Shown one piece after another: positions 1-64,000 of a stretch of DNA of 64,000 bases. Both the position numbers and the translations under genes were made by a program. The notes below the pieces were generated by a model, which was given only the letters and a program-made list of their open reading frames with translations, made no database searches and was not told the DNA's origin. The stretch comes from Rhodanobacter sp. FW104-R8 (GTDB lineage Bacteria > Pseudomonadota > Gammaproteobacteria > Xanthomonadales > Rhodanobacteraceae). The stretch is taken from positions 62,001-126,000 of the forward strand of contig NZ_LVJR01000028.1 of NCBI RefSeq assembly GCF_001617365.1, given 5' to 3'. The first letter of the stretch is position 1. Every line of letters begins with the position of its first letter.

Positions 1-1
1 G

Positions 2-64
2 CTGGAGACCGGCGTGGAGACGCTGATGGTGGCCGCGCGGGCGTGGCTGGCGGCGGCGCCCTGA
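2..64 (+). CDS. C-terminal end of an unidentified protein (partial)
   Basis: The second reading frame is open from the window edge to a TGA at 62-64 and gives a 20-residue tail rich in Ala, Leu and Trp. The next gene starts only 4 bases after the stop, which suggests one transcription unit. There is too little sequence to name a family. Confidence 0.5.
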   Translation: METGVETLMVAARAWLAAAP

Positions 65-68
65 ACCC

Positions 69-764
69 ATGGAACAGCCGGTCGAAGCCACCCGGGCCGT
101 GCTGCACGTGCTGCCGCTGGTGCTGGACCTCGGCGGCACCTTCGTGTTCGCCATCAGCGGCGCGGTGGTGGCGGTCAGGCATCGGCTCGACGTGTTCGGC
201 GTGCTGGTGCTGGCGTTCGCGGCAGGCAACGCGGGCGGTATCACGCGCGACCTGCTGATCGGCGCGGTGCCGCCGGCGGCGATCGCCGACCTGACGTACG
301 CCGGCATGTCCGCGCTGGCCGGGTTGCTCACCTTCTTCTGGTATCCGGTGACGAACCGGTTGCGCCGCGACGTGCTGTGGCTGGATGCCGTGGGGCTGGC
401 TTTCTTCGCGGTGGCCGGCGCCCAGAAGGCGCTGCTGCACGGCATCGACCCGGTGATGGCGGCCCTGCTCGGCATGCTCACCGGCATCGGCGGCGGCATG
501 CTGCGCGACGTGCTGGTGTCCGGCATCCCCAGCGTGCTGCGCACCGACCTATATGCGCTGGCGGCGCTGGCCGGCGCCAGCGTGGTGGTCAGTGCCCATC
601 TGCTGCACCTGTCGCCGATGGCGGCCGCGCTGGCTGGCGGCGGCGTGTGCTTCGCGCTGCGTTTCATGGCCATCCGCCACGGCTGGCACCTGCCCACGGC
701 ACGGCCGGCAGAGGCCGAAGCAGCGGACGCGCCGCAGCGCGGACGCCACGACGAGGAGAACTGA
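69..764 (+). CDS. TRIC / UPF0126 family membrane protein
   Basis: 231 residues, an inner-membrane protein of the trimeric intracellular cation channel (UPF0126, YadS/YicG-like) family. Two tandem repeats each carry the family signature: GGITRD at residues 56-61 and GGGMLRD at 141-147, each followed by a hydrophobic segment. About seven membrane segments can be traced, and the C-terminal tail (about 25 residues) is polar and charged. Family members conduct cations such as K+, or have been linked to glycine uptake; which applies here cannot be told from sequence. It starts 4 bases after the preceding stop and ends 1 base before the amidohydrolase ATG. Confidence 0.85.
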   Translation: MEQPVEATRAVLHVLPLVLDLGGTFVFAISGAVVAVRHRLDVFGVLVLAFAAGNAGGITRDLLIGAVPPAAIADLTYAGMSALAGLLTFFWYPVTNRLRRDVLWLDAVGLAFFAVAGAQKALLHGIDPVMAALLGMLTGIGGGMLRDVLVSGIPSVLRTDLYALAALAGASVVVSAHLLHLSPMAAALAGGGVCFALRFMAIRHGWHLPTARPAEAEAADAPQRGRHDEEN

Positions 765-765
765 C

Positions 766-2001
766 ATGGGAGCCTGCGTCTTGCTGTGCGGCGGCATGTT
801 CGATGGCGTGGCCGACCATTTGAGCGGCCCGGTCGAGATCCTCGTGGAAGACGATCGCATTGCCCAGATCGGACCCACGGTGCGCCACCCGCCCGATGTG
901 CAGACGATCGACCTGTCCGGGCACACGGTGAGCCCCGGCTTCATCGACTGCCACGTCCACCTGACCATGGATGCCGCCGACCTGGCGCGGCAGACGCTGG
1001 CCTCGTCCGCAACCAAGGCGCTGAAGGGGCTGAGCATCGCCCGCGAGTACATGCGCTACGGCTTCACCACCCTGCGCGACATGGGCTGCGTCGATCCGGA
1101 CTTCCCCACCGTGGACCTGCGCAACGCGCTCGCCGCCGGCCTCGTCGAGGGGCCGCGGCTGGTCGTCGCCGCGCACATCATCAGCTCGTCAGCCGGGCAC
1201 GGCGACCTGCGCGGATTCTACGGACCGCGCTGGGACATCCCCGTCTCCGCCATCGCCGACGATGCGGGCGCGATCAAAGCGCTGGTGCGCCGCGAGCACG
1301 CCTTTGGCAGCGACTGGATCAAGACCACCAACACCGGCGGCTACTTCAGCCCTGGCGACGACCCGGCCCGCGTGACCTGGTTCGACGACGAGATGAACCT
1401 GCTGGCCGCCACCGCGCGGCAGCTGGGCATGCCGGTGGCGGTGCACACCGGCGCCGCCGATGGTTGCCGGCAGGCCATCCGCGCCGGCGCCCGCAGCCTG
1501 GAACACGCCTACCTGATCGATGCCGAGGCACTGGCGATGGCGGAGCGGGCCGGTGCCTGGCTGGTGCCGACGATGCAGATGACCCAGGAAGACCTGCACG
1601 CCCTGCACGAGCACACCCTGCCGTGCCAGGCGATCTGGAAATTCAGCCGCGACAGCGGCTCGATCGTCGAATCGCAGCGGCTGATCGCACAGAGCCGGGT
1701 GAAGATCGCCTACGGCACCGACTGCGGCATGTTCCCCTTCAGCCACGGCATCCTCGAATTCCAGGCGATGGTGGCGGCGGGCCTTACGCCGCTGCGCGCG
1801 CTGAAGGCCGCCACCAGCGTCGCGGCGGAACTGCTCGGGCAGGACGACATCGGCGTACTCGCGGCCGGCAAGCACGCCGACATCGTGGCCATGCCGGGCG
1901 ACCCGCTGGCCGACATCGGCGTCACCGCCAGGGTGGATTTCGTGATGAAGAGCGGCCGTATCTACCGCAGTCCGCAACGCACCCCGGCAACAAGTCTTTA
2001 A
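766..2001 (+). CDS. Metal-dependent amidohydrolase (imidazolonepropionase/prolidase-like)
   Basis: 411 residues. I chose the ATG at 766, one base after the upstream stop and preceded by GAGGAGAA, over the far-upstream in-frame starts. The protein has the amidohydrolase layout: an N-terminal beta-sandwich piece, then HVH at 63-65 (first two metal ligands), a Lys in WIKTT that probably is the carboxylated bridging residue, metal His in HTGAADG and LEHAY, and the catalytic Asp in YGTDCG. A C-terminal ADIV-type strand completes the fold. The subfamily cleaves Xaa-Pro dipeptides, cyclic amides or similar bonds, so the substrate is open. There is no signal peptide, so it is cytoplasmic. Two SDR genes and a lipocalin-like gene follow, suggesting a small catabolic unit. 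Confidence 0.85.
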   Translation: MGACVLLCGGMFDGVADHLSGPVEILVEDDRIAQIGPTVRHPPDVQTIDLSGHTVSPGFIDCHVHLTMDAADLARQTLASSATKALKGLSIAREYMRYGFTTLRDMGCVDPDFPTVDLRNALAAGLVEGPRLVVAAHIISSSAGHGDLRGFYGPRWDIPVSAIADDAGAIKALVRREHAFGSDWIKTTNTGGYFSPGDDPARVTWFDDEMNLLAATARQLGMPVAVHTGAADGCRQAIRAGARSLEHAYLIDAEALAMAERAGAWLVPTMQMTQEDLHALHEHTLPCQAIWKFSRDSGSIVESQRLIAQSRVKIAYGTDCGMFPFSHGILEFQAMVAAGLTPLRALKAATSVAAELLGQDDIGVLAAGKHADIVAMPGDPLADIGVTARVDFVMKSGRIYRSPQRTPATSL

Positions 2002-2017
2002 ACCCGGGAGAACGAAC

Positions 2018-2782
2018 ATGACCCAACGTGTCTTGATAACTGCCGGCGCGAGCGGCATCGGCAAGGAGATCGCCAAGGCGTTCGTGGCGAACGGTGCCAT
2101 GGTCTGCGTCTGCGACATCAATGCGCAGGCGCTGGAAACGGCGGCATAGGACATCGCCGGTCTGGTGACCCTCGTCTGCGACGTGTCGAAGCGGTCGGAC
2201 GTTGAACGCATGGTCGGCGCCGCCGCCGAAGCGCTGGGCGGACTCGACGTGCTGGTGAACAACGCCGGCATCGCCGGTCCTACTGCACCGGTCGAGACGG
2301 CGGATCCCGACCAGTGGGAGGCGGTCATGGCCGTCGACGTCATCGGCACCTTCCACGTCACGCGCCTGGCCATCCCGCACCTGAAGAAATCGGCGGCCGG
2401 CAGCATCGTGGTGATGTCGTCGCTCGGCGGGCGCTACGGCTACCCGAATCGCAGCGCCTACTGCGTCGCGAAGATGGGATTGATCGGCTTCGCCAAGACG
2501 CTGTCGCGCGAACTGGGCCCGTACAACATCCGCTGCAACGCGATCGCGCCGGGCGCCGTCGGCGGTGAGCGCATGGAGCGCGTTCTGCAGGGCCGCGCCG
2601 ACGCGGACCACAAGACGCTGGAAGAAGAGCGGGCGGCCATGATGGGCGTCCAGTCCCTCAAGCGTTTCGTCGACCCGAAGGACATCGCCAGCCTGATCGT
2701 GTTCCTGGTATCGGACGCGGGCAAGTCGATTTCCGGACAGGTCATTCCGATCGACAACGACGCCCAGACCTCGGCTTACTGA
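2018..2782 (+). pseudogene. SDR oxidoreductase interrupted by an in-frame TAG
   Basis: The reading frame starts at ATG 2018 (GGGAGAACGAAC upstream) and encodes a classical SDR of 254 codons: a Gly-rich nucleotide-binding loop (GASGIG) near residue 10, NNAG, a Ser in VVMSS, the YCVAK catalytic Tyr/Lys pair and an SDR-type C-terminal end. Codon 44 is TAG (2147-2149), after the second beta strand of the Rossmann fold. The rest stays open in the same frame, so this is a single nonsense change rather than a frameshift. An internal GTG at 2165 could start a 205-residue product, but that would lack the cofactor-binding loop. Either a recent pseudogene, an amber-suppressed gene or a base-call error. 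Confidence 0.8.
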
Positions 2783-2816
2783 CAGCGCTGACCACACCGG
2801 ACCGGGAGAGACACTG

Positions 2817-3287
2817 ATGGCAAGGACATTGCGCGAACAACTGGTGGGCGCTTGGAAACTGGTTTCCTACATCGAGAAACCCGTCGATGGCTCCGAGCCG
2901 TTCTATCCGATGGGTGAGGAACCGCGGGGCATCATCATGTACACGCCCGACGGCTACATGTCGGCGCAACTCATGCGCCCCGGTCGGCCTGCGTTCGCCT
3001 CCGGTGACTGGTTCCGCGGCACCGACGAGGAGATCAGGGAGGAAGCGTCAGGCTATATCGCCTACTCCGGCCCGTTCCACACGAACGAAGAGGCGCAAAC
3101 CCTGACGCATTCGATGTTCGTGTCGCTGTTCCCGAACTGGATCGGCCAGACGCAACCGCGGGTCGTTCGGATCGAAGGTGACCAGCTCTTCCTGAGCACG
3201 GCGAGTCCGATTTCGTCAGGCGGAAAGATCGTCAACTCGCACCTCGCCTGGCGGCGCATGAGCGCGGTGGAATTGGCGCCGAAGTAG
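2817..3287 (+). CDS. Lipocalin-like domain protein
   Basis: 156 residues with no signal peptide. The pattern LVGAWKLVSYIE at the N-terminus, followed by alternating beta strands (GIIMYTPDGYMSAQL, then THSMFVSLFPNWIGQTQPRVV), matches the lipocalin-like family PF13924. Members often sit in biosynthetic or catabolic clusters, usually with unknown ligand or activity. It begins 34 bases after the broken SDR and is preceded by GGGAGAG. Function is inferred only from fold family and neighbours. Confidence 0.75.
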   Translation: MARTLREQLVGAWKLVSYIEKPVDGSEPFYPMGEEPRGIIMYTPDGYMSAQLMRPGRPAFASGDWFRGTDEEIREEASGYIAYSGPFHTNEEAQTLTHSMFVSLFPNWIGQTQPRVVRIEGDQLFLSTASPISSGGKIVNSHLAWRRMSAVELAPK

Positions 3288-3356
3288 TCAGCCGGAAGGT
3301 TCGCTTAAACACACCGATTGTGCGTTCCGACTTTTTCTGCATGCAGGATGATTCTC

Positions 3357-4121
3357 ATGAAACGTCTCAAACTCGATTTTGACGGCCGTGCCGTGCTTAT
3401 CACAGGCGCTGCGACGGGCATCGGCCGGGCCACCGCGCTGGCTTTTGCGGCGGCGGGTGCGGCGGTCCTGATTGGCGACGTGGATGCGCGGGCAGAGCAC
3501 ACCGTTCGCGACATCATCGCCGGTGGCGGCAAGGCCGTATTCCAGAAAACGGACGTGTCCGACAGCGCGCAGGTCGAGGCCCTGGTGGCGCGGGCGGTAG
3601 CGGAGTTCGGCTCGCTCGACATGGCGTTCAACAATGCCGGCCTGCTGCCGCCCACTGCACCGCTTGCCGAGCAGACCGAAGCGGACTGGGCACGCATCAT
3701 GAGCGTCGATGTCACCGGCGTGTTCCTGTGCCTGAAGCACGAACTTGCCCAGATGAACAAGGCCGGTCGCGGCGTGATCGTGAACACAGCTTCCGTGGCA
3801 GGACTTCGCGCTGATCCGGGCATGGCTCCGTACGTCGCCGCGAAGCATGCGGTGGTGGGGCTGACCAAGGCCGCTGCTATCGATTACGCCACCGCGGGTA
3901 TCCGGATCAACGCGATTGCGCCCGGCCTGGTGCGCACGCCCATGACCGAGCGCTGGCTCAACGATCCGGAGATGCGGGAAAAGGTCCTCGCGGACTCGCC
4001 GATCCGGCGCGCAGCCGAACCCGACGACATCGCAGGCCTCGTGCTGTTCCTGGCATCCGACCTGGCCAGCGTCATAACCGGTGCCGTCTACCCCATCGAC
4101 GGCGCGCGCACGGCCCACTGA
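3357..4121 (+). CDS. SDR family NAD(P)-dependent oxidoreductase
   Basis: 254 residues from ATG 3357, chosen because AGGA lies about 8 bases upstream. In-frame TTG 3318 and ATG 3348 are alternatives. Classical SDR signatures: TGAATGIG at 16-23, Asp41 at the end of beta-2 (suggests NAD preference), NNAG at 92-95, Ser146, Tyr159 and Lys163, then the PG motif. It resembles 3-oxoacyl-ACP reductase-like or glucose dehydrogenase-like SDRs. It follows the lipocalin-like gene after a 69-base gap and may be the intact partner of the interrupted SDR upstream. Confidence 0.85.
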   Translation: MKRLKLDFDGRAVLITGAATGIGRATALAFAAAGAAVLIGDVDARAEHTVRDIIAGGGKAVFQKTDVSDSAQVEALVARAVAEFGSLDMAFNNAGLLPPTAPLAEQTEADWARIMSVDVTGVFLCLKHELAQMNKAGRGVIVNTASVAGLRADPGMAPYVAAKHAVVGLTKAAAIDYATAGIRINAIAPGLVRTPMTERWLNDPEMREKVLADSPIRRAAEPDDIAGLVLFLASDLASVITGAVYPIDGARTAH

Positions 4122-4162
4122 TCTAGGAAATTTTGCGGCAGGTGTGACCAGACCGCGCGCGT

Positions 4163-4942
4163 TTAGCCGAACTGCACGGACAGCATCGATATCGAACCGC
4201 CGTCCATACCCTCGACCGGGAACGTCAATGCTTCGCTTTCGTGGCAGGCGCCGAGCACATACAGCAGCGGCAGGTAGTGCTCGGGCGTCGGCACCGACAG
4301 CTCCGCGTCCTCACCCAGCGACTCGTAGTTCACCAGCGGTTCGTGGTCGCCCCGCAACATCAGCTCGCGCGCTCGCGTCTCGAAGCGCAGCGCCCAGTCG
4401 AAGGGCTCCGCCGGGTGCCGGCCCCAGGCGTAGGTATGCAGGTTGTGCACGATGTCGCCGCTGCCGAGCAGCAGGATGCCCTCGTCGCGCAACGGCCGCA
4501 GCCGCCGGCCCAGCCCGTAGTGGAACGCCGGCGGCTGCGACTCGTCGATGGAGAGCTGCACCACCGGCACGTCGGCGGCGGGAAACACGTGGCGCAATAC
4601 CGACCAGGTGCCGTGGTCCAGCCCCCACGAGAGATCCGCGCGCACGTCCAGCGGCTGCAGCAGTTCGCGCACGCGGCGCACCAGGCCCGGGTCGCCAGGC
4701 GCAGGATATTGCACCTCGAACAACGCGCGCGGGAAGCCGCCGAAATCGTGGATCGTGCGCGGCGCCGCCATCGCAGTGACCGCGGTGACCGGCAGGTACC
4801 AGTGCGCCGATACCGACAGCACCGCACGCGGCCGCGGCAGGCGCCGGCCGAGCGCCGCCCAGGCCCGGCTCCAGTCGTTGTCGTGCAGCGCGTTCATCGG
4901 GTTGCCGTGCCCGAGGAAGACCGTCGGCATACGTGCATTCAT
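4163..4942 (-). CDS. DODA-type (class III) extradiol ring-cleavage dioxygenase
   Basis: 259 residues from the ATG at 4942, preceded by GGAGATGCC; an in-frame extension upstream lacks family similarity. The protein is a YgiD-like 4,5-DOPA dioxygenase. Putative metal ligands are His12 (GHGNP), His47 (SAHWY) and His166 (GDIVHNL), with a conserved DHGTW at 109-113. The family uses a single divalent metal and O2 to open catechol rings. It is convergent with the SDR upstream and divergent from the NAD(P)-binding oxidoreductase gene. Confidence 0.85.
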   Translation of the reverse strand: MNARMPTVFLGHGNPMNALHDNDWSRAWAALGRRLPRPRAVLSVSAHWYLPVTAVTAMAAPRTIHDFGGFPRALFEVQYPAPGDPGLVRRVRELLQPLDVRADLSWGLDHGTWSVLRHVFPAADVPVVQLSIDESQPPAFHYGLGRRLRPLRDEGILLLGSGDIVHNLHTYAWGRHPAEPFDWALRFETRARELMLRGDHEPLVNYESLGEDAELSVPTPEHYLPLLYVLGACHESEALTFPVEGMDGGSISMLSVQFG

Positions 4943-5171
4943 GGCATCTCCTGCATGCATTCCCGTGCGCATACTCGCGAGCATACGCATCCACGCTGTG
5001 ATGACATTCGACGCGTTAGCTTGACGTGAGCGCCGGTGTCGACGAACGGACATCCATTCCTCAGACCTGCCCTGCCGGAACCCGCACGCCGGTCCGTCGC
5101 ACCCCGGCACCAGCGCTCGGCAACGCGCACATCACCTTGCGGGGGCGGACACGGCCCAGGCGGAGACAAAC

Positions 5172-5783
5172 ATGAAAGTCGCACTGATCGGCGTCAGCGG
5201 ACTCGTCGGCTCGCGCCTGCTGGCGGAACTGCTCCGGCGCGGGCACGAGGTCACCGGCATCGCCCGCGACACCCGCGGCGTGGCCGCACGGCCGCATTTG
5301 CTGCTGAAGAACGGCGATGCCACCCGGCCGGCGCAACTGGCGCCGCTGCTGGCCGGCCATGACGCGACCATCAGCGCCACGAAATTCGCCACGTCCGATG
5401 CGGCGGCGCTGATCGCCGCCATGAAGCAGGCCGGCGTGCCCCGGCTGCTGGTAGTCGGCGGCGCCGGCAGCCTGGAGATGGCGCCGGGCCAGGCGCTGAT
5501 CGACACCCCCGGCTTCCCGGCGGCCTACAAGCCGGAGGCGGAGGCCGGGCGCCACTTCCTCGACACGCTGCGCAAGGAGCCGCATCTCGACTGGACCTTC
5601 CTGTCGCCCTCGGCCGAGTTCGTGCCCGGCGATCGCACCGGCAGGTTCCGCCTCGGCGGCGACATGCTGCTCACCGACGCGAACGGCCACAGCTGGATCT
5701 CGATGGAGGACTTCGCGATCGCCATGGTCGACGAACTGGAGGCATCGAAGCATTCCCGGCAGCGCTTCACCGTCGGCTACTGA
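5172..5783 (+). CDS. NAD(P)H-binding atypical SDR (YwnB-like)
   Basis: 203 residues. The N-terminus has a Rossmann loop GVSGLVGS (residues 7-14) followed by an Arg after beta-2 (GIARDT), as in NADP-binding atypical SDRs of the NmrA/YwnB group. VVGGAGSLE and the tail ending WISMEDFAIAMVDELE are typical of this group. These proteins are thought to be redox-responsive reductases; the substrate is unknown. GGCGGAGAC precedes the start. First gene of a same-strand run with dps and an FMN reductase. Confidence 0.8.
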   Translation: MKVALIGVSGLVGSRLLAELLRRGHEVTGIARDTRGVAARPHLLLKNGDATRPAQLAPLLAGHDATISATKFATSDAAALIAAMKQAGVPRLLVVGGAGSLEMAPGQALIDTPGFPAAYKPEAEAGRHFLDTLRKEPHLDWTFLSPSAEFVPGDRTGRFRLGGDMLLTDANGHSWISMEDFAIAMVDELEASKHSRQRFTVGY

Positions 5784-5841
5784 CATCCCATCCCGTACCG
5801 GACCCGTCCCTCGGCAAGCCCACCACCCCAAGGATCCCGCC

Positions 5842-6390
5842 ATGAAGAAGAAACCCGCCGCCGACAAGGCCACCCTGCTGCGCAGGCAGCGCGCGCCGCT
5901 GACCACGCCCACCGATCTCGATGCGCGCGCCACCCGCGACGTGTCCGGCGCGATGAACGCGATCCTCGCCGACGTGTTCGCGCTGTACCTGAAGACCAAG
6001 AACTTCCACTGGCACATGAGCGGCCCGAACTTCCGCGACTACCACCTGATGCTCGACGAGCAGGGCGACCAGCTGTTCGCGATGACCGACCCGATCGCCG
6101 AGCGCGTCCGCAAGATCGGCGGCACCACGCTGCGCTCGATCGGGCACGTCGCTCGGCTGCAGCGGGTCGCCAACAACGACGCCGAGTACGTCGAGCCGGA
6201 GGACATGCTGGCCGAGCTGCGCGAGGACAACCAGGCGCTGGCCGCGCGCCTGCGCGAAGCCCATGAAGTCTGCGACGAGCGCCATGACGTCGCCACCGCC
6301 AGCCTGATCGAGAACTGGATCGACGAGACCGAGCGGCGCACCTGGTTCCTGTTCGAGACCGCCCGTCGCGGCGATTCGACCGGCCACTGA
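5842..6390 (+). CDS. dps: Dps family ferritin-like DNA-protection protein
   Basis: 182 residues. Dps proteins form 12-subunit cages that oxidise Fe(II) with peroxide and may bind DNA. The ferroxidase residues sit in NFHWHMSGPNF (His56/His58), His68 and TDPIAERV (Asp83, Glu87). The N-terminal extension carries many Lys and Arg (MKKK, RRQR) and could bind DNA. Located between two redox genes on the same strand with gaps of about 50-60 bases, consistent with an oxidative-stress unit. Confidence 0.9.
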   Translation: MKKKPAADKATLLRRQRAPLTTPTDLDARATRDVSGAMNAILADVFALYLKTKNFHWHMSGPNFRDYHLMLDEQGDQLFAMTDPIAERVRKIGGTTLRSIGHVARLQRVANNDAEYVEPEDMLAELREDNQALAARLREAHEVCDERHDVATASLIENWIDETERRTWFLFETARRGDSTGH

Positions 6391-6440
6391 AAGGCCCCTC
6401 CGCACTTCCGCGGCAACACCACCCACTCCAAGGAATCCCC

Positions 6441-7013
6441 ATGAAGACCTACAAAGTCGGCTATCTCGTCGGCAGCCTCGCCAAGGGCTCGATCAACCGC
6501 CTGTTGTCCAAGGCGCTCACCCGCCTCGCGCCGCCGGGGCTGGCGCTGGTGGAGATCCCGATCCGCGACCTGCCGCTGTACAGCTACGACTACGACGCCG
6601 ACTACCCGCCGGTGGCGCGCGCGTTCAAGCAGGCGATCGCCGACGTCGACGCGGTGCTGTTCGTCACGCCGGAATACAACCGCTCGATCCCCGGTGCGCT
6701 GAAGAACGCGATCGACTGGGCCAGCCGCCCGTGGGGCAAGAACTCGTTCGCGCGCAAGCCATCCGGCGTGATCGGTACCTCGCCCGGCGCGATCGGCACC
6801 GCAGTGGCCCAGCAGCAGCTGCGCGGCGTGCTGTGCTTCTGCAACTCGCCGCTGATGAACACGATGGAGGCGTACATCCAGTTCAAGCCGGGGCTGATCG
6901 CGGAGGACGGCACGGTCAGCGACGAATCCACTGCCGAGTTCCTGAGCAACTACATGAAGGAGCTGCACCTGTTCATCGAGCGCGTGCTGACCGTGCTGCC
7001 GCGCGAGGGCTGA
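6441..7013 (+). CDS. NADPH-dependent FMN reductase
   Basis: 190 residues, flavodoxin-like fold. The phosphate-binding loop GSLAKGSINR is at 11-20, and the flavin-contact motif TPEYNRSIPGALKNAIDW lies mid-protein, as in the ChrR/YieF/azoreductase-like NAD(P)H:FMN reductases. Likely a cytoplasmic two-electron quinone or dye reductase. AAGGAATCCCC precedes the ATG. It lies 50 bases after dps. Confidence 0.88.
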   Translation: MKTYKVGYLVGSLAKGSINRLLSKALTRLAPPGLALVEIPIRDLPLYSYDYDADYPPVARAFKQAIADVDAVLFVTPEYNRSIPGALKNAIDWASRPWGKNSFARKPSGVIGTSPGAIGTAVAQQQLRGVLCFCNSPLMNTMEAYIQFKPGLIAEDGTVSDESTAEFLSNYMKELHLFIERVLTVLPREG

Positions 7014-7032
7014 GCGAAACCGCGGCGGGCGC

Positions 7033-8010
7033 ATGGCCGGATCCGCCATGGCAGGGACTCCGTCCACGCGCCTGACCGTGCATGCCGCCCTGGCCGGCAA
7101 CCTGCTGGTCGCCGCCACCAAGACCGTGGCGGCGGCATGGACCGGCAGTTCGGCCATGCTCAGCGAGGCGGTGCATTCCTTCGTCGACACCGGCAACGAG
7201 ATCCTGCTGCTGTACGGCATGCGCCGCTCGCGACGCCGGGCCGACCCGGAGCATCCGCTGGGCTACGGCCGCGAGCTGTATTTCTGGAGCTTCATCGTGG
7301 CGCTGCTGGTGTTCGCGCTCGGCGCGGGCGTGTCGCTCTACCAGGGCATCCTGCATGTCCGCCAGCCGCGGCCGATCAGCCACCCGCTGGCGAGCTACGC
7401 GGTGTTCGGCCTGTGCTTCCTGTTCGAGGGCACGTCGTGGCTGCTCTCGTTGCGCCAGTTCAAGGCTGCCAAGGGTCCGCTCGGTTACTACGAAGCCTTC
7501 CGCCGCAGCAAGGATCCGCCGTCCTTCATGGTGCTGTTCGAGGACAGCGCGGCCCTGCTCGGCATCGCGATCGCCGCCCTCGGCACGTTCGCGGCCACCA
7601 CGCTCGACGCGCCCGTATTCGACGGCATCGCCTCGATCCTGATCGGCCTGGTGCTCGCCGGTACCGCCGCCCTGCTCGCGCGTGAAAGCAAGAGCCTGCT
7701 GATCGGCGAGCGTGCCGATCGCCGCCTCAGCGCTTCGATCATGCGCATCGCGGAAGCGCAGGGCCCGGTCTCCCGCGCCAACGGGCTGCTCACCGTGCAG
7801 CTCGCGCCCAACCAGATCGTCGCCGCACTCAGCCTGGCGTTTGCCGACGACATCCGCGCTTCCGACATCGAGGAACTGGTGCGCACGCTCGAACTGCGGA
7901 TTCGCCGGCTCCACCCGGAGGTCGTGGCACTGTTCGTGAAGCCGCAGACCCACCGGGCTTTCCGGGAAAGCGTCCACCGCCGGGCAGGCGAGCCTCCGGA
8001 AACCGGATGA
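7033..8010 (+). CDS. Cation diffusion facilitator (CDF) family transporter
   Basis: 325 residues, an inner-membrane proton-coupled divalent metal exporter. The N-terminal domain shows the family signature SEAVHSFVDTGNE with His48 and Asp52 as site residues, and a second site EDSAALLG in TM5. The cytoplasmic C-terminal domain is short. Two start codons are close (7033 and 7048); the first is used here. It begins 19 bases after the FMN reductase stop. The metal (Zn, Fe or Mn) is unknown; proximity to dps makes Fe or Mn conceivable. A hairpin covers its stop codon. Confidence 0.85.
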   Translation: MAGSAMAGTPSTRLTVHAALAGNLLVAATKTVAAAWTGSSAMLSEAVHSFVDTGNEILLLYGMRRSRRRADPEHPLGYGRELYFWSFIVALLVFALGAGVSLYQGILHVRQPRPISHPLASYAVFGLCFLFEGTSWLLSLRQFKAAKGPLGYYEAFRRSKDPPSFMVLFEDSAALLGIAIAALGTFAATTLDAPVFDGIASILIGLVLAGTAALLARESKSLLIGERADRRLSASIMRIAEAQGPVSRANGLLTVQLAPNQIVAALSLAFADDIRASDIEELVRTLELRIRRLHPEVVALFVKPQTHRAFRESVHRRAGEPPETG

Positions 8011-8040
8011 CCGCCGCCCGGCGAAGGCCGGGCGACGGTC
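8009..8040. terminator. Hairpin between convergent CDF and doxX genes
   Basis: GACCGCCGCCCGGC and GCCGGGCGACGGTC form a 14-bp stem with one mismatch around a GAAG loop. It lies between the stop codons of two convergent genes. There is no clear T-run on either side, so termination strength is uncertain. Confidence 0.5.
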
Positions 8041-8063
8041 ATCGTGCTCCTCCGGCTTGCGCC

Positions 8064-8450
8064 CTATTTGCTTCCGATCTGTGCGTCGACGCTTGCCGTG
8101 CCGCCGCCATTCCTGACGAACCACAGCAGGCCGCCGGCGATCGAGAGGTTTTTCATGAAATTGATCGCCTGCGCCTGGTCGGCGAAATGCGTGTGCGCGA
8201 CCAGCGCCGAGCCCACGCTGAACAACGCGATCACGGCCGCCACCCAACGGGTCTTGAAACCGAACAGCAGGGCCAGCCCGCCACCCAGTTCGATCAGGAT
8301 CACCAGGGGCGTCACCAGGCCGACCATGGGGATGCCCATCGAGGCCAAATAGCCTTCCGTGCCGCTGAACCCGGTCAGCTTCTGCCAGCCGGAGATGATG
8401 AAAAGCTGCGCCATCAGGAGGCGTGCCACTACGCTGATCAACTTGTCCAC
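8064..8450 (-). CDS. DoxX family membrane protein
   Basis: 128 residues with four hydrophobic segments, and the family hallmarks RLLMAQLFIISGWQKL near the N-terminus and LIELGGGLALLFG in the middle. DoxX proteins are small inner-membrane proteins often linked to redox stress or quinone metabolism; the E. coli relative is YphA. Preceded by GAGGAGAAC. Monocistronic and convergent with the CDF gene. Confidence 0.85.
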   Translation of the reverse strand: MDKLISVVARLLMAQLFIISGWQKLTGFSGTEGYLASMGIPMVGLVTPLVILIELGGGLALLFGFKTRWVAAVIALFSVGSALVAHTHFADQAQAINFMKNLSIAGGLLWFVRNGGGTASVDAQIGSK

Positions 8451-8690
8451 GACGTTCTCCTCGGATCTCGTCAGATTGAATATCCCGGCTCGTCCAGGAC
8501 GGGCGGCATGCCGGGATTGGGCTTGAACCTCGCAACATCAACATGGCCGGATGACCAGCGGTCACACACGTCATCCGGCTGCGATCATCACCCTGGAGAC
8601 GACGGCACGCAATCCATCCGCAGGCCCGGACGGTAAACGCGGTTGCCCACGGTTGCGGGTGTTCCGCGGGTTCCGATGAGGGAAGGCCTT
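8451..8690. other. Non-coding stretch upstream of doxX
   Basis: About 240 bases without a supportable gene. It must hold the doxX promoter on the minus strand, but I see no confident -35/-10 pair. Past this point the sequence becomes homologous to the region upstream of the sugar-dehydrogenase small subunit at 16,039. Confidence 0.4.
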
Positions 8691-8967
8691 CCGCTATTTC
8701 CTGCGGCAAGGCACCCCGTCCGCGCCTTGCCCCTGGCCGCTCCGGACCATCACCTTTCTTGTACCGCCGGTGGCATGGTTTTTCCGAACCGGCAGCCCGC
8801 CCGGTCGCCGGCCGCACGCCCATCCACGGGGAAACCCACGGCACCGGAGGACCTCGACAGCGTTGCCGCGCGCCGCGAGAGCCCGGCCGACCCCTCGCGT
8901 GGCCGACGTGCTGAAGCCGCCCACCTTCGCCTGCGGCGCGTACGGCAGTTGGACCAGCAAGCCCCCT
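8691..8967 (+). pseudogene. Deleted copy of the sugar dehydrogenase small-subunit gene
   Basis: This matches the intact small-subunit gene at 16188-16715 and about 150 bases upstream of it. The upstream block (CCGCTATTTCCTGCGGCAA versus CCGTTATTTCTTGCGGCAA) aligns. The start codon is ACG (8838) instead of ATG. The first about 21 codons match (DSVAARR...DPSR), then the sequence jumps to the last about 25 codons (VADVLKPPT...YGSW). Relative to the intact gene 395 bases are missing, with CGT shared at both deletion ends, and the deletion shifts the frame. The stop is also lost. A dead remnant of a duplicated gene. Confidence 0.85.
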
Positions 8968-8973
8968 GGCGGG

Positions 8974-9336
8974 GTGTCTCAAAAACAGGTGGCACCAGAT
9001 TGGGGAATGAACGGAACTGGTGGTGACCGACGCGGGGCGCGCGGAGCTGATGGCACGGCTGGCGATCCGCAAGGCGCCTGCGTTTCCATGCGAACTTCAT
9101 CTCCGCCTGTGCCCCTTGGCTCACTCGGGTCGAACGTTCTCCCGGCAAGATCAGCGAGCAAAGGATCAGGCGCAGCACACGCACCCGCGGGCAGATCTGG
9201 AGCAATACATTCGCGAGTACGTCGACCGGCGCAACGCCGATCCCAGGCCTTTCGTCCGGCACAAGAGCGCCGGCACGATTCTCGCCAAGCTTGCGCGGGC
9301 AACGGCCAACCTTGTTCAAACTTGTTTTTGGGACGC
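8974..9336 (+). mobile_element. Internally deleted IS630-like element
   Basis: Imperfect 16-bp inverted ends (13 of 16 matching): GTGTCTCAAAAACAGG at 8974-8989 and, on the other strand, GCGTCCCAAAAACAAG at 9336-9321. Between them an open frame from 9020 gives a transposase-like N-terminus (TDAGRAELMARLAIRKA) and then, after missing the DDE core, the typical IS630 C-terminus (DLEQYIREYVDRRNADPRPF...ILAKLARA). Only about 100 codons remain of the usual about 340. Non-autonomous remnant. No TA target duplication is evident. Confidence 0.7.
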
Positions 9337-9476
9337 GAGCCAGGGATGCCCTGGTTCGCGCGCCAGGTCACCCGGCATGCCTTGCCCGGACCCGCACCGG
9401 ACGCCAGCCCCCATCCGTGAAGCGACCGTGTGATGGCCGGCAGGTGGGCAGAACGGTCATGCGGCAAACTTGTCGA
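9337..9476. other. Non-coding stretch between IS remnant and yncE-like gene
   Basis: No gene is supported. A perfect 6-bp palindrome CCAGGGATGCCCTGG occupies 9340-9354 next to the IS end. Nothing else recognised. Confidence 0.35.
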
Positions 9477-10475
9477 TCAATGCGGTTCCACAACGAGCAT
9501 CGTGAATCCGCTTACCGGCTTGCCCTTTACCGCACTCTTCGCGCCCACCAGGAAAATCTCGTGCGCTGCGGGGTCAAGTGCCAAGGTACGCGCGCTTTTC
9601 AGCGTCGGGACGGCCTTTGCGGAGGAGTAGTGGTCTTTGTCCACCTGGTGGATCACGTCCAGCACGCCTTCCCGGCTCGAACTGAAAACAGTGTGGGTCC
9701 GAGCATCGTAGGCGACCGCATCGGGGGCCTTGCCGATCGGCAGCCTGGCGACCTGATGGCCGGAGCCGGCATCCGTGACGATCAGCCATCCGTTCGCGCA
9801 CACGGAAAACAGCCGCTGGTTCACCGTGTCCAGTGCGAGACCGGTCGGGCCTTCGCATGGCGACAGGGACCAGGTCTGCTTTACGGCATTGGCCCTTGTA
9901 TCGATATGCGCCAGCTCGCCCTTGTCCTCGAGATTGACGTACACGTTTCCATGCCCATCGCTTGTGGCGAATTCGGGGTTGCCCGCAAGGGCGATGGTCT
10001 GCAGCTCTTTGCCGAGCCTGGGATCGATCACGCTTATGCTGTTGCTGTCCCCGTTCATCGTCAGGACGTGCGACGTCGCGCTGTCGTAAATGATGGCGTC
10101 GGGATCTTTTCCGCCAACGGGAATGCTGCCTGCCACGGCGAGTGTCTTGAGATCCACGACGCTGACATCGTTCGCGTCCCCGTTGGTGACGTAGGCACGC
10201 TGCAGATCCGGCACCAGCGCAACGCCATGTGCGTGTTTCATCCCCGGGATCTCCTTGACCACCTTGCCGCTTTTCGTGTCGACAACCATGACCCGATTGT
10301 CGCGAGCGACGAAGAGATGATTGGTGGAAGGGTCGAGCGTCAAATAGTCCCAGCCACCCGATCCTCCCAGCGCGTACTGATGCGTAACCCGGTAGTTGCC
10401 CGACGGTGGTGCGGCAGCCCATGACGGAGCCACGACCATGCACGCGAGGGCCAGAACCCATGCCATTGTCTTCAA
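9477..10475 (-). CDS. YncE-like periplasmic beta-propeller protein
   Basis: 332 residues. An N-terminal Sec signal peptide ends at about residue 21 (VAPSWAAA). The rest is built of repeats of about 40 residues with YVTN-type strands (HLFVARDNRVMVVDTKSGKV, AYVTNGDANDVSVVDLKTL, SVIDPRLGKELQTI), as in a seven-bladed propeller. E. coli YncE is a periplasmic propeller encoded next to the TonB receptor YncD. Here the gene is likewise divergent from a TonB-dependent receptor. The start is TTG 10475, since GAGGA lies 7 bases upstream; ATG 10466 is the alternative. Confidence 0.82.
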   Translation of the reverse strand: MKTMAWVLALACMVVAPSWAAAPPSGNYRVTHQYALGGSGGWDYLTLDPSTNHLFVARDNRVMVVDTKSGKVVKEIPGMKHAHGVALVPDLQRAYVTNGDANDVSVVDLKTLAVAGSIPVGGKDPDAIIYDSATSHVLTMNGDSNSISVIDPRLGKELQTIALAGNPEFATSDGHGNVYVNLEDKGELAHIDTRANAVKQTWSLSPCEGPTGLALDTVNQRLFSVCANGWLIVTDAGSGHQVARLPIGKAPDAVAYDARTHTVFSSSREGVLDVIHQVDKDHYSSAKAVPTLKSARTLALDPAAHEIFLVGAKSAVKGKPVSGFTMLVVEPH

Positions 10476-10549
10476 TTGATCATCCTCAGCTACGCAAGTT
10501 GACTGACACGCCGGTGGCGAGTCTAGCCAGAAGGACCACGCATCGGCAG

Positions 10550-10565
10550 CTTACGGATCGGTAAG
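10550..10565. promoter_or_regulatory. Palindrome in the yncE-like / TonB receptor divergent region
   Basis: CTTACGGATCGGTAAG is a near-perfect palindrome (5-bp perfect outer arms) about midway between the two divergent genes. It could be an operator for both promoters. No binding protein is assigned; the nearby OmpR-type regulator family usually prefers direct repeats. Confidence 0.3.
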
Positions 10566-10682
10566 TGCGCAGCAACTTGTCTGTCACAGCCCCCACCTAG
10601 CTTCGAGGGACTTCCCACTCCCCAGCCCCACCACGCTCCGCGCGGTGGAACGGATGGTTTTTCCCCGATTGAGGCCAGCTCG

Positions 10683-13355
10683 ATGCACCGTTCAAAATTA
10701 CGCGTTGCCCTGCTTAGTTGCACCATCCTCTCGTGTCTCGGGGCACTGAGCGCGCCGACGGATGTGCTTGCTTTTGCGACTACGGCGTCGGATACGCCGG
10801 CCCCGGCGCATGACGGCTCGATAGCGGGCGACACTGCCAACGCAAGTGGCGCCGATCGCCAGCGCAGGCAGAAGTCCAAGCAGGAAGTAAAAGACCTGCA
10901 GGGAGTCAGTGTTGTAGCCCCACGCACGTCCGATGACATTGCCCGCAAGACGCAGGAAAACGCGCCCAACCTGATCAATATCCGTACCGAGGAACAAATC
11001 CGGGCGCTGCCCGACGTGAGTGCCGCCGAAGCCGTTCGCCGCATTCCCGGCATCTCGCTGGAAACCGACGAGGGCGAAGGTCGTTACGTCAATATCCGCG
11101 GATTCGACGCCGATCTGAACAGCACCACCTACGCTGGTGTCCGGCTTCTTCCCACCAACAATGCCTCGCCGTTCGGCGGTTATCGCGGCGTGGCCCTGGA
11201 TTCCATCCCGGTGGGCTTCATCGGCGCCGTCAAGGTGACGAAGTCGAACCTGCCGAGCCAGGATGCGGAGGCCCTCGGCGGCACGATCGAAGTGCTGCCG
11301 AAACGGGCCCCCGATGAGCAGGGCGCGTTTTTCGAGGGCAGCGCGGGCGGTGGTTACGAGCCGCTGCGCGGCACGCCGATCAGCGAATTCTCGCTGGTGG
11401 GGGGTGGCCGATTCGGTCCCTTCTCGATCGTCCTGACGGCATCGGGCCACAACGATTCACGCGGCATCGATGACGTCGAGCCCGCCTATTTCAACGATTC
11501 GGCGCATCCGTACCAGGCGGTGAACGATATCGAGCAGCGCGATTACGAGCTGCATCGCCGGCGCCACGGCTACGCGATGGATATCGACTATCAGCCCGAT
11601 GACAACAACGACTGGTATTTCCGTGCCTTCGATGCGGGCTACACGGAAAGATACAAGCGCCAGTTCATGGACATCCTGCCTGACGGCAACACCACGGTGC
11701 TGTCGAACGGAACGCTGCAGGACACCCTCTCTTTCCCTGGCGCGATCACCAAATCGCTGCGCGACGAGCAGGAAACGTCCACCGAGCGACTCTACATGCT
11801 GGGCGGCAAGAACATCCTGGGCGACACGACCGTGGACTATCACGTCGCCTACGTCGAGGGCACGTACAAGAAGCCCTTCGACTACAGCTCCACGTTCACG
11901 TACAACTCCCCCTCCACGCCAGCGGGGCAAATCACGTACAGCCCGACGGGTCCCGGCCACGTTCCGGTCTACACGCTCTCGAACGCGCCGGGCTACCTCG
12001 ATCCGGCCAACTACGCACTGACCAGCCTCAGCAACAGCAAGGCGTACAACTTCGACCGTGAAATGTCGTACGCCATCAATTCCGATACGCCGGTGAATTG
12101 GGGGAGCCTGACGGATCAAAACCTGCGGTTCGGCCTGAGCGTGCGCCAGCGGCATAAACGGACGACGGCACAACCGTACACGCTCAATCCCACTGCCCTG
12201 CCTTTGACCGCCGTCTCAAGCGGCTCCAACGAAACCTACTACGACGGGCTCTACCAGAACGGCGTGGATATCGCCCCCGGCGCCTTGCGGGGCATCTTTG
12301 GCCAAGGCACGATCGAGGCCGGCGATGTATTGAGCGCCCAGCAGCAGTACCTCGACGCGCATGAGGACATTTCCGCGGCCTACGGCGAATACACGGGCAG
12401 CTACGGCAACCTCGGCATACTCGCCGGCGTTCGTTTCGAACAGACGCATGATCGAAGCGGCGCATTCTCCGCCGGCATGGACGCCGCCGGCAATCCATTC
12501 GCGTATCCGATCAACATCAAGCACAACTACGACAATTTCTTCCCAAGCCTCCAGTTTCGCTATGAACTGGCGCCCGACACGATCCTGCGCGCGGCTTATT
12601 CGTCGACCATTGGCCGTCCGGGCTTCAACCAGGCCAATCCGGCGCTGGCGATCGACGTTGGCTCGGGCATCGTCACCACCGGCAACCCGTCGCTGAAACC
12701 AGCGACGGCCAACAGCTTCGATTTCAGCGTCGAGCACTACCTGGACGGTGGCGGCATCATGTCCGCCGGGGTGTTCGACAAGGAAATCTCCAACTACATC
12801 ATCCCAATCGAGACGACCCAGACACTGCCGAACGACAACCTGTACCCGGGCAGCCCGCAGCCGTTCCATATCTTCACGTTCGAAAACATCGACTCCGCAT
12901 ACGCACGCGGCCTGGAGCTGAACTGGGTTCAACAGTTCCGCAACCTGCCGGGATGGCTCGATGGCCTGGGTGCCAGCGCCAACTACACTTGGGTCAATTC
13001 GCGCATCCAGATCCGTCCCGGCGAGTATTCGCTGCTCCCGTCGACATCGAAGAACACCTGGAACGCCTCGATCTTCTACAAGCGCGCTGGTCTCTCGCTG
13101 AACCTGGCGGCCTATTCGGTATCGTCCGACCTGTTCGGTATCGGCACCGATCGCACCAGCGACATCTACAACGCACGCCGCACATCGATGGACTTCAGCG
13201 CCAGCTACGAGTTTCCGGCAGACTGGTCGATCTATTTCTACGCCAAGAACCTGCTCGATACGCCCCATGCATTCTATCAGGGCACTCCGGACCGTCCGAT
13301 CCAGCGCGAGTTCTATGGGATAACCTACATGGCAGGTGTGCGCTTCGAGTTCTGA
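10683..13355 (+). CDS. TonB-dependent outer-membrane receptor
   Basis: 890 residues. Signal peptide (residues 1 to about 30), a TonB-box-like stretch LQGVSVVA at about 72-79, a plug domain with the hallmarks of the TIGR01782 group (LPDVSAAEAVRRIPGIS, YVNIRGFDADLN, IGAVKVTKSN, ALGGTIEV) and a long beta-barrel ending in Phe (GVRFEF). This group takes up large or complex substrates such as oligosaccharides. No ligand can be named. Divergent from the YncE-like propeller and 194 bases upstream of a two-component system, which may control it. GC content in the barrel looks slightly lower than in neighbours, in line with possible transfer. Confidence 0.88.
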   Translation: MHRSKLRVALLSCTILSCLGALSAPTDVLAFATTASDTPAPAHDGSIAGDTANASGADRQRRQKSKQEVKDLQGVSVVAPRTSDDIARKTQENAPNLINIRTEEQIRALPDVSAAEAVRRIPGISLETDEGEGRYVNIRGFDADLNSTTYAGVRLLPTNNASPFGGYRGVALDSIPVGFIGAVKVTKSNLPSQDAEALGGTIEVLPKRAPDEQGAFFEGSAGGGYEPLRGTPISEFSLVGGGRFGPFSIVLTASGHNDSRGIDDVEPAYFNDSAHPYQAVNDIEQRDYELHRRRHGYAMDIDYQPDDNNDWYFRAFDAGYTERYKRQFMDILPDGNTTVLSNGTLQDTLSFPGAITKSLRDEQETSTERLYMLGGKNILGDTTVDYHVAYVEGTYKKPFDYSSTFTYNSPSTPAGQITYSPTGPGHVPVYTLSNAPGYLDPANYALTSLSNSKAYNFDREMSYAINSDTPVNWGSLTDQNLRFGLSVRQRHKRTTAQPYTLNPTALPLTAVSSGSNETYYDGLYQNGVDIAPGALRGIFGQGTIEAGDVLSAQQQYLDAHEDISAAYGEYTGSYGNLGILAGVRFEQTHDRSGAFSAGMDAAGNPFAYPINIKHNYDNFFPSLQFRYELAPDTILRAAYSSTIGRPGFNQANPALAIDVGSGIVTTGNPSLKPATANSFDFSVEHYLDGGGIMSAGVFDKEISNYIIPIETTQTLPNDNLYPGSPQPFHIFTFENIDSAYARGLELNWVQQFRNLPGWLDGLGASANYTWVNSRIQIRPGEYSLLPSTSKNTWNASIFYKRAGLSLNLAAYSVSSDLFGIGTDRTSDIYNARRTSMDFSASYEFPADWSIYFYAKNLLDTPHAFYQGTPDRPIQREFYGITYMAGVRFEF

Positions 13356-13549
13356 TCGGATTCGGGACGACATGCCGGTATCCGGCCGCGCCAGCCATCG
13401 TGGACCGCGCCAACTTCAACGGGCCGGTCCACGGGCGTGTGGCGATCCTTCCACATGCCGTGCCGGTCTGATTGGAGTCGGCTTCCACGCCGGCTGGCCC
13501 TTGAGCGCACTTTGGATAGCCGTGCCCGACGCAGCGAAGCAATCGCCTC

Positions 13550-14239
13550 ATGAACATCCTGCTGATCGAAGACGACGCCGAGACCCAGGCCTATATCACC
13601 AGGGAGCTGACGAAACTTGGCCATGTGGTCGAACAGACGATGGACGGCCGGGAAGGGTTGCAACGCGCCTCATCGCAGGAACACGACGTACTCGTCATCG
13701 ATCGCATGTTGCCGGGACTTGACGGCATGAGCCTGGTGAGAGCGTTGCGGTCGGCGCGCGTGGTTACGCCGGTCTTGATGCTGACGGCGTTGGGCGACGT
13801 GGATCAGCGCGTCGAAGGCATCGACGCCGGCGCCGACGACTATCTTTCGAAACCCTTCGCATTCAGCGAACTGGCGGCTCGCGTCAGTTCACTGGCAAGG
13901 CGGATGCAAATGGTGGCGCCTTCGGAGACGTTGCTGCGCGTGGCCGATCTCGAACTGGACCTGCTCAAGCGCGAGGCCTGCCGGGGCGGTCACGTCATCG
14001 ACCTGCAGGCGCGTGAAATCCGCCTGCTCGAATACCTCATGCGTCATGCCGGCCACATCGTCACCCGCGCAATGCTGCTCGAAAACGTGTGGGAATATCA
14101 ATTCGATCCACGGACCAGCGTCGTGGAGACGCACATGAGCCGGCTTCGCGCCAAGATCGACCGCGGCTTCCCCGGCGGCGAACTCATTGATACGGTGCGG
14201 GGCGCAGGTTACATACTGCGCTTGCCGGACAGACACTGA
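13550..14239 (+). CDS. OmpR/PhoB-type response regulator
   Basis: 229 residues. Receiver domain with acidic pocket Glu7-Asp8-Asp9, phospho-acceptor Asp51 (VIDRMLPG), a conserved Thr in MLTALG and Lys in LSKPF. The C-terminal winged helix carries LLEYLMRHAGHIVTRAMLL and RLRAKID...TVRGAGYIL. It is followed after 3 bases by the sensor kinase, so the two form a pair. The receptor gene directly upstream is a plausible target. Confidence 0.9.
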   Translation: MNILLIEDDAETQAYITRELTKLGHVVEQTMDGREGLQRASSQEHDVLVIDRMLPGLDGMSLVRALRSARVVTPVLMLTALGDVDQRVEGIDAGADDYLSKPFAFSELAARVSSLARRMQMVAPSETLLRVADLELDLLKREACRGGHVIDLQAREIRLLEYLMRHAGHIVTRAMLLENVWEYQFDPRTSVVETHMSRLRAKIDRGFPGGELIDTVRGAGYILRLPDRH

Positions 14240-14242
14240 ATC

Positions 14243-15616
14243 GTGAACATCCGCACCAAGGAGCAGATCTCCCGGCTGTTGCACAGCGCCGCATTTCGAC
14301 TCGGCGTTCTGCAAGCCGCATCGTTCGCCTTCGCGGCACTCGTGCTGTTTGCGATTACCTGGGTTTCCGTAAGCGGCTATGTCACCGCACAACTCCGTCA
14401 GGAAATCAGCGACGAATCGAGCGAAATGGCCGCCGTGCCCGGCAGCATTCGCGTGGCCTCGATCAACAAAGCCGTTGCTCATGCGCAAAAGGGAACGTTC
14501 TTCTACGGACTGTTTTCCCCCCGTGGCGATCGCATCGCGGGCAGTCTGACAAAGATGCCGCCGTCACTCGGTTGGACCAGGTTGCACGAACTTCGCCACA
14601 TCGATAGCAAGCACTCCGTGCCCGGCCACCTTCTGATCAATTCGTCCCGTCTCGAGGACGGCAACATCCTGGCGGTGGCCCACGGGACGTTGCAGGCGGA
14701 CCAACTGAATGAACTCCTGTTGCAGTCCTTCATCTGGGCCGGGCTCGCGGCCGTGGTGCTGGCACTGGCCGGTGGCGTGCTTACGGCCAGAAGTTACCTG
14801 AGCAAGGTCGAGACGATCACTCAGGCCGCCTCGAACATCGTCAAGGGCGATCTGGGCACGCGAATCGTGATAACGGATCGCGACGACGAATTCGACCGCC
14901 TCGCCCGCTCGCTGAACCGAATGCTGGCCCGACTTCAGTCACTGATGGAGGGCATGCGCCAGGTCTCCAACGACATCGCCCACGATCTGCGTACACCTTT
15001 GACGCACTTGCGCCACAAGCTTGAAGCCACGACGCTTCAGGTCACCAGCGTCGAAGGCTACCGGGAATCCTGCACGACGGCTTTGGCCGATGTCGACCAT
15101 GTGCTGGCTACCTTTGCGGCTTTGCTCAGGATCGCGCAAATCGAGAACCAGAAGCAGCAGGAAAACTTCACTGATGTTGATCTCTCGGGCTTGCTTGGCG
15201 TGCTGGTCGGCGATTTCGCACCCGTATTCGAGGATCAGGGCCGCAGTCTTCATGCCCGAGTCCATCCGGGCGCGATTGTGCGCGGCGATGCGATGCTGTT
15301 GACGCAGATGTTCGCCAACCTGGTCGAAAACGCGCTGCATCACACCCCGCCCCACACGCCCGTATTTCTGTCGTTGCTGCCGATGCCCGGATGTGTCCGG
15401 GCGATTGTTCGCGACACGGGACCAGGCATCCCGAAGCACGAGCGCGAACGCGTACTGCAACGCTTCGTCCGCCTGGATTCCTCTCGAAGCACGCCCGGGA
15501 GCGGCCTCGGACTCGCGCTCGTGACCGCAGTCGCCCAGCTGCACGAGATCACGGTAAGCCTGGGCGATGGCGAACCCGGCCTCGCCGTGCAAATCGACTT
15601 TCAACGGCCCGCCTAG
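14243..15616 (+). CDS. Sensor histidine kinase
   Basis: 457 residues, GTG start 3 bases after the regulator stop. Two membrane segments (about 25-47 and about 160-182) enclose a periplasmic sensor region of about 110 residues without a recognised domain. Then come HAMP, HisKA with the H-box NDIAHDLRTPLTHL, and HATPase with N-box NLVENALHHTP, G1 DTGPGIP and G2 GSGLGLALV. A complete kinase. The signal is unknown. Confidence 0.9.
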   Translation: MNIRTKEQISRLLHSAAFRLGVLQAASFAFAALVLFAITWVSVSGYVTAQLRQEISDESSEMAAVPGSIRVASINKAVAHAQKGTFFYGLFSPRGDRIAGSLTKMPPSLGWTRLHELRHIDSKHSVPGHLLINSSRLEDGNILAVAHGTLQADQLNELLLQSFIWAGLAAVVLALAGGVLTARSYLSKVETITQAASNIVKGDLGTRIVITDRDDEFDRLARSLNRMLARLQSLMEGMRQVSNDIAHDLRTPLTHLRHKLEATTLQVTSVEGYRESCTTALADVDHVLATFAALLRIAQIENQKQQENFTDVDLSGLLGVLVGDFAPVFEDQGRSLHARVHPGAIVRGDAMLLTQMFANLVENALHHTPPHTPVFLSLLPMPGCVRAIVRDTGPGIPKHERERVLQRFVRLDSSRSTPGSGLGLALVTAVAQLHEITVSLGDGEPGLAVQIDFQRPA

Positions 15617-15708
15617 GTGCCGCGCAAGGCCTCGCGCCGATTCAGCATGCAGACACGCGACCGGCCGCCGCCCCGGTCCACGGGGCGCCTATCGCGCGAC
15701 CGCCAATG

Positions 15709-15734
15709 ACGACGGGTGCCGCAGCGCCCGTCGT
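15709..15734. terminator. Terminator hairpin, apparent duplicate of the oprB/glnA terminator
   Basis: ACGACGGGTGC and GCGCCCGTCGT pair (10 of 11, plus one G-T wobble) around CGCA, followed by TTTTC. It lies at the same place relative to the glnA fragment as the hairpin at 21106-21129 does to intact glnA, with related sequence. It may now terminate the kinase operon. Confidence 0.65.
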
Positions 15735-15766
15735 TTTCAATCCCCCGATGTCTCCGCGATCGGGGC

Positions 15767-15954
15767 GGGCAATACATCTGGAACTCCGGCAGATGCGTAC
15801 TGGCGCGGCGCGTGGTGGCCGCCTTCATCTTCACCTCGATGCAGGCGTCCGTGAACGCGCCGCCGGTCTTGAGGAAATCACGATCCTTGTCCGGCGCTTC
15901 CAGCTCGGCGTCGAGGCTGGAGCACACCTGCGGGATGGTCTTTTCTTCATTCAT
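15767..15954 (-). pseudogene. Fragment of the 3' end of glnA
   Basis: On the minus strand the sequence reads [20 protein letters not shown], then KDRDFLKTGGAFTD, IEVKMK, RASTH and EFQMY. This is the last about 62 codons of glutamine synthetase as found intact at 21169. Four codons (DFID region) are missing, Pro/Leu order is changed and the stop is replaced by a run-on. No promoter or upstream catalytic part is present. A dead duplicate. Confidence 0.88.
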
Positions 15955-16187
15955 CGGCCGGTGCGCCCACTGAATAGCCATCGAATGCGGTCGACACCCG
16001 CCGAGGGTTCGGCACTCTCCACGCCTGTCGACAGCATCCCGTTATTTCTTGCGGCAATGCGTTCCGCCACGTTCCCCCAACCATCTCGAATCTTCACGTC
16101 GCCTTGCACCGTAACCAGAGTAAGGTCGGCCCGCCTTGGCGACTGTCCCAGTCGCCAGCTGCACGGCAATCCGCAAGGGGGAGGGTC

Positions 16188-16715
16188 ATGGCACCGGAAG
16201 AACCCGACAGCGTCGCCGCGCGCCGCAACGGCCCCGTCGACCCCTCGCGTCGCCGCCTGCTGGCGGGCCTGCTCACCGCGTACACCGCCTCGCTGATTCC
16301 CTGGGCGCTGGCGCAACCCGCACCGCATGCCGACCGCGGCGCGTTCACCGCGCTCTCCGCGATCCTGGTCGGCCGGCAGGCGCTGGATGCCGCACAGGCA
16401 ACCCGCCTCTACGACGCCCTCGCTGCCGCGCACCCGAACTTTCCGGCCGACGTGCAGGCGCTGCTGACCCTGCTCAACGAACGCCACATCGATCCGCAAC
16501 AGCTGCAAGGCGTGCTGGACGGCGAGCATTCGCCGCTGGCGCCGTTGCCGCGGCAGATCCTCGGCGCCTGGACCCTCGGCGTGGTCGGCAGCGGCGAAGG
16601 CGCGCGCTGCGTCGCCTACGAGACCGCGCTCAACGCGGTGATCGTGGCCGACGTGCTGAAGCCGCCGACCTACGCCTACGGCGCGTACGGCAGCTGGGCC
16701 AGCAAACCTCTTTAG
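16188..16715 (+). CDS. Sugar/polyol dehydrogenase complex small (gamma) subunit, Tat-exported
   Basis: 175 residues. I chose ATG 16188 because GGGGGAGGG lies just upstream. A twin-arginine signal (RRRLLAGLL at 21-29, then hydrophobic, ending ALAQPA) marks Tat export. The mature part matches the small subunit (PF12318 type) of FAD-dependent sorbitol, gluconate or glucose dehydrogenases, with the C-terminal signature ADVLKPPTYAYGAYGSWASKPL-like end. Tat export probably carries the signal-less flavoprotein subunit across as a passenger. First gene of the four-gene operon. A deleted relative lies at 8691-8967. Confidence 0.88.
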   Translation: MAPEEPDSVAARRNGPVDPSRRRLLAGLLTAYTASLIPWALAQPAPHADRGAFTALSAILVGRQALDAAQATRLYDALAAAHPNFPADVQALLTLLNERHIDPQQLQGVLDGEHSPLAPLPRQILGAWTLGVVGSGEGARCVAYETALNAVIVADVLKPPTYAYGAYGSWASKPL

Positions 16716-16731
16716 TCAGGAGTGCAATCCG

Positions 16732-18375
16732 ATGTCCGGACAGCTATCGGCTGACATCGTGGTGATCGGCTCGGGCATCATCGGCTCGCTGGCGGCGCGG
16801 CGGCTGGCGCAGCAAGGCGCCTCGGTACTGATCCTCGAGGCGGGACCGCGACTTGAACGGGCCCGCGTCGTCGCCGCGTTCCGCAACTCGCCGATCAAGG
16901 GCAACTGGATGGCGCCGTACCCGCCCTCGCCGTGGGCGCCGCATCCTATCTACGTGCCGCAGGACAACGGCTACCTGAAGCAGGCCGGGCCGTATCCCTA
17001 CCCGGCCGAGTACATCCGTGCCGTGGGCGGCACCACCTGGCACTGGGCCGCGCAGGCGTGGCGGCTGGTGCCGAACGACGTGCGCATCAAGAGCCTGTAC
17101 GGCGTCGGCGTGGACTGGCCGCTGAGCTACGAGGAACTCGATCCGTGGTACCAGGAGGCGGAGGAGATCCTCGGCGTGGCCGGCGCCGACAACACCGGCT
17201 CGCCGCGCCAGCATCCGTTCCCGATGGAACCGGTGGCCGAGCCGTGGTCGATGCGCCGTTTCCGCGAACGGCTGGCGCCGGCCTATCCGGTGGTCGCCAA
17301 CACCGTGGCGCGCAACAGCCGCGGCTACGACGGCCGCCCCGCCTGCGTGGGCAACAACAGCTGCCAGCCGATCTGCCCGGTCAACGCGCAGTACCTCGGC
17401 ATCAACGCGGTGGAGGCGGCCGAGGCCGCCGGCGCGAAGGTGGTGCCCAATGCGGTGGTCTTCCGCATCGAGCACGACGCCAAGGGGCGCATCGCGGCGG
17501 TGCACTACTACGCGCCGGACAAGAGCGAACACCGTGTCACCGGCGCCACCTTCATCCTCGCCGCGAACGGCATCGAGAGCCCGAAGCTGCTGCTGCTGTC
17601 GGCCAGCGACAAGTATCCGAACGGGCTGGCCAACAGCTCCGGCATGGTCGGCCGCCACCTGATGGACCACCCCAGCACCTCGCTCACCTTCTACGCCGAC
17701 GAGGAACTGTGGCTGGGCCGCGGCCCGCAGAGCCCCAGTTCGATCAACACCCTGCGCGACGGCGCGTTCCGCTCGCAGCACGCGCCGTACCGGCTGGACT
17801 TCACCAACATCTCGCAGGTGCTCAACGTCACCGGCGACCTGATCAAGGAGGGCGTGTACGGCGCGGAGTTCGAGAAGCAGCTGCGCTGGCGCGCCGCGCG
17901 CCAGGTCAACGTGAAGAACGTGCTGGAGGTGCTGCCCAATCCCGACAACCGCATCACGCTCAGCGCGGAGAAGGATGCCATGGGCATCCCGAAACCGGAG
18001 GCGCACTACGCGATCGACGACTACACGCGCCGCGCCGCGGAAGTGTCCAAGGCCGACTTCGCCCGCATCGCCGAACTGATGGGCGGCACCGGCCTGCGCT
18101 ACAGCGCGGAGGGCCAGTTCGCCAACAACCAGCACATCACCGGCACCATGAGCATGGGCAACGATCCGGCGAGCTCGGTGGTCGACGCGTTCGGCCGCAC
18201 GCATGACCACGAGAACCTGTTCGTCTGCAGCACCGGCGTGATGCCCACTGCGGCCACGATGAATTCCACGCTCACCGGCGTGGCGCTGGCGCTGCGCACT
18301 GCCGAGCATATCCTGCCGGCGAAAAACGCACACGCAGCCACCGCGCATAGCAGCCACGAAGCGAGCCTGGCATGA
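16732..18375 (+). CDS. GMC-family FAD-dependent sugar/polyol dehydrogenase large subunit
   Basis: 547 residues. FAD-binding GSGIIG at 13-18 and LILEAG; substrate domain with the GMC active-site His in NQHITGTMSMG and CSTGVMPTAATMNSTLTG. Three Cys, 205, 211 and 215 (C-x5-C-x3-C), match the region that binds a 3Fe-4S cluster in FAD glucose dehydrogenase. No own signal peptide, fitting export with the Tat-bearing small subunit. It oxidises an aldose or polyol in the periplasm and passes electrons to the cytochrome encoded next. The exact sugar is not evident. It overlaps the next gene by 4 bases. Confidence 0.9.
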   Translation: MSGQLSADIVVIGSGIIGSLAARRLAQQGASVLILEAGPRLERARVVAAFRNSPIKGNWMAPYPPSPWAPHPIYVPQDNGYLKQAGPYPYPAEYIRAVGGTTWHWAAQAWRLVPNDVRIKSLYGVGVDWPLSYEELDPWYQEAEEILGVAGADNTGSPRQHPFPMEPVAEPWSMRRFRERLAPAYPVVANTVARNSRGYDGRPACVGNNSCQPICPVNAQYLGINAVEAAEAAGAKVVPNAVVFRIEHDAKGRIAAVHYYAPDKSEHRVTGATFILAANGIESPKLLLLSASDKYPNGLANSSGMVGRHLMDHPSTSLTFYADEELWLGRGPQSPSSINTLRDGAFRSQHAPYRLDFTNISQVLNVTGDLIKEGVYGAEFEKQLRWRAARQVNVKNVLEVLPNPDNRITLSAEKDAMGIPKPEAHYAIDDYTRRAAEVSKADFARIAELMGGTGLRYSAEGQFANNQHITGTMSMGNDPASSVVDAFGRTHDHENLFVCSTGVMPTAATMNSTLTGVALALRTAEHILPAKNAHAATAHSSHEASLA

Positions 18376-19760
18376 ACGCATCGATCCACTGCCTTCTGCT
18401 GCTCGGCCTGCTCGTCGCCGCGCCGGCCCATGCCGCCGACGCCACCGATGCCGCGCTGCTGCAACGCGGCCAGTACCTCGCCACGGCGGGCGACTGCGTG
18501 GCCTGCCATACCGCGCCCGGCGGCAAGCCGTACGCCGGCGGGCTGACGGTGCCCACGCCGGTCGGCAACATCATCAGCACCAACATCACACCGTCGACCA
18601 ACGCCGGCATCGGCAACTACACCGAGCAGCAGTTCCGCGATGCCTTGCGCCGGGGCATCCGCGCGGACGGCGCGCGGCTGTACCCAGCGATGCCGTATAC
18701 GTCGTACGCGCAGGTCACCGACGACGACGTGCATGCGTTGTACACGTACTTCATGCACGGCGTGGCGCCGGTGGACAGCAAGCCGGCGCCGACCCGGCTG
18801 CCGTTCCCGTTCAACCTCCGCCTGTCGATGGCGGCGTGGAACCTGCTGTTCCTCGACGGCAAGCCGTTCACGCCCGACCCGGCCAAGGGCGCGGCATGGA
18901 ACCGCGGCGCCTACCTGGTGCGCGGGCTGGCCCACTGCAGCACCTGCCACACGCCGCGCAACCTGCTGATGGCCGAACAGTCGTCGCGCGAACTGGCAGG
19001 CGGCGCCGTCGGCACCTGGCGGGCGCCGAACATCACCTCCGACGTGAACAGCGGCATCGGCGGCTGGAGCGAACAGGACCTGGTCGACTACCTGAAGCTC
19101 GGCCATGCCCGCGGCAAGGCGCAGGCGGCCGGACCGATGGCCGAGGCAGTCGACCACAGCCTGCAGTACCTCGAACCCGCCGACCTGCAGGCGATCGCCA
19201 CCTACCTGAAGACGGTGCCCGCGCAACACGACCCGGCCGACACCCGCGCCGTCGGCAGCTGGGGCGCCGCGTTCAACGGGATGGCCGACCAGCGCGGCAC
19301 CGCCCTGCCCGACGACACGGCGCAGTGGACCGGCGCGCAGCTGTACGACGCCCACTGCGCCAGTTGCCACCAGGCCAGCGGCGAGGGCAGCTTCGACGGC
19401 GGCCTGCCGCCGCTGTTCCACAACACCGCCACCGGGCGCGCCGATACCGGCAACCTGGTGATGGTGATCCTCGAGGGCATCCGCTGGACCAACGATTCCG
19501 GCGTGCACATGCCGGGCTTCGCACACGCGCTGTCCGACCACCAGGTCGCCAGCCTGGCCAACTACCTGACGCTGCGCTACGGCAATCCCGTCGCGCGGAT
19601 CACGGCGACCCAGGTCGCCAGCCTGCGCGCCGGCGGCGCGCCATCGCACCTGGCCGCGCTGGTCCGGCTGGCGATGGTCGTGGTGGTGGTGCTGATCCTC
19701 GCCATCCTCGTTCTGTGGCGCCGGCGCAAGCGGCGCCGGACTTCCTCCGGCCAGGCCTGA
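18372..19760 (+). CDS. Triheme cytochrome c subunit of the dehydrogenase complex
   Basis: 462 residues. Signal peptide (to about residue 21), then three c-type heme sites CVACH (42-46), CSTCH and CASCH, each in a cytochrome c domain. A single C-terminal membrane helix and a basic tail (RRRKRRR) anchor it to the inner membrane. This is the electron-transfer subunit of FAD-dependent gluconate/alcohol/sorbitol dehydrogenases, feeding the quinone pool. ATGA overlap with the large subunit indicates translational coupling. Confidence 0.92.
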   Translation: MNASIHCLLLLGLLVAAPAHAADATDAALLQRGQYLATAGDCVACHTAPGGKPYAGGLTVPTPVGNIISTNITPSTNAGIGNYTEQQFRDALRRGIRADGARLYPAMPYTSYAQVTDDDVHALYTYFMHGVAPVDSKPAPTRLPFPFNLRLSMAAWNLLFLDGKPFTPDPAKGAAWNRGAYLVRGLAHCSTCHTPRNLLMAEQSSRELAGGAVGTWRAPNITSDVNSGIGGWSEQDLVDYLKLGHARGKAQAAGPMAEAVDHSLQYLEPADLQAIATYLKTVPAQHDPADTRAVGSWGAAFNGMADQRGTALPDDTAQWTGAQLYDAHCASCHQASGEGSFDGGLPPLFHNTATGRADTGNLVMVILEGIRWTNDSGVHMPGFAHALSDHQVASLANYLTLRYGNPVARITATQVASLRAGGAPSHLAALVRLAMVVVVVLILAILVLWRRRKRRRTSSGQA

Positions 19761-19765
19761 CCCTC

Positions 19766-21079
19766 ATGCGCCATCCACCCTGCACCATCCCCGGCCTGGT
19801 GCTCGGCAGCGCGTTGTGGCTGTGCACGTTGCCGGCCCTGGCGCAGCAGGCCGGCGGCTGGCTCGGGCGGCCCACGCTGACCGGCGACTGGGGCGGCACG
19901 CGCACGCAGCTGCAGGACGACGGCATCGCCCTGCGCGCGCACTGGACCACCGAGAGCGCGGGCAACGTTTCCGGCGGCCATCGCCAGACCGCGCGCTACA
20001 CCCAGCAGCTCGACCTCGGCGCGGACTTCGACCTCGACAAGCTGTGGGGCGTGCCCGACGCGAAGATCCAGTTCACCGTCACCGACCGCCGCGGCCGCAG
20101 CCTCAGCAATGACGCGCTGGGCAACCAGTTCTCGGTGCAGGAACTCTACGGCGCCGGCCAGAACTTCCGCCTGGCCGAGCTGAACTGGCAGCAGGATTTC
20201 CTCGACCACCGGATTTTCCTGCAGTTGGGCTGGTCGCCGGTGGGCGACGACTTCGCACGGCTGCCGGCGTTCTGCAATTTCCAGAACGGCATCATCTGCG
20301 GCCATGCCAACGCGATGACCACCAACAGCGGCGCACACAACTTCCCCACCGCGCAATGGGGTGGACACGTGAAGTGGCACGTCACGCCGGACTTCTACGC
20401 CACCGTCGGCGCCTACCTCGACAACCCCAACGGCGGCAACCGCGACCAGGGCTGGAACCTCAGCCTCAAGCACCGCGGCGTGTTCGTGCCGGTCGAAGTG
20501 GGCTGGGCCACCGGCGGCGGCAGCGGACAGCTGCCCGGCAATCTCAAGCTCGGCGCGTACTACAACACCTCCGGCACGCCGGACGTGTCCAGCGACGTCA
20601 ACGGCCAGCCCGCCGGCCTCACCGGCGCGGCGTTCGAACATCACGACGGCCGCTCGGGCGGCTACTTCATCGCCGACAAGATGGTCTATCGCGAAGGGCC
20701 CGACACCAACCGCGGGCTCACCCTCGGCGCGATGGCCGGCGTGGGCGACGAAGCCACCGCACGCTTCCGCTACTTCTGGGTCGTCGGCGGCCACTACCAG
20801 GGCACCTTCCCGGGCCGCGACAACGACGTGGTCTCGTTCATGGCGGCCTCGGCGCGGATCAACCCGCGGCTGACCCGCTACCAGCGCGACCGCGACAGCG
20901 TGAAGCCCGGCGCCGTGCCGATCCAGACCTACGAGACCGTGCTGGAAGTGGACTACGGCGCGAAGATCGCACCGTGGCTCATGCTGCGCCCCAACCTGCA
21001 GTACATCATCCGCCCCAACGGCACCGGCAAGATCCCCGACGCCTTCGTGATCGGCCTGTACACGCAGGTGACGTTCTGA
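19766..21079 (+). CDS. OprB-family carbohydrate-selective porin
   Basis: 437 residues from ATG 19766, five bases after the cytochrome stop. Signal peptide ends near ALAQQA; the mature protein opens with LTGDWGGTRTQLQDDGI, the OprB signature, and ends in a Phe-terminated beta strand (LYTQVTF). OprB porins admit monosaccharides through the outer membrane. Operon position implies that it supplies substrate to the dehydrogenase. A terminator follows. Confidence 0.9.
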   Translation: MRHPPCTIPGLVLGSALWLCTLPALAQQAGGWLGRPTLTGDWGGTRTQLQDDGIALRAHWTTESAGNVSGGHRQTARYTQQLDLGADFDLDKLWGVPDAKIQFTVTDRRGRSLSNDALGNQFSVQELYGAGQNFRLAELNWQQDFLDHRIFLQLGWSPVGDDFARLPAFCNFQNGIICGHANAMTTNSGAHNFPTAQWGGHVKWHVTPDFYATVGAYLDNPNGGNRDQGWNLSLKHRGVFVPVEVGWATGGGSGQLPGNLKLGAYYNTSGTPDVSSDVNGQPAGLTGAAFEHHDGRSGGYFIADKMVYREGPDTNRGLTLGAMAGVGDEATARFRYFWVVGGHYQGTFPGRDNDVVSFMAASARINPRLTRYQRDRDSVKPGAVPIQTYETVLEVDYGAKIAPWLMLRPNLQYIIRPNGTGKIPDAFVIGLYTQVTF

Positions 21080-21105
21080 ATGCGATCCCGCCGCTGCACC
21101 AACGA

Positions 21106-21129
21106 CAACGGGCGCCGAGGCGCCCGTTG
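21106..21129. terminator. Bidirectional terminator between oprB and glnA
   Basis: CAACGGGCGCC and GGCGCCCGTTG form a perfect 11-bp stem with a GA loop, followed by CTTTGTT on the plus strand. It sits between two convergent genes. Confidence 0.85.
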
Positions 21130-21168
21130 CTTTGTTCACACGGACAGCGCGCTTGCAGCCGGCCTTGA

Positions 21169-22578
21169 TCAGAGCGAGTAGTACATCTGGAACTCCAGCG
21201 GATGCGTGCTGGCGCGGTACTTGGTCACTTCCTTCATCTTCACCTCGATGTAGGCGTCGATGAAGTCGTCGGTGAACACGCCGCCGGCCTTGAGGAAGTC
21301 GCGGTCCTTGTCCAGCGCTTCCAGCGCGGCATCGAGGCTGGAGCACACCTGCGGGATGTTCTTCTCCTCTTCCGGCGGCAGGTCGTACAGGTCCTTGTCG
21401 GCCGGCGCGCCGGGGTCGATCTTGTTGATGATGCCGTCGAGGCCGGCCATCATCAGCGCGGTGAACACCAGGTAGCCGGAGTTCATCGGGTCGGGGAAGC
21501 GCACCTCGATGCGGCGGCCCTTGGGGCTGGCCACGTACGGGATGCGGCAGCTCGCCGAGCGGTTGCGCGCGGAATACGCCAGCATCACCGGCGCTTCGAA
21601 GCCCGGCACCAGGCGCTTGTAGCTGTTGGTGGTGGAGTTGGCGAACGCGTTGATCGCGCGGGCGTGCTTGAAGATGCCGCCGATGTACCACAGCGCGGTC
21701 TGCGACAGGCCACCGTAGAGATCGCCGGCGAACAGGTTTTCGCCGTTCTTGGCCAGCGACTGGTGCACGTGCATGCCGCTTCCGTTGTCGCCGACCAGCG
21801 GCTTCGGCATGAAGGTGACGGTCTTGCCGTTCTGGTGCGCCACGTTCTTGATGACGTACTTCATCGTCAGCAGCTCGTCGGCCTTCTTCACCAGCGTGTT
21901 GAACTTCACGCCGATCTCGCACTGGCCGGCGTTGGCCACTTCATGGTGGTGCACCTCGACCTTCTGGCCCAGCGATTCCAGTACCTTGCACATGTCCGCG
22001 CGCAGGTCACCCAGCGAATCGACCGGGCTGACCGGGAAGTAGCCGCCCTTCACGCCCGGTCGATGGCCGCTGTTGTTGCCGTCGTACTTGTAGCGCGACG
22101 ACCACGCCGCCTCTTCCGAACCGATCTCGTAGAACACCCGGCCCGGGTCGTTCTGCCAGCGTGCCGAATCGAAGATGAAGAACTCCGGCTCCGGACCGAA
22201 GAACGCGGTGTCGGCGATGCCGGTGGATTTCAGGTACGCCTCGCCGCGCTTGGCGATCGAGCGCGGGTCGCGGCCGTAGGCCTGCATGGTGCTCGGCTCC
22301 AGCACGTCGCAATGCAGGATCAGCTGGGTGTGCGAGCTGAACGGATCGAGGTGGGCGGTATCCGGGTCGGGCAGCAGGATCATGTCCGACTCGTTGATGC
22401 CCTTCCAGCCGGTGATCGAGGAGCCGTCGAACATCTTGCCGTCCTCGAACGTCGACTCGTCGATCGCGTGGGCCGGGAAGGTGACGTGGTGATGCGTACC
22501 GAGCATGTCGGCGAAGCGGAAGTCGACGAACTCGACCTCATGCTCCTGGATCAGGTCGAGCACTTTGTTGGCGGACAT
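21169..22578 (-). CDS. glnA: Glutamine synthetase, type I
   Basis: 469 residues, the standard length for GSI. I chose ATG 22578 ([10 protein letters not shown]), and the long in-frame upstream extension is non-coding regulatory DNA. Active-site motifs: [21 protein letters not shown], the metal-site [21 protein letters not shown], and the SASCRIPYV region. The adenylylation loop DKDLYDLP carries the regulatory Tyr, so GlnE control is expected. It makes glutamine from glutamate, ammonia and ATP. Own sigma-54 promoter and NtrC-like sites lie upstream. A fragment of its 3' end is duplicated at 15767-15954. Confidence 0.97.
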
Positions 22579-22613
22579 GGGACAACCTCGAAGGTGGATG
22601 GTGACTGGTCTTT

Positions 22614-22629
22614 GGCAAGGTCCATGCCA
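22614..22629 (-). promoter_or_regulatory. Sigma-54 promoter of glnA
   Basis: On the minus strand TGGCATGGACCTTGCC matches the -24/-12 consensus TGGCAYR-N4-TTGC exactly at the conserved positions. Transcription would start about 12 bases downstream, near 22604, leaving a leader of about 26 bases. Confidence 0.8.
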
Positions 22630-22693
22630 GCGGACAGAACCCTTGCCCGACAAGGGCCTGGCGGATGCCACGGCGGCGGTGACAGGCGCCGCG

Positions 22694-22742
22694 AGCAGCA
22701 TGATGGTGCAAGATGTCTGGCGCATTGCACCATCATGGGTCG
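22694..22742. promoter_or_regulatory. Two NtrC-like enhancer sites upstream of glnA
   Basis: TGCACCATCATGCTGCT (minus strand, 22710-22694) and TGCACCATCATGGGTCG (plus strand, 22726-22742) resemble the NtrC consensus TGCAC-N7-GTGCA. Their inner 11 bases form a perfect inverted repeat with a 15-base spacer. They lie about 70-120 bases upstream of the sigma-54 promoter, the normal enhancer distance. Confidence 0.7.
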
Positions 22743-22768
22743 CCTATCACACCCGGCGACCGCCCGCC

Positions 22769-24100
22769 TCACGCATCGTAGGCGCTTTCGCCATGCGAGG
22801 TAATGTCCAGTCCCTCACGTTCGGCCTCGTACGGCACGCGCAGGCCGAACACCGCCTTCACCGCCAGGTAGGCCAGCACCGAAACCACGCCGCTCCAGAG
22901 CACGGTGATGCCCACGCCCAGCGCCTGCACGCCGAGCTGGTGAAGCACCGAATAGTCCGCCGCACCGGTGCCGCCCAGCCCCGGCGCGGTGAACACGCCG
23001 GTCAGCAACGCGCCCACGATGCCGCCGACGCCGTGCACGCCGAACACGTCCAGCGCGTCGTCCGCGCGCAGCAGCTTCTTCAGCCCGGTCACGCCCCACA
23101 CGCAGCACAAGCTGGCCAGCGCGCCGATCACGATCGCGCCCATCGGCCCCACCGTGCCGCAGGCCGGGGTGATTCCGACCAAGCCGGCCACCGCGCCGGA
23201 GGCGCCGCCCACCATCGAGGCGTGCCCGCGCATCACCGCCTCCGCCGCCAGCCACGCCAGCACCGCCGCCGCGGTGGCCAGCAGGGTGTTGATGAAGGCC
23301 AGCCCCGCACCCGCGTTCGCCTCCAGGTTGGAGCCGGCGTTGAAGCCGAACCAGCCCACCCACAGCAGCGCCGCGCCGACCATGGTGAAGCTGACGTTGT
23401 GCGGCTTCATCGGCTCGCGGCCGATGCCCAGCCGCGGCCCGACCAGGTAGGCGCCGACCAGGCCGGCGACGCCGGCGTTGATATGCACCACGGTGCCGCC
23501 GGCGAAATCCAGCGCGCCCTTGGCGAACAGGTAGCCGCCGGGGCCGGCCCACACCATGTGCGCGATCGGCAGGTAGGCGAAGGTGAACCAGATCGCCGCG
23601 AACAGCAGCACCGCGCGGAAGCGCATCCGCTCGGCGAACGAGCCCACGATCAGCGCGCCGGTGATGCCGGCGAAGGTGGCCTGGAACGCCACGAACACGT
23701 ACTCGGGCAATGACACGCCTGCGGTGAACGTCGCCGCCAGCGTGTCTTTCGTCACCCCGCGCAGGAACAGCTTGTCAAAATTGCCGATGACCGCGCCGCC
23801 GCCGCTGAACGCGAGGCTGTAGCCGTACGCCACCCACAACAGCAGCAGCAGCGAGAACACCGTCATCACCTGCATCAGCACCGACAGCACGTTCTTCGAG
23901 CGCACCAGGCCGCCGTAGAACAGCGCCAGCCCCGGCACCGTCATCAGCAGCACCAGCAAGGTGGAGGTGAGCATCCACGCCACGTCGCCCTTGTCGACCA
24001 CCGGCGCGGGCGTGGCGGCGTGCAGCGCCGGCGCGGTCAGGCCCAGCAACAACAGCGGCAGCCACCTGCGGATGCCGCGCAACAACATCAGATCTTTCAT
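22769..24100 (-). CDS. amtB: Ammonium transporter
   Basis: 443 residues. Signal-peptide-like N-terminus (residues 1-28), then eleven membrane helices. Conserved features: the GLALFYGGLVRSKN loop, the twin pore histidines in FAGGTVVHINAG and DVFGVHGVGG, and GFNAGS. It conducts NH4+/NH3 across the inner membrane and is gated by GlnK. It follows glnK by 22 bases in the same operon. Confidence 0.96.
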   Translation of the reverse strand: MKDLMLLRGIRRWLPLLLLGLTAPALHAATPAPVVDKGDVAWMLTSTLLVLLMTVPGLALFYGGLVRSKNVLSVLMQVMTVFSLLLLLWVAYGYSLAFSGGGAVIGNFDKLFLRGVTKDTLAATFTAGVSLPEYVFVAFQATFAGITGALIVGSFAERMRFRAVLLFAAIWFTFAYLPIAHMVWAGPGGYLFAKGALDFAGGTVVHINAGVAGLVGAYLVGPRLGIGREPMKPHNVSFTMVGAALLWVGWFGFNAGSNLEANAGAGLAFINTLLATAAAVLAWLAAEAVMRGHASMVGGASGAVAGLVGITPACGTVGPMGAIVIGALASLCCVWGVTGLKKLLRADDALDVFGVHGVGGIVGALLTGVFTAPGLGGTGAADYSVLHQLGVQALGVGITVLWSGVVSVLAYLAVKAVFGLRVPYEAEREGLDITSHGESAYDA

Positions 24101-24122
24101 GGCCTACCTCGCGGGATTCGGG

Positions 24123-25248
<1,126 letters not shown>

Positions 25249-25359
25249 GTGACTGGTTCCCCTCGTGGCGTGGCGTTTCGGCAATGGCCATCCAGACGTC
25301 CAGACGTCCGCATGCCGTCGCCGCGGGGCCGTGCGCATGCATGGCGCCCAAGCCATCTC

Positions 25360-25375
25360 AGCAATGCACGTGCCA
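25360..25375 (-). promoter_or_regulatory. Sigma-54 promoter of the TIGR02001-glnK-amtB operon
   Basis: On the minus strand TGGCACGTGCATTGCT fits TGGCAYR-N4-TTGCW at every conserved position. Predicted start near 25348, a leader of about 100 bases before the first gene. Confidence 0.82.
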
Positions 25376-25470
25376 CGGGCCGCAACCGTTGCTGCAGCAG
25401 CCCCGGCCAGCCGGCCGCCGCGCCGGCGCGGCGGCGTTAGCACCATCGGCACCCGCCGCCATGGCCGGTT

Positions 25471-25487
25471 TGCACTGTTCCAGTGCG
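25471..25487. promoter_or_regulatory. NtrC-like enhancer site
   Basis: TGCACTGTTCCAGTGCG fits TGCAC-N7-GTGCA with one mismatch. It is about 100 bases upstream of the sigma-54 promoter at 25360-25375. It also overlaps the region just upstream of uppP. No other feature is seen in the 343-base gap 25249-25591. Confidence 0.65.
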
Positions 25488-25591
25488 TCGCGGCGGCGAC
25501 CGTTCCCTGCGGCGGCAAAACCCGTAAGCTATGGCGCTTCATGCCGGCGAACCTTTCCGCCGGCCCGTTTCCACCTTCAACGGACCCGCCC

Positions 25592-26389
25592 GTGACCGAC
25601 CTGCTCCACGTCATCCTGCTCGGCATCATCGAAGGCATCACCGAGTTCCTGCCGATCTCCTCGACCGGCCACCTGCTGATCGCCGAGAAGTTCGGGCTGG
25701 GCGCGCGCTCGGACCTGTTCAACATCGGCATCCAGGCCGGCGCGATCCTGGCGGTCACGCTGATCTACTGGAAACGCATCTGGCAGCTGTTCACGCAGTG
25801 GCGCGACCCGGCCAACCGCGACTACCTGCTGAAGCTGGCGGTGGCGTTCCTGATCACCGCCGGGATCGGCTTCGCGGCGGTGAAACTGGGCTTCAAGCTG
25901 CCGGAGACGGTGACGCCGGTCGCCTGGGCGCTGGTGATCGGCGGCTTCTGGATGATCGCCGCCGAGCGGCTGGCCGCGCGCCAGCCCGAGCGCAGCGAGG
26001 TGACGTGGAAGGTGGCGATCCTGGTCGGCGTCGCGCAGATGGTCGCCGGCATCTTCCCCGGTACCTCGCGCTCGGCCGCGACGATCTTCGCGGCGATGCT
26101 GTTCGGTACCAGCAACCGCGCGGCGGCCACCGAGTTCGCCTTCCTGGTCGGCATCCCCACCATGTATGCAGCCACCGGCTACGAGCTGCTCAAGGTGGTG
26201 AAGGGCGGCGGCGCCGCGCACGAGGACTGGACCGCGCTGCTCGTGGGCTTCGTGGTCTCGGCGGTCGTCGCCTTCGTCGCGGTGAAGTGGCTGCTCGGCT
26301 ACATCCGCAGCCACCGCTTCACCCCGTTCGCGGTCTACCGCATCGCGCTCGGCGCGGCATTGCTGTTGCTGGTGCCGGCCGGCGGCTGA
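25592..26389 (+). CDS. uppP: Undecaprenyl-diphosphate phosphatase
   Basis: 265 residues from GTG 25592, which places the family N-terminus (LLGIIEGITEFLPISSTGH) at residues 9-27. An in-frame ATG at 25541 would add 17 unlike residues. Catalytic elements: Glu14/Glu18 in EGITEFLP, SSTGH, and the second motif GIFPGTSRS. Eight membrane segments. It recycles the C55 lipid carrier for peptidoglycan synthesis and gives bacitracin resistance. Convergent with the LysR gene. Confidence 0.93.
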   Translation: MTDLLHVILLGIIEGITEFLPISSTGHLLIAEKFGLGARSDLFNIGIQAGAILAVTLIYWKRIWQLFTQWRDPANRDYLLKLAVAFLITAGIGFAAVKLGFKLPETVTPVAWALVIGGFWMIAAERLAARQPERSEVTWKVAILVGVAQMVAGIFPGTSRSAATIFAAMLFGTSNRAAATEFAFLVGIPTMYAATGYELLKVVKGGGAAHEDWTALLVGFVVSAVVAFVAVKWLLGYIRSHRFTPFAVYRIALGAALLLLVPAGG

Positions 26390-26413
26390 GGCGGAAGCGG
26401 CCAGGCGCGGCGT

Positions 26414-27385
26414 CTACGCCGCCTCGACCGGCGCCATCCTGGGCGCCGGCTTCGGCACGGCCTTCAGCGCGCCGACCGCGTGTTGGCCCGGCTGGTTGGT
26501 GCGGTCGAACAGCTCGCGCACCCACTCGATGAAGGCCTGCACGCGGGCCGACAGATGCTTTTTCTGCGGGTAGACGATCCACACCGGCTTGCCGGTCGAG
26601 TTGGTATCGGTCATCACCAGTTCGAGCATGCCCTTCTCCAGCATGCACGCGGCCAGCATGCGCGGCACCTGGGTGATGCCCAGGCCGGCCGCCACCGCCT
26701 GCAACACCGACTCGCCGTCGTTGATCAGCATGTGCGCGTCGATGTCCACGCTCATCTGCCCGCCCGGCGTGTCGAACTGCCACTGGCGCGGACGGCCGTT
26801 CGGGTAGACGTAGTTGATGCAGCGATGATCCTTGAGATCCTCGATGCTGCGCGGCGCGCCGTATTTGCGCAGGTACTCGGGCGAGGCGCACACCACGTTG
26901 CTGAGGTAGCCGATCTTGCGCGCGATCAGGCTGGAATCCTCCAGCTGGCCGACCCGGATCGCGCAATCCAGGCCCTCGCCGTTGAGATCTGCCGGCGAGT
27001 CGCTCATCGACAGCTCCAGCCGGATATCCGGATAGCGCTGCTCGAACTCGGTCAGCCGTGGGATCACCGCCGCGCGGCCCACCGACAGCGAGATGCCTAC
27101 GCGCAACTTGCCGGTCGGCTTGCTGTTGGCGAAGTTCAGCGCCTCGGTCGCCTCGCTCAGGTCGGCGAGAATCTCCTTGCAACGTGCATGGAAAGCGGCC
27201 CCATCGTCGGTCAAACGCAGCGACCGGGTGGAACGGAACAGCAACCGCGCGCCGAGCTGGCTCTCCAGCCGCGACACGGCGCGGCTGACCCCGGACGGGG
27301 TCATGCCCAGCTGGCTGGCGGCAGCGGCGAAGCTCTTGGCCTCGACCACGCGGACGAAGGTCGAAATGGCGGAAAAGTCTTCCAT
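26414..27385 (-). CDS. LysR-type regulator, probably of the adjacent RND pump
   Basis: 323 residues. N-terminal winged helix (FVRVVEAKSFAAAASQLGMTPSGVSRAVSRLE) and a periplasmic-binding-like effector domain of the CrgA/AaeR type (GKLRVGISLSVGR, ITQVPRMLAA). Divergent from the efflux operon with a 143-base shared region, the usual layout for a LysR activator and its target, as with MexT and mexEF-oprN. Effector unknown. Confidence 0.85.
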   Translation of the reverse strand: MEDFSAISTFVRVVEAKSFAAAASQLGMTPSGVSRAVSRLESQLGARLLFRSTRSLRLTDDGAAFHARCKEILADLSEATEALNFANSKPTGKLRVGISLSVGRAAVIPRLTEFEQRYPDIRLELSMSDSPADLNGEGLDCAIRVGQLEDSSLIARKIGYLSNVVCASPEYLRKYGAPRSIEDLKDHRCINYVYPNGRPRQWQFDTPGGQMSVDIDAHMLINDGESVLQAVAAGLGITQVPRMLAACMLEKGMLELVMTDTNSTGKPVWIVYPQKKHLSARVQAFIEWVRELFDRTNQPGQHAVGALKAVPKPAPRMAPVEAA

Positions 27386-27416
27386 TGTTTCAATTCCTCG
27401 TCGATTCGTGACTGCG

Positions 27417-27435
27417 GCGCACGAGTGTAGTGCGC
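27417..27435. promoter_or_regulatory. Candidate LysR operator
   Basis: GCGCAC-N7-GTGCGC is a perfect 6-bp inverted repeat in the divergent region between the LysR gene and the efflux operon. Size and spacing fit a LysR dyad. Confidence 0.45.
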
Positions 27436-27528
27436 AAGAAACGGATTTTCTATACCGGAAAGTGCACTTATTCTCTCGACCCTTCGCCGGGAGTCCGTGC
27501 CTGGTCTACAAGGTTTTGGGAGCGCGTG

Positions 27529-28776
27529 ATGAAAAAACAATGGATGCTGGTTCCCCTGGTCGCGGCCGGCGCACTCGGCAGCTGGATGCTGCTGCACGGC
27601 GGTGACAGCCGTGCGCAAGGCCCCGCCGCTGGCGCCCCGCCGGAAGTGACGGTGGCGCAGGCGTTGACCCGCAAGGTCAGCGACAGCGCCGAATTCACCG
27701 GGCGGCTGGAAGCGGTCAACACGTCACAGGTGCAGCCGCGGGTCGGCGGCTTCGTGGAATCGGTGCACTTCCAGGAAGGCGCGCTGGTGCACAAGGGCGA
27801 CGTGCTGTTCCAGCTCGACGCCCGCCCGTACCAGGCGGAAGTGGACCGGCTGGTCGCCAACCAGGCGCAGGCCCGCGCCGAGCTGAGCCTGGCCCAAACC
27901 AACCAGCGCCGCGCCGAGATGCTGCTGGCCCAGCATGCCATCGCGCAGCAGGAAGCCGATCGCCAGGCTACCACCGCGCAAAGTGCGCGGGCCCAGCTGG
28001 ACGCCGCCACCGCCGCGCTCGCCGCCGCGCGGCTGAACCTGGATTTCACTCGGGTGCGCTCGCCGATCGACGGCCGCGTCAGCAACGCCCGCGTCACCCC
28101 GGGCAACCTGGTCACCAGCAACGACGTGCTGACCAGCGTGGTCTCGGTGAACCCGGTCTACGTCTACTTCGACGTGGACGAACAGACCTGGCTCAAGCTC
28201 GACCACCTGCGCGCCGGTGCGAAGCAGGCCGGCCACGACGCGCGGATCGAGGCCGCGATGGGCCTGGCCGACGAGACCGGCTACCCGCACGCGGGCCGCC
28301 TCGACTTCGTCGACAACCAGCTGCATGCCGGCTCCGGCACGATGCGCCTGCGCGCGGTGTTCGACAACGCCGACGGCCTGTACACGCCCGGCCTGTACGC
28401 CCGCGTGCAGCTGCAGAGCGGTCAGGCCCGCCCGCGTGTGCTGGTAGACGACCGCGCGGTCGGCACCGACCTCGGCAACCAGTTCGTCTATGTGGTCGAC
28501 AAGGCGCACAAAGTGCAATACCGCAAGGTCGACACCGGCGCGCTGTTCCATGGCCTGCGCGTGATCGACAGCGGCCTGGACGCCAACGACGTGGTGATCG
28601 TCAACGGCCTGCAGCGCGTGCGTCCCGGCGCCCAGGTGAATCCGCAGCAGGTGGCGATGAGCTACCGCCTCGACGCCGCCGACAGGGCGCTGGTCGAGCG
28701 GGGCAATGCGCCGGATGCCGATGCGCGCACCGCGCAAGCCGGCACGACAGCTCCGCAGAATCGCCCGCAAGGCTGA
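27529..28776 (+). CDS. RND efflux periplasmic adaptor (membrane fusion protein)
   Basis: 415 residues from ATG 27529 (GGGAG upstream); longer in-frame starts would run through the operator. Membrane-anchor or signal segment at 6-30, lipoyl halves around VQPRVGGFVESVHFQEGALV and LNLDFTRVRSPIDGRVS, an alpha-hairpin coiled coil rich in Ala/Gln between them, then beta-barrel and membrane-proximal domains. AcrA/MexE type. It links the inner-membrane pump to the outer-membrane channel. A 182-base gap containing a repeat separates it from the pump gene. Confidence 0.9.
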   Translation: MKKQWMLVPLVAAGALGSWMLLHGGDSRAQGPAAGAPPEVTVAQALTRKVSDSAEFTGRLEAVNTSQVQPRVGGFVESVHFQEGALVHKGDVLFQLDARPYQAEVDRLVANQAQARAELSLAQTNQRRAEMLLAQHAIAQQEADRQATTAQSARAQLDAATAALAAARLNLDFTRVRSPIDGRVSNARVTPGNLVTSNDVLTSVVSVNPVYVYFDVDEQTWLKLDHLRAGAKQAGHDARIEAAMGLADETGYPHAGRLDFVDNQLHAGSGTMRLRAVFDNADGLYTPGLYARVQLQSGQARPRVLVDDRAVGTDLGNQFVYVVDKAHKVQYRKVDTGALFHGLRVIDSGLDANDVVIVNGLQRVRPGAQVNPQQVAMSYRLDAADRALVERGNAPDADARTAQAGTTAPQNRPQG

Positions 28777-28781
28777 ACACC

Positions 28782-28920
28782 GCTCCCTCCCCTGCGACCG
28801 AAGGAAGTCCCCTTGCGGGACGTGCAGCTGGGGAGGGGTGAAGCCCTCCGGCGAAGCCAAGAGCAAGAGCGTCATCCCCTCCCCACCTCTCCCTGCGATG
28901 CAGGGGGAGGAGCAAAGCAG
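28782..28920. repeat. GC-rich intergenic repeat, copy 1
   Basis: Contains GCTCCCTCCCCTGCGACCGAAGG early on and ends CAGGGGGAGGAGCAAAGC. The shared pieces CTCCCTCCCCTGC, TGCGACC-AAGGAAGTCCC and GGAGGAGCAAAGC recur at 53449-53495 and 62098-62262. It can fold into GC-rich stems and lies between the adaptor and pump genes. Confidence 0.7.
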
Positions 28921-28958
28921 GCCGAGGCCGCGAAACGGCTTCGTCGAGGATTCACTCC

Positions 28959-31900
28959 ATGAAAAACATCGCCCAGTTCTTCGTCGACCGGCCGATCATG
29001 GCCGCCGTGCTGTCGCTGCTGTTCGTGATCACCGGCTCCATCGCGGTGTTCCAGCTGCCGATCAGCGAATACCCGGAAGTGGTACCGCCCACCGTGGTGG
29101 TGCGTGCTGCCTATCCCGGCGCCAATCCCAAGGTCATCGCCGAGACCGTCGCCACACCGCTGGAGGAACAGATCAACGGCGTCGAAGGCATGCTCTACAC
29201 CTCCTCGCAGGCGACCAGCGACGGCGCGATGACGCTGACCGTGACGTTCGCACTCGGCACCAACCTCGACACCGCCCAGGTCGACGTGCAGAACCGCGTG
29301 GCGCAGGCGCTGCCGAAACTGCCCGAGGAAGTGCAGCGGCTCGGCGTCACCACGCAGAAGAGTTCGCCGGACCTCACGATGGTGGTGCACCTCACCTCGC
29401 CCGACCAGCGCTACGACATGCTGTACCTGTCGAACTACGCGCGGCTCCACGTGAAGGACGTGCTGGGCCGGCTCGACGGCGTCGGCGACGTGCAGATCTT
29501 CGGCGCCGGCGAATACTCGATGCGCGTGTGGCTGGACCCGCGGAAGCTGGCGCAGCGCTCGCTCACCACCGGCGACGTGGTCAACGCGATCCGCGAGCAG
29601 AACGTGCAGGTCGCCGCCGGCGCGCTGAACGCGCCGCCCGGCCCGGGCAACTCGGCGTTCCAGCTCAACATCAACACCCGCGGCCGGCTGGTCAGCGAGA
29701 ACGACTTCCGCAACATCATCGTGCGCACCGACGCGAACGGCGGCGTGACGCACCTGGGCGACGTGGCCAAGGTCGACCTGGGCTCGAACAACTACGCGCT
29801 GCGCAGCCTGCTCGACAACAAGCCGGCGGTGGCGCTGCCGATCTTCGCGCGGCCGGGCTCCAACGCGATCCAGATCTCCGACGAGGTGCGCGCCACCATG
29901 GCGCAGCTGAAGCAGGAGTTCCCGCAGGGCGTCGACTACCAGATCGTGTACGACCCCACCGTGTTCGTGCGCGGCTCGATCGAGGCGGTGGCGCACACGC
30001 TGCTGGAAGCGATCCTGCTGGTAGTGCTGGTGGTGATCCTGTTCCTGCAGACCTGGCGCGCCTCGATCATCCCGCTGGTGGCGGTGCCGGTGTCGCTGAT
30101 CGGCACGTTCGCCGTGATGCACCTGGCCGGCTTCTCGCTCAATGCGCTGTCGCTGTTCGGCCTGGTGCTGGCGATCGGCATCGTGGTCGACGACGCCATC
30201 GTGGTGGTGGAGAATGTCGAGCGGCACATCGAGCTCGGCCAGACGCCGCGCGAAGCCACGCGCAAGGCGATGCACGAGGTCACCGGGCCGATCGTGGCCA
30301 CCGCGCTGGTGCTGTGCGCGGTGTTCATTCCCACCGCCTTCGTCAGCGGCCTCACCGGCCAGTTCTACCGCCAGTTCGCGCTGACCATCGCGATCTCCAC
30401 GGTGATCTCCGCGTTCAATTCGCTGACCCTGAGCCCGGCGCTGGCCGCCGTGCTGCTGAAGGGCCACGACGCGCCGAAGGACCGCCTCACGCGCGGGATC
30501 GACCGCGCGTTCGGCTGGCTGTTCCGTCCGTTCAACAAGCTGTTCCATCGCGGCTCCGAACGCTACGTCGGCGGCGTGAAGCGCATCGTCGGCAAGGGCA
30601 AGCTGGCGCTGGTGATGTATGCCGGCCTGATCGCGCTGACCTGGTTCGGCTTCTCGCACGTGCCGACCGGTTTCGTGCCGGGACAGGACAAGCAGTACCT
30701 GGTGGCGTTCGCGCAACTGCCCGACGCGGCCTCGCTGGATCGCTCCGAAGACGTGATCCAACGCATGGGCGCGATCGCGCTGAAGCAGCCGGGCGTGGAG
30801 CACGCGGTGGCGTTCCCGGGTCTGTCGATCAACGGCTTCACCAACTCCACCAACTCCGGCATCGTGTTCGTCACGCTGAAGCCGTTCGAGGAACGCCGTG
30901 ACGCATCGCTGTCGGCCGGCGCGATCGCCGGTGCGCTGAACCAGAAGTTTGCCGCGATCCAGGATGCGTACATCGCGGTGTTCCCGCCGCCGCCGGTGAT
31001 GGGGCTGGGTACGATCGGCGGTTTCCGCATGCAGATCGAGGACCGCGGCGACCGCGGCTTCGCCGAGCTGTACCAGCAGACCCAGAACCTGATCGCCGCC
31101 AGCCGCAAGGATCCGGCACTCGCCGGGCTGTTCTCCAGCTTCCAGATCAGCGTGCCGCAGGTGGACGCCGACGTGGACCGCGAGAAGGCCAAGACCGTCG
31201 GCGTGAACCTGGGCGACGTGTACCAGACCATGCAGGCCTACCTGGGCTCGCTCTACGTCAACGACTTCAACCGCTTCGGCCGCACCTACCAGGTGAACGT
31301 GTCGGCCGACCCGGCGTTCCGCCATTCGCCGCAGGACATCCTTGCGCTGAAGACGCGCAACGCGCAGGGCCAGATGGTGCCGCTGGGTTCGTTCGTCACC
31401 GTGCAGCAGGGCGCCGGCCCGGATCGCGTGCAGCACTACAACGGCTACGCCACCGCCGAGATCAACGGCGGCCCCGCGCCGGGCTTCAGCTCGGGCCAGG
31501 CGCAGGCGGCGATGGAAAAACTGGCGAAGGACAACCTGCCGAACGGCATCAGCTTCGAGTGGACCGAGCTGACCTACCAGCAGATCCTCGCCGGCAACAC
31601 CGCGATCCTGGTGTTCCCGCTGTGCGTGCTGCTGGTGTTCCTGGTGCTGTCGTCGCTGTACGAGAGCTGGTCGCTACCGCTGGCGGTGATCCTGATCGTG
31701 CCGATGGTGCTGCTGTCCGCGATCGCCGGCGTGTGGCTGTCCGGCGGCGACAACAACATCTTCACCCAGATCGGATTGATCGTGCTGGTCGGGCTGGCGT
31801 GCAAGAACGCGATCCTGATCGTGGAGTTCGCCCGCGAACGCCAGCACGAAGGCATGAGCCGCCACGAGGCGGTGCTGGAAGCGGCGCACCTGCGGCTGCG

Positions 31901-32150
31901 CCCGATCCTGATGACCTCGTTCGCCTTCATCATGGGCGTAGTGCCGCTGGTCACCTCGCACGGCGCCGGCGCCGAGATGCGCCACGCGATGGGCGTGGCG
32001 GTGTTCGCCGGCATGCTCGGCGTGACCATCTTCGGGCTGATCTATACGCCGCTGTTCTACGTCGTCATTCGCGCCCTGGTCGAGCGCCGCGAGGCGCGCG
32101 CGGCCGAACGCGCCGCCGCGCATGCGCTGCCGGCGCTGGAGAACCACTGA
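28959..32150 (+). CDS. RND multidrug efflux pump (HAE1 family, MexF-like)
   Basis: 1063 residues, full length for an HAE1 pump. Twelve membrane helices (TM1 at 10-30; the proton-relay Asp pair in GIVVDDAIVVVENVE in TM4 and the Lys in LACKNAILIVEF in TM10). Two large periplasmic loops with porter and docking domains. The pump uses the proton gradient to extrude drugs or solvents. The sequence character (FFVDRPIMAAVLSL, FTNSTNSGIVFV) favours the MexF/AcrB lineage. Stop overlaps the next start (ATGA). Confidence 0.93.
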   Translation: MKNIAQFFVDRPIMAAVLSLLFVITGSIAVFQLPISEYPEVVPPTVVVRAAYPGANPKVIAETVATPLEEQINGVEGMLYTSSQATSDGAMTLTVTFALGTNLDTAQVDVQNRVAQALPKLPEEVQRLGVTTQKSSPDLTMVVHLTSPDQRYDMLYLSNYARLHVKDVLGRLDGVGDVQIFGAGEYSMRVWLDPRKLAQRSLTTGDVVNAIREQNVQVAAGALNAPPGPGNSAFQLNINTRGRLVSENDFRNIIVRTDANGGVTHLGDVAKVDLGSNNYALRSLLDNKPAVALPIFARPGSNAIQISDEVRATMAQLKQEFPQGVDYQIVYDPTVFVRGSIEAVAHTLLEAILLVVLVVILFLQTWRASIIPLVAVPVSLIGTFAVMHLAGFSLNALSLFGLVLAIGIVVDDAIVVVENVERHIELGQTPREATRKAMHEVTGPIVATALVLCAVFIPTAFVSGLTGQFYRQFALTIAISTVISAFNSLTLSPALAAVLLKGHDAPKDRLTRGIDRAFGWLFRPFNKLFHRGSERYVGGVKRIVGKGKLALVMYAGLIALTWFGFSHVPTGFVPGQDKQYLVAFAQLPDAASLDRSEDVIQRMGAIALKQPGVEHAVAFPGLSINGFTNSTNSGIVFVTLKPFEERRDASLSAGAIAGALNQKFAAIQDAYIAVFPPPPVMGLGTIGGFRMQIEDRGDRGFAELYQQTQNLIAASRKDPALAGLFSSFQISVPQVDADVDREKAKTVGVNLGDVYQTMQAYLGSLYVNDFNRFGRTYQVNVSADPAFRHSPQDILALKTRNAQGQMVPLGSFVTVQQGAGPDRVQHYNGYATAEINGGPAPGFSSGQAQAAMEKLAKDNLPNGISFEWTELTYQQILAGNTAILVFPLCVLLVFLVLSSLYESWSLPLAVILIVPMVLLSAIAGVWLSGGDNNIFTQIGLIVLVGLACKNAILIVEFARERQHEGMSRHEAVLEAAHLRLRPILMTSFAFIMGVVPLVTSHGAGAEMRHAMGVAVFAGMLGVTIFGLIYTPLFYVVIRALVERREARAAERAAAHALPALENH

Positions 32151-33709
32151 TGAAAATTTTCACTCGCAAGAACGCGCTGGATGCTCTTGACCGTCATTCC
32201 TGCGAAAGCAGGAATCCAGTGACTGCAATGGGTGGTGGCGAAAGTCGCTGGGTCCCAGCTTTCGCTGGGATGACGATAGTGGTTCGAGGCGCACTGCTGA
32301 CCGCCGCCCTCGCACTGGCCGGCTGCGCCAGCGTCGGCCCGAACTACCACGAAGCGAAACCCGCCGCACCGCAATTGCAGGGACTGGACGCGGCGCAGGA
32401 GAACAACGCGCAGTTCCAGGCCGAATGGTGGAAGCAGTTCAACGACCCCACGCTGGACGCGCTGATCCGGCGCACCGCGGCGAACAACCTGGACCTGCGC
32501 ATCGCGGTGGCGCGGCTGCATCAAGCGCGCGCGCTGCTCAGCGGCGCAAAGTCCGATCAGCTGCCGACCATCGATACCGACGTCAACTACACCCGCAGCC
32601 GCGGCCAGCAGCCCGGTTTCGGTACCCAGCGCCGGACGGTGACGACCTACCAGGCCGGCTTCGACGCATCATGGGAACTGGACCTGTTCGGCGGCGTGCG
32701 CCGTTCGGTGGAAGCGGCCGGCGCCGATCTCGACGCCAGCGAGGCGGCGCTGCACGACGCCCAGGTCAGCCTGCTGGCCGAGGTCGCACGCAACTATTTC
32801 GAACTGCGCGGCAGTCAGCTGCGGCTGGACATCGCCCGTCGCGACATCGACAACCAGCAGCAGACCGTGCACCTCACCGAGGTGCGCCAGCAGCTCGGCT
32901 CCGGCGCGGAGCAGGACGTGGCCAGCGCCAAGGCCCGCCTCGCCGCGGTGCAGGCGCAGCTGCCGTTGCTGCAGACCCAGGCCAGCGCCAGCGAATACCG
33001 TCTCGCCGTGCTGCTGGGCGAACGTCCCGGCGAACTCGACGTCGACGTGTCGCCGAAGAGCTTCACCCCGATCGCGGCGAACCTGCCGATCGGCGACGCC
33101 GGCGACGTGCTGTCGCGCCGACCCGATGTGCGCATTGCCGAACGCGAATACGCCGCCGCCACCGCGCGCATCGGCGTGGCCAAGGCGGACTTCTTCCCGC
33201 ACATCATGCTGGGCGGCTTCCTCGGTTTCCTGTCGGGGCGCAGCAACGATTTCGGCAGCCCGGCGACGCGCGCGTGGTCGCTGGCGCCGAGCATCAGCTG
33301 GGCCGGCCTCAACGTGCAGCGCGTGCGCGCCAACCTGCACGCCAGCGAGGCGCGCACCGATGCGGCGCAGGCGAACTACCAGCGCAGCGTGCTGGAAGCG
33401 ATCGAGGACATCGACAACGCGGTCACCGGGTTCAACCAGCAGCGCATCCGCGTCGACCATTTGATCGAGCAGGGCGCGCAGAGCAAGCGCGCCGCCGACC
33501 TGGCCCGCATCCGCTACCAGGAAGGCGCCACCGGTTTCCTCGAACTGCTGGACGCCGAGCGCACCCAGCTTGTCGCCGAGGATGACCTGGCCCAGGCCGA
33601 GGCGGCCATCAACACCCGCGCCGTGGCCTTGTACAAGGCGCTCGGCGGCGGCTGGCAGGCCTGCGGCGACGAGCGCTGCAGCGCGGTGGCCCGGGCCGAC
33701 GCGCCATGA
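32150..33709 (+). CDS. RND outer-membrane efflux lipoprotein with a repeat inside its signal region
   Basis: OprM/NodT family. The frame opens at ATG 32150, overlapping the pump stop (519 residues). A lipoprotein signal peptide (MTIVVRGALLTAALALAGC, lipobox LAGC) begins only at an in-frame ATG at 32270, giving 479 residues. The 120 bases between are mostly a palindromic repeat (32191-32275) read in frame as HSCESRNP...RWVPAFAGMT. The mature protein shows the duplicated TolC-type core (EWWKQFNDPTLDALI, SWELDLFGG, RRPDVRIAEREYAAA, DAERTQLVAEDDLAQAEA). It forms the exit channel of the pump. Which start is used is uncertain. Confidence 0.88.
   Translation: MKIFTRKNALDALDRHSCESRNPVTAMGGGESRWVPAFAGMTIVVRGALLTAALALAGCASVGPNYHEAKPAAPQLQGLDAAQENNAQFQAEWWKQFNDPTLDALIRRTAANNLDLRIAVARLHQARALLSGAKSDQLPTIDTDVNYTRSRGQQPGFGTQRRTVTTYQAGFDASWELDLFGGVRRSVEAAGADLDASEAALHDAQVSLLAEVARNYFELRGSQLRLDIARRDIDNQQQTVHLTEVRQQLGSGAEQDVASAKARLAAVQAQLPLLQTQASASEYRLAVLLGERPGELDVDVSPKSFTPIAANLPIGDAGDVLSRRPDVRIAEREYAAATARIGVAKADFFPHIMLGGFLGFLSGRSNDFGSPATRAWSLAPSISWAGLNVQRVRANLHASEARTDAAQANYQRSVLEAIEDIDNAVTGFNQQRIRVDHLIEQGAQSKRAADLARIRYQEGATGFLELLDAERTQLVAEDDLAQAEAAINTRAVALYKALGGGWQACGDERCSAVARADAP
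32191..32275. repeat. Palindromic repeat pair inside the efflux lipoprotein reading frame
   Basis: Left unit CCGTCATTCCTGCGAAAGCA continues into GGAATCCAGTG (32191-32221). The right unit, in inverted orientation, is a diverged form with TCCCAGC-TTTC-GCTGGGATGACG (to 32275). The left unit shares CGTCATTCCTGCGAA and GCAGGAATC with the units around the GIY-YIG gene. The right end provides the ATG used by the lipoprotein signal peptide. Confidence 0.85.
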
Positions 33710-34440
33710 GCCGCCCGGCCCGTCGCCTGCCGGCGGCGACGCCGGTCTATCGCGTGGCGCTGGTCAGCGGCGCCAACCGCGGCCTCGGCTTCGAGGTGGC
33801 GCGCCAGCTCAGCGAATACGGCATGACCGTGCTGCTCGGCGCACGCGACCCGGACAAGGGCCTGCACGCGGCGCGCAAGCTGGCCGGCACGCCCGGCGAG
33901 GTGATCGCGGTGCAACTGGACGTGACCCGCCAGGACCAGGTCGACACGCTGGCGCGCTGGATCGAGGTGACCTACGGCCGGCTCGACGTGCTGGTCAACA
34001 ACGCCGGCGGCCACTACGACCACGACGCGCGCGCCAGCAATGCCGACCTCGCGCCGGCGCTGGACGCGATGCAGACCCACCTGTTCGGCACCTGGCGGCT
34101 GAGCAGCGCGATGCTGCCGCTGATGCGCCGGCACGGCTACGGCCGCATCGTCAATGTCTCCAGCGGCTGCGGCGCCAGCGATTCGAACGGCGGCCACTGC
34201 GTGGGCTACCGCACCTCCAAGTCCGCGCTCAACGCGTACACCCGCACGCTGGCGGCGGAGCTGGAGGGCAGCGGCATCGCGGTCAACGCGGTATGTCCGG
34301 GCTGGGTCGCCACCGAGCTCGGCGGCCCCGGCGGCCGGCCGGTGAGCGTCGGCGCCGCCGGCATCGTGTGGGCCGCCAGCCTGCCGGTGCCGGCACCGAC
34401 CGGACGCTTCTTCCGCGACGGCGAAGCGATCCCATGGTGA
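33706..34440 (+). CDS. SDR family oxidoreductase coupled to the efflux operon
   Basis: 244 residues, ATGA overlap with the lipoprotein gene, so co-translated. Nucleotide loop SGANRGLG, Arg-rich after beta-2 (GARDPDKG, suggests NADPH), NNAG, VNVSSG with the catalytic Ser, Tyr/Lys in GYRTSK and PGWVATELGG. It resembles carbonyl reductase-like SDRs. Its coupling to a pump recalls mexS-mexEF-oprN, where an oxidoreductase removes a toxic electrophile; this is an analogy only. Confidence 0.85.
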   Translation: MSRPARRLPAATPVYRVALVSGANRGLGFEVARQLSEYGMTVLLGARDPDKGLHAARKLAGTPGEVIAVQLDVTRQDQVDTLARWIEVTYGRLDVLVNNAGGHYDHDARASNADLAPALDAMQTHLFGTWRLSSAMLPLMRRHGYGRIVNVSSGCGASDSNGGHCVGYRTSKSALNAYTRTLAAELEGSGIAVNAVCPGWVATELGGPGGRPVSVGAAGIVWAASLPVPAPTGRFFRDGEAIPW

Positions 34441-34584
34441 ACCTCGGTGCGTCACGATCACCGCGAACCAGCGCCAGCGCGTTCGCGATTGCCTCATCGC
34501 GATCGGCGTGGCGCTGCCGTGGCTGGTACCGGCTGGCGCCTGCCCTCCCGGTTTTGATCAAAGGGGGATCGTCCGGCGGAACGC

Positions 34585-35883
34585 CTAGCCAAAAGGCTGC
34601 TCGATGGACGGGCTCTGTGGCGTGAACCAGCGCGCACCGTCATCGGTGACATACATGATGTCCTCGAGCCGCACGCCGAACTCGCCGGGAATGTAGATGC
34701 CCGGTTCATCGCTGAAGGTCATGTTTGCCAGGATCTTCCGCTTGTTGCCGCGCACCAGGTAGTACCACTCGTGCATGTCCATGCCGATGCCGTGACCGAG
34801 GCGGTGCGAGAAATACTTGTAGTCCGGTCCATAGCCACCGTCGACAATCACCTTGCGGGCGGCGGCATCCACCGACTCCATCGTGGCGCCCGGATGCGCC
34901 GCCTTAAGTGCCGCCTGCTGCGCCTTCTGCACGATGCCGAATACCTTCTTCATCTTGTCGGAGGCCTTGCCCAGGACAAAGGTACGGGTGATGTCGCTCT
35001 GATAGCCTTCCACGAAACAGCCCTCGTCGATCAGCACTGCCGTACCTTCGACGATTTTCTGCGGAGCGATCGAGCCGTGCGGCTGGGCGGTGTATTTTCC
35101 GACGTTGACGATCGCCTCGCCTACCAGCCCCTGGCGTCCGTAGGCGGCGCCGATCCAGTCCAGCACCTGTTGCTGCGTCATGCCGGGTTCGAGCGCCTTC
35201 CACACGGCGTGGTACACCGCCAGCGTCGCGTTGTTGGCGACCTGCATCAGGGCCAGTTCGGCCGGACTCTTGACCGAACGGCAGCCGGCGGTGACCGGCA
35301 TGGCGGACACGAGCCGCACGTGCGGCATCGCGTTGCCGATGTTGGTGGCGCGGGAAAACGGTACCTGGTCTTCGACGCCCAGCGTTCCGGTGGACGCGTG
35401 CAGCTCGGCCATGATCTGCGCGATCTTCTCGTAGGGGCTCTCGTGCTCCTGCCAGGCACGCACGTCGTGACCGAACCTGATCTGCTCCAGCGCGCGGCTC
35501 TGTTCGAATGCGGGTGTGATGTAGATCGGGTCCCCCGACCGGGGCAGCAGCATGCCCATGGTCCGCTCACTGGTGAACCAGTGCATGCCGGTGAAATAGT
35601 TCAGCGAGGCACCGCCATCCATGAAGATGGCATCCATCTTGTTCTCGGCCATGAGCTGCTGCGCCCGGTTCAGGCGGGCCCTGCGTTCGGCGTCGGTGAT
35701 GGGGACGATCTGCGACTGCACCGGCTGCAGCGCCATGATCGAAGGCGGCAAGCCGGCGCAGTCGGCGCCCTGCCGGGCCACGGCCTCGCCTGCCAGCAGG
35801 CTCGTCGACAACGCCGCCGCACCCATGGCCGAAGCCTGCAGGAAGCGCCGGCGGCCAAGGTGGATCGTATTGCTGGTTTCCAT
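34585..35883 (-). CDS. Tat-exported M24 family Xaa-Pro-type peptidase
   Basis: 432 residues from ATG 35883 (GGGGGAACAACG upstream). Tat signal RRRFLQASAMGAAALS at 11-26. Creatinase-like N-terminal domain, then the pita-bread catalytic domain with metal ligands Asp in LIDEG and SDITRTF, His in GHGIGMDMHE, Glu in DEPGIYIPGEFG and in VRLED. Cytoplasmic Xaa-Pro aminopeptidases lack such a signal, so this one acts in the periplasm on proline-containing peptides or related substrates. Monocistronic. Confidence 0.88.
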   Translation of the reverse strand: METSNTIHLGRRRFLQASAMGAAALSTSLLAGEAVARQGADCAGLPPSIMALQPVQSQIVPITDAERRARLNRAQQLMAENKMDAIFMDGGASLNYFTGMHWFTSERTMGMLLPRSGDPIYITPAFEQSRALEQIRFGHDVRAWQEHESPYEKIAQIMAELHASTGTLGVEDQVPFSRATNIGNAMPHVRLVSAMPVTAGCRSVKSPAELALMQVANNATLAVYHAVWKALEPGMTQQQVLDWIGAAYGRQGLVGEAIVNVGKYTAQPHGSIAPQKIVEGTAVLIDEGCFVEGYQSDITRTFVLGKASDKMKKVFGIVQKAQQAALKAAHPGATMESVDAAARKVIVDGGYGPDYKYFSHRLGHGIGMDMHEWYYLVRGNKRKILANMTFSDEPGIYIPGEFGVRLEDIMYVTDDGARWFTPQSPSIEQPFG

Positions 35884-36007
35884 CGTTGTTCCCCCTGTCT
35901 GTGTACAGCTGCTCGTGGCAGCGATTCGAGCCATCCCGGCGGCAACCGCACGGTTCATCCGCGACGGTGAGGCCACATCACGGTGAGGTTACCCCGATCG
36001 TGGCTGC

Positions 36008-37198
36008 TCAGCGCTGCACGATCAGCGCGAACCAGTGCCAGCTGTGCACGCGCTCGGCGATCAGCTTGGTGCAGGTCAGCATCGGCACCGCCAGCAATGC
36101 ACCGGGAATGCCCCACAGCCAGCTCCATACCAGCAGCCACAGCAGGATCGCGATCGGGCTCAGCTGCATGCTGCGACCCTGGATCATCGGCGTGATCAGG
36201 TTGCCTTCCAGCGCGACGATGCCGGCGAAGGTCAGCACCGGCAGGAACACGTGCAGGCTCATCTCGTTCGCATAGAGCATGCACACCACCGCCAGCACCG
36301 CGGTGGTGACGATCGCCCCGACGTACGGAATGAAGTTCGCGAACATCGCCACCGTGCCCCACAGCAGCGGGTCGGGCACCTTGTACAGCCACAGCATGCC
36401 GGCGGTGACCGCGCCGAGCCCCGCGTTGATCAGCAATGCGGTCAGCAGGTAGCGCGATACCTGGGTCTGGATGCCGCGCACAATCACCACTGCATGCCGC
36501 TTGTAGCCGAAGCTCGGGGTGATCTCCACCAGCCGGCGCAACATCGTGTCGCCATAGATCAGAAAGAAGAACACCAGCAGCACCACGCTGAGTACCGCGG
36601 CCAGCACCTTGGGCGTGGTGGAGACCACGTCCCAGGCGCTGATCGCCATCGGCGGAGCTGGCGTGGCCGGCGCGTGGATGGTGCCGGTGTTGCCGCCGAC
36701 CAGGGTCTGGGTGGCGCGGTTCGCCGCTTCCAGCGGCTGGGTCAGGTGCTTCAGCTTCGGCACGAAATTCCTGATCGCCTGCGGCGCGCCATGGAACCAG
36801 CCCACCGCCGGTTGCGCCAGCAGGCCGACGCCGCTGCCGATACCGACGATCAGGCCGACCATCAGCACGCTCGCGGTCAGCCAGCGCGGCAGGCGGATGC
36901 GTGTCCCGGCGGCGACGATCGGATTCAGGGCCAGCCCGAGGAAAGCCGCCAGCACCAGCGGAATCAGCAGCGCCTTGGTCAGCGTGATGGTGTACATCAA
37001 CGCCAGGAACAGCAACACGTTCAACAACCCGCGAATCGCCCGCAGGTGCCGGCGGATGCCACGCGTCGCCTGCAGTCCGCGCGCCAGCTGCCGCGGCGGG
37101 CACCCCGGCGCGACTTCCTCGACCCGGATCGGCGACGTGACGTCGCCGCCGTCACCCACGGCATCACCCTGCGGCCGGAACGGTTCGGGCTCGCTCAT
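36008..37198 (-). CDS. AI-2E family transporter (PerM/YdiK-like)
   Basis: 396 residues, seven to eight membrane helices and the family signature in the C-terminal half (LWGTVAMFANFIPYVGAIVTT, GNLITPMIQGRSMQLSPI). The family includes TqsA, reported to move autoinducer-2, and ion antiporters; the substrate is not predictable. Its start overlaps the stop of the YqjK-like gene by 3 bases, placing it last in a four-gene envelope operon. Confidence 0.85.
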   Translation of the reverse strand: MSEPEPFRPQGDAVGDGGDVTSPIRVEEVAPGCPPRQLARGLQATRGIRRHLRAIRGLLNVLLFLALMYTITLTKALLIPLVLAAFLGLALNPIVAAGTRIRLPRWLTASVLMVGLIVGIGSGVGLLAQPAVGWFHGAPQAIRNFVPKLKHLTQPLEAANRATQTLVGGNTGTIHAPATPAPPMAISAWDVVSTTPKVLAAVLSVVLLVFFFLIYGDTMLRRLVEITPSFGYKRHAVVIVRGIQTQVSRYLLTALLINAGLGAVTAGMLWLYKVPDPLLWGTVAMFANFIPYVGAIVTTAVLAVVCMLYANEMSLHVFLPVLTFAGIVALEGNLITPMIQGRSMQLSPIAILLWLLVWSWLWGIPGALLAVPMLTCTKLIAERVHSWHWFALIVQR

Positions 37199-37530
37199 GA
37201 GCGCTCGTCATCTTCCGCATCGGGTGCGCGGGTGTCTCGTCCGGCACCGGCGAGACCCGCCGCGCCCAGCTCGGCGATCAGGCGCGTGCCGAAGGCCACC
37301 GCATCGGCCAGTCCGCCGCCGAGCAGCGGACCCATGCCCGGCACCCGCAACGGATGCACCTTGAGACTGCCCAGCACGAAGCCGGCACCGGCCGCCGCGC
37401 CCACCGTGGCCAACGGATGCGTATGCCCGCGTGCCAGCAGGGCCGCCGCGGGCGTACTCAACTCCTGCCGCGCTGCGCTCATGCGCAATTGCGCCGCCTG
37501 CACCTTGGCGAACTGATCGAAAACGCTCAC
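37195..37530 (-). CDS. YqjK-like small protein
   Basis: 111 residues from GTG 37530, overlapping the YqjE-like stop (GTGA). The N-terminal part is amphipathic helix (FDQFAKVQAAQLRMSAARQEL); a Gly/Ala-rich middle (GAAAGAGFVLGSLKVHPL) may touch the membrane. Placed by position after yqjD/yqjE-like genes rather than by strong motifs. Likely part of a ribosome- or membrane-associated stress module. Confidence 0.65.
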   Translation of the reverse strand: MSVFDQFAKVQAAQLRMSAARQELSTPAAALLARGHTHPLATVGAAAGAGFVLGSLKVHPLRVPGMGPLLGGGLADAVAFGTRLIAELGAAGLAGAGRDTRAPDAEDDERS

Positions 37531-38006
37531 GAGCGACCTTCCTCCCCGTTGCCCTGCCGGCTCTCCGCCGCGACCTCGCTCTCGGCCTTGCGCAAGGTGT
37601 CGCGCATCATCGCATGCCATTCGCCACGCGTGGCCGGCAGGCTCATCCAGTGCATGCAGCGACGAAACAGCAGGATCGAACCGAACAGGAACAGCACCTG
37701 CAGCATCGCCAGCACCAGCAGCGACCAGATCCACGAGCCGAACCACGCCGCCAGCACCACGCCGAGCAGTCCAAGTACGGTCAGACCGAAACCGACACCG
37801 GCCACCGTCGCAGCCAGTCCCGCCAGCAGCATCCACGACACCGCGCTGCGCGCCAGTCCCAGTTCAGCCGCCAGCAAATGCATCTGCGCGCCGAACAGAC
37901 GCCTGACCGCATGGCCGAGCTGGCCGATTTCCTTCAGCAGCCCGGACGATGACGGCGCCGGTTCCGGCGCCGTCGCGGCGCGAGGTGGTTCACCCTCGTC
38001 ATGCAT
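37527..38006 (-). CDS. YqjE-like phage-holin-superfamily membrane protein
   Basis: 159 residues from ATG 38006. Two central hydrophobic segments (about 62-84 and about 90-112) with an N-terminal helix (LKEIGQLGHAVRRLFGAQMHLLAAELGLAR) typical of the PF07332 family. Inner-membrane protein of unknown function, almost always next to a DUF883 gene, as here. Confidence 0.8.
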   Translation of the reverse strand: MHDEGEPPRAATAPEPAPSSSGLLKEIGQLGHAVRRLFGAQMHLLAAELGLARSAVSWMLLAGLAATVAGVGFGLTVLGLLGVVLAAWFGSWIWSLLVLAMLQVLFLFGSILLFRRCMHWMSLPATRGEWHAMMRDTLRKAESEVAAESRQGNGEEGRS

Positions 38007-38029
38007 GCCCGACCCCTGCGCCGCGACGC

Positions 38030-38392
38030 TCAACGTCGCAGGATGCGGCCGAGCAGCCAGCCGGCGCCGATCGCAATGGCGACCGACTGCACCGGCTTCT
38101 CGCGCACGTAGTCGCGCACCTGCTCCAGCCACGCGTCGGCGCGATCGATCGTCTCGTCGTAGACCTCGCGGCTGCGCTCGCCGACCTGTGCGGCCTTGTC
38201 GCTGGCCTTGTGCGCCGCGCCGGCAGCCTTGTCGGTGGCGTGGTGCAGGCTTTCCTCGACGCGGTCGGCAGCTCGTTCCACCGCTTCCCTGGTGCTGTCG
38301 ACGGCGCTGGAGGTGGCCTGCTTGATCCGTTCGGCGCGTTCGTCGATGCGATCGCCGGCGGACTGTTCAGGGGTCTGGACCTGCTTGTTCAT
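38030..38392 (-). CDS. DUF883 family protein (YqjD/ElaB-like)
   Basis: 120 residues from ATG 38392 (GGAGCAAGCC upstream). A long charged Ala-rich helix (residues 15-90, likely coiled coil) and a C-terminal membrane anchor PVQSVAIAIGAGWLLGRILRR. The E. coli relatives YqjD and ElaB are anchored in the inner membrane and bind ribosomes in stationary phase. First gene of the operon with the YqjE and YqjK-like proteins. Confidence 0.88.
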   Translation of the reverse strand: MNKQVQTPEQSAGDRIDERAERIKQATSSAVDSTREAVERAADRVEESLHHATDKAAGAAHKASDKAAQVGERSREVYDETIDRADAWLEQVRDYVREKPVQSVAIAIGAGWLLGRILRR

Positions 38393-38445
38393 GGCTTGCT
38401 CCGGAAGGACTTCAGTATGGCGAAACCGCGTTGCCGCGACGACCG

Positions 38446-38601
38446 TCAACCGGCACGACGGAAGAACGCGATGCCCGCCAGGACCAGGAAGATGATGAAC
38501 AGGATCTTCGCGATCCCCGTGGCGGCGCCCGCGATGCCGCCGAAACCGAACACGGCGGCAATGATGGCAATGATCAGGAAAACCAGGGCGTAGTGAAGCA
38601 T
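38446..38601 (-). CDS. DUF1328 small membrane protein (YtjA-like)
   Basis: 51 residues with two membrane segments. [25 protein letters not shown] and the end [12 protein letters not shown]-type match the DUF1328/YtjA family. Function unknown; the family is common near general-stress genes. Separate unit 53 bases upstream of the DUF883 start. Confidence 0.88.
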
Positions 38602-38737
38602 GGGGACGACCTCTTGCGATGAACGGCGGCTGCAGGGGAAGCCGCATGTCGCCATTCATCCATAGCCCGCGGCACGCAAACGTGAAGGGTGCCCGCCTCA
38701 TCGTGCACGCGACGCCGACGCATGCGCCGGCCTGCAT

Positions 38738-39361
38738 TCAACCGGCGAGCACGGGATTGAGGCTGTAGGTGCCGACCAGCTCCGCCTCGGCCAGCACGTG
38801 GCCGGCCATCGCCGCACGCAGCTCGGCCAACGAAAAACCGCCGGCCAGCGGCAGCGCGGCCACGTTGAGTGCGTGCACCTTGAAGCGGTAGTGATGCAGC
38901 AGCGAGTCGTTCCACGGCGGGCATGGGCCGTCGTAACCGAGGTAGTCGCCGCCCATGTCGGCGTCGCCGGCGAACCAGCCGGTGTAGTCGTTGACGCCCT
39001 GCACGCTGCCCGGCGGCCCGAACGGCTCGCGCTTGCCGCGCGCGGTGATCCCGTCGCTGCAGCTGCCTGCGGCCAGCTCGCCGCATTCCGCGGGGATGTT
39101 CGCCATCAGCCAGTGCACGAACTCGACGCGCGGCAGATCCGCCGGCACCGTGCGGCCGGCCTGGTTCACGTCGTCGCCGCGGCTGGGCACGTCGGCGTCG
39201 ATGCAGGTGAGCACGAACGAGCGGGTGGCCGGCGGCGCGTCCTTCCACGCCAGGTGCGGGCTGCGGTTGTCCGACAGCGCGACCGGATCGGCGCGCCTGC
39301 CGAAGGCGAACTCGGCGGGGATCGTCCGGCCGTTCTCGAAATTGTCGCTACGCAGTTGCAT
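38738..39361 (-). CDS. YbhB/YbcL family (PEBP-like) protein
   Basis: 207 residues from ATG 39361 (MQLRSDNF, GGAGACACACC upstream). Phosphatidylethanolamine-binding-protein fold: SPHLAWKDAPPATRSFVLTCIDAD, the ligand-pocket segment EFVHWLMANIP, and YDGPCPPWNDSLLHHYRFKVHAL. No signal peptide. Molecular role is not established in bacteria. The palindromic repeat pair begins 33 bases upstream. Confidence 0.85.
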   Translation of the reverse strand: MQLRSDNFENGRTIPAEFAFGRRADPVALSDNRSPHLAWKDAPPATRSFVLTCIDADVPSRGDDVNQAGRTVPADLPRVEFVHWLMANIPAECGELAAGSCSDGITARGKREPFGPPGSVQGVNDYTGWFAGDADMGGDYLGYDGPCPPWNDSLLHHYRFKVHALNVAALPLAGGFSLAELRAAMAGHVLAEAELVGTYSLNPVLAG

Positions 39362-39394
39362 GGTGTGTCTCCGCTCGGGTTGCATGTTGCGTAC

Positions 39395-39485
39395 GAAGTG
39401 CGATTCCTGCCTTCGCAGGAATGACGGTAAAAGATGCGACTTGCGCCCACCTTCGTCATTCCTGCGAAGGCAGGAATCGCACTTC
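39395..39485. repeat. Palindromic repeat pair, left of the GIY-YIG gene
   Basis: Unit A (39395-39427, GAAGTGCGATTCCTGCCTTC then GCAGGAATGACGG) and unit B (39454-39485) are exact inverted copies over 32 bases, separated by 26 bases. Each unit has its own hairpin ATTCCTGC-CTTC-GCAGGAAT. Unit B ends 5 bases from the GIY-YIG stop codon. A REP/BIME-like arrangement. Confidence 0.9.
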
Positions 39486-39490
39486 AACGG

Positions 39491-39784
39491 CTACAGAATA
39501 GTCGGATACAAGTCCCGCCACCCGGCATTGCCCTCGTCGATCAAGCGCATCTTCCAGTCGCGCTTCCACCGCTTGAGCATCTTCTCGCGCAGGATCGCCG
39601 ACTCCATCGTCGGGTGAAGCTCGTACCAGACCAGCGTGTGCACACCGTAGCGGTTGGTGTAGCCCTCCACCACGTCGTTCTTGTGCTGCCAGATGCGCTT
39701 GATCAGATCGCTGGTGACGCCGATATAGAGAACACCGTTCTTCTTGCTCGCCAGCATGTAGACGCAAGGTTGTCGCCTGTCCAT
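39491..39784 (-). CDS. GIY-YIG nuclease superfamily protein (UPF0213/YhbQ-like)
   Basis: 97 residues, a stand-alone GIY-YIG domain. VYMLASKKNGVLYIGVT holds the two strands of the signature, Arg in DLIKRIWQHK is the expected catalytic Arg, and Glu in AILREKMLKRWKRDWK the metal-binding Glu. A conserved tail NAGWRDLYP follows. Such proteins cut or bind DNA, but most are uncharacterised. It is bracketed on both sides by inverted pairs of the same palindromic repeat (39395-39485 and 39807-39905), like a gene inside its own repeat cassette. Confidence 0.9.
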   Translation of the reverse strand: MDRRQPCVYMLASKKNGVLYIGVTSDLIKRIWQHKNDVVEGYTNRYGVHTLVWYELHPTMESAILREKMLKRWKRDWKMRLIDEGNAGWRDLYPTIL

Positions 39785-39806
39785 AGCGTTTTCTCCAGTG
39801 TTGTAA

Positions 39807-39905
39807 TGCGATTCCTGCTTTCGCAGGAATGACGGCGGTGTAGGTGATTCACGGGTATGCCACTCTCCTTTTTCGTCATTCCTGCGAAAGCAGGAATCGC
39901 ACTTC
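39807..39905. repeat. Palindromic repeat pair, right of the GIY-YIG gene
   Basis: Unit C (39807-39835, TGCGATTCCTGCTTTCGCAG then GAATGACGG) and unit D (39874-39905) are inverted copies with a TTTC loop, separated by 38 bases. A further half-unit GCGCAGGAATGAC lies at 39906-39918. Units differ from A/B by one loop base. Unit C begins 23 bases upstream of the GIY-YIG start. Confidence 0.9.
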
Positions 39906-39925
39906 GCGCAGGAATGACATGGGGC

Positions 39926-41014
<1,089 letters not shown>

Positions 41015-41176
41015 GGCAAGGCTCCGCAACCGTGGGGAACGCACAGCGTATACCGGCGCGCGCGAAGCACGAAGGGGCGCCGCATCGCCCGGGCGTCGGG
41101 AGGCACGCCTGGCCCACACGCCCGCCCCGCGCGTTTCGGCGTAGTCTTGGACGCCCATCGTCAGGAGGGTCGAACC

Positions 41177-41989
41177 ATGCTTCGCCGCACCTGCAAGCTG
41201 CTTGTCCCGCTGGCTGTTGCCCTGCTGCTTCCCGCCGTCGCCGGTGCCGCGCCTGCCAGCGCACCCGAGAGCACCACCGCGGCGCTGCAGCAGGCGGTGA
41301 ACGGCCACTGGCGCTCGGCCGCCAACCAGGCGCGCGATCGATATCGCCATCCGGTCGAGACCCTGCAGTTCTTCGGCATCAGGCCGGACATGACGGTGAT
41401 CGAACTGTCGCCCGGCGGCGGCTGGTATACCGAGATCCTCGCGCCCTTCCTCCACGCGCGGGGCCACCTGATCGAAGCAGCGCCGCCGACGGCCGCGAAA
41501 TTCAGCGCCAAGCTCAAGGCCGACCCGGCGGTATACGGGCACATCGCGAAAATCATCCCGTTCGCGCCGCCGGACCCGGTGAACCTCGGTGCCGACAACT
41601 CCGCCGACATGGTGCTCACCTTCCGCAACACGCACGACTGGCTCAACCACGGCCCGGCCACCCTGGCCGCGGTATTCCAGGCCGCGTTCAACGTGCTCAA
41701 GCCCGGCGGCGTGTTCGGCGTCACCGAACACCGCGCCAAGCCGTTCGCCGATGCCGCGGACAGCAGCAAGGCCCTGCACCGCCTGCCCGAGGATTACCTG
41801 ATCGCGCTCGCCCTCCAGACCGGCTTCCGCGTGGCCGGCGTGTCGCAGATCAATGCCAACCCGAACGACCCGGAAGACATCAACGTGCACCGCCTGCCGC
41901 CGGACCTGGCCGGGCCCGACAGCGAGCACGCGAAGATGAAGGCGATCGGCGAATCGGACCGGATGACGTTGAGGTTCGTGAAGCCGTGA
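41177..41989 (+). CDS. Exported class I SAM methyltransferase-like protein
   Basis: 270 residues from ATG 41177 (AGGAGGG upstream). A clear Sec signal peptide (LLVPLAVALLLPAVAGAAPA) precedes a Rossmann methyltransferase fold: motif I as VIELSPGGGWYTEIL, an acidic or Ala-rich beta-2 (IEAAPPT), motif around ADMVLTFRNTHDW, and LKPGGVFGVTEHR. A SAM-dependent enzyme in the periplasm would lack obvious cofactor supply. Homologues with this architecture are found in several proteobacteria; activity is not known to me. Confidence 0.8.
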   Translation: MLRRTCKLLVPLAVALLLPAVAGAAPASAPESTTAALQQAVNGHWRSAANQARDRYRHPVETLQFFGIRPDMTVIELSPGGGWYTEILAPFLHARGHLIEAAPPTAAKFSAKLKADPAVYGHIAKIIPFAPPDPVNLGADNSADMVLTFRNTHDWLNHGPATLAAVFQAAFNVLKPGGVFGVTEHRAKPFADAADSSKALHRLPEDYLIALALQTGFRVAGVSQINANPNDPEDINVHRLPPDLAGPDSEHAKMKAIGESDRMTLRFVKP

Positions 41990-42000
41990 GGGGTGGTTAC

Positions 42001-42177
42001 ATGGCGGAACCGCATATCCACTTCAAGGGCCGGCCGGGCGAACAGGCCACGATGTTCCTGCCGGGTTCCTGCGGCAACACGCCGGAGTTCAAGCCGTTCG
42101 CGGACCGCGCAGTTGTCCGCGATGCAGCGCGGCGGGAGCGGCGACGATGGAAGCGGATGACCTGCCGAAGCTGGTGA
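42001..42177 (+). CDS. Hypothetical small ORF
   Basis: 58 codons beginning MAEPHIHFKGRPGEQA, with GAGGGGTGG upstream and 11 bases after the methyltransferase stop. It overlaps the DUF3820 gene by 31 bases in another frame, and its C-terminal half is Arg-rich and looks like chance translation. No family recognised; could be a remnant. Confidence 0.25.
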   Translation: MAEPHIHFKGRPGEQATMFLPGSCGNTPEFKPFADRAVVRDAARRERRRWKRMTCRSW

Positions 42178-42359
42178 GCGTGCGCATGCCGTATGGCAAG
42201 TACCAGGGCCGGCTGATCGCCGACCTGCCCGGCGCCTACCTCGCCTGGTTCGCGCGCAAGGGCTTCCCGCCGGGCGAGCTGGGCCGGTTGCTGGCGCTGA
42301 TGCTGGAGCTGGACCACAACGGGCTGTCCGCGCTGCTCGACCCGCTGCGCAAGCGATAG
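42147..42359 (+). CDS. DUF3820 family protein
   Basis: 70 residues. VRMPYGKYQGRLIADLPGAYLAWFARKGFPPGELGRLL is the family core, with two GK/GR turns and a helical end. Small cytoplasmic proteins of this family have been described as quorum-sensing-regulated in Pseudomonas; the biochemical role is unknown. ATG preceded by GGAGCGGCGACG. Confidence 0.82.
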   Translation: MEADDLPKLVSVRMPYGKYQGRLIADLPGAYLAWFARKGFPPGELGRLLALMLELDHNGLSALLDPLRKR

Positions 42360-42387
42360 CGCGATCCTCCACGGTTACACTGGCGCG

Positions 42388-43002
42388 ATGAACGATGACC
42401 CGGATGCATTCAGGCGCGCGGCGGACGCGCTGGCCGCGGCTGGCTGGTGCGTGCTTCCGGACCTGTTGCCGGGCGTGCAGACGCAGGCGCTGGCCGCCGA
42501 ATGCCGCGCCCTGCACGAGGCGCGCCGGCTGACGCCGGCGCGGGTGGGCGCCGCGCGCACGGCCACGCCCTTGCGCGGCGACAGCACGCAATGGTTCCAG
42601 GCCGGGGCGATGAGCGCGGCGCAACAGGCGTTCATGGATCGCCTCGACGCGCTGCGGGCCGCGCTCAACCGCGAGCTGATGCTGGGCCTGGTCGAATGCG
42701 AGGCGCACTACGCGGTGTACCCGCCGGGCGCCGGTTACACCCGCCATCTCGACCGCCTGCGCGACAGCGACGCGCGGGTGGTGTCGGCGGTGTTCTACCT
42801 CAACGCGGACTGGCAGGAGGCCGATGGCGGCGCGCTGCGGCTGTACCTGGAGGGCGGCTCGCACCGCGACATCCTTCCGCACGCCGGCAGCCTGCTGCTG
42901 TTCCTCTCCGCGCAGTTCGAGCACGAGGTGCTGCCGGCCACGCGCAACCGCATGAGCATCGCCTGCTGGATGCGCCAGCGGGCGCTCGGTTGCCGCATGT
43001 AG
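42388..43002 (+). CDS. 2OG-Fe(II) oxygenase (prolyl 4-hydroxylase-like)
   Basis: 204 residues. Fe ligands His120-x-Asp122 (YTRHLDRL) and His179 (FEHEVLP), with Arg186 or Arg188 for 2-oxoglutarate. Double-stranded beta-helix strands (VVSAVFYLNADWQEADGGALRLY) are clear. Substrate unknown; cytoplasmic. Its stop codon TAG is formed by the first bases of a palindromic repeat (42999-43074). Confidence 0.88.
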   Translation: MNDDPDAFRRAADALAAAGWCVLPDLLPGVQTQALAAECRALHEARRLTPARVGAARTATPLRGDSTQWFQAGAMSAAQQAFMDRLDALRAALNRELMLGLVECEAHYAVYPPGAGYTRHLDRLRDSDARVVSAVFYLNADWQEADGGALRLYLEGGSHRDILPHAGSLLLFLSAQFEHEVLPATRNRMSIACWMRQRALGCRM

Positions 43003-43074
43003 GAGCGCACCTTGTGCGCGATGCTCTGATGTCGAGCGAAGCCAAGAGCATTCGCGCACAGGGTGCGCTCCTAC
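42999..43074. repeat. GTAGGAGCGCACC palindromic repeat between convergent genes
   Basis: GTAGGAGCGCACC at the left is mirrored by GGTGCGCTCCTAC at the right end; inner arms TGTGCGCGATGCTCT and AGAGCATTCGCGCACA also pair, with one extra base. The outer TAG at each end is the stop codon of the dioxygenase gene (43000-43002) and of the GH92 gene (43073-43071). It probably also acts as a bidirectional terminator. Confidence 0.88.
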
Positions 43075-46000
43075 GGCGGCGCCGCTCCGAGCAGCTCGAT
43101 TTCGGCAAGGGCCCGCGGCGTGCCATCCGTCGCTGGTTCGAGACGCAACCGGTAATGCGTGTAGCTGCCCGGTGCAGGCACGGCAAAGGCACGCGTCTGC
43201 TGCGGCCATGCGAAGCGCTCGTGCTGCCGCGCATCCAGCGTGCGCCAGTGCCGGCCGTCGCGGGAGGCCTGCAGTTGCCAGCCGGATGGCGCCGCGGCGC
43301 CGGCGCCCGAGGTGAGCGTGAGCACCGCGACCTCGCGCGGTTGCGCGAAATGCCAGCGGATCGTGGTCGCCGCGGCGGGCAGCGCGGCTTCGGTAGCGGA
43401 ATCGTTGTCGGACAACGCGGACAGCCGTGCGATGGCCGGCGCGCTGCGGGCGCTGCCCCGCCCGCCATCGGTGAAGTCGTGCAGCGGCTGCGGCCTGTCC
43501 CGCACGGTGAGCGGCGGCGGCAGCGCGTCCTCATCTCCAGCCCAGCGTGATGGCCGCGGCCCCATGGCGAACTCCAGCGTGGCGCCCTGCGCCAGCAGCG
43601 CGTGCGGCAGGGTCAGCCGGTTCCACGGCTGGCCGTTGACGCGCAGGCCCTGCACGTAGCGGTTGGCGTCGCTCACCGCGGGCGCGTCGATCACCAGGTG
43701 CTTGCCGTTCTCCAGCGCGATGTCCATGTGCGGGAAATACGGCGCGCCGATCACGTACTCAGGCGTGCCCATGCGCAGCGGATAGAAGCCGGCGGCGCTG
43801 AACAGGTACCAGGCGGACATCTCGCCGTTGTCCTCGTCGCCCGGGTAGCCCTGGCCGATCTCGCTGCCGGTGTAGAGGCGGCTCAGCACGTCGCGCACCT
43901 TGTCCTGCGCCTTCCACGGCTGGCCCGCGACGTCGTACATGTAGATGATGTGGTGCGAGGGCTGGTTGCTGTGGCCGTACTGGCCCATGCGCACGTCGCG
44001 TGCCTCCAGCATCTCGTGGATCGGCTCGCCGTAGCTGCCGACGTGGAACTCGCCCGGCGTGGCGAAGAACGCGTCGAGCTTCGCCGCCAGCCCGGCGCGG
44101 CCGCCGTACAGCGCGGCCAGGCCGGCGCCGTCCTGCGGCGCGTGGAAGGCCATGTTCCACGCATTGGTCTCGGTGTAGTCGCCGCCCCAGCGCAGCGGAT
44201 CGAAATCCTTCGCGTCGTAGCGCCACCTGCCCGCCGCGTCGCGGCCCACGAAGAAGCCGACGGCGGGGTCGAACAGGTTGGCGTAGCCGAGCGCGCGGCG
44301 GCGGAAGTACGCCGCGTCGTCGGCGTAGTGCGCGGCATACGGGTCGTCCGCGGCGGGTTGCCGCGCCAGCGCGGCAGCGAGGTTGCCGATCGCGAAGTCG
44401 TTGATGTAGCCGTCCATCGACCACGACAGCCCTTCGTCCACGCCGGTATCGGTGTAGCCGTTGAAGATCGAGCGCTGCAGCCCCTTGCGGCCGGTGCCGG
44501 CGAGCGGGCTGACCACGGTGGCGTCCTTCAGCGCGGCCTGGTAGAACGCGCGCACGTCGAAGTGGCGCACGCCCTTCAGCCACACGTCGGCGAACGCCAC
44601 GTCGGCGCTGGTGCCGACCATCAGGTCGGCGTAGCCGGGCGACGACCAGCGCGCGATCCAGCCGCCGTCGCGGTACTGCTGCACGAAGCCGTCGATCATC
44701 TCGCCGGCCTGCGTCGGCGTGAGCAGGACGTAGGCCGGCCACGCGGTGCGGTAGGTATCCCAGAAGCCGTTGTTGACGTAGGGCTTGCCGTCGACCACGC
44801 GCGCGCCGGTCTGCGTGGGCGTGTCCGGGCCGGCCGGCGCGGAGAACGGGCTGGCGTAGCGCCAGTGCGGCAGCGCCGCCGTGCCGGTGTTCTCGTGAGC
44901 GGAATTCGGGTACAGGAACAACCGGTACAGGCTGGAATACAGCGTGGTCAGCTCGTCGCGGCTGGCGCCGCGCACCTGCACGATGCCGAGCTGTGCGTCC
45001 CACTGTTCCTGCGCGCGCTCGCGCACGTCGTCGAACGTGTCTCCCGGCGCGATCTCCAGCGCCAGGTTGCGCTGTGCCTGTTCCAGGCTGATCAGCGAGG
45101 TGGCGATGCGCAAGTGCACCACTCTCTGCCGCGTGGTGTCGAAGCCGAACCAGGCGGCCACGTGGTCGCGGCCTTCGCCCGTCAACCGGCCGCTTTCGCG
45201 CACCGGCTGGTCCACCGTGCCGTAGAAGAACAGCCGCGTGGCGCCGGCGGAAAGCCGGCTCTTCACGTCGGACCAGCCGCTGAAGCGGCGGCCGGAGGGA
45301 TCGAGCACGATGCCGCCGTGGTCGTCGCGGTTGTCGAACACCAGCTGCGAGCGGTTGCCCGCGAAGGTGAAGCGGAACATCGCGGCGTGGTCGGTCGGCG
45401 CCACTTCGGCGACGATGCCGTCGTCGAACGCCACGCGGTAGGCGTGCGCGTGCGCGGTCTCGTTGGCATGGCTGAAGCTGAGAGAGCGCGCCGCGCGGTT
45501 CGCGCTGGGCGCGCCCTGCGCCACGGCGGCCGGCATCAGCTGGAAGGTCTGCCGGTCGCCCATCCACGGGCTCGGCTCGTGCGACAGCGCCAGCGCCTCC
45601 AGCCGCGGCCGGTTGTCGGCGCCGTTGCGCTGCTGGTACTGGTAGATCCAGTTCGAGCCGGCGTCGCTCACCGGCGTCCAGAAATTGAAGCCGTGCGGCA
45701 CGGCCACCGCGGGAAAGTTGTTGCCGCGCGAGAAGCGCGCGTTGGAATTCGTGCCGCGGCGGGTGTCGACGAAATCGCTGGGGCGCCGGCGCGCGTCGGC
45801 GGGCGCGGCGCCGATGCGCAGGTCGTCCAGGTAACCCTCGAAGCGGGCGGCGGGGCCGTCGTGGCTCAGCTCGATGCGCCGGATCGTGCGCCCGGCGGCG
45901 ACCGCGCCCACGTCGATCGAAAGGTAGTTCCACTGGTCCGGATACAGCGTGCGGCCCTCGCCCTGCGCGCGCGCCGCGGCGCCGACCCGGTGCTGGTCGA

Positions 46001-46451
46001 GCGCGCCGCGGGCGGACAGCCGGCTGCCGTCGTCGAACAGCAGGTCCACCGCCACGTAGTTGGCCGGGTTGCGCAGGTCGCCCGCGTTCGAGACCGGGAA
46101 CAGCAGGTACGACAGCCGGGTATCCGCCTGCACCGGCAGGTTCACCGTGTACAGCGCCAGCGTCTGCCGCCCGTCCGTCGCGCCGCGGTAGTGCAGCGAA
46201 TGCAGCCCGCTGAAGCCGACCCCGGGCATGGCGGTGAGCGCCGCCGCCGCGCCGGGGCCGCCGGCCACGTCGACGGAGAACGGCGCCGTGGCCGGCATGG
46301 CCGGGGGCATCGGTTGCCCGGGTTCGAACGAGCTCTGGAAGCTCGCCGGCGCGGCCGCGATCGCCAGCGCCGGCAGCAGGCAAGCCAGCCACAGCCCGCG
46401 CCGCAGGCTCCGGCCGGCATGCGCGAATTTCGTCAACGGCGATCCGGACAC
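43071..46451 (-). CDS. GH92 family glycosidase (alpha-mannosidase type), secreted
   Basis: About 1126 residues if started at GTG 46451, just before the signal peptide (LRRGLWLACLLPALAIAAAP); the start is uncertain. Domains: an N-terminal beta-sandwich of about 190 residues (galactose-binding-like), the GH92 core with VDTRRGTNSN, GNNFPAVAVPHGFNFW, FWDTYRTAWPAYVLLTP, YGHSNQPSHHIIYMYD and GYPGDEDNGEMSAWYLFSAAGFYP, and a C-terminal F5/8-like domain after about residue 960. The core contains the catalytic acid/base and Ca-binding residues of the family. Likely trims mannose-containing glycans. The stop is provided by a repeat. Confidence 0.88.
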   Translation of the reverse strand: MSGSPLTKFAHAGRSLRRGLWLACLLPALAIAAAPASFQSSFEPGQPMPPAMPATAPFSVDVAGGPGAAAALTAMPGVGFSGLHSLHYRGATDGRQTLALYTVNLPVQADTRLSYLLFPVSNAGDLRNPANYVAVDLLFDDGSRLSARGALDQHRVGAAARAQGEGRTLYPDQWNYLSIDVGAVAAGRTIRRIELSHDGPAARFEGYLDDLRIGAAPADARRRPSDFVDTRRGTNSNARFSRGNNFPAVAVPHGFNFWTPVSDAGSNWIYQYQQRNGADNRPRLEALALSHEPSPWMGDRQTFQLMPAAVAQGAPSANRAARSLSFSHANETAHAHAYRVAFDDGIVAEVAPTDHAAMFRFTFAGNRSQLVFDNRDDHGGIVLDPSGRRFSGWSDVKSRLSAGATRLFFYGTVDQPVRESGRLTGEGRDHVAAWFGFDTTRQRVVHLRIATSLISLEQAQRNLALEIAPGDTFDDVRERAQEQWDAQLGIVQVRGASRDELTTLYSSLYRLFLYPNSAHENTGTAALPHWRYASPFSAPAGPDTPTQTGARVVDGKPYVNNGFWDTYRTAWPAYVLLTPTQAGEMIDGFVQQYRDGGWIARWSSPGYADLMVGTSADVAFADVWLKGVRHFDVRAFYQAALKDATVVSPLAGTGRKGLQRSIFNGYTDTGVDEGLSWSMDGYINDFAIGNLAAALARQPAADDPYAAHYADDAAYFRRRALGYANLFDPAVGFFVGRDAAGRWRYDAKDFDPLRWGGDYTETNAWNMAFHAPQDGAGLAALYGGRAGLAAKLDAFFATPGEFHVGSYGEPIHEMLEARDVRMGQYGHSNQPSHHIIYMYDVAGQPWKAQDKVRDVLSRLYTGSEIGQGYPGDEDNGEMSAWYLFSAAGFYPLRMGTPEYVIGAPYFPHMDIALENGKHLVIDAPAVSDANRYVQGLRVNGQPWNRLTLPHALLAQGATLEFAMGPRPSRWAGDEDALPPPLTVRDRPQPLHDFTDGGRGSARSAPAIARLSALSDNDSATEAALPAAATTIRWHFAQPREVAVLTLTSGAGAAAPSGWQLQASRDGRHWRTLDARQHERFAWPQQTRAFAVPAPGSYTHYRLRLEPATDGTPRALAEIELLGAAPP

Positions 46452-46623
46452 GGCCAGCCCTCTGCCTCGGTGCGGCGGTGGCGGCGTTTCATGCCGTTCG
46501 CGCCGGATGCCGACGCGACGGGAACGGGAAGGAGGAACGCCGGTATGGCACGATTTGTATCGATCTAAACCGAACCTGTCAAACCGCGTCGCAACATGCC
46601 CGGCCGGCGCGGGCCGCACCGAT

Positions 46624-47643
46624 TCAGCCAGCGATGGTGCCGGCGCCCGCCGCCGCGTTGAAGCGCGTGGCGATGTAGTCGTCGGTATAGCTGGTCATGC
46701 CCCAGCCGCGGATGAAGCCGCAGTGGCCGCCGTACGGCGCGATGTCCAGCTCGACGTTCGGCGGCAGCTCGAGCTTCTCGAAGCTGCTGACCGGGATCAC
46801 CGGATCGTCCTTCGCGGTGAGGATGGTGGCGGGAATCTGCATCGCCTGCATAATGCCGCCGGCCACCGAATAGCCGTCCAGATACTGCTGCAGGGTGTTG
46901 AAGTCGGTATGCCGCAGCACCAGCGACTCGGTCAGCCCGCGCAGGTGCTGCTTCAGTTCGGACATCTCGAAGTACCGGTACTGCGGGAACGCCTTCTGCT
47001 TGGCCAGCAGCGAGTGGCGCCACTTGCGCATGAAATACGCCTGGTAGAACCACGGCGCGGATTCCTCCAGCGAGAACAGGCCCTCGCCGGGGTCGATGAT
47101 CGGGCACACCGCCAGCACATAGCTCAGCGGGATGCCCACCCGCGAGGTCTGCATCGCGGCGCGCAGCGCGAAGTTGCCGCCCAGCGAGAAGCCGGCCAGC
47201 GCCATCGGCCGCGCCGGCCAGCGCGCGGCGACGTCGCCCAGCGCGTGCACCACCTCGTCGAGGCGGCAGGAATGGAACAGCGCCTCGTTGAGCCCGTGGC
47301 TGTCGCCGTGGTCGCGGAAGTTCAGCCGGAAGATGTCCCAGCCGTCGGCGAGCAGGCGGCTGCCGGTCTGCAGCACGTAGGTGGAATCGACGCTGCCTTC
47401 CCAGCCGTGGAACAGCACGGCCAGCCCGCGCGGCTGCGGCCGGGTTTGCTGCGCGGTATACGCGCCGGTGAGGCGCACGCCGCCGCCGCCGTCCACCACC
47501 ACCGCCTCGGCGCCGCGCTGCACGGCCGTTGCCGCGCGCGGCAGCAGCATGCGGCGCACGCCGCTGGAGGACAGCATGGTCTGGATGTGGCCGCTGGTGA
47601 GCGGCCAGGGTGGCCGGAAATCCTTTCCGTGCAGCAGGTTCAT
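46624..47643 (-). CDS. YheT-family alpha/beta hydrolase
   Basis: 339 residues. HGWEGSVDSTY is the oxyanion loop, AGFSLGGN the nucleophile elbow with Ser, a late Asp in TAKDDPVIP and His in GGHCGF complete the triad. Family members are probable carboxylesterases. It overlaps the acyltransferase gene by 4 bases (ATGA), so they are co-translated; a lipid-related substrate is plausible. Confidence 0.87.
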   Translation of the reverse strand: MNLLHGKDFRPPWPLTSGHIQTMLSSSGVRRMLLPRAATAVQRGAEAVVVDGGGGVRLTGAYTAQQTRPQPRGLAVLFHGWEGSVDSTYVLQTGSRLLADGWDIFRLNFRDHGDSHGLNEALFHSCRLDEVVHALGDVAARWPARPMALAGFSLGGNFALRAAMQTSRVGIPLSYVLAVCPIIDPGEGLFSLEESAPWFYQAYFMRKWRHSLLAKQKAFPQYRYFEMSELKQHLRGLTESLVLRHTDFNTLQQYLDGYSVAGGIMQAMQIPATILTAKDDPVIPVSSFEKLELPPNVELDIAPYGGHCGFIRGWGMTSYTDDYIATRFNAAAGAGTIAG

Positions 47644-48440
47644 CCGGGGTGAACTTCCAGCGCGGCGGCGATACGCTCGCGCGACAGCTCGGCCATGCGC
47701 CGGCGTGCCTCCGGGGTGGCCGGCACCGGCGCCAGGAAGCGCACCTCGGCGTCCAGCGGCGCCTCGCCCAGCATGCGCACGATGTTGTGCACGAAACTCT
47801 CGTTCTCGCGGAAGCCGGCGTCGATCACCCGGCGCCCGGCGCGGGCGAAGCGCAGCGCCACCGGCTGCACCGGCACCTCGGCATCCAGCGCGGCCTGGAA
47901 GATGCGCGCGTGGAAGACCTTGAGCACGCCGTTGTAGCCGGTGCCGCCCTCCGGGAACACCGCCACCGAACGTCCGGCGCGCAGCCGCTCGACCATCGCC
48001 TGCATCACCGTGGACAGCGAATGGTTGCTGCCGCGGCGATGGAAGATGGTGCCGCCGTTGCTGGCCAGCCAGCCGACCAGCGGCCAGCCGGCGATCTCCG
48101 CCTTGGCCACGAAGCAGGCCGCGCGCTGGCTGTGCAGCATCACGATGTCGATCCACGAGGTGTGGTTGGCGACGAACAGCACCGGGTCGCGCAGCGGCTG
48201 GCCGAAGCGCACCGAGCGCAGGCCTATGATGCGCAGCAGGCTGACCGACCACCAGCGGATCATGCGATGCGCGAACGGCTCGCGGCCGTCCTTCATCACC
48301 GCCTGCTGGTTCCAGCTGAGGACCAGCGCGCACAGCGCGACGCCAAGCACGATGTGCAGCAGCACCAGCGGCACCCGCCACAGGTAACGCAGCGGGCGCA
48401 GCGGGTCGCGCTCGGGGACGGAAGCAGTATCGGTGCTCAT
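47640..48440 (-). CDS. 1-acyl-sn-glycerol-3-phosphate acyltransferase (PlsC family)
   Basis: 266 residues. One N-terminal membrane helix (about 24-42), catalytic HTSWID (His93, Asp98) and the substrate motif FPEGGT; motif III-type segment VPVQPVALRF. It transfers an acyl chain to lysophosphatidate or a similar lipid at the inner membrane. Not necessarily the main PlsC of the cell. First gene of a two-gene unit with the YheT hydrolase. Confidence 0.88.
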   Translation of the reverse strand: MSTDTASVPERDPLRPLRYLWRVPLVLLHIVLGVALCALVLSWNQQAVMKDGREPFAHRMIRWWSVSLLRIIGLRSVRFGQPLRDPVLFVANHTSWIDIVMLHSQRAACFVAKAEIAGWPLVGWLASNGGTIFHRRGSNHSLSTVMQAMVERLRAGRSVAVFPEGGTGYNGVLKVFHARIFQAALDAEVPVQPVALRFARAGRRVIDAGFRENESFVHNIVRMLGEAPLDAEVRFLAPVPATPEARRRMAELSRERIAAALEVHPG

Positions 48441-48537
48441 CAGTCCGGCAAGTTTAGCGTCAATGCGACTCCGCTTCGGCAGTACGCGTGCGCATTCTCG
48501 TGCCGGACAGCGGAACCGGCGCCCGGAACCCCGCGGC

Positions 48538-49146
48538 TCAGCCTTCGAGGCTGGCGTCGATCAGGCACCGCGCCGCGCCGGCCAGGGCGCGCGCCGGCCC
48601 CCCTTCGCCGAAGGTCTGCCCGGAGACGTAACTGCCCTCGATCAGCAACAGCAGGCCGTCGGCCAGCGCCGCCGGGTCGTGTGCGCCGATCGCCTCGCTC
48701 ATCCGGCGCAGGCGTTCGCGCAGGGCGCGCTTGCTGTCCACCGCGACCCGGTGCGCCGGATGCCCGGGGTCGGGATACTCGATCACCGCATTGGTCAGCC
48801 CGCAGCCGCGGTAGCCGTCGCGGCCGGCGCGCGTAGAAAGACCCTCCAGGTAGGCCATCAGCTGGCCGCGCGGGTCGCCGGGATGGTCGGCCACCGCGGC
48901 CTCGAAGCGCTGGCAGAAGCGCAGGTCGTAATCGCGCAGGTAGGTCGCCGCCAACTCGTCCTTCGATTCGAAGGCGCGGTACAGGCTGGGCTTGGTGACG
49001 CCGGCGCGGTTGACGATCTCCTCCACCCCGATGGCGCGGATACCCTCGCGGTAGAACAGCTCGAAAGCGGTATCACGGATGCGGTCCGCCGCGCGGCGCG
49101 GCGCGTCGGCGGAAGGTGCCGCGGCGGATTTGGAACGACGGGACAT
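48538..49146 (-). CDS. TetR family repressor of the adjacent MFS gene
   Basis: 202 residues from ATG 49146. N-terminal helix-turn-helix (ELFYREGIRAIGVEEIVNRAGVTKPSLYRAFESKDEL) and a C-terminal ligand domain with Cys-Gly (GYRGCGLTNA) of the TetR_C_33-like type. Divergent from an MFS transporter; the shared 68 bases hold two matching palindromes, so it probably represses both genes. Confidence 0.88.
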   Translation of the reverse strand: MSRRSKSAAAPSADAPRRAADRIRDTAFELFYREGIRAIGVEEIVNRAGVTKPSLYRAFESKDELAATYLRDYDLRFCQRFEAAVADHPGDPRGQLMAYLEGLSTRAGRDGYRGCGLTNAVIEYPDPGHPAHRVAVDSKRALRERLRRMSEAIGAHDPAALADGLLLLIEGSYVSGQTFGEGGPARALAGAARCLIDASLEG

Positions 49147-49165
49147 GGCCTGGCCTGTTGACAAT

Positions 49166-49214
49166 GTTACCGATCGGTACGTACGCTGCGCGCTTACCCG
49201 TACCGGTCGGTAAC
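49166..49214. promoter_or_regulatory. Paired TetR operators
   Basis: GTTACCGATCGGTAC (49166-49180) and GTACCGGTCGGTAAC (49200-49214) are 14/15 identical when one is reversed, and each has a central palindrome (TACCGATCGGTA, TACCGGTCGGTA). Centre spacing is 34 bases. The second site abuts the MFS start codon. Confidence 0.75.
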
Positions 49215-50504
49215 ATGACTATACCCCGCTCACGGCCCTTCGGCCAAAACTACGCGTTCGTGGTGGTCGCCGTGGTGTTCCTCGCCCTGCTCGTCTCGGC
49301 CGGCATGCGCGCCACGCCGGGCGTGCTGATGCTGCCGCTGGGCCGTGCCTTCGGCTGGAGCCGGGACAGCATCTCGACCGCCGCCGCGGTCGGCATCCTG
49401 CTGTACGGGCTGGTGGGCCCATTCGCCGCGGCGCTGATGCAGCGCTTCGGCATCCGCCGCGTGTTGCTCGGCGCGCTGTCGATGATGGCGCTGGCGGCCG
49501 CCGGCAGCGCCGCGATGACCCGGCCATGGCAGTTGCTGCTGAGCTGGGGCGTATTGTCCGGCACCGGCACCGGCTGCGTCGCGGTGGTGCTCGGCGCCAC
49601 CGTGGTCGGCCGCTGGTTCAGCAGCCATCGCGGCCTGATGATGGGCCTGCTGACCGCCAGCACCGCCACCGGCACCCTGATCTTCCTGCCGGGCCTGGCC
49701 GCCATCGCCGAGTACGCCGGCTGGCACACGGTGGTGCTGACCATCGCCGCCTGCTGTGCCGCGCTGGTGCCGCTGGTGCTGTGGCTGTTGCCGGAGCGGC
49801 CTGCCGACATCGGCCTGACCCGCTACGGCGCCGGTCCGGACGAGCCGGCCGACGCCGGGGCGCCAGGCGGCAACCTGCTGGCGCTGACCCTGGGTACCTT
49901 GCGGCGGGCCAGCCGGCGCGGCGCGTTCTGGTACCTGTTCGCCACCTTCTTCGTCTGCGGCTTCACCACCAACGGCCTGATCGGCACGCACTTCATCGCG
50001 TTGTGCGGCGACCACGGCATTCCGGAGGTGCGCGCGGCCGGATTGCTGGCGATGATGGGCATCTTCGACCTGTTCGGCACGACCGCCTCGGGCTGGCTCA
50101 CCGATCGCGTCGATCCGCGCAAGCTGCTGTTCGCCTATTACGGCCTGCGCGGGCTATCGCTCATCTATCTGCCGTACTCCGATTTCTCGCTGTACAGCCT
50201 GTCGCTGTTCGGCGTGTTCTACGGGCTGGACTGGATCGCCACCGTGCCACCCACGCTGCGCCTCACCACCGATGCGTTCGGCGAGCGCGACGCGCCAGTG
50301 GTGTTCGGCTGGGTGGTGGCCGGCCATCAGGTCGGCGCCGCCGTGGCCGCGTTCATGGCCGGCGTGCTGCGCGTGCAGCTGGGCAGCTATCTCGCGCCCT
50401 TCGTGATTGCCGGCGCCACCGGCGTCGTTGCCGCCTTCCTCGCCCTGCGCATCCGTCGGCGCCACGACGGCGCGCCGCTGATCCCGGTCGTCGAGGCCGC
50501 CTGA
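49215..50504 (+). CDS. MFS transporter
   Basis: 429 residues from ATG 49215, with twelve membrane helices. Signature loops include GRAFGWSRDSIS, RWFSSHRGLMMGLLTAS and the central GWLTDRVDPRKLL. The overall form matches the oxalate/formate antiporter-like or YbfB-like monocarboxylate group. Controlled by the divergent TetR gene; substrate unknown. The start codon directly follows an operator and has no clear ribosome-binding site. Confidence 0.87.
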   Translation: MTIPRSRPFGQNYAFVVVAVVFLALLVSAGMRATPGVLMLPLGRAFGWSRDSISTAAAVGILLYGLVGPFAAALMQRFGIRRVLLGALSMMALAAAGSAAMTRPWQLLLSWGVLSGTGTGCVAVVLGATVVGRWFSSHRGLMMGLLTASTATGTLIFLPGLAAIAEYAGWHTVVLTIAACCAALVPLVLWLLPERPADIGLTRYGAGPDEPADAGAPGGNLLALTLGTLRRASRRGAFWYLFATFFVCGFTTNGLIGTHFIALCGDHGIPEVRAAGLLAMMGIFDLFGTTASGWLTDRVDPRKLLFAYYGLRGLSLIYLPYSDFSLYSLSLFGVFYGLDWIATVPPTLRLTTDAFGERDAPVVFGWVVAGHQVGAAVAAFMAGVLRVQLGSYLAPFVIAGATGVVAAFLALRIRRRHDGAPLIPVVEAA

Positions 50505-50507
50505 GCT

Positions 50508-50984
50508 TCAGCGCTCCAGCTGCGCCAATGGCAGCGACGGCGAGCGCTTCACCGTGCGCAGCACGAAGCTGGAGTTGACATCGGCCACCCCCGCCGCGTT
50601 CAGCAGGTGGTCGAGCAGGAAGCGCGAGAAATCCTTGAGGTCGGCCACGTGGACGTGCAACAGGTAGTCCATGTCGCCGGTGAGCGCGTGGCAGGCCACC
50701 ACTTCGTCCCAGCCGTTGACGCGCTCGACGAAACGCTCGATCACCGCTGCCTCGTGCTTCACCAGCTGCACGCGCACGAAGGCCTGCAGGCCCAGCCCCA
50801 CCGCCTGCGGGTCGACCTGGGCGGCATAGCCGGTGATCACTCCGTCCGCCTCCAGCCGCTGCAGCCGGCGCAGGCACGCCGATGGCGACAGGCTGACCCG
50901 TTCGGCCAGCTCGGCATTGGTGATGCGGCCCTCGCCCTGCAGCACGGCCAGCATGCGCAGGTCGGTACGGTCGAGCATCGTCAT
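50508..50984 (-). CDS. Lrp/AsnC family regulator, probably of phhA
   Basis: 158 residues from ATG 50984 (GAGG about 9 bases upstream). Helix-turn-helix (TNAELAERVSLSPSACLRRLQRLEADGVITGY) followed by the RAM effector domain (VKHEAAVIERFVERV, CHALTGDMDYLLHVHV). Divergent from phenylalanine hydroxylase; the gap is 139 bases and AT-rich, so local control of phenylalanine degradation is likely. Convergent with the MFS gene, 3 bases apart. Confidence 0.88.
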   Translation of the reverse strand: MTMLDRTDLRMLAVLQGEGRITNAELAERVSLSPSACLRRLQRLEADGVITGYAAQVDPQAVGLGLQAFVRVQLVKHEAAVIERFVERVNGWDEVVACHALTGDMDYLLHVHVADLKDFSRFLLDHLLNAAGVADVNSSFVLRTVKRSPSLPLAQLER

Positions 50985-51123
50985 GCGCAATAAACCTCAA
51001 TTGCTTCGTTATCAGATGCAAGAATAGTGCATTAAACCGGCGAATCAAGGCAATAAAACAACCCTGCTGCGACGAAACCGCCGTATGCTGTGGCTTGCCC
51101 CAAGCCGCACCGGAGTCGAGCCC

Positions 51124-52011
51124 ATGGACACGCCACGCAAAGTCGAACATCAGCAGACCGACCGCGGCTACGTGCCGGTGTACGCCACCGGCGTGGTCGA
51201 GCAGCCATGGGCCAGCTATAGCAAGACCGACCACGAGGTGTGGGACACCTTGTTCAAGCGCCAACGCGAGCTGCTGCCCGGGCGTGCCTGCAAGGAGTTC
51301 ATGGCCGGCGCGGAGCGCTTCGGCCTCGGCGACGGCGGCATCCCGAAGTTCGCCGAGCTGAACAAGGTGCTCGGCGCCAGCACCGGCTGGGAGCTGGTCG
51401 CGGTGGAAGGCCTGCTGCCGGACGAGGTGTTCTTCGACCACCTGGCCAACCGCCGCTTCCCGGTCAGCTGGTGGATCCGCAAGCCCGACCAGCTCGACTA
51501 CCTCAGCGAACCGGACCTGTTCCACGACCTGTTCGGCCACGTGCCGCTGCTGCTCAACCCGGTGTTCGCCGACTACATGCAGGCCTACGGCCGCGGCGGC
51601 ATGAAGGCGTTCGCGATCGGCCCCGAGGCGCTGATGAACCTCACCCGGCTGTACTGGTACACGGTGGAGTTCGGCCTGATCAACACCAGCGAAGGCATGC
51701 GCATCTACGGCGCCGGCATCGTCAGCTCCAAGGGTGAGTCGATCTACTGCCTGGACTCGCCCTCGCCGAACCGCATCGGCTTCGGCCTGGAGCGCGTGAT
51801 GAGCACGCGCTACCGCATCGACACCTACCAGCAGACCTACTTCGTGATCGACAGCTTCGAGCAGCTGTTCGAGGCGACGCATCCCGACTTCACGCCGATC
51901 TACGCGAAGCTCAGGCAACAGCCCGTGCATGCGGCCGGCGACGTGCTGGGCGGCGATCGCGTGTTCACTCGCGGCGATCGCGTGGGCTGGGCCACCAACG
52001 CGGATACCTGA
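51124..52011 (+). CDS. phhA: Phenylalanine-4-hydroxylase
   Basis: 295 residues from ATG 51124 (GGAG upstream). Iron ligands His134 and His139 (DLFHDLFGHVPLL) and Glu182 (WYTVEFGL). Pterin-contact region FPVSWWIRKPDQLDYL is present. Converts phenylalanine to tyrosine with tetrahydrobiopterin and O2. No carbinolamine dehydratase gene (phhB) adjoins it. Confidence 0.95.
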   Translation: MDTPRKVEHQQTDRGYVPVYATGVVEQPWASYSKTDHEVWDTLFKRQRELLPGRACKEFMAGAERFGLGDGGIPKFAELNKVLGASTGWELVAVEGLLPDEVFFDHLANRRFPVSWWIRKPDQLDYLSEPDLFHDLFGHVPLLLNPVFADYMQAYGRGGMKAFAIGPEALMNLTRLYWYTVEFGLINTSEGMRIYGAGIVSSKGESIYCLDSPSPNRIGFGLERVMSTRYRIDTYQQTYFVIDSFEQLFEATHPDFTPIYAKLRQQPVHAAGDVLGGDRVFTRGDRVGWATNADT

Positions 52012-52020
52012 GCCGCCGGG

Positions 52021-52701
52021 TCAGCGCAGCGTCGCGTCCAGCCACGGTTTCACCACCTCGACCCACAGCGCATAGCCCTGGCGGTTCATGTGCAGGCCGT
52101 CGGCGATGAACCACTGCGACTGCGGCCTGCCGTCCTTGCCGAGCATCGGCGTGAACACATCCAGATAGGCGACACCGCGCTGGGTGGCCGCATACTGGCG
52201 CACCAGCGCATTCGCCTCGCGGATCCTCGGCAGCAGCGCCCGGCGCGCCACGCTGGGCTTGATCGCGATGAACGCGATCGGCACGCCGGGATCGAATGAG
52301 CGCGCCTTGCGCACGAAGGCGGCAAAGTCATCGCGCACGTGCGTCGGGCTGTCGCCATCCTGCAGGTCGTTGTCGCCGGCATACATCACGATCGCGCGCG
52401 GGTGGTACGGCGCCACGATGCGCTGGGCGAAAAAGGTGGCGTCGTCGATCTCGGAGCCGCCGAAGCCGCGGTTGATCGTGCGCACCCGCGGGAAATCCGC
52501 GGCCAGCGAGGTCCACATGCGGATCGAGGAGCTGCCGATGAACAGCACCGCGCCGGCCGGCGGCGGATGCATGCGGTCGCCGGCCTGGAACGCGGCGATC
52601 TCCGCGTTCCACTGCGCGTGGTCGTTCTCGCGGTTGTCGCGCGCCGCCGCCAGCAACGGCCACAGCAACAGGATCAGCAGCAGTTTGCGCGGGATCTTCA
52701 T
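52021..52701 (-). CDS. Secreted SGNH/GDSL hydrolase
   Basis: 226 residues from ATG 52701. Signal peptide (LLLILLLWPLLAAARD). Block I FIGSSSIRMW with nucleophile Ser, block II Gly in NRGFGGSEI, block III YAGDNDLQDG and block V DGLHMN with catalytic Asp and His. Esterase or lipase of unknown substrate. Convergent with phhA. Confidence 0.87.
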   Translation of the reverse strand: MKIPRKLLLILLLWPLLAAARDNRENDHAQWNAEIAAFQAGDRMHPPPAGAVLFIGSSSIRMWTSLAADFPRVRTINRGFGGSEIDDATFFAQRIVAPYHPRAIVMYAGDNDLQDGDSPTHVRDDFAAFVRKARSFDPGVPIAFIAIKPSVARRALLPRIREANALVRQYAATQRGVAYLDVFTPMLGKDGRPQSQWFIADGLHMNRQGYALWVEVVKPWLDATLR

Positions 52702-52730
52702 CGGCTCGCCTCGTCGGTTCCGCCCGCAGG

Positions 52731-53420
52731 CTAGCGCGGCCGCGGCAATTCCGAAACCGACAGCACCTGCGCGATGCGCGCGCCGTTCCAGCGATAGACC
52801 AAATGCTGCGCCTGCACGCACGGCGCCACCACGTCGGGATGGAACGCGGCCAGGCATTCGCCGCCGCGATGCCGTGCGCTGTCGTAGACGATGCCGTTGG
52901 AGTCGGCGCCCCGCAGTTCACGGGCCAGCATGACGCTGGCGGCGTAGCTGTCCGGATCGTGCGCGGCGACCCAGCCGCCGCGGATGTCGTGCAGCCGGCT
53001 GTCGACGCCGGTGCGGTAGCAGCGCATCTGGATCTCGCAGGCCGGCTCGGCGGTGGCGGCGAGGAAGCGCTCGCGGTGGTACACGGTTTCCTCGACCGCG
53101 GTGGCCACGCTGTGCGCGGCGTAGAACACGCCCCAGCTGCCGTCGGAGTAGCGGCTGCCTTCCGGGTTCAGGTGGGTGAAGGCAGCCATCACCGGGGTGG
53201 AGCCCGGTCCGCTGATGCGGTGCTCCTTCGGCACCAGTGCCAGCGCGCCGGCCTCCTCGCGCAGGCGCGGGTTGGTCAGCGCCTCGATCGCGAACACCGC
53301 GTCGAGATCGGCCGGATCGGCGATGCGGTCGTACACGCCCACCGGCGGAAAGCGGCTGGGCACGATGCGGTAGGCGTGGCTCCAGCGGATGCGTTTGACG
53401 GGTGGCAACTCGGTTGGCAT
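52731..53420 (-). CDS. RES-domain toxin (NAD+-degrading)
   Basis: 229 residues from ATG 53420. RES signature residues: Arg in YRIVPSRFPPV, Tyr in GVFYAAHSVATAVEETVYH with Glu, and the late Ser in DPDSYAASVMLA. RES toxins deplete NAD+ by phosphorolysis or hydrolysis. The MbcA/Xre antitoxin gene lies upstream in the same direction. Unusually, 122 bases containing a GC-rich repeat separate the two genes. Confidence 0.88.
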   Translation of the reverse strand: MPTELPPVKRIRWSHAYRIVPSRFPPVGVYDRIADPADLDAVFAIEALTNPRLREEAGALALVPKEHRISGPGSTPVMAAFTHLNPEGSRYSDGSWGVFYAAHSVATAVEETVYHRERFLAATAEPACEIQMRCYRTGVDSRLHDIRGGWVAAHDPDSYAASVMLARELRGADSNGIVYDSARHRGGECLAAFHPDVVAPCVQAQHLVYRWNGARIAQVLSVSELPRPR

Positions 53421-53448
53421 CGAGATTCCGAATCGGGCAAGGCGAACG

Positions 53449-53495
53449 CCCTCCCCTGCTTGTCCCGTTGGGGCTTGCAGGGGGAGGAGCAAAGC
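53449..53495. repeat. GC-rich intergenic repeat, copy 2
   Basis: CCCTCCCCTGCTTG at the left and CAAGCCCC/CAGGGGGAGGAGCAAAGC at the right form a stem; the tail GGGGGAGGAGCAAAGC is identical to copy 1. It lies between antitoxin and toxin. Confidence 0.7.
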
Positions 53496-53542
53496 GTGTG
53501 GCTTTCCTGTCTCGCTCACCGCGACGCGCGGCACAGCGCCGC

Positions 53543-53953
53543 TCAGCCGCGCTGCGCGTCCAGGTACTGGCGCACCACGTAGAGGTCGGCCACGTTGCCC
53601 GACAGCATGCGCTCCAGCGCGGAGTGGCCGCCGAACAGCGGCGCCGTGCTCGGCTTGTGCAGCCAGGCATCGGCCTGGGCCGGGTCGGGGAACAGGATCT
53701 GCAGCGACTTCCAGATGCCGAGCAGGTAGCTGATCCGCTCCAGCGTGTCGCGCCCCAGGGCGCCGCCCTGCTGGCGCTTCCACTTGTAGAAGGTCGATTC
53801 CGGCGGGTCGCCGAGCAGCTTGCGCTGGTCGGCGATGCGCAGCTTCCAGTGCTCGGCAAGCTTGAAGAACGCGCGCAGCGCCGGGTCGGCGAGCGTATCC
53901 GGCGCTGCATACCGTGGCGCGGCTTCGGTGATGCGGGTCGAATGAGCAGCCAT
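53543..53953 (-). CDS. MbcA/ParS/Xre-type antitoxin
   Basis: 136 residues. An N-terminal helical DNA-binding domain (LAEHWKLRIADQRKLLGDPPESTFYKWKRQQ) and a C-terminal toxin-binding part (SYLLGIWKSLQILFPDPAQADAWLHKPSTAPLFGG), which covers the RES active site. First gene of the pair; autoregulation is expected through the palindrome at 53971-53995. Confidence 0.88.
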   Translation of the reverse strand: MAAHSTRITEAAPRYAAPDTLADPALRAFFKLAEHWKLRIADQRKLLGDPPESTFYKWKRQQGGALGRDTLERISYLLGIWKSLQILFPDPAQADAWLHKPSTAPLFGGHSALERMLSGNVADLYVVRQYLDAQRG

Positions 53954-53970
53954 GGCACTCGCTCTCCCTG

Positions 53971-53995
53971 TGAAGTTGTGTGAAATATTACTTCA
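53971..53995. promoter_or_regulatory. Operator of the toxin-antitoxin operon
   Basis: TGAAGT-N13-ACTTCA, a perfect inverted repeat in an AT-rich stretch 18 bases upstream of the antitoxin start. Position fits autorepression. Confidence 0.55.
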
Positions 53996-54032
53996 TAGAT
54001 GTAGTAAAAGCCAGCGAGCCGCCGCTTCGGGT

Positions 54033-55817
54033 TCAATGCCCTGAAACGCCCCTCGCCTTCGCGCAGTCGCAGCCGTAGTCCGGCTCCGGGCCACCCTCGG
54101 CGATGAAGCGACCGATGCGCTGCTCCAGCACCGGCAGCGGCACCGAGCCCAGCTGCAGCACGGTGTCGTGGAAGTGGCGGAGGTCGAACTTCGCGCCCAG
54201 CGCCTGCTCCGCCTTCGCGCGCAGCTCGCGGAGCTTCAGGTAGCCCAGCTCGTACGACAGCGCCTGGCCCGGCCAGCTGATGTAGCGGTCCACCTCGTTG
54301 GCGATCTCCCGCGCGGACAGCGCGGTATTGACGGTGAGGTAGTCGATCGCCTGCGCGCGGGTCCAGCCGAGGTGGTGCACGCCGGTGTCGACCACCAGCC
54401 GGCAGGCGCGCCACATCTGGTAGGTGAGGTAGCCGAAGCGCTCGTATGGCGTGTGGTAGATGCCCATCTCGTTGCCGAGGTATTCCGAGTACAGCCCCCA
54501 GCCTTCGCCGTAGGCGGAAATGTAGCCGTTGCGACGGAACCCGGGCTGGTCGTGCTGCTCGTCGGCCAGTTCCAGCTGCAGCGCGTGGCCGGGATAGCTC
54601 TCGTGCAGGGTCAGCGCCGGCACGTTGAACAGCGGCCGCGAGCCGAGGTCGTAGGTGTTGACCAGGTAGACGTCGGCGCCGCCGCGGCCGGAGGTGTAGT
54701 ACGGCGCGATGTCGGCCGGCACCGGCTGGATGGTGAAGTGCGCGCGCGGCAGGTGGCCGAAGTAGCGCGGCATCTGGCCGTCCACCTGCTTGGCCACCCA
54801 GGCGCTGCGCATCAGCAGTTCGTCCGGCGTCTTCGCGTGGAACTGCGGGTCGGTGCGCAGGAATTTCAGGAAGCCGGCGAAGCTGCCCTTGTAGCCGGTG
54901 TCCTGCATCGCCTCCAGCATCTGCGCGTGGATCTTCGCCACCTGTTCGAGGCCGATGCGGTGGATCTCGTCCGGGTCGAGTTCGAGCGTGGTGTACTCGC
55001 GGATCTGCTGGCGGTAGTAGGCCTTGCCGTCGGGCAGCGCCTCGGCCGCCAGCGTGGTGCGCGCCCGCGGCACGTACTCGTTGCGGAAGAACGCCAGCAG
55101 CTTCGCGTAGGCGGGGATCACCTCGTCGCGGATGCGCTGCAGCGCCCGGCCTTGCAGCGCCTGCGCCTGGTCGGCGGGGATCGTCGCCGGCAACTGCTTG
55201 AACGGCGCGTAGAAACTGCTCCGGGTCGGATCCTTCAGCTCGGCCACCGCGACGATCGACGCGTCGCGCCCGCGCAGCACCGCGCGCGGCACGCTGAAGC
55301 CGCGCTTGAGGCCGGCGCGCATGTTGGCGATCTGCTGGTCGAAATAGGCCGGGATCTGGTCCAGTCGGTCGAGGTAGCGCTGGTAGTCGTCGGCCGTGCG
55401 CAGGCGGTCACCACCCAGCACGTAGCCGATGTCCGACCAGAACGCCGAGTCGCTGTTGAACGGCATCTGCCACGCCTTGAACCGCTGCGCGGCGAGCAGG
55501 TTGCGGATCTGCGCGCGGTACACCGCGTAGTTGACCTGGTCTTCGGCGGAGAGCTGCTGCGGATCGATCGCGTCGAGCCGCTCCATCACCTTTTGCCAGT
55601 AGTCCAGCCGGCGCTGCTGGCTGGCCGCGTCGACGTTGTCCAGCCGGCCATCGTTCGGCTGCGCCTCGCCGGAGGCGAGCACGCCGGACTGCGCGCTGCG
55701 CCAGCTCCATTCCTGCTGGTAGATCTGCCGGAAGCGGGCCGCCGCGTCCTGCCCGGCCCATGCCGGCGCCGCCAGGACCAGCGCGGCCAGGCCCAGCCAC
55801 GCCATTCTCGTTGCCAT
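54033..55817 (-). CDS. DUF885 family secreted metallopeptidase-like protein
   Basis: 594 residues from ATG 55817. Signal peptide (LGLAALVLAAPAWAGQ). All-helical body with HESYPGH (HExxxxH-type zinc site) and a downstream Glu in YGEGWGLYSEYLGNEMG. Typical of DUF885, a large group of presumed peptidases with few characterised members. The SulP start codon region lies 2 bases upstream of it, so the two are co-transcribed. Confidence 0.88.
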   Translation of the reverse strand: MATRMAWLGLAALVLAAPAWAGQDAAARFRQIYQQEWSWRSAQSGVLASGEAQPNDGRLDNVDAASQQRRLDYWQKVMERLDAIDPQQLSAEDQVNYAVYRAQIRNLLAAQRFKAWQMPFNSDSAFWSDIGYVLGGDRLRTADDYQRYLDRLDQIPAYFDQQIANMRAGLKRGFSVPRAVLRGRDASIVAVAELKDPTRSSFYAPFKQLPATIPADQAQALQGRALQRIRDEVIPAYAKLLAFFRNEYVPRARTTLAAEALPDGKAYYRQQIREYTTLELDPDEIHRIGLEQVAKIHAQMLEAMQDTGYKGSFAGFLKFLRTDPQFHAKTPDELLMRSAWVAKQVDGQMPRYFGHLPRAHFTIQPVPADIAPYYTSGRGGADVYLVNTYDLGSRPLFNVPALTLHESYPGHALQLELADEQHDQPGFRRNGYISAYGEGWGLYSEYLGNEMGIYHTPYERFGYLTYQMWRACRLVVDTGVHHLGWTRAQAIDYLTVNTALSAREIANEVDRYISWPGQALSYELGYLKLRELRAKAEQALGAKFDLRHFHDTVLQLGSVPLPVLEQRIGRFIAEGGPEPDYGCDCAKARGVSGH

Positions 55818-55819
55818 GC

Positions 55820-57481
55820 TCACGAATCCGTTCCTTCCGCCGGTGACGGCGTGGCAGGCGGCTTGGCCGCATCCGCCACGCTCCAATAGGCCAGCGCCGC
55901 GGGCGGCAGCTGGGGCAAGGCCGCGCGCAGCAGCAGCGCGTGCACGGCATCCTTCAATCGTGCCACGCGCAGGGCGATCCCACGAGCCTCCAGCCAGGCG
56001 GCGAAATCCGCCAGCGCCTCCACGGTGGTGCCGTCCAGGTCCGGCGACTCCTCCAGGCTGAGCACCACCACCCGGATGCCGCCGCGCTCGCCGACCCGCT
56101 CGCGCGCCAGCGCCAGCGTCGGTTCCGCATTGGCGAAGAACAGCGGTTCCTCCGGCCGCAGGATCACCATGCCGGGCTGCTCGCGCGCCGCCTGGTGCTG
56201 CTTCGTGTCGATGAAATCGTGGCTGTCGGCGAGCCGGCCGAGCACGCTGATCCGCGGCGTCGCCAGCTGGCGCAGCAGCAGCACCAGGCTGAACGCGATC
56301 GCGGACAGCAGGCCGTTCAGCACGCCCAGGGCAAGCACGGCCAGCACGGCGGCCAGCGCCACCAGCCGGTCGCGCCGCCATTGCAGGTACGGCCGGAACA
56401 CCGCCAGCCGCCACGACTTGCTCACCGCGTGGATCACGATCGCCGCCAGCACCGGCTCGGGGATGCGCTCGATCCAGCGCAGGAACAGCAACACCAGCAG
56501 CAGCACGGTGGCCGCCGCCACCAGCCCGGCCAGCCGCGACTGCGCGCCGGCCGCCTCGTTCGCCGAGGTGGCCGAGTAGCCCGCGCCGACCGGCATGCCG
56601 TGGAACAGGCCCGAGACGACATTCGCCACGCCGAGCGCGACCAGGTCGCGGTTCGGCCGTACCTCGTCTCCGTGTTTCAGCGCGAAGCTGCGGATGGCGC
56701 TGTACGACTCGGCGTACAGGATCAGCATCAGCGCCGCCGCCAGCTCGACGTTCGGCAGCCACTGCGACGAGTCCGGCCAGGCCGGTGCCGTCCACGCCAG
56801 GGCCAGATGCACCGGCCCGACCAGCGCCACGCCCTGCCCGGCCAGCCAGCCGGAGGCGGCGATGCCGAGCACGATCACCAGCAGGCTGCCCGGCAGCCGC
56901 CGCAGCCGCCCGCACAGGAACAGCAGGCCGAGGGCGGCCGCGCCGGCGGCGATCGCGGCCGGTTGCCACTGCCGGAACTGTTCGACCAGTTCGACCAGCA
57001 CCCGCGCGACATCGCCGTGCCGGGTGGACACCCCGAACACGTGCGGCAGCTGCTTCACCGCGATCACCCAGGCCAGGCCGAACGCGTAGCCGCGTAGCAC
57101 CGGCCGCGCGATCAGGTTCGACAGCGCACCCAGCCGGGCCGCCCCAGCCAGCAGGAAGCTGGCGCCGGCCAGTACCACCAGCATCGCCGCGGTGGCGAGG
57201 CGCTGCGCGCCGTCGCCGCCGGCCAGCGCCAGCGTCGCAGCCGCCAGCACCGCTGCCGAGGACGAGGTCGCCGAGACGACCGCGTAGCGGCTGCGGCCGA
57301 TCAGGCCGTAGCAGGCCAGGCCGGCGAACAGGCCGATCACGCCGGCCTGCGGCGGCAGCCCGGCGATGCCGGAGTACGCCACCGCCTCGGGCAGCAGCAG
57401 GCCGGCGATCGACACGCCGGCCAAGACATCGACGCCGAAAGTGGAACCCGCCGCGGACGCAGGTGCCGGGCCCACGTTCAT
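55820..57481 (-). CDS. SulP family anion transporter with STAS domain
   Basis: 553 residues. Twelve to fourteen membrane segments with the SulP signature (VAYSGIAGLPPQAGVIGLFAG, ATSSSAAVL, GYSATSANEAAGAQSRLAGL), then a cytoplasmic STAS domain (about 415-520; VVVLSLEESPDLDGTTVEAL). Moves sulfate, bicarbonate or a dicarboxylate; undecided. Its start overlaps the ParB-like stop by 4 bases. Confidence 0.9.
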   Translation of the reverse strand: MNVGPAPASAAGSTFGVDVLAGVSIAGLLLPEAVAYSGIAGLPPQAGVIGLFAGLACYGLIGRSRYAVVSATSSSAAVLAAATLALAGGDGAQRLATAAMLVVLAGASFLLAGAARLGALSNLIARPVLRGYAFGLAWVIAVKQLPHVFGVSTRHGDVARVLVELVEQFRQWQPAAIAAGAAALGLLFLCGRLRRLPGSLLVIVLGIAASGWLAGQGVALVGPVHLALAWTAPAWPDSSQWLPNVELAAALMLILYAESYSAIRSFALKHGDEVRPNRDLVALGVANVVSGLFHGMPVGAGYSATSANEAAGAQSRLAGLVAAATVLLLVLLFLRWIERIPEPVLAAIVIHAVSKSWRLAVFRPYLQWRRDRLVALAAVLAVLALGVLNGLLSAIAFSLVLLLRQLATPRISVLGRLADSHDFIDTKQHQAAREQPGMVILRPEEPLFFANAEPTLALARERVGERGGIRVVVLSLEESPDLDGTTVEALADFAAWLEARGIALRVARLKDAVHALLLRAALPQLPPAALAYWSVADAAKPPATPSPAEGTDS

Positions 57482-58092
57482 TCGATCAGCCCGCTCCAGC
57501 CCGGCAGGTACGCCGTGTCATGGCTATGCGCCAGCAGCAAGGCCTGCTGCAGCACCTTCGCGCCGACCTTGCCGCCCGGCAGTTTGAGGCGGCGGCGGTA
57601 GAAATCCGCCCACAGGAACTCCGCGTAGGGCGTGGCGTCCTTCGCGCAGCCGCCGGCCGTGCGCACCCGCGCGGCGAGGGTGCGGTAGGGATCGTCGGCC
57701 ATCTCGGCGAGGCTGGCCGGGATCGCGGCGTAGTCGACGCGGGTGCCGTGCTGGTCGTACGGATGCGCCCAGCGGTTGAACTCCATCGTGCGCCAGAACA
57801 CGTCCGGCTCCAGCCAGGAGAAATCGCGCTGGATCATCACCGGCACGCTGTTCACCCCCTCTTCCAGCAGGGCCAGCCCGAGGTGATGGTGATCGACGAT
57901 GTAGACACGCTGCTTCGGCCCCAGCACGCCGGGGAACCAGTGCTGCTGGATCAGCTCCTTGCGCTTCTTCCTGCCGAGCTTTTCCCACTCCGCGCGCTTG
58001 CCCGCGACCTCGGCCTGGCCCACGGTGAGCTGGGTCGGCCGCAGCTTGGTCGGGGCGATCGACAACAACGGGTGACGCAGGCCTGACGACAT
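57478..58092 (-). CDS. ParB-like domain protein (PF08857 type)
   Basis: 204 residues from ATG 58092. IAPTKLRPTQLTVG and the catalytic-like IVDHHHLGLALLEEG match the 'putative ParB-like nuclease' family, which is not linked to chromosome segregation. A long helical C-terminal half follows. Preceded by GGAGGAGTCATGCC. Translationally coupled to SulP; the reason for the pairing is unclear. Confidence 0.85.
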   Translation of the reverse strand: MSSGLRHPLLSIAPTKLRPTQLTVGQAEVAGKRAEWEKLGRKKRKELIQQHWFPGVLGPKQRVYIVDHHHLGLALLEEGVNSVPVMIQRDFSWLEPDVFWRTMEFNRWAHPYDQHGTRVDYAAIPASLAEMADDPYRTLAARVRTAGGCAKDATPYAEFLWADFYRRRLKLPGGKVGAKVLQQALLLAHSHDTAYLPGWSGLIE

Positions 58093-58195
58093 GGCATGAC
58101 TCCTCCGGGCAGATGCCGTGCCGCCGAGCGTACCCGAGCCGGGTCGTGCCGATAAGAGCCCGCTGCGCCGCGCAAGTTTCTGCGCGGACGGACGG

Positions 58196-58900
58196 CTATT
58201 CCATGCCGGCGTAGTAGCCGCGCATCGATTGCAGGTAGGCGTCCAGGTTGCGGCCGGTCCGGTCGGCGAACACCTCGCCGGTCTCGGCGAGTTCGTCGAT
58301 GCGGTCGGGGCGGAAATTGCGGAAATTCTCGCGCAGCCGGCACCACGTGCCGAGCGTCCACTTGCCGCCCCAGAAGGCCAGGCACAGCGGCTCGACCTCG
58401 CGCCGGCTGACGTTGCCGCCTTCATCGCTGTAGGTCAGCTGCAGCACCCGGCGCGCCTCGATGGCCGCATGCAGCCGGTCGATGCGGGCGGCGAACGCGA
58501 GCTTGTACTCGTCGCGCCAGACCGGCGCATAGATGCGCGTGCGCGCGGCGCGCTCGCGCAGCTCCGGCGGCAGCACCGCCTCGATCTTCAGCAGCGCCGC
58601 CCGGGCATCGCCGGCCAGCCTGTCGCCGGCGAAGGCCTGCACGAATCGCGTGCCGACCACCAGCGCCTCGAGTTCGTTCGCGGTGAACATCAGCGGCGGG
58701 ATGTCCGAACCCTTGCGCAGCACGTAGCCCACGCCGGCCTCGCCCTCGATCGGCACGCCGGACAACTGCAGGTCGGCGACGTCGCGGTACACCGTGCGCA
58801 GCGACACGCCCAGCGTCTGCGCCAGCGAGCGCGCCTGCAGCGCGGTGCGCCGGCCACGCAGGGCGTGGATGATGAGGAACAGGCGATCGGCTCGACGCAT
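58196..58900 (-). CDS. YafY-type WYL-domain transcriptional regulator
   Basis: 234 residues. N-terminal DeoR-like winged helix (TLGVSLRTVYRDVADLQLSGVPIEGEAGVGYVL), then a WYL-type effector domain (LQLTYSDEGG, EVEPLCLAFWGGKWTLGTWCRLR). The family senses small ligands or nucleic acids. Last gene of a run with GST and VOC genes, which it may control. Confidence 0.88.
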   Translation of the reverse strand: MRRADRLFLIIHALRGRRTALQARSLAQTLGVSLRTVYRDVADLQLSGVPIEGEAGVGYVLRKGSDIPPLMFTANELEALVVGTRFVQAFAGDRLAGDARAALLKIEAVLPPELRERAARTRIYAPVWRDEYKLAFAARIDRLHAAIEARRVLQLTYSDEGGNVSRREVEPLCLAFWGGKWTLGTWCRLRENFRNFRPDRIDELAETGEVFADRTGRNLDAYLQSMRGYYAGME

Positions 58901-58976
58901 TCGTGCATCATCGCCGAGACCGGCGGCGGCGAACAGCGCCGAATGTCACGACTCATCGCACCGAGCCCGATCGGCA

Positions 58977-59609
58977 TCAGGCTGCCTGCGTGGCCGCCAG
59001 TTCGGCATCCTTCGACGCGGCGCGCTGCATCGCCGGGCGCGCGAGCACCCGATCGATATACGCACGGATCACCGGCAACTCCGGCACCAGCTTGAACATC
59101 ACCGTCCAGTTCAGCGCGGTACCCCACAGCACGTCGGCCGCGCTGAACGTGTCGCCGAGCAGCCAGGGACCGCGTTCGAGCTGGTCGGTGAGCGTCTTCA
59201 GCATGGTGCCGTAGTCGCCGTAGCCGCAGGTCGAGGGCGGTGCCGGTTCGCGCTGCATCGCCTTGTCGAGCACTGCCGGCTCGAAGCACGAGCCGTAGAA
59301 CACCAGCCAGCGCAGGTACGGCCCGCGCAGCGGGTCGCCGAGCGGCGGTGCCAGTTTTGCCGAAGGGTAGAGATCGGCCAGGTAGATGAACACCGCCGGC
59401 TGTTCGGTGATCAGCGCGCCGCTGTGATGGATCGCCGGCACCTTGCCCATCGGGTTGACCGCGAGATACGCCGGCCCACGCTGCTCGCCGGCCTTCAGGT
59501 TGAGCACGTGCAGGTCGTAGTCGACGCCGAGTTCCTCGAGCAGCGCGCGGGTGCCGGCGGAGCGGCTCTGTGGCGAATGGAAGAAGGTGACGCGGGGTGT
59601 CGTGTCCAT
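58977..59609 (-). CDS. Glutathione S-transferase
   Basis: 210 residues. Thioredoxin-like N-terminal half with a Ser in FFHSPQSRSAGTRALLEELG as likely catalytic residue, cis-Pro in NPMGKVPAI and the glutathione-binding EQPAVFIYLAD. The helical C-terminal half ends in the GST_C region LGDTFSAADVLWG. Detoxifies electrophiles; lies 28 bases after a VOC gene. Confidence 0.9.
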   Translation of the reverse strand: MDTTPRVTFFHSPQSRSAGTRALLEELGVDYDLHVLNLKAGEQRGPAYLAVNPMGKVPAIHHSGALITEQPAVFIYLADLYPSAKLAPPLGDPLRGPYLRWLVFYGSCFEPAVLDKAMQREPAPPSTCGYGDYGTMLKTLTDQLERGPWLLGDTFSAADVLWGTALNWTVMFKLVPELPVIRAYIDRVLARPAMQRAASKDAELAATQAA

Positions 59610-59637
59610 GCCGGGTACTCCTGGTCGAGGTGGAGGT

Positions 59638-60006
59638 TCAGTCCTGCGGAAGCTGGCAGACCGCCTCGATGTTGTGCCCGTCCGGGCCGATCACGAAGGC
59701 GGCGTAGTAGTTCGCGTGATAGTGCGTGCGCAGGCCCGGCGCGCCGTTGTCGCTGGCGCCGGCGAGCAGCGCGGCCGTGTGGAATGCATCCACCTGTGCG
59801 CGGTTGCTGGCGACGAAGGCCACGTGCAGCGGGGTCGGTGCAGCCGGACCCTCGACCAGCCAGAACTCCGGCTCGTCGCGGCCCATCCCGATCGTGCCGG
59901 GGTATTCCTTCACCACGGCGATGCCCAGCGGGGCCAGCGCCTGGCCGAAGAAGGCGTGGCTGCGGGCGAGGTCGCTGCCCGGCAGGCTGATGTGGTCGAT
60001 GATCAT
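59638..60006 (-). CDS. VOC superfamily (glyoxalase-like) protein
   Basis: 122 residues with two beta-alpha-beta-beta-beta modules: DHISLPGSDLARSHAFFGQAL and HVAFVASNRAQVDAFHTAAL. Possible metal ligands are His5, His81-equivalent region (THYHANYYAAF) and Glu in NIEAVC. Probable lyase or dioxygenase-like detoxification enzyme, upstream of the GST. Confidence 0.87.
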   Translation of the reverse strand: MIIDHISLPGSDLARSHAFFGQALAPLGIAVVKEYPGTIGMGRDEPEFWLVEGPAAPTPLHVAFVASNRAQVDAFHTAALLAGASDNGAPGLRTHYHANYYAAFVIGPDGHNIEAVCQLPQD

Positions 60007-60082
60007 GAAAACCCCGCGGGTCGGCGTGGTCGGAATCGGAGGTACGGCGCCGGCACCCGGTCGTCGTGGCGGGTCCCGGGCG

Positions 60083-60268
60083 TCACTGGCCGCGGGGGTG
60101 GAAGACGATGTGGGTCAGCGCGGCCAGCAGGCTGCGCCGGCGCGCACGCGGGGTGCCGGCGGCATCCGCCGGGGCCGCCTTGGGCAGCTTGTACTGCCCG
60201 TCCAGCAGCAGGCCGTTGAGATAGAGCGGGCGGTAGGCCATGAGTACGCGTTGCAGCATCGGTTTCAT
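60083..60268 (-). CDS. Hypothetical protein, 61 residues
   Basis: [19 protein letters not shown], a basic middle (PRARRRSL) and [14 protein letters not shown] at the end. Good ribosome-binding site (GAGGAG) and only 10 bases after the PfpI gene stop, so probably translated. No family recognised. Confidence 0.55.
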
Positions 60269-60278
60269 GATGGGCTCC

Positions 60279-60890
60279 TCATGCCGTCGCCACGGCTTCG
60301 CCGACGCACCACGGCGGCAGCTGGGCGTGCTTGAACAGGCGGTACCAGTGCTCGCGGTCGCCGGGGCTGTACAGGTCCAGCGTACGGATCACCTCGCGCG
60401 CGAACTCCACGCTGCCCAGATGGCTGGCGCTGATCACGCCGCCGTCGCTGACCGCCAGCACCTCGCTGTCGTACTGGTCGGCGCCGGCGTAGCCCGGCAC
60501 CTGGGCCGCGATCTGGCCGTTCCAGTTGCCGGTGTGGCGGCAATGGTCGAGCAGGCCGGCGCGGGCCAGCGCCAGCACGCCGCTGTCGATCGCCGCCACC
60601 GGCGCGCCCGCGGCGTGCAGTTGGCGGATCGCCGCCACCGCCGGCGCACCCTCGCCGCGCTGCCACAGGTGGCCGCCGGGCACGATCAGCAAGGCCGCGC
60701 GCCGGGGGTCGAGCTGGGCCAGCGACAGCTCGGGCTGCACGCTCAGGCCGCCCATCGAGACCACCGGCGCCATCGAGAAGCCCGCCGCCTGCACCTGCCA
60801 GTCGCCGGGCCGGCGGATCTCGCACAGTGCCAGCGCGGCCTGCCAGTCGGCGAAGCCGTCGAACACCAGGAAATAAACCGTGTCGCGCAT
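60279..60890 (-). CDS. DJ-1/PfpI superfamily protein lacking the nucleophile Cys
   Basis: 203 residues, a class I glutamine amidotransferase-like fold ([21 protein letters not shown]). At the nucleophile elbow, where relatives such as YoaZ/YdeA have AICG, this protein has AIDSG, and the partner Glu (ADWE in relatives) reads ADWQ. Both active-site residues therefore appear lost together. It may be a non-enzymatic or altered homologue. Alignment was done by eye. First gene of the run with the VOC, GST and WYL genes. Confidence 0.78.
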
Positions 60891-61043
60891 GTCGTGTCCC
60901 TCCGCTATGGAGGTACAGCTTGCCCACCTCTTGCTGCCAACGTGATGTCAGCAGCCGGGCCGGATGCGGGCGCGCGGGCCGCCGGGCTGGCACCGTTCAG
61001 CCGGAGCCGGGACAATGGCGCTTCCTCTTGCCATGGACCCGAC

Positions 61044-62075
61044 ATGAAACCCGTCTCGCTGATCCAGTTCCTGATCGAGGAACGCCGCGCCGGCCACATC
61101 AACGCCGAACTTTCGCTGCTGATCGAAGTGGTCGCGCGCGCCTGCAAGCGCATCGGCGTGGCCACCGGCAAGGGCGCGCTGGGCGGCGTGCTGGGCATGG
61201 CCGGCACCGCCGATTCCGTCAGCATGAACATCCAGGGCGAGGCGCAGAAGAAGCTGGACGTGATCTCCAACGAGATCCTGCTGGAGGCGAACGCCTGGGG
61301 TGGCCACCTCGCCGCCTGCGCCTCGGAGGAGATGGAAGACCCGCAGCAGATCCCGGACGGCTACCCGAAGGGCCAGCACCTGCTGCTGTTCGACCCGCTG
61401 GACGGCAGTTCGAACATCGACGTGAACATCTCGGTCGGCACCATCTTCTCGGTGCTGCGCTGCCCGGACGGCGTGACCGAACCGAAGGCCGAGCACTTCC
61501 TGCAGCCGGGCACCACCCAGCTCGCCGCCGGCTACGTGGTGTACGGCCCGTCCACCGTATTGGTGCTCACCTTCGGCCACGGCACCCACGAGTTCACGCT
61601 GGACCGCGAGGTCGGCAGCTTCATCCTCAGCCGCCGCGGCATCCGCATTCCCGAGCAGACCGCCGAGTTCGCCATCAACATGTCGAACCAGCGCCACTGG
61701 CAGGCGCCGATGCAGCGCTACATCGGCGAGCTGCTGGCCGGCAAGGAAGGCCCGCGCGGCAAGGACTTCAACATGCGCTGGGTTGCCTCGATGGTGGCCG
61801 ACGTGCACCGCATCGTGACCCGCGGCGGCGTGTTCTATTACCCGCTGGACGCGAAGATCGTCGACAAGGGCGGCAAGCTGCGCCTTATGTACGAGGCCAA
61901 CCCGATGGCCTTCATCGTCGAACAGGCCGGCGGCGCCGCCACCACCGGCCGCCAGCGCATCATGGGACTGCAGCCGACCGGCCTGCACCAGCGCGTGCCG
62001 GTGTTCCTCGGCTCGAAGCAGGAGGTCGAGCTGGCCACGCACTACCACCGGGAGGCCGACGGCGCGCTGGGCTGA
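61044..62075 (+). CDS. fbp: Class I fructose-1,6-bisphosphatase
   Basis: 343 residues from ATG 61044. Metal and phosphate motifs: [19 protein letters not shown], and the sugar-binding region [19 protein letters not shown]. Dephosphorylates fructose 1,6-bisphosphate in gluconeogenesis. A perfect GC hairpin (62098-62121) downstream may end the transcript. Confidence 0.95.
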
Positions 62076-62097
62076 CGTTTTGCTCTCTAGTTCTGCT

Positions 62098-62262
62098 CCC
62101 TCCCCTGCAAGCAGGGGAGGGTTGGGGTGGGGTCGCTCTTCGCCTCGAGCCAAGATCAAAAGCTTCACCCCCTCACCTGAAGGACTCCCTTCAGTCGCCT
62201 GCCTCCCCCTGCGACCTAAGGAAGTCCCTTTGGGGCAAGCAGGGGCAGGAGCCAAAGCAACA
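62098..62262. repeat. GC-rich intergenic repeat, copy 3 (with hairpin)
   Basis: Begins with a perfect hairpin CCCTCCCCTGC-AA-GCAGGGGAGGG (62098-62121), and later holds CTGCGACCTAAGGAAGTCCC and AGGGGCAGGAGCCAAAGC, matching copy 1. It fills most of the 266-base fbp-patatin gap; no gene is seen there. Confidence 0.7.
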
Positions 62263-62341
62263 ACGCGGCCTGTCCTGTGCCCTGTCAGCGCCACGTTCCA
62301 GCCATAGACTCGCAACCACTCTCTTCCCAATAGACCACCAC

Positions 62342-63250
62342 ATGCCCTTCCATCGCCTGCTGCCGGTGCTTGCCGCGCTCCTGTTGAGCGCCTGTTTCCA
62401 CGCCAGCAAGCCCGCGCCACCGCCGGTCGTGGCGCCGGCGCCGGTGAAGCTGAAGATCGGCCTGGCGCTCGGCGGCGGCGCGGCGAAGGGCTTCGCGCAC
62501 ATCGGCGTGATCAAGATGCTGGAGGCCAGTGGCATCCACCCGGACGTGGTCGCCGGCACCAGCGCCGGCAGCGTGGTCGGCGCGCTGTACGCCAGCGGCA
62601 TGGATCCGTTCGCGCTGCAGCAGACCGCGTTCGGCCTGGACGAGGCGAAGATCCGCGACGTGCGGCTGTTTTCCGGCGGCCTGGTGCGGGGCCAGGCGCT
62701 GCAGGACTACGTCAACCAGCTGCTGCACAGGCAGCCGATCGAGCAGCTGAAGCTGCCGTTCGCCGCAGTGGCCACCGAGCTGGAAACCGGCGCGCGCACG
62801 ATGTTCGTGCGCGGCGACACCGGCCGCGCGGTGCGCGCGTCGTCCGCGGTTCCCGGCGTGTTCGAGCCGGTCGAGATCCGCGGCAAGCACTACGTCGACG
62901 GCGGTGTGGTCAGCCCGATCCCGATCGATGCGGCGCGCCAGCTCGGCGCCGACTTCGTGATCGCGGTGGACATCTCCGCCGCGCCGGACGGCAGCAACCC
63001 GCAAGGCATGGTGGGCATCGTCGGCCAGTCCATCGCCATCATGGGCCGGCAGCTGGCCGCGCAGGAAAGCGCGCGCGCCGACGTGGTGATCCGGCCCGAC
63101 CTGCGCGGCATCGGGCCCACCGATTTCGAACAGAAGAACCAGGCCATCCTGGCCGGCGAGAAGGCCGCACTGGCGGCGATCCCCGCGATCCGCGCCAAGC
63201 TCGCCGCGCTGACGGCAACGCGCCAGGCCGCCGCCACCGCCGCGCGCTGA
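62342..63250 (+). CDS. Patatin-like phospholipase lipoprotein
   Basis: 302 residues from ATG 62342. Lipobox LLSAC with Cys18. Catalytic dyad: GGGAAKG oxyanion loop at 44-50, GTSAG with Ser74, and Asp in YVDGGVV. Close to the RssA/YchK-type single-domain patatins, but anchored to a membrane. Acyl hydrolase on lipids. Confidence 0.9.
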   Translation: MPFHRLLPVLAALLLSACFHASKPAPPPVVAPAPVKLKIGLALGGGAAKGFAHIGVIKMLEASGIHPDVVAGTSAGSVVGALYASGMDPFALQQTAFGLDEAKIRDVRLFSGGLVRGQALQDYVNQLLHRQPIEQLKLPFAAVATELETGARTMFVRGDTGRAVRASSAVPGVFEPVEIRGKHYVDGGVVSPIPIDAARQLGADFVIAVDISAAPDGSNPQGMVGIVGQSIAIMGRQLAAQESARADVVIRPDLRGIGPTDFEQKNQAILAGEKAALAAIPAIRAKLAALTATRQAAATAAR

Positions 63251-63334
63251 GCGCGGCCGGCCGTGCCTTCCCGCACTTGGCGCGGGTGATGCCCGGGCTG
63301 TAGCGTCGGGTTTTCCCCACGCCGGAATCCCCCC

Positions 63335-64000
63335 ATGCCGAAACGCGCGTACCTGCCCGCTCCCTTGCTGCTGCTGGCCCTTGCGCTGGCGCCGCCCGCC
63401 TTCGCCGCCGCACCTGCGGTCGACCCGCGCATCGAGCAGGTGCTGGCCCAGCTGGGCAAGGCGCAGTCGATCCAGGCGGTGGCGATCTCGCCGGACGGCA
63501 AGCAGCTGGCGTGGGTGATCGAGCGCGACGGCAAGCCGGCGATCGAGCGGGCCGACGCCGACGGCCGCCATGCGCATCGCGTGAGCGCCGCGGCCAAGCC
63601 GGGCGAATGCGCCGAATCCGGCATCGCCTGGGCGCCCGATTCGCGCCACCTCGCCTTCATCGCCAACTGCCATGTCGACCTCACCAGCACCAGGGTCATG
63701 CAGAACGCCATTTATCTCGCCGATACGCGCGGCAACGGCGCGCCGGCGCGGCTGGCCGAGCTGCAAGGCTACGTGCGTTCGCTGCAGTGGACTGCCGACG
63801 GCAAGTCGCTCGGCTTCCTCTACGTGTCCGGCGCCACCCGCCACGCCAGCGCGGTGGCCGCGGCCAAGCCGGCCGCCGGCGAGATCGGCGTGAGCGGGGT
63901 GGAAGTGCAGCGCGTGGCGAGTCTCGACGTGGCCAGCGGCGCGCTGCACGAACTCACGCCGGCCAGCCTGTACGCCTACGAATTCGACTGGTCGCCGGAC
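63335..64000 (+). CDS. S9 family peptidase, N-terminal part (runs off window)
   Basis: 222 codons are present from ATG 63335 and the frame is open at the window end. Signal peptide (LLLLALALAPPAFAAAP), then beta-propeller strands of the dipeptidyl-peptidase type (VAISPDGKQLAWVIERDGK, GIAWAPDSRHLAFIA, SLQWTADGKSLGFLYV). The catalytic alpha/beta-hydrolase domain would lie beyond the window. Confidence 0.8.
   Translation, partial: MPKRAYLPAPLLLLALALAPPAFAAAPAVDPRIEQVLAQLGKAQSIQAVAISPDGKQLAWVIERDGKPAIERADADGRHAHRVSAAAKPGECAESGIAWAPDSRHLAFIANCHVDLTSTRVMQNAIYLADTRGNGAPARLAELQGYVRSLQWTADGKSLGFLYVSGATRHASAVAAAKPAAGEIGVSGVEVQRVASLDVASGALHELTPASLYAYEFDWSPD

Follow-up and report, generated by a model that had tools for sequence, protein, structure and literature searches.

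A Single-Domain GIY-YIG Nuclease Gene Bounded by CGTC-REPs: A Candidate Short Mobile Unit in Rhodanobacter and Its Relatives in Other Bacteria

Introduction

In REPIN/RAYT systems, the gene that lies among the repeats encodes an HUH tyrosine transposase, and the REPs carry a GTAG tag. A different class, the CGTC-tagged REPs, was surveyed in 2013 and occurs in five phyla, mostly as pairs with their tags on the outside (PMC3733652, Di Nocera, De Gregorio and Rocco 2013). Its members are described there as having an 8–9-bp stem that begins with AT, a 4–5-nt loop, and a tail that is CCA-like in most, but not all, of them. In the same survey, where transposase genes were monitored, CGTC-REPs are said to “apparently lack a dedicated transposase”, their mobiliser, if any, is left open, and the term GIY-YIG has 0 occurrences.

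A literature search that reached a minority of subscription journals and preprints found no paper linking GIY-YIG genes to REPs. Closer in enzyme type are the Ssn proteins, reportedly small, site-specific, single-stranded GIY-YIG nucleases. The work of Chenal et al. in Nature Communications in 2025 reportedly covers cleavage and transformation, and is said to place hundreds of copies of the cognate repeat in Neisseria and to include homologues with cognate sequences of their own.

The locus considered here lies in a 64,000-nt stretch of the genome of Rhodanobacter sp. FW104-R8, referred to below as the window.

The Gene and Its Repeats

The features of the window that are relevant to this analysis are as follows.

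39491–39784, minus strand: single-domain GIY-YIG nuclease gene, 97 aa (PF01541)
39454–39485, plus strand: inner left CGTC-REP with the tail CGCACTTC, its tag directed away from the gene
39807–39834, minus strand: inner right CGTC-REP, its tag directed away from the gene
39395–39426, minus strand: outer left CGTC-REP, identical to the inner left REP but in inverted orientation
39874–39905, plus strand: outer right CGTC-REP
39907–39918, minus strand: remnant of one more REP (CGCAGGAATGAC)
39454–39834, no strand: putative mobile unit REP-gene-REP, 381 bp from tag to tag
32192–32276, no strand: tag-outward REP pair of another subtype (CCAG tail), at the start of an outer-membrane efflux lipoprotein gene

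The original prediction placed the gene between two inverted pairs of a palindrome, and both pairs proved to be exact. The left pair (39395–39426/39454–39485) is 100% complementary over the 32 nt that had been claimed for it, and the right pair (39807–39834/39874–39901) is 100% complementary over 28 nt. A gap of five bases lies between the stop codon and the left pair, and one of 22 bases between the start codon and the right pair. The REP core beside the gene consists of CGTC, ATTCCTGC, a 4-nt loop and GCAGGAAT, after which comes all or part of CGCACTTC. Since the order on the plus strand is REP minus, REP plus, gene, REP minus, REP plus, both REPs that adjoin the gene have their CGTC tag pointing away from it.

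A strict finder for such repeats ([CT]GTCAT, a stem of at least 8 bp, and a loop of 3–6 nt) gave five hits in the window, namely the four by the gene and one at 32192, compared with a mean of 0.0 in 20 block-shuffled windows. A loose finder has a background, with 18 hits in the window versus 5.9 in shuffles.

The gene was recognized by a profile search (PF01541, 62.9 bits against a cut-off of 22.6), and a ribosome-binding-like GGAG can be read at 39793–39796. Its 97-aa product contains the GIY-YIG domain only and had no match among NCBIfam families. AlphaFold2 predicted a confident single domain (pLDDT 93.5, pTM 0.85). A profile match to 1zg2 of UPF0213 was obtained at E 1.6e-6, and the top Foldseek chains were 1zg2, 1ywl, Slx1-Slx4 and UvrC, none of them at E 0.001 or better. 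The fold is one that the window protein has in common with UPF0213 (PDB 1zg2, 1ywl), Slx1 and the N-terminal domain of UvrC, although its subfamily is separate from all three in sequence. Fifteen columns are invariant in an alignment of 64 sequences (the window protein plus 63 of 78 stop-free relatives), including Y9, Y20, G22, R30, H34, E67 and N86, and this conservation suggests that the active site has been kept. Y9, Y20, R30, H34, E67 and N86 of the window protein presumably correspond to residues of known GIY-YIG active sites.

The original prediction proposed a genome-wide count of the repeat. The 25-mer CGTCATTCCTGCGNANGCAGGAATC has six exact copies in the 3.72-Mb genome, four of them at this locus, and 16 copies if up to three mismatches are allowed; a reversed control pattern has 0 copies in the whole genome. 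Five PF01541 genes are present. The second, on contig 119, encodes a protein 61% identical to that of the window and also lies between CGTC repeats, which end in CCAG. Of the remaining three loci, two have no CGTC repeat and the third has one, located away from the gene.

A third, diverged pair had been noted in the efflux lipoprotein gene. The pair is real (32192–32276), but its ends are CCAG/CTGG instead of CGCACTTC, and it therefore belongs to the other repeat subtype of the genome. In the lipoprotein frame at 32150–32300, this pair encodes ...RHSCESRNPVTAMGGGESRWVPAFAGMT... if translation begins at 32150; with a later GTG start, the pair would lie upstream and be untranslated.

Association of Gene and Repeat across Bacteria

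The association of this gene with the repeat is widespread, as was predicted by analogy with REP/RAYT systems, and it recurs in three samples that were chosen by protein alone. The largest comprises the best 80 relatives from 84,980 species genomes; further relatives exist. A strict CGTC-REP occurs within 200 bp of the gene in 63 of these 80 (upstream in 49, downstream in 48, on both sides in 34), with five loci whose flank is shorter than 150 bp retained in the denominator. The strict finder misses longer-loop forms and the repeat form of one genus discussed below (g244), and three of the 17 loci without a strict hit (L105, L128, L148) do have a longer-loop repeat. According to record titles, the 80 relatives belong to Beta-, Gamma-, Alpha- and Deltaproteobacteria, Nitrospirae, Planctomycetes, Chloroflexi groups and others, and many are metagenome bins. 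In a class-level sample, taken outside the window's own genome, a repeat was found within ~400 bp in 17/28 loci. In a phylum-wide sample, the gene was found in 75 of 299 genomes, and the loose finder detected a repeat in 20/28 loci (the window's own and L029 left out).

Flanking above chance had been set as a test, and the repeats are not equally frequent beside unrelated genes. Among control open reading frames of the same 80 loci, which include neighbours that share the gene's own repeats, 83/699 have a repeat within 200 bp on either side and 8/699 have one on both sides (p 3e-36 and p 9e-30, respectively, against 63/80 and 34/80). Repeat density falls steeply with distance from the gene, from 8.5 per kb within 50 bp to 3.7 (50–100 bp), 2.8 (100–150 bp), 1.2 (150–200 bp) and, beyond 1 kb, 0.04–0.08. 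Relative to intergenic DNA more than 500 bp away in the same loci (0.237 repeats per kb), repeats within 50 bp of the gene are ~36-fold denser. The link belongs to this subfamily rather than to GIY-YIG genes at large, since other GIY-YIG loci (UvrC and the like) in 12 class genomes with at least 10 repeats and no relative had a strict repeat within ~700 bp in only 1/24 cases.

The outward orientation is the commonest around the gene. Where the nearest repeat lies within 60 bp, its tag points outward in 29/39 loci upstream and 27/38 downstream; of 25 loci with a near repeat on both sides, 18 are outward, five inward and two mixed.

The association extends to plasmid records and to variant repeats. 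Of 32 matches in plasmid records, 11 were examined, and the loose finder detected a repeat within 300 bp in 10/11, with both sides flanked in 7/11. Flank repeats were present in 15/36 loci on viral contigs. Phage records gave no match. The repeats beside the gene on Rhizobium and Shinella plasmids have 9-bp stems and 5-nt loops, those of Novosphingobium aromaticivorans have the form CGTCGCCCCGTG..., and those of Sinorhizobium meliloti are tagged CCTC.

Several individual loci may be recorded here. On plasmid AZO_p3 of Azospirillum lipoferum (L267, 1351–1969), a GIY-YIG gene with CGTC-REPs on both sides sits between sufB and sufC, which otherwise run in one direction. On plasmid p1 of Planktothrix agardhii (L272), a relative lies between an MmeI-like restriction enzyme gene and drmA of DISARM, and no CGTC-REPs were detected at this locus with the loose finder. 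In two genomes, a single contig has two relatives in close proximity (G387:C147:10798-12452 and G489:C23:9475-10614). Four loci (L105, L115, L128, L148) have CGTC repeats with an 8-bp stem and a 9-nt loop, a length outside those given for the families of 2013 (PMC3733652).

Co-Occurrence and Subtype Matching

The original prediction also implied that genomes lacking the gene should lack the repeats, and this was only partly borne out. In the class sample of 143 genomes, repeats are enriched where the gene is present: at least one 4-nt-loop repeat occurs in 23/29 genomes with the gene versus 33/114 without it (p 1e-6), and at least 10 repeats occur in 12/29 versus 12/114 (p 3e-4). On the other hand, 12 of the 24 class genomes with at least 10 repeats have no relative at E 1e-10, so that in half of the repeat-rich genomes the repeats may persist on their own, depend on another factor, or be left over after loss of the gene.

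A contrast between subtypes is seen in the window's own genus, where 45 genomes were compared. Thirteen carry the window-type gene (12 identified by protein at ≥85% identity, and G144, whose locus is cut by a contig end, by part of the gene's DNA), and a second type, 52–66% identical, is present in 17. GC-tail repeats have a median of 19 (6–43) in the 13 genomes with the window-type gene and 0 (0–18) in the 32 without it, while CCA-tail repeats have a median of 27 in the 17 genomes with the second gene type and 3 in the other 28. The crossed comparisons were not significant across the 45 genomes (p 0.56 and 1.0). Among the 11 genomes with the second gene type only, seven have 0 GC-tail repeats and four have 3, 9, 12 and 18. 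Each gene subtype follows the repeat subtype that belongs to it and not that of its counterpart. While this raw contrast is strong, the kinship-corrected one is only suggestive: on a one-gene tree of 30 genomes it was not significant (median p 0.125), with the six independent pairs showing the same direction in 4.4 cases on average, the opposite direction in 0, and no difference in 1.6.

Enzyme and repeat types also vary together. At the window locus, the stems differ across species yet stay paired (e.g., CCTGC...GCAGG and CCGGC...GCCGG). On a protein tree of 167 rows, repeat class requires 10 changes compared with a shuffled mean of 26.9, and 0/200 shuffles were as low; this tree has few columns and many open forks, 35 of its rows are unlabelled, its class labels were edited by hand, and near-copies by themselves can cluster a label. 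The rows include 29/36 viral loci, 28 loci of the class sample (without L021 and L037), 19/29 relatives and 11/32 plasmid matches. Repeat class D (4 changes) showed no clustering on this tree. Seven loci (L098, L101, L107, L147, L150, L157, L018) have CGTC repeats with an AGGGA-type loop, and their genes group together to one side of a protein-tree branch that has a support of 90.

Mobility of the Unit

That the unit has spread is supported by dispersed copies and by presence and absence at common sites. In 30 relatives compared at the window site, without base-exact boundaries, 12 are occupied (intergenic length of 536–606 bp) and 14 are empty (62–163 bp); in the other four, one locus is cut by a contig end and the neighbouring gene was not found in three. 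Presence of the gene at this site changes seven times on the 30-genome tree, whether by gain or by loss. Several of the empty sites hold a REP (G155, G159, G162, G149 and G184), and the palindrome in G184 has a tag at either end.

Copies that are dispersed and have inverted repeats at their ends, as in insertion sequences, were found in genome G095 and in genus g244, and not for the window unit itself. G095 possesses five copies on five contigs. Three are 94–96% identical over 356–406 bp, with similarity that stops near the tag on the downstream side; the remaining two resemble each other (97% alike) and have a different form of the repeat. In genus g244, which belongs to the same phylum and another class, genomes G269 and G382 have four copies each. 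The finders did not detect their repeats, which begin CGTCATTCTAGGG and contain a long inner portion. Pairwise identity among the eight copies is 74.9–90.8% over 423–743 bp, with the exception of one longer alignment. At the left tag (eight copies), the inside is 92–100% alike over 60 bp, whereas the outside is 59% alike over the first 10 bp and 26–45% thereafter; for the six copies aligned at the right tag, the final 20 bp of the unit are 87–100% alike, compared with 63% and then 37–50% outside. Two of these copies (L320 and L327) occupy one site, and two others (L324 and L325) have partly common flanks, so that fewer than eight independent places are represented. Because similarity between copies ends at outward CGTC tags, the g244 unit looks like an insertion sequence. 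The 381-bp extent of the putative unit in the window is derived from such unit ends in other genomes, together with the occupied and empty sites of relatives.

Sites that differ in content were also found in g244. Of 30 loci beside glmS (a gene named by our reading of the sequence), five have the gene (one partial), four have end pieces only, and 21 have no element, one of these 21 being too short to judge. A common left flank (...TTCCCTT) is followed in G269 by a unit of 511 bp and in G518 and G382 by palindromes of 54 and 53 bp, respectively, that are CGTC-tagged at both ends; the right flanks of this site match weakly. In seven g244 loci (L410, L412, L416, L422, L426, L424, L427), a unit or a solo palindrome lies just past the glmS 3′ end. 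This end of glmS is also a favoured place of Tn7.

Examination of 83 REP pairs revealed no clear target-site duplication (mean direct match of 0.45 bp versus 0.28 in shuffles, sd 0.08). Some mobile elements make none. Complementarity of the DNA outside the pairs was only marginally higher than in shuffles (5.72 versus 5.41 of 12, with 4/500 shuffles as high) and comes largely from the base beside the tag (a pyrimidine in 72/83 on the left, a purine in 77/83 on the right). These 83 unique tag-outward pairs compare with 86 tag-inward and 28 tandem ones, both of which were not made unique, and as the loci are biased towards the gene, the counts are no proof that outward pairs prevail. At five sites where G157 has REP pairs, G184 has none, and divergence of the intergenic DNA prevents exact boundaries from being drawn. 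A run of five tandem CGTC-REPs in one orientation, 78–79 bp from start to start, was seen at G172:C1:1193256-1193597.

Proposed Mechanism and Alternatives

We consider it fairly probable that the gene and its two outward CGTC-REPs (39454–39834) are a short mobile unit, equivalent to a RAYT gene and its REPs but with a GIY-YIG enzyme. The unit encodes no known type of transposase or recombinase. Binding and cleavage of the REP, the strand used and the route of copying are inferred. The nuclease would recognize the REP hairpin in single-stranded DNA, as might arise on the lagging strand, during repair or upon DNA uptake, and would nick it close to the tag CGTC. Replication or repair by the host could then copy the unit elsewhere, frequently next to or within a REP that is already present. 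Gene-less REP pairs would be non-autonomous derivatives, and loss of the middle of a unit would leave a double-tagged palindrome. Such a scar could arise by slippage alone as well, since each REP is palindromic and its left arm is a direct repeat present at both unit ends. As half of the repeat-rich class genomes are without the gene, the repeats outlive it or do not need it.

What is known of the enzymes bears on this scheme. GIY-YIG enzymes hydrolyse DNA. Slx1 is structure-selective for branched DNA, in agreement with the titles of its PDB entries, and by analogy recognition of a hairpin by an enzyme of the window type is plausible. On the other side, GIY-YIG enzymes are not known to form a covalent intermediate, and they could therefore not rejoin DNA in the manner of HUH transposases, which counts against the scheme. 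So do the 17/80 relatives with no strict repeat inside 200 bp, the non-significant kinship-corrected co-occurrence and the lack of a clear target-site duplication.

A broader claim, which we advance only tentatively, is that a lone GIY-YIG nuclease defines a new kind of insertion sequence, moving ~0.4–0.5 kb bounded by CGTC-REPs, and that it is the missing source of CGTC-REPs across bacterial phyla, with REP pairs as its non-autonomous form.

Among other explanations, the one that fares best is a homing-like parasite: CGTC-REPs would spread by other means, and the nuclease gene would enter REP sites cut by its own enzyme, through repair templated by a filled copy. Single-domain enzymes of the GIY-YIG type are well known among homing nucleases, and both the empty window sites that have a REP and the repeat-rich genomes without the gene agree with this account. 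However, if the repeats came first, they would not be expected to be plentiful in genomes with their own gene subtype and all but missing from the others, and copies of the unit bring their own repeats to places with unmatched flanks, so that we regard this explanation as unlikely.

Less probable still is a domesticated single-strand nuclease with little present mobility, which would cut incoming or exposed single-stranded DNA at repeats that are kept as its sites, and would thereby tune natural transformation or genome exchange. The model for such tuning is reportedly Ssn of Neisseria, and a relative from N. gonorrhoeae (L103), 63% identical in its best segment, lies among CGTC repeats. The fifteen invariant columns, which suggest a kept active site, also agree with this reading. 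Dispersed near-identical units and the seven presence changes at the window site favour mobility as well, and the two readings are compatible.

That the repeats are passive neighbours of an ordinary host nuclease gene, as terminators or as elements that land beside any gene, is already disfavoured and very improbable: REPs do lie mostly between genes (PMC3733652), and 83/699 control frames have one within 200 bp, but neither accounts for the ~36-fold excess next to this gene, its absence from other GIY-YIG genes, or the subtype matching in the genus.

Comparison with Known Systems

The mobile-unit reading was prompted by a likeness to REP/RAYT, which stands insofar as a small gene lies between inverted REPs. 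In REPIN/RAYT and in the window alike, a small enzyme gene is found inside tag-outward inverted REPs and gene-less REP pairs occur elsewhere in the genome, and in both kinds of system enzyme type and repeat type vary together. The enzymes differ, the window gene being of the GIY-YIG rather than the HUH type, as do the tags, CGTC in place of GTAG. If the nuclease does mobilise CGTC-REPs, a REP/RAYT-like arrangement arose with an unrelated enzyme chemistry.

The closer comparison is with the orphan class of CGTC-REPs described in the 2013 survey (PMC3733652). The window copies agree with it in their CGTC tag, stem of 8 bp and loop of 4 nt; a CCA-like tail is lacking in the four copies by the gene, whose tail is CGCA, and the pair at 32192 has CCAG. 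The tags-outside arrangement reported there as predominant for gene-less pairs is the same as that of the REPs around the gene here. Hosts named in the survey recur as matches to the gene, namely Neisseria, Azospirillum lipoferum, Novosphingobium aromaticivorans and Sinorhizobium meliloti. The nuclease family may thus be what spreads a repeat class whose mover was reported missing. A protein of 97 residues with a matched hairpin also constitutes a very small system for testing.

The window family, with its small GIY-YIG protein and cognate repeats around and beyond the gene, has the features reported for Ssn, and we take it to match these single-strand nucleases. The window gene is probably a member of the Ssn family, and recognition of cognate repeats by Ssn-type enzymes has probably been published already. 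Should the mobile-unit reading be true, the Ssn nucleases would be tied to a mobile-element origin. To this picture the present comparison adds that the repeats are CGTC-REPs, controls for the specificity of the link, a contrast between two subtypes within a single genus, and units whose ends coincide with the tags.
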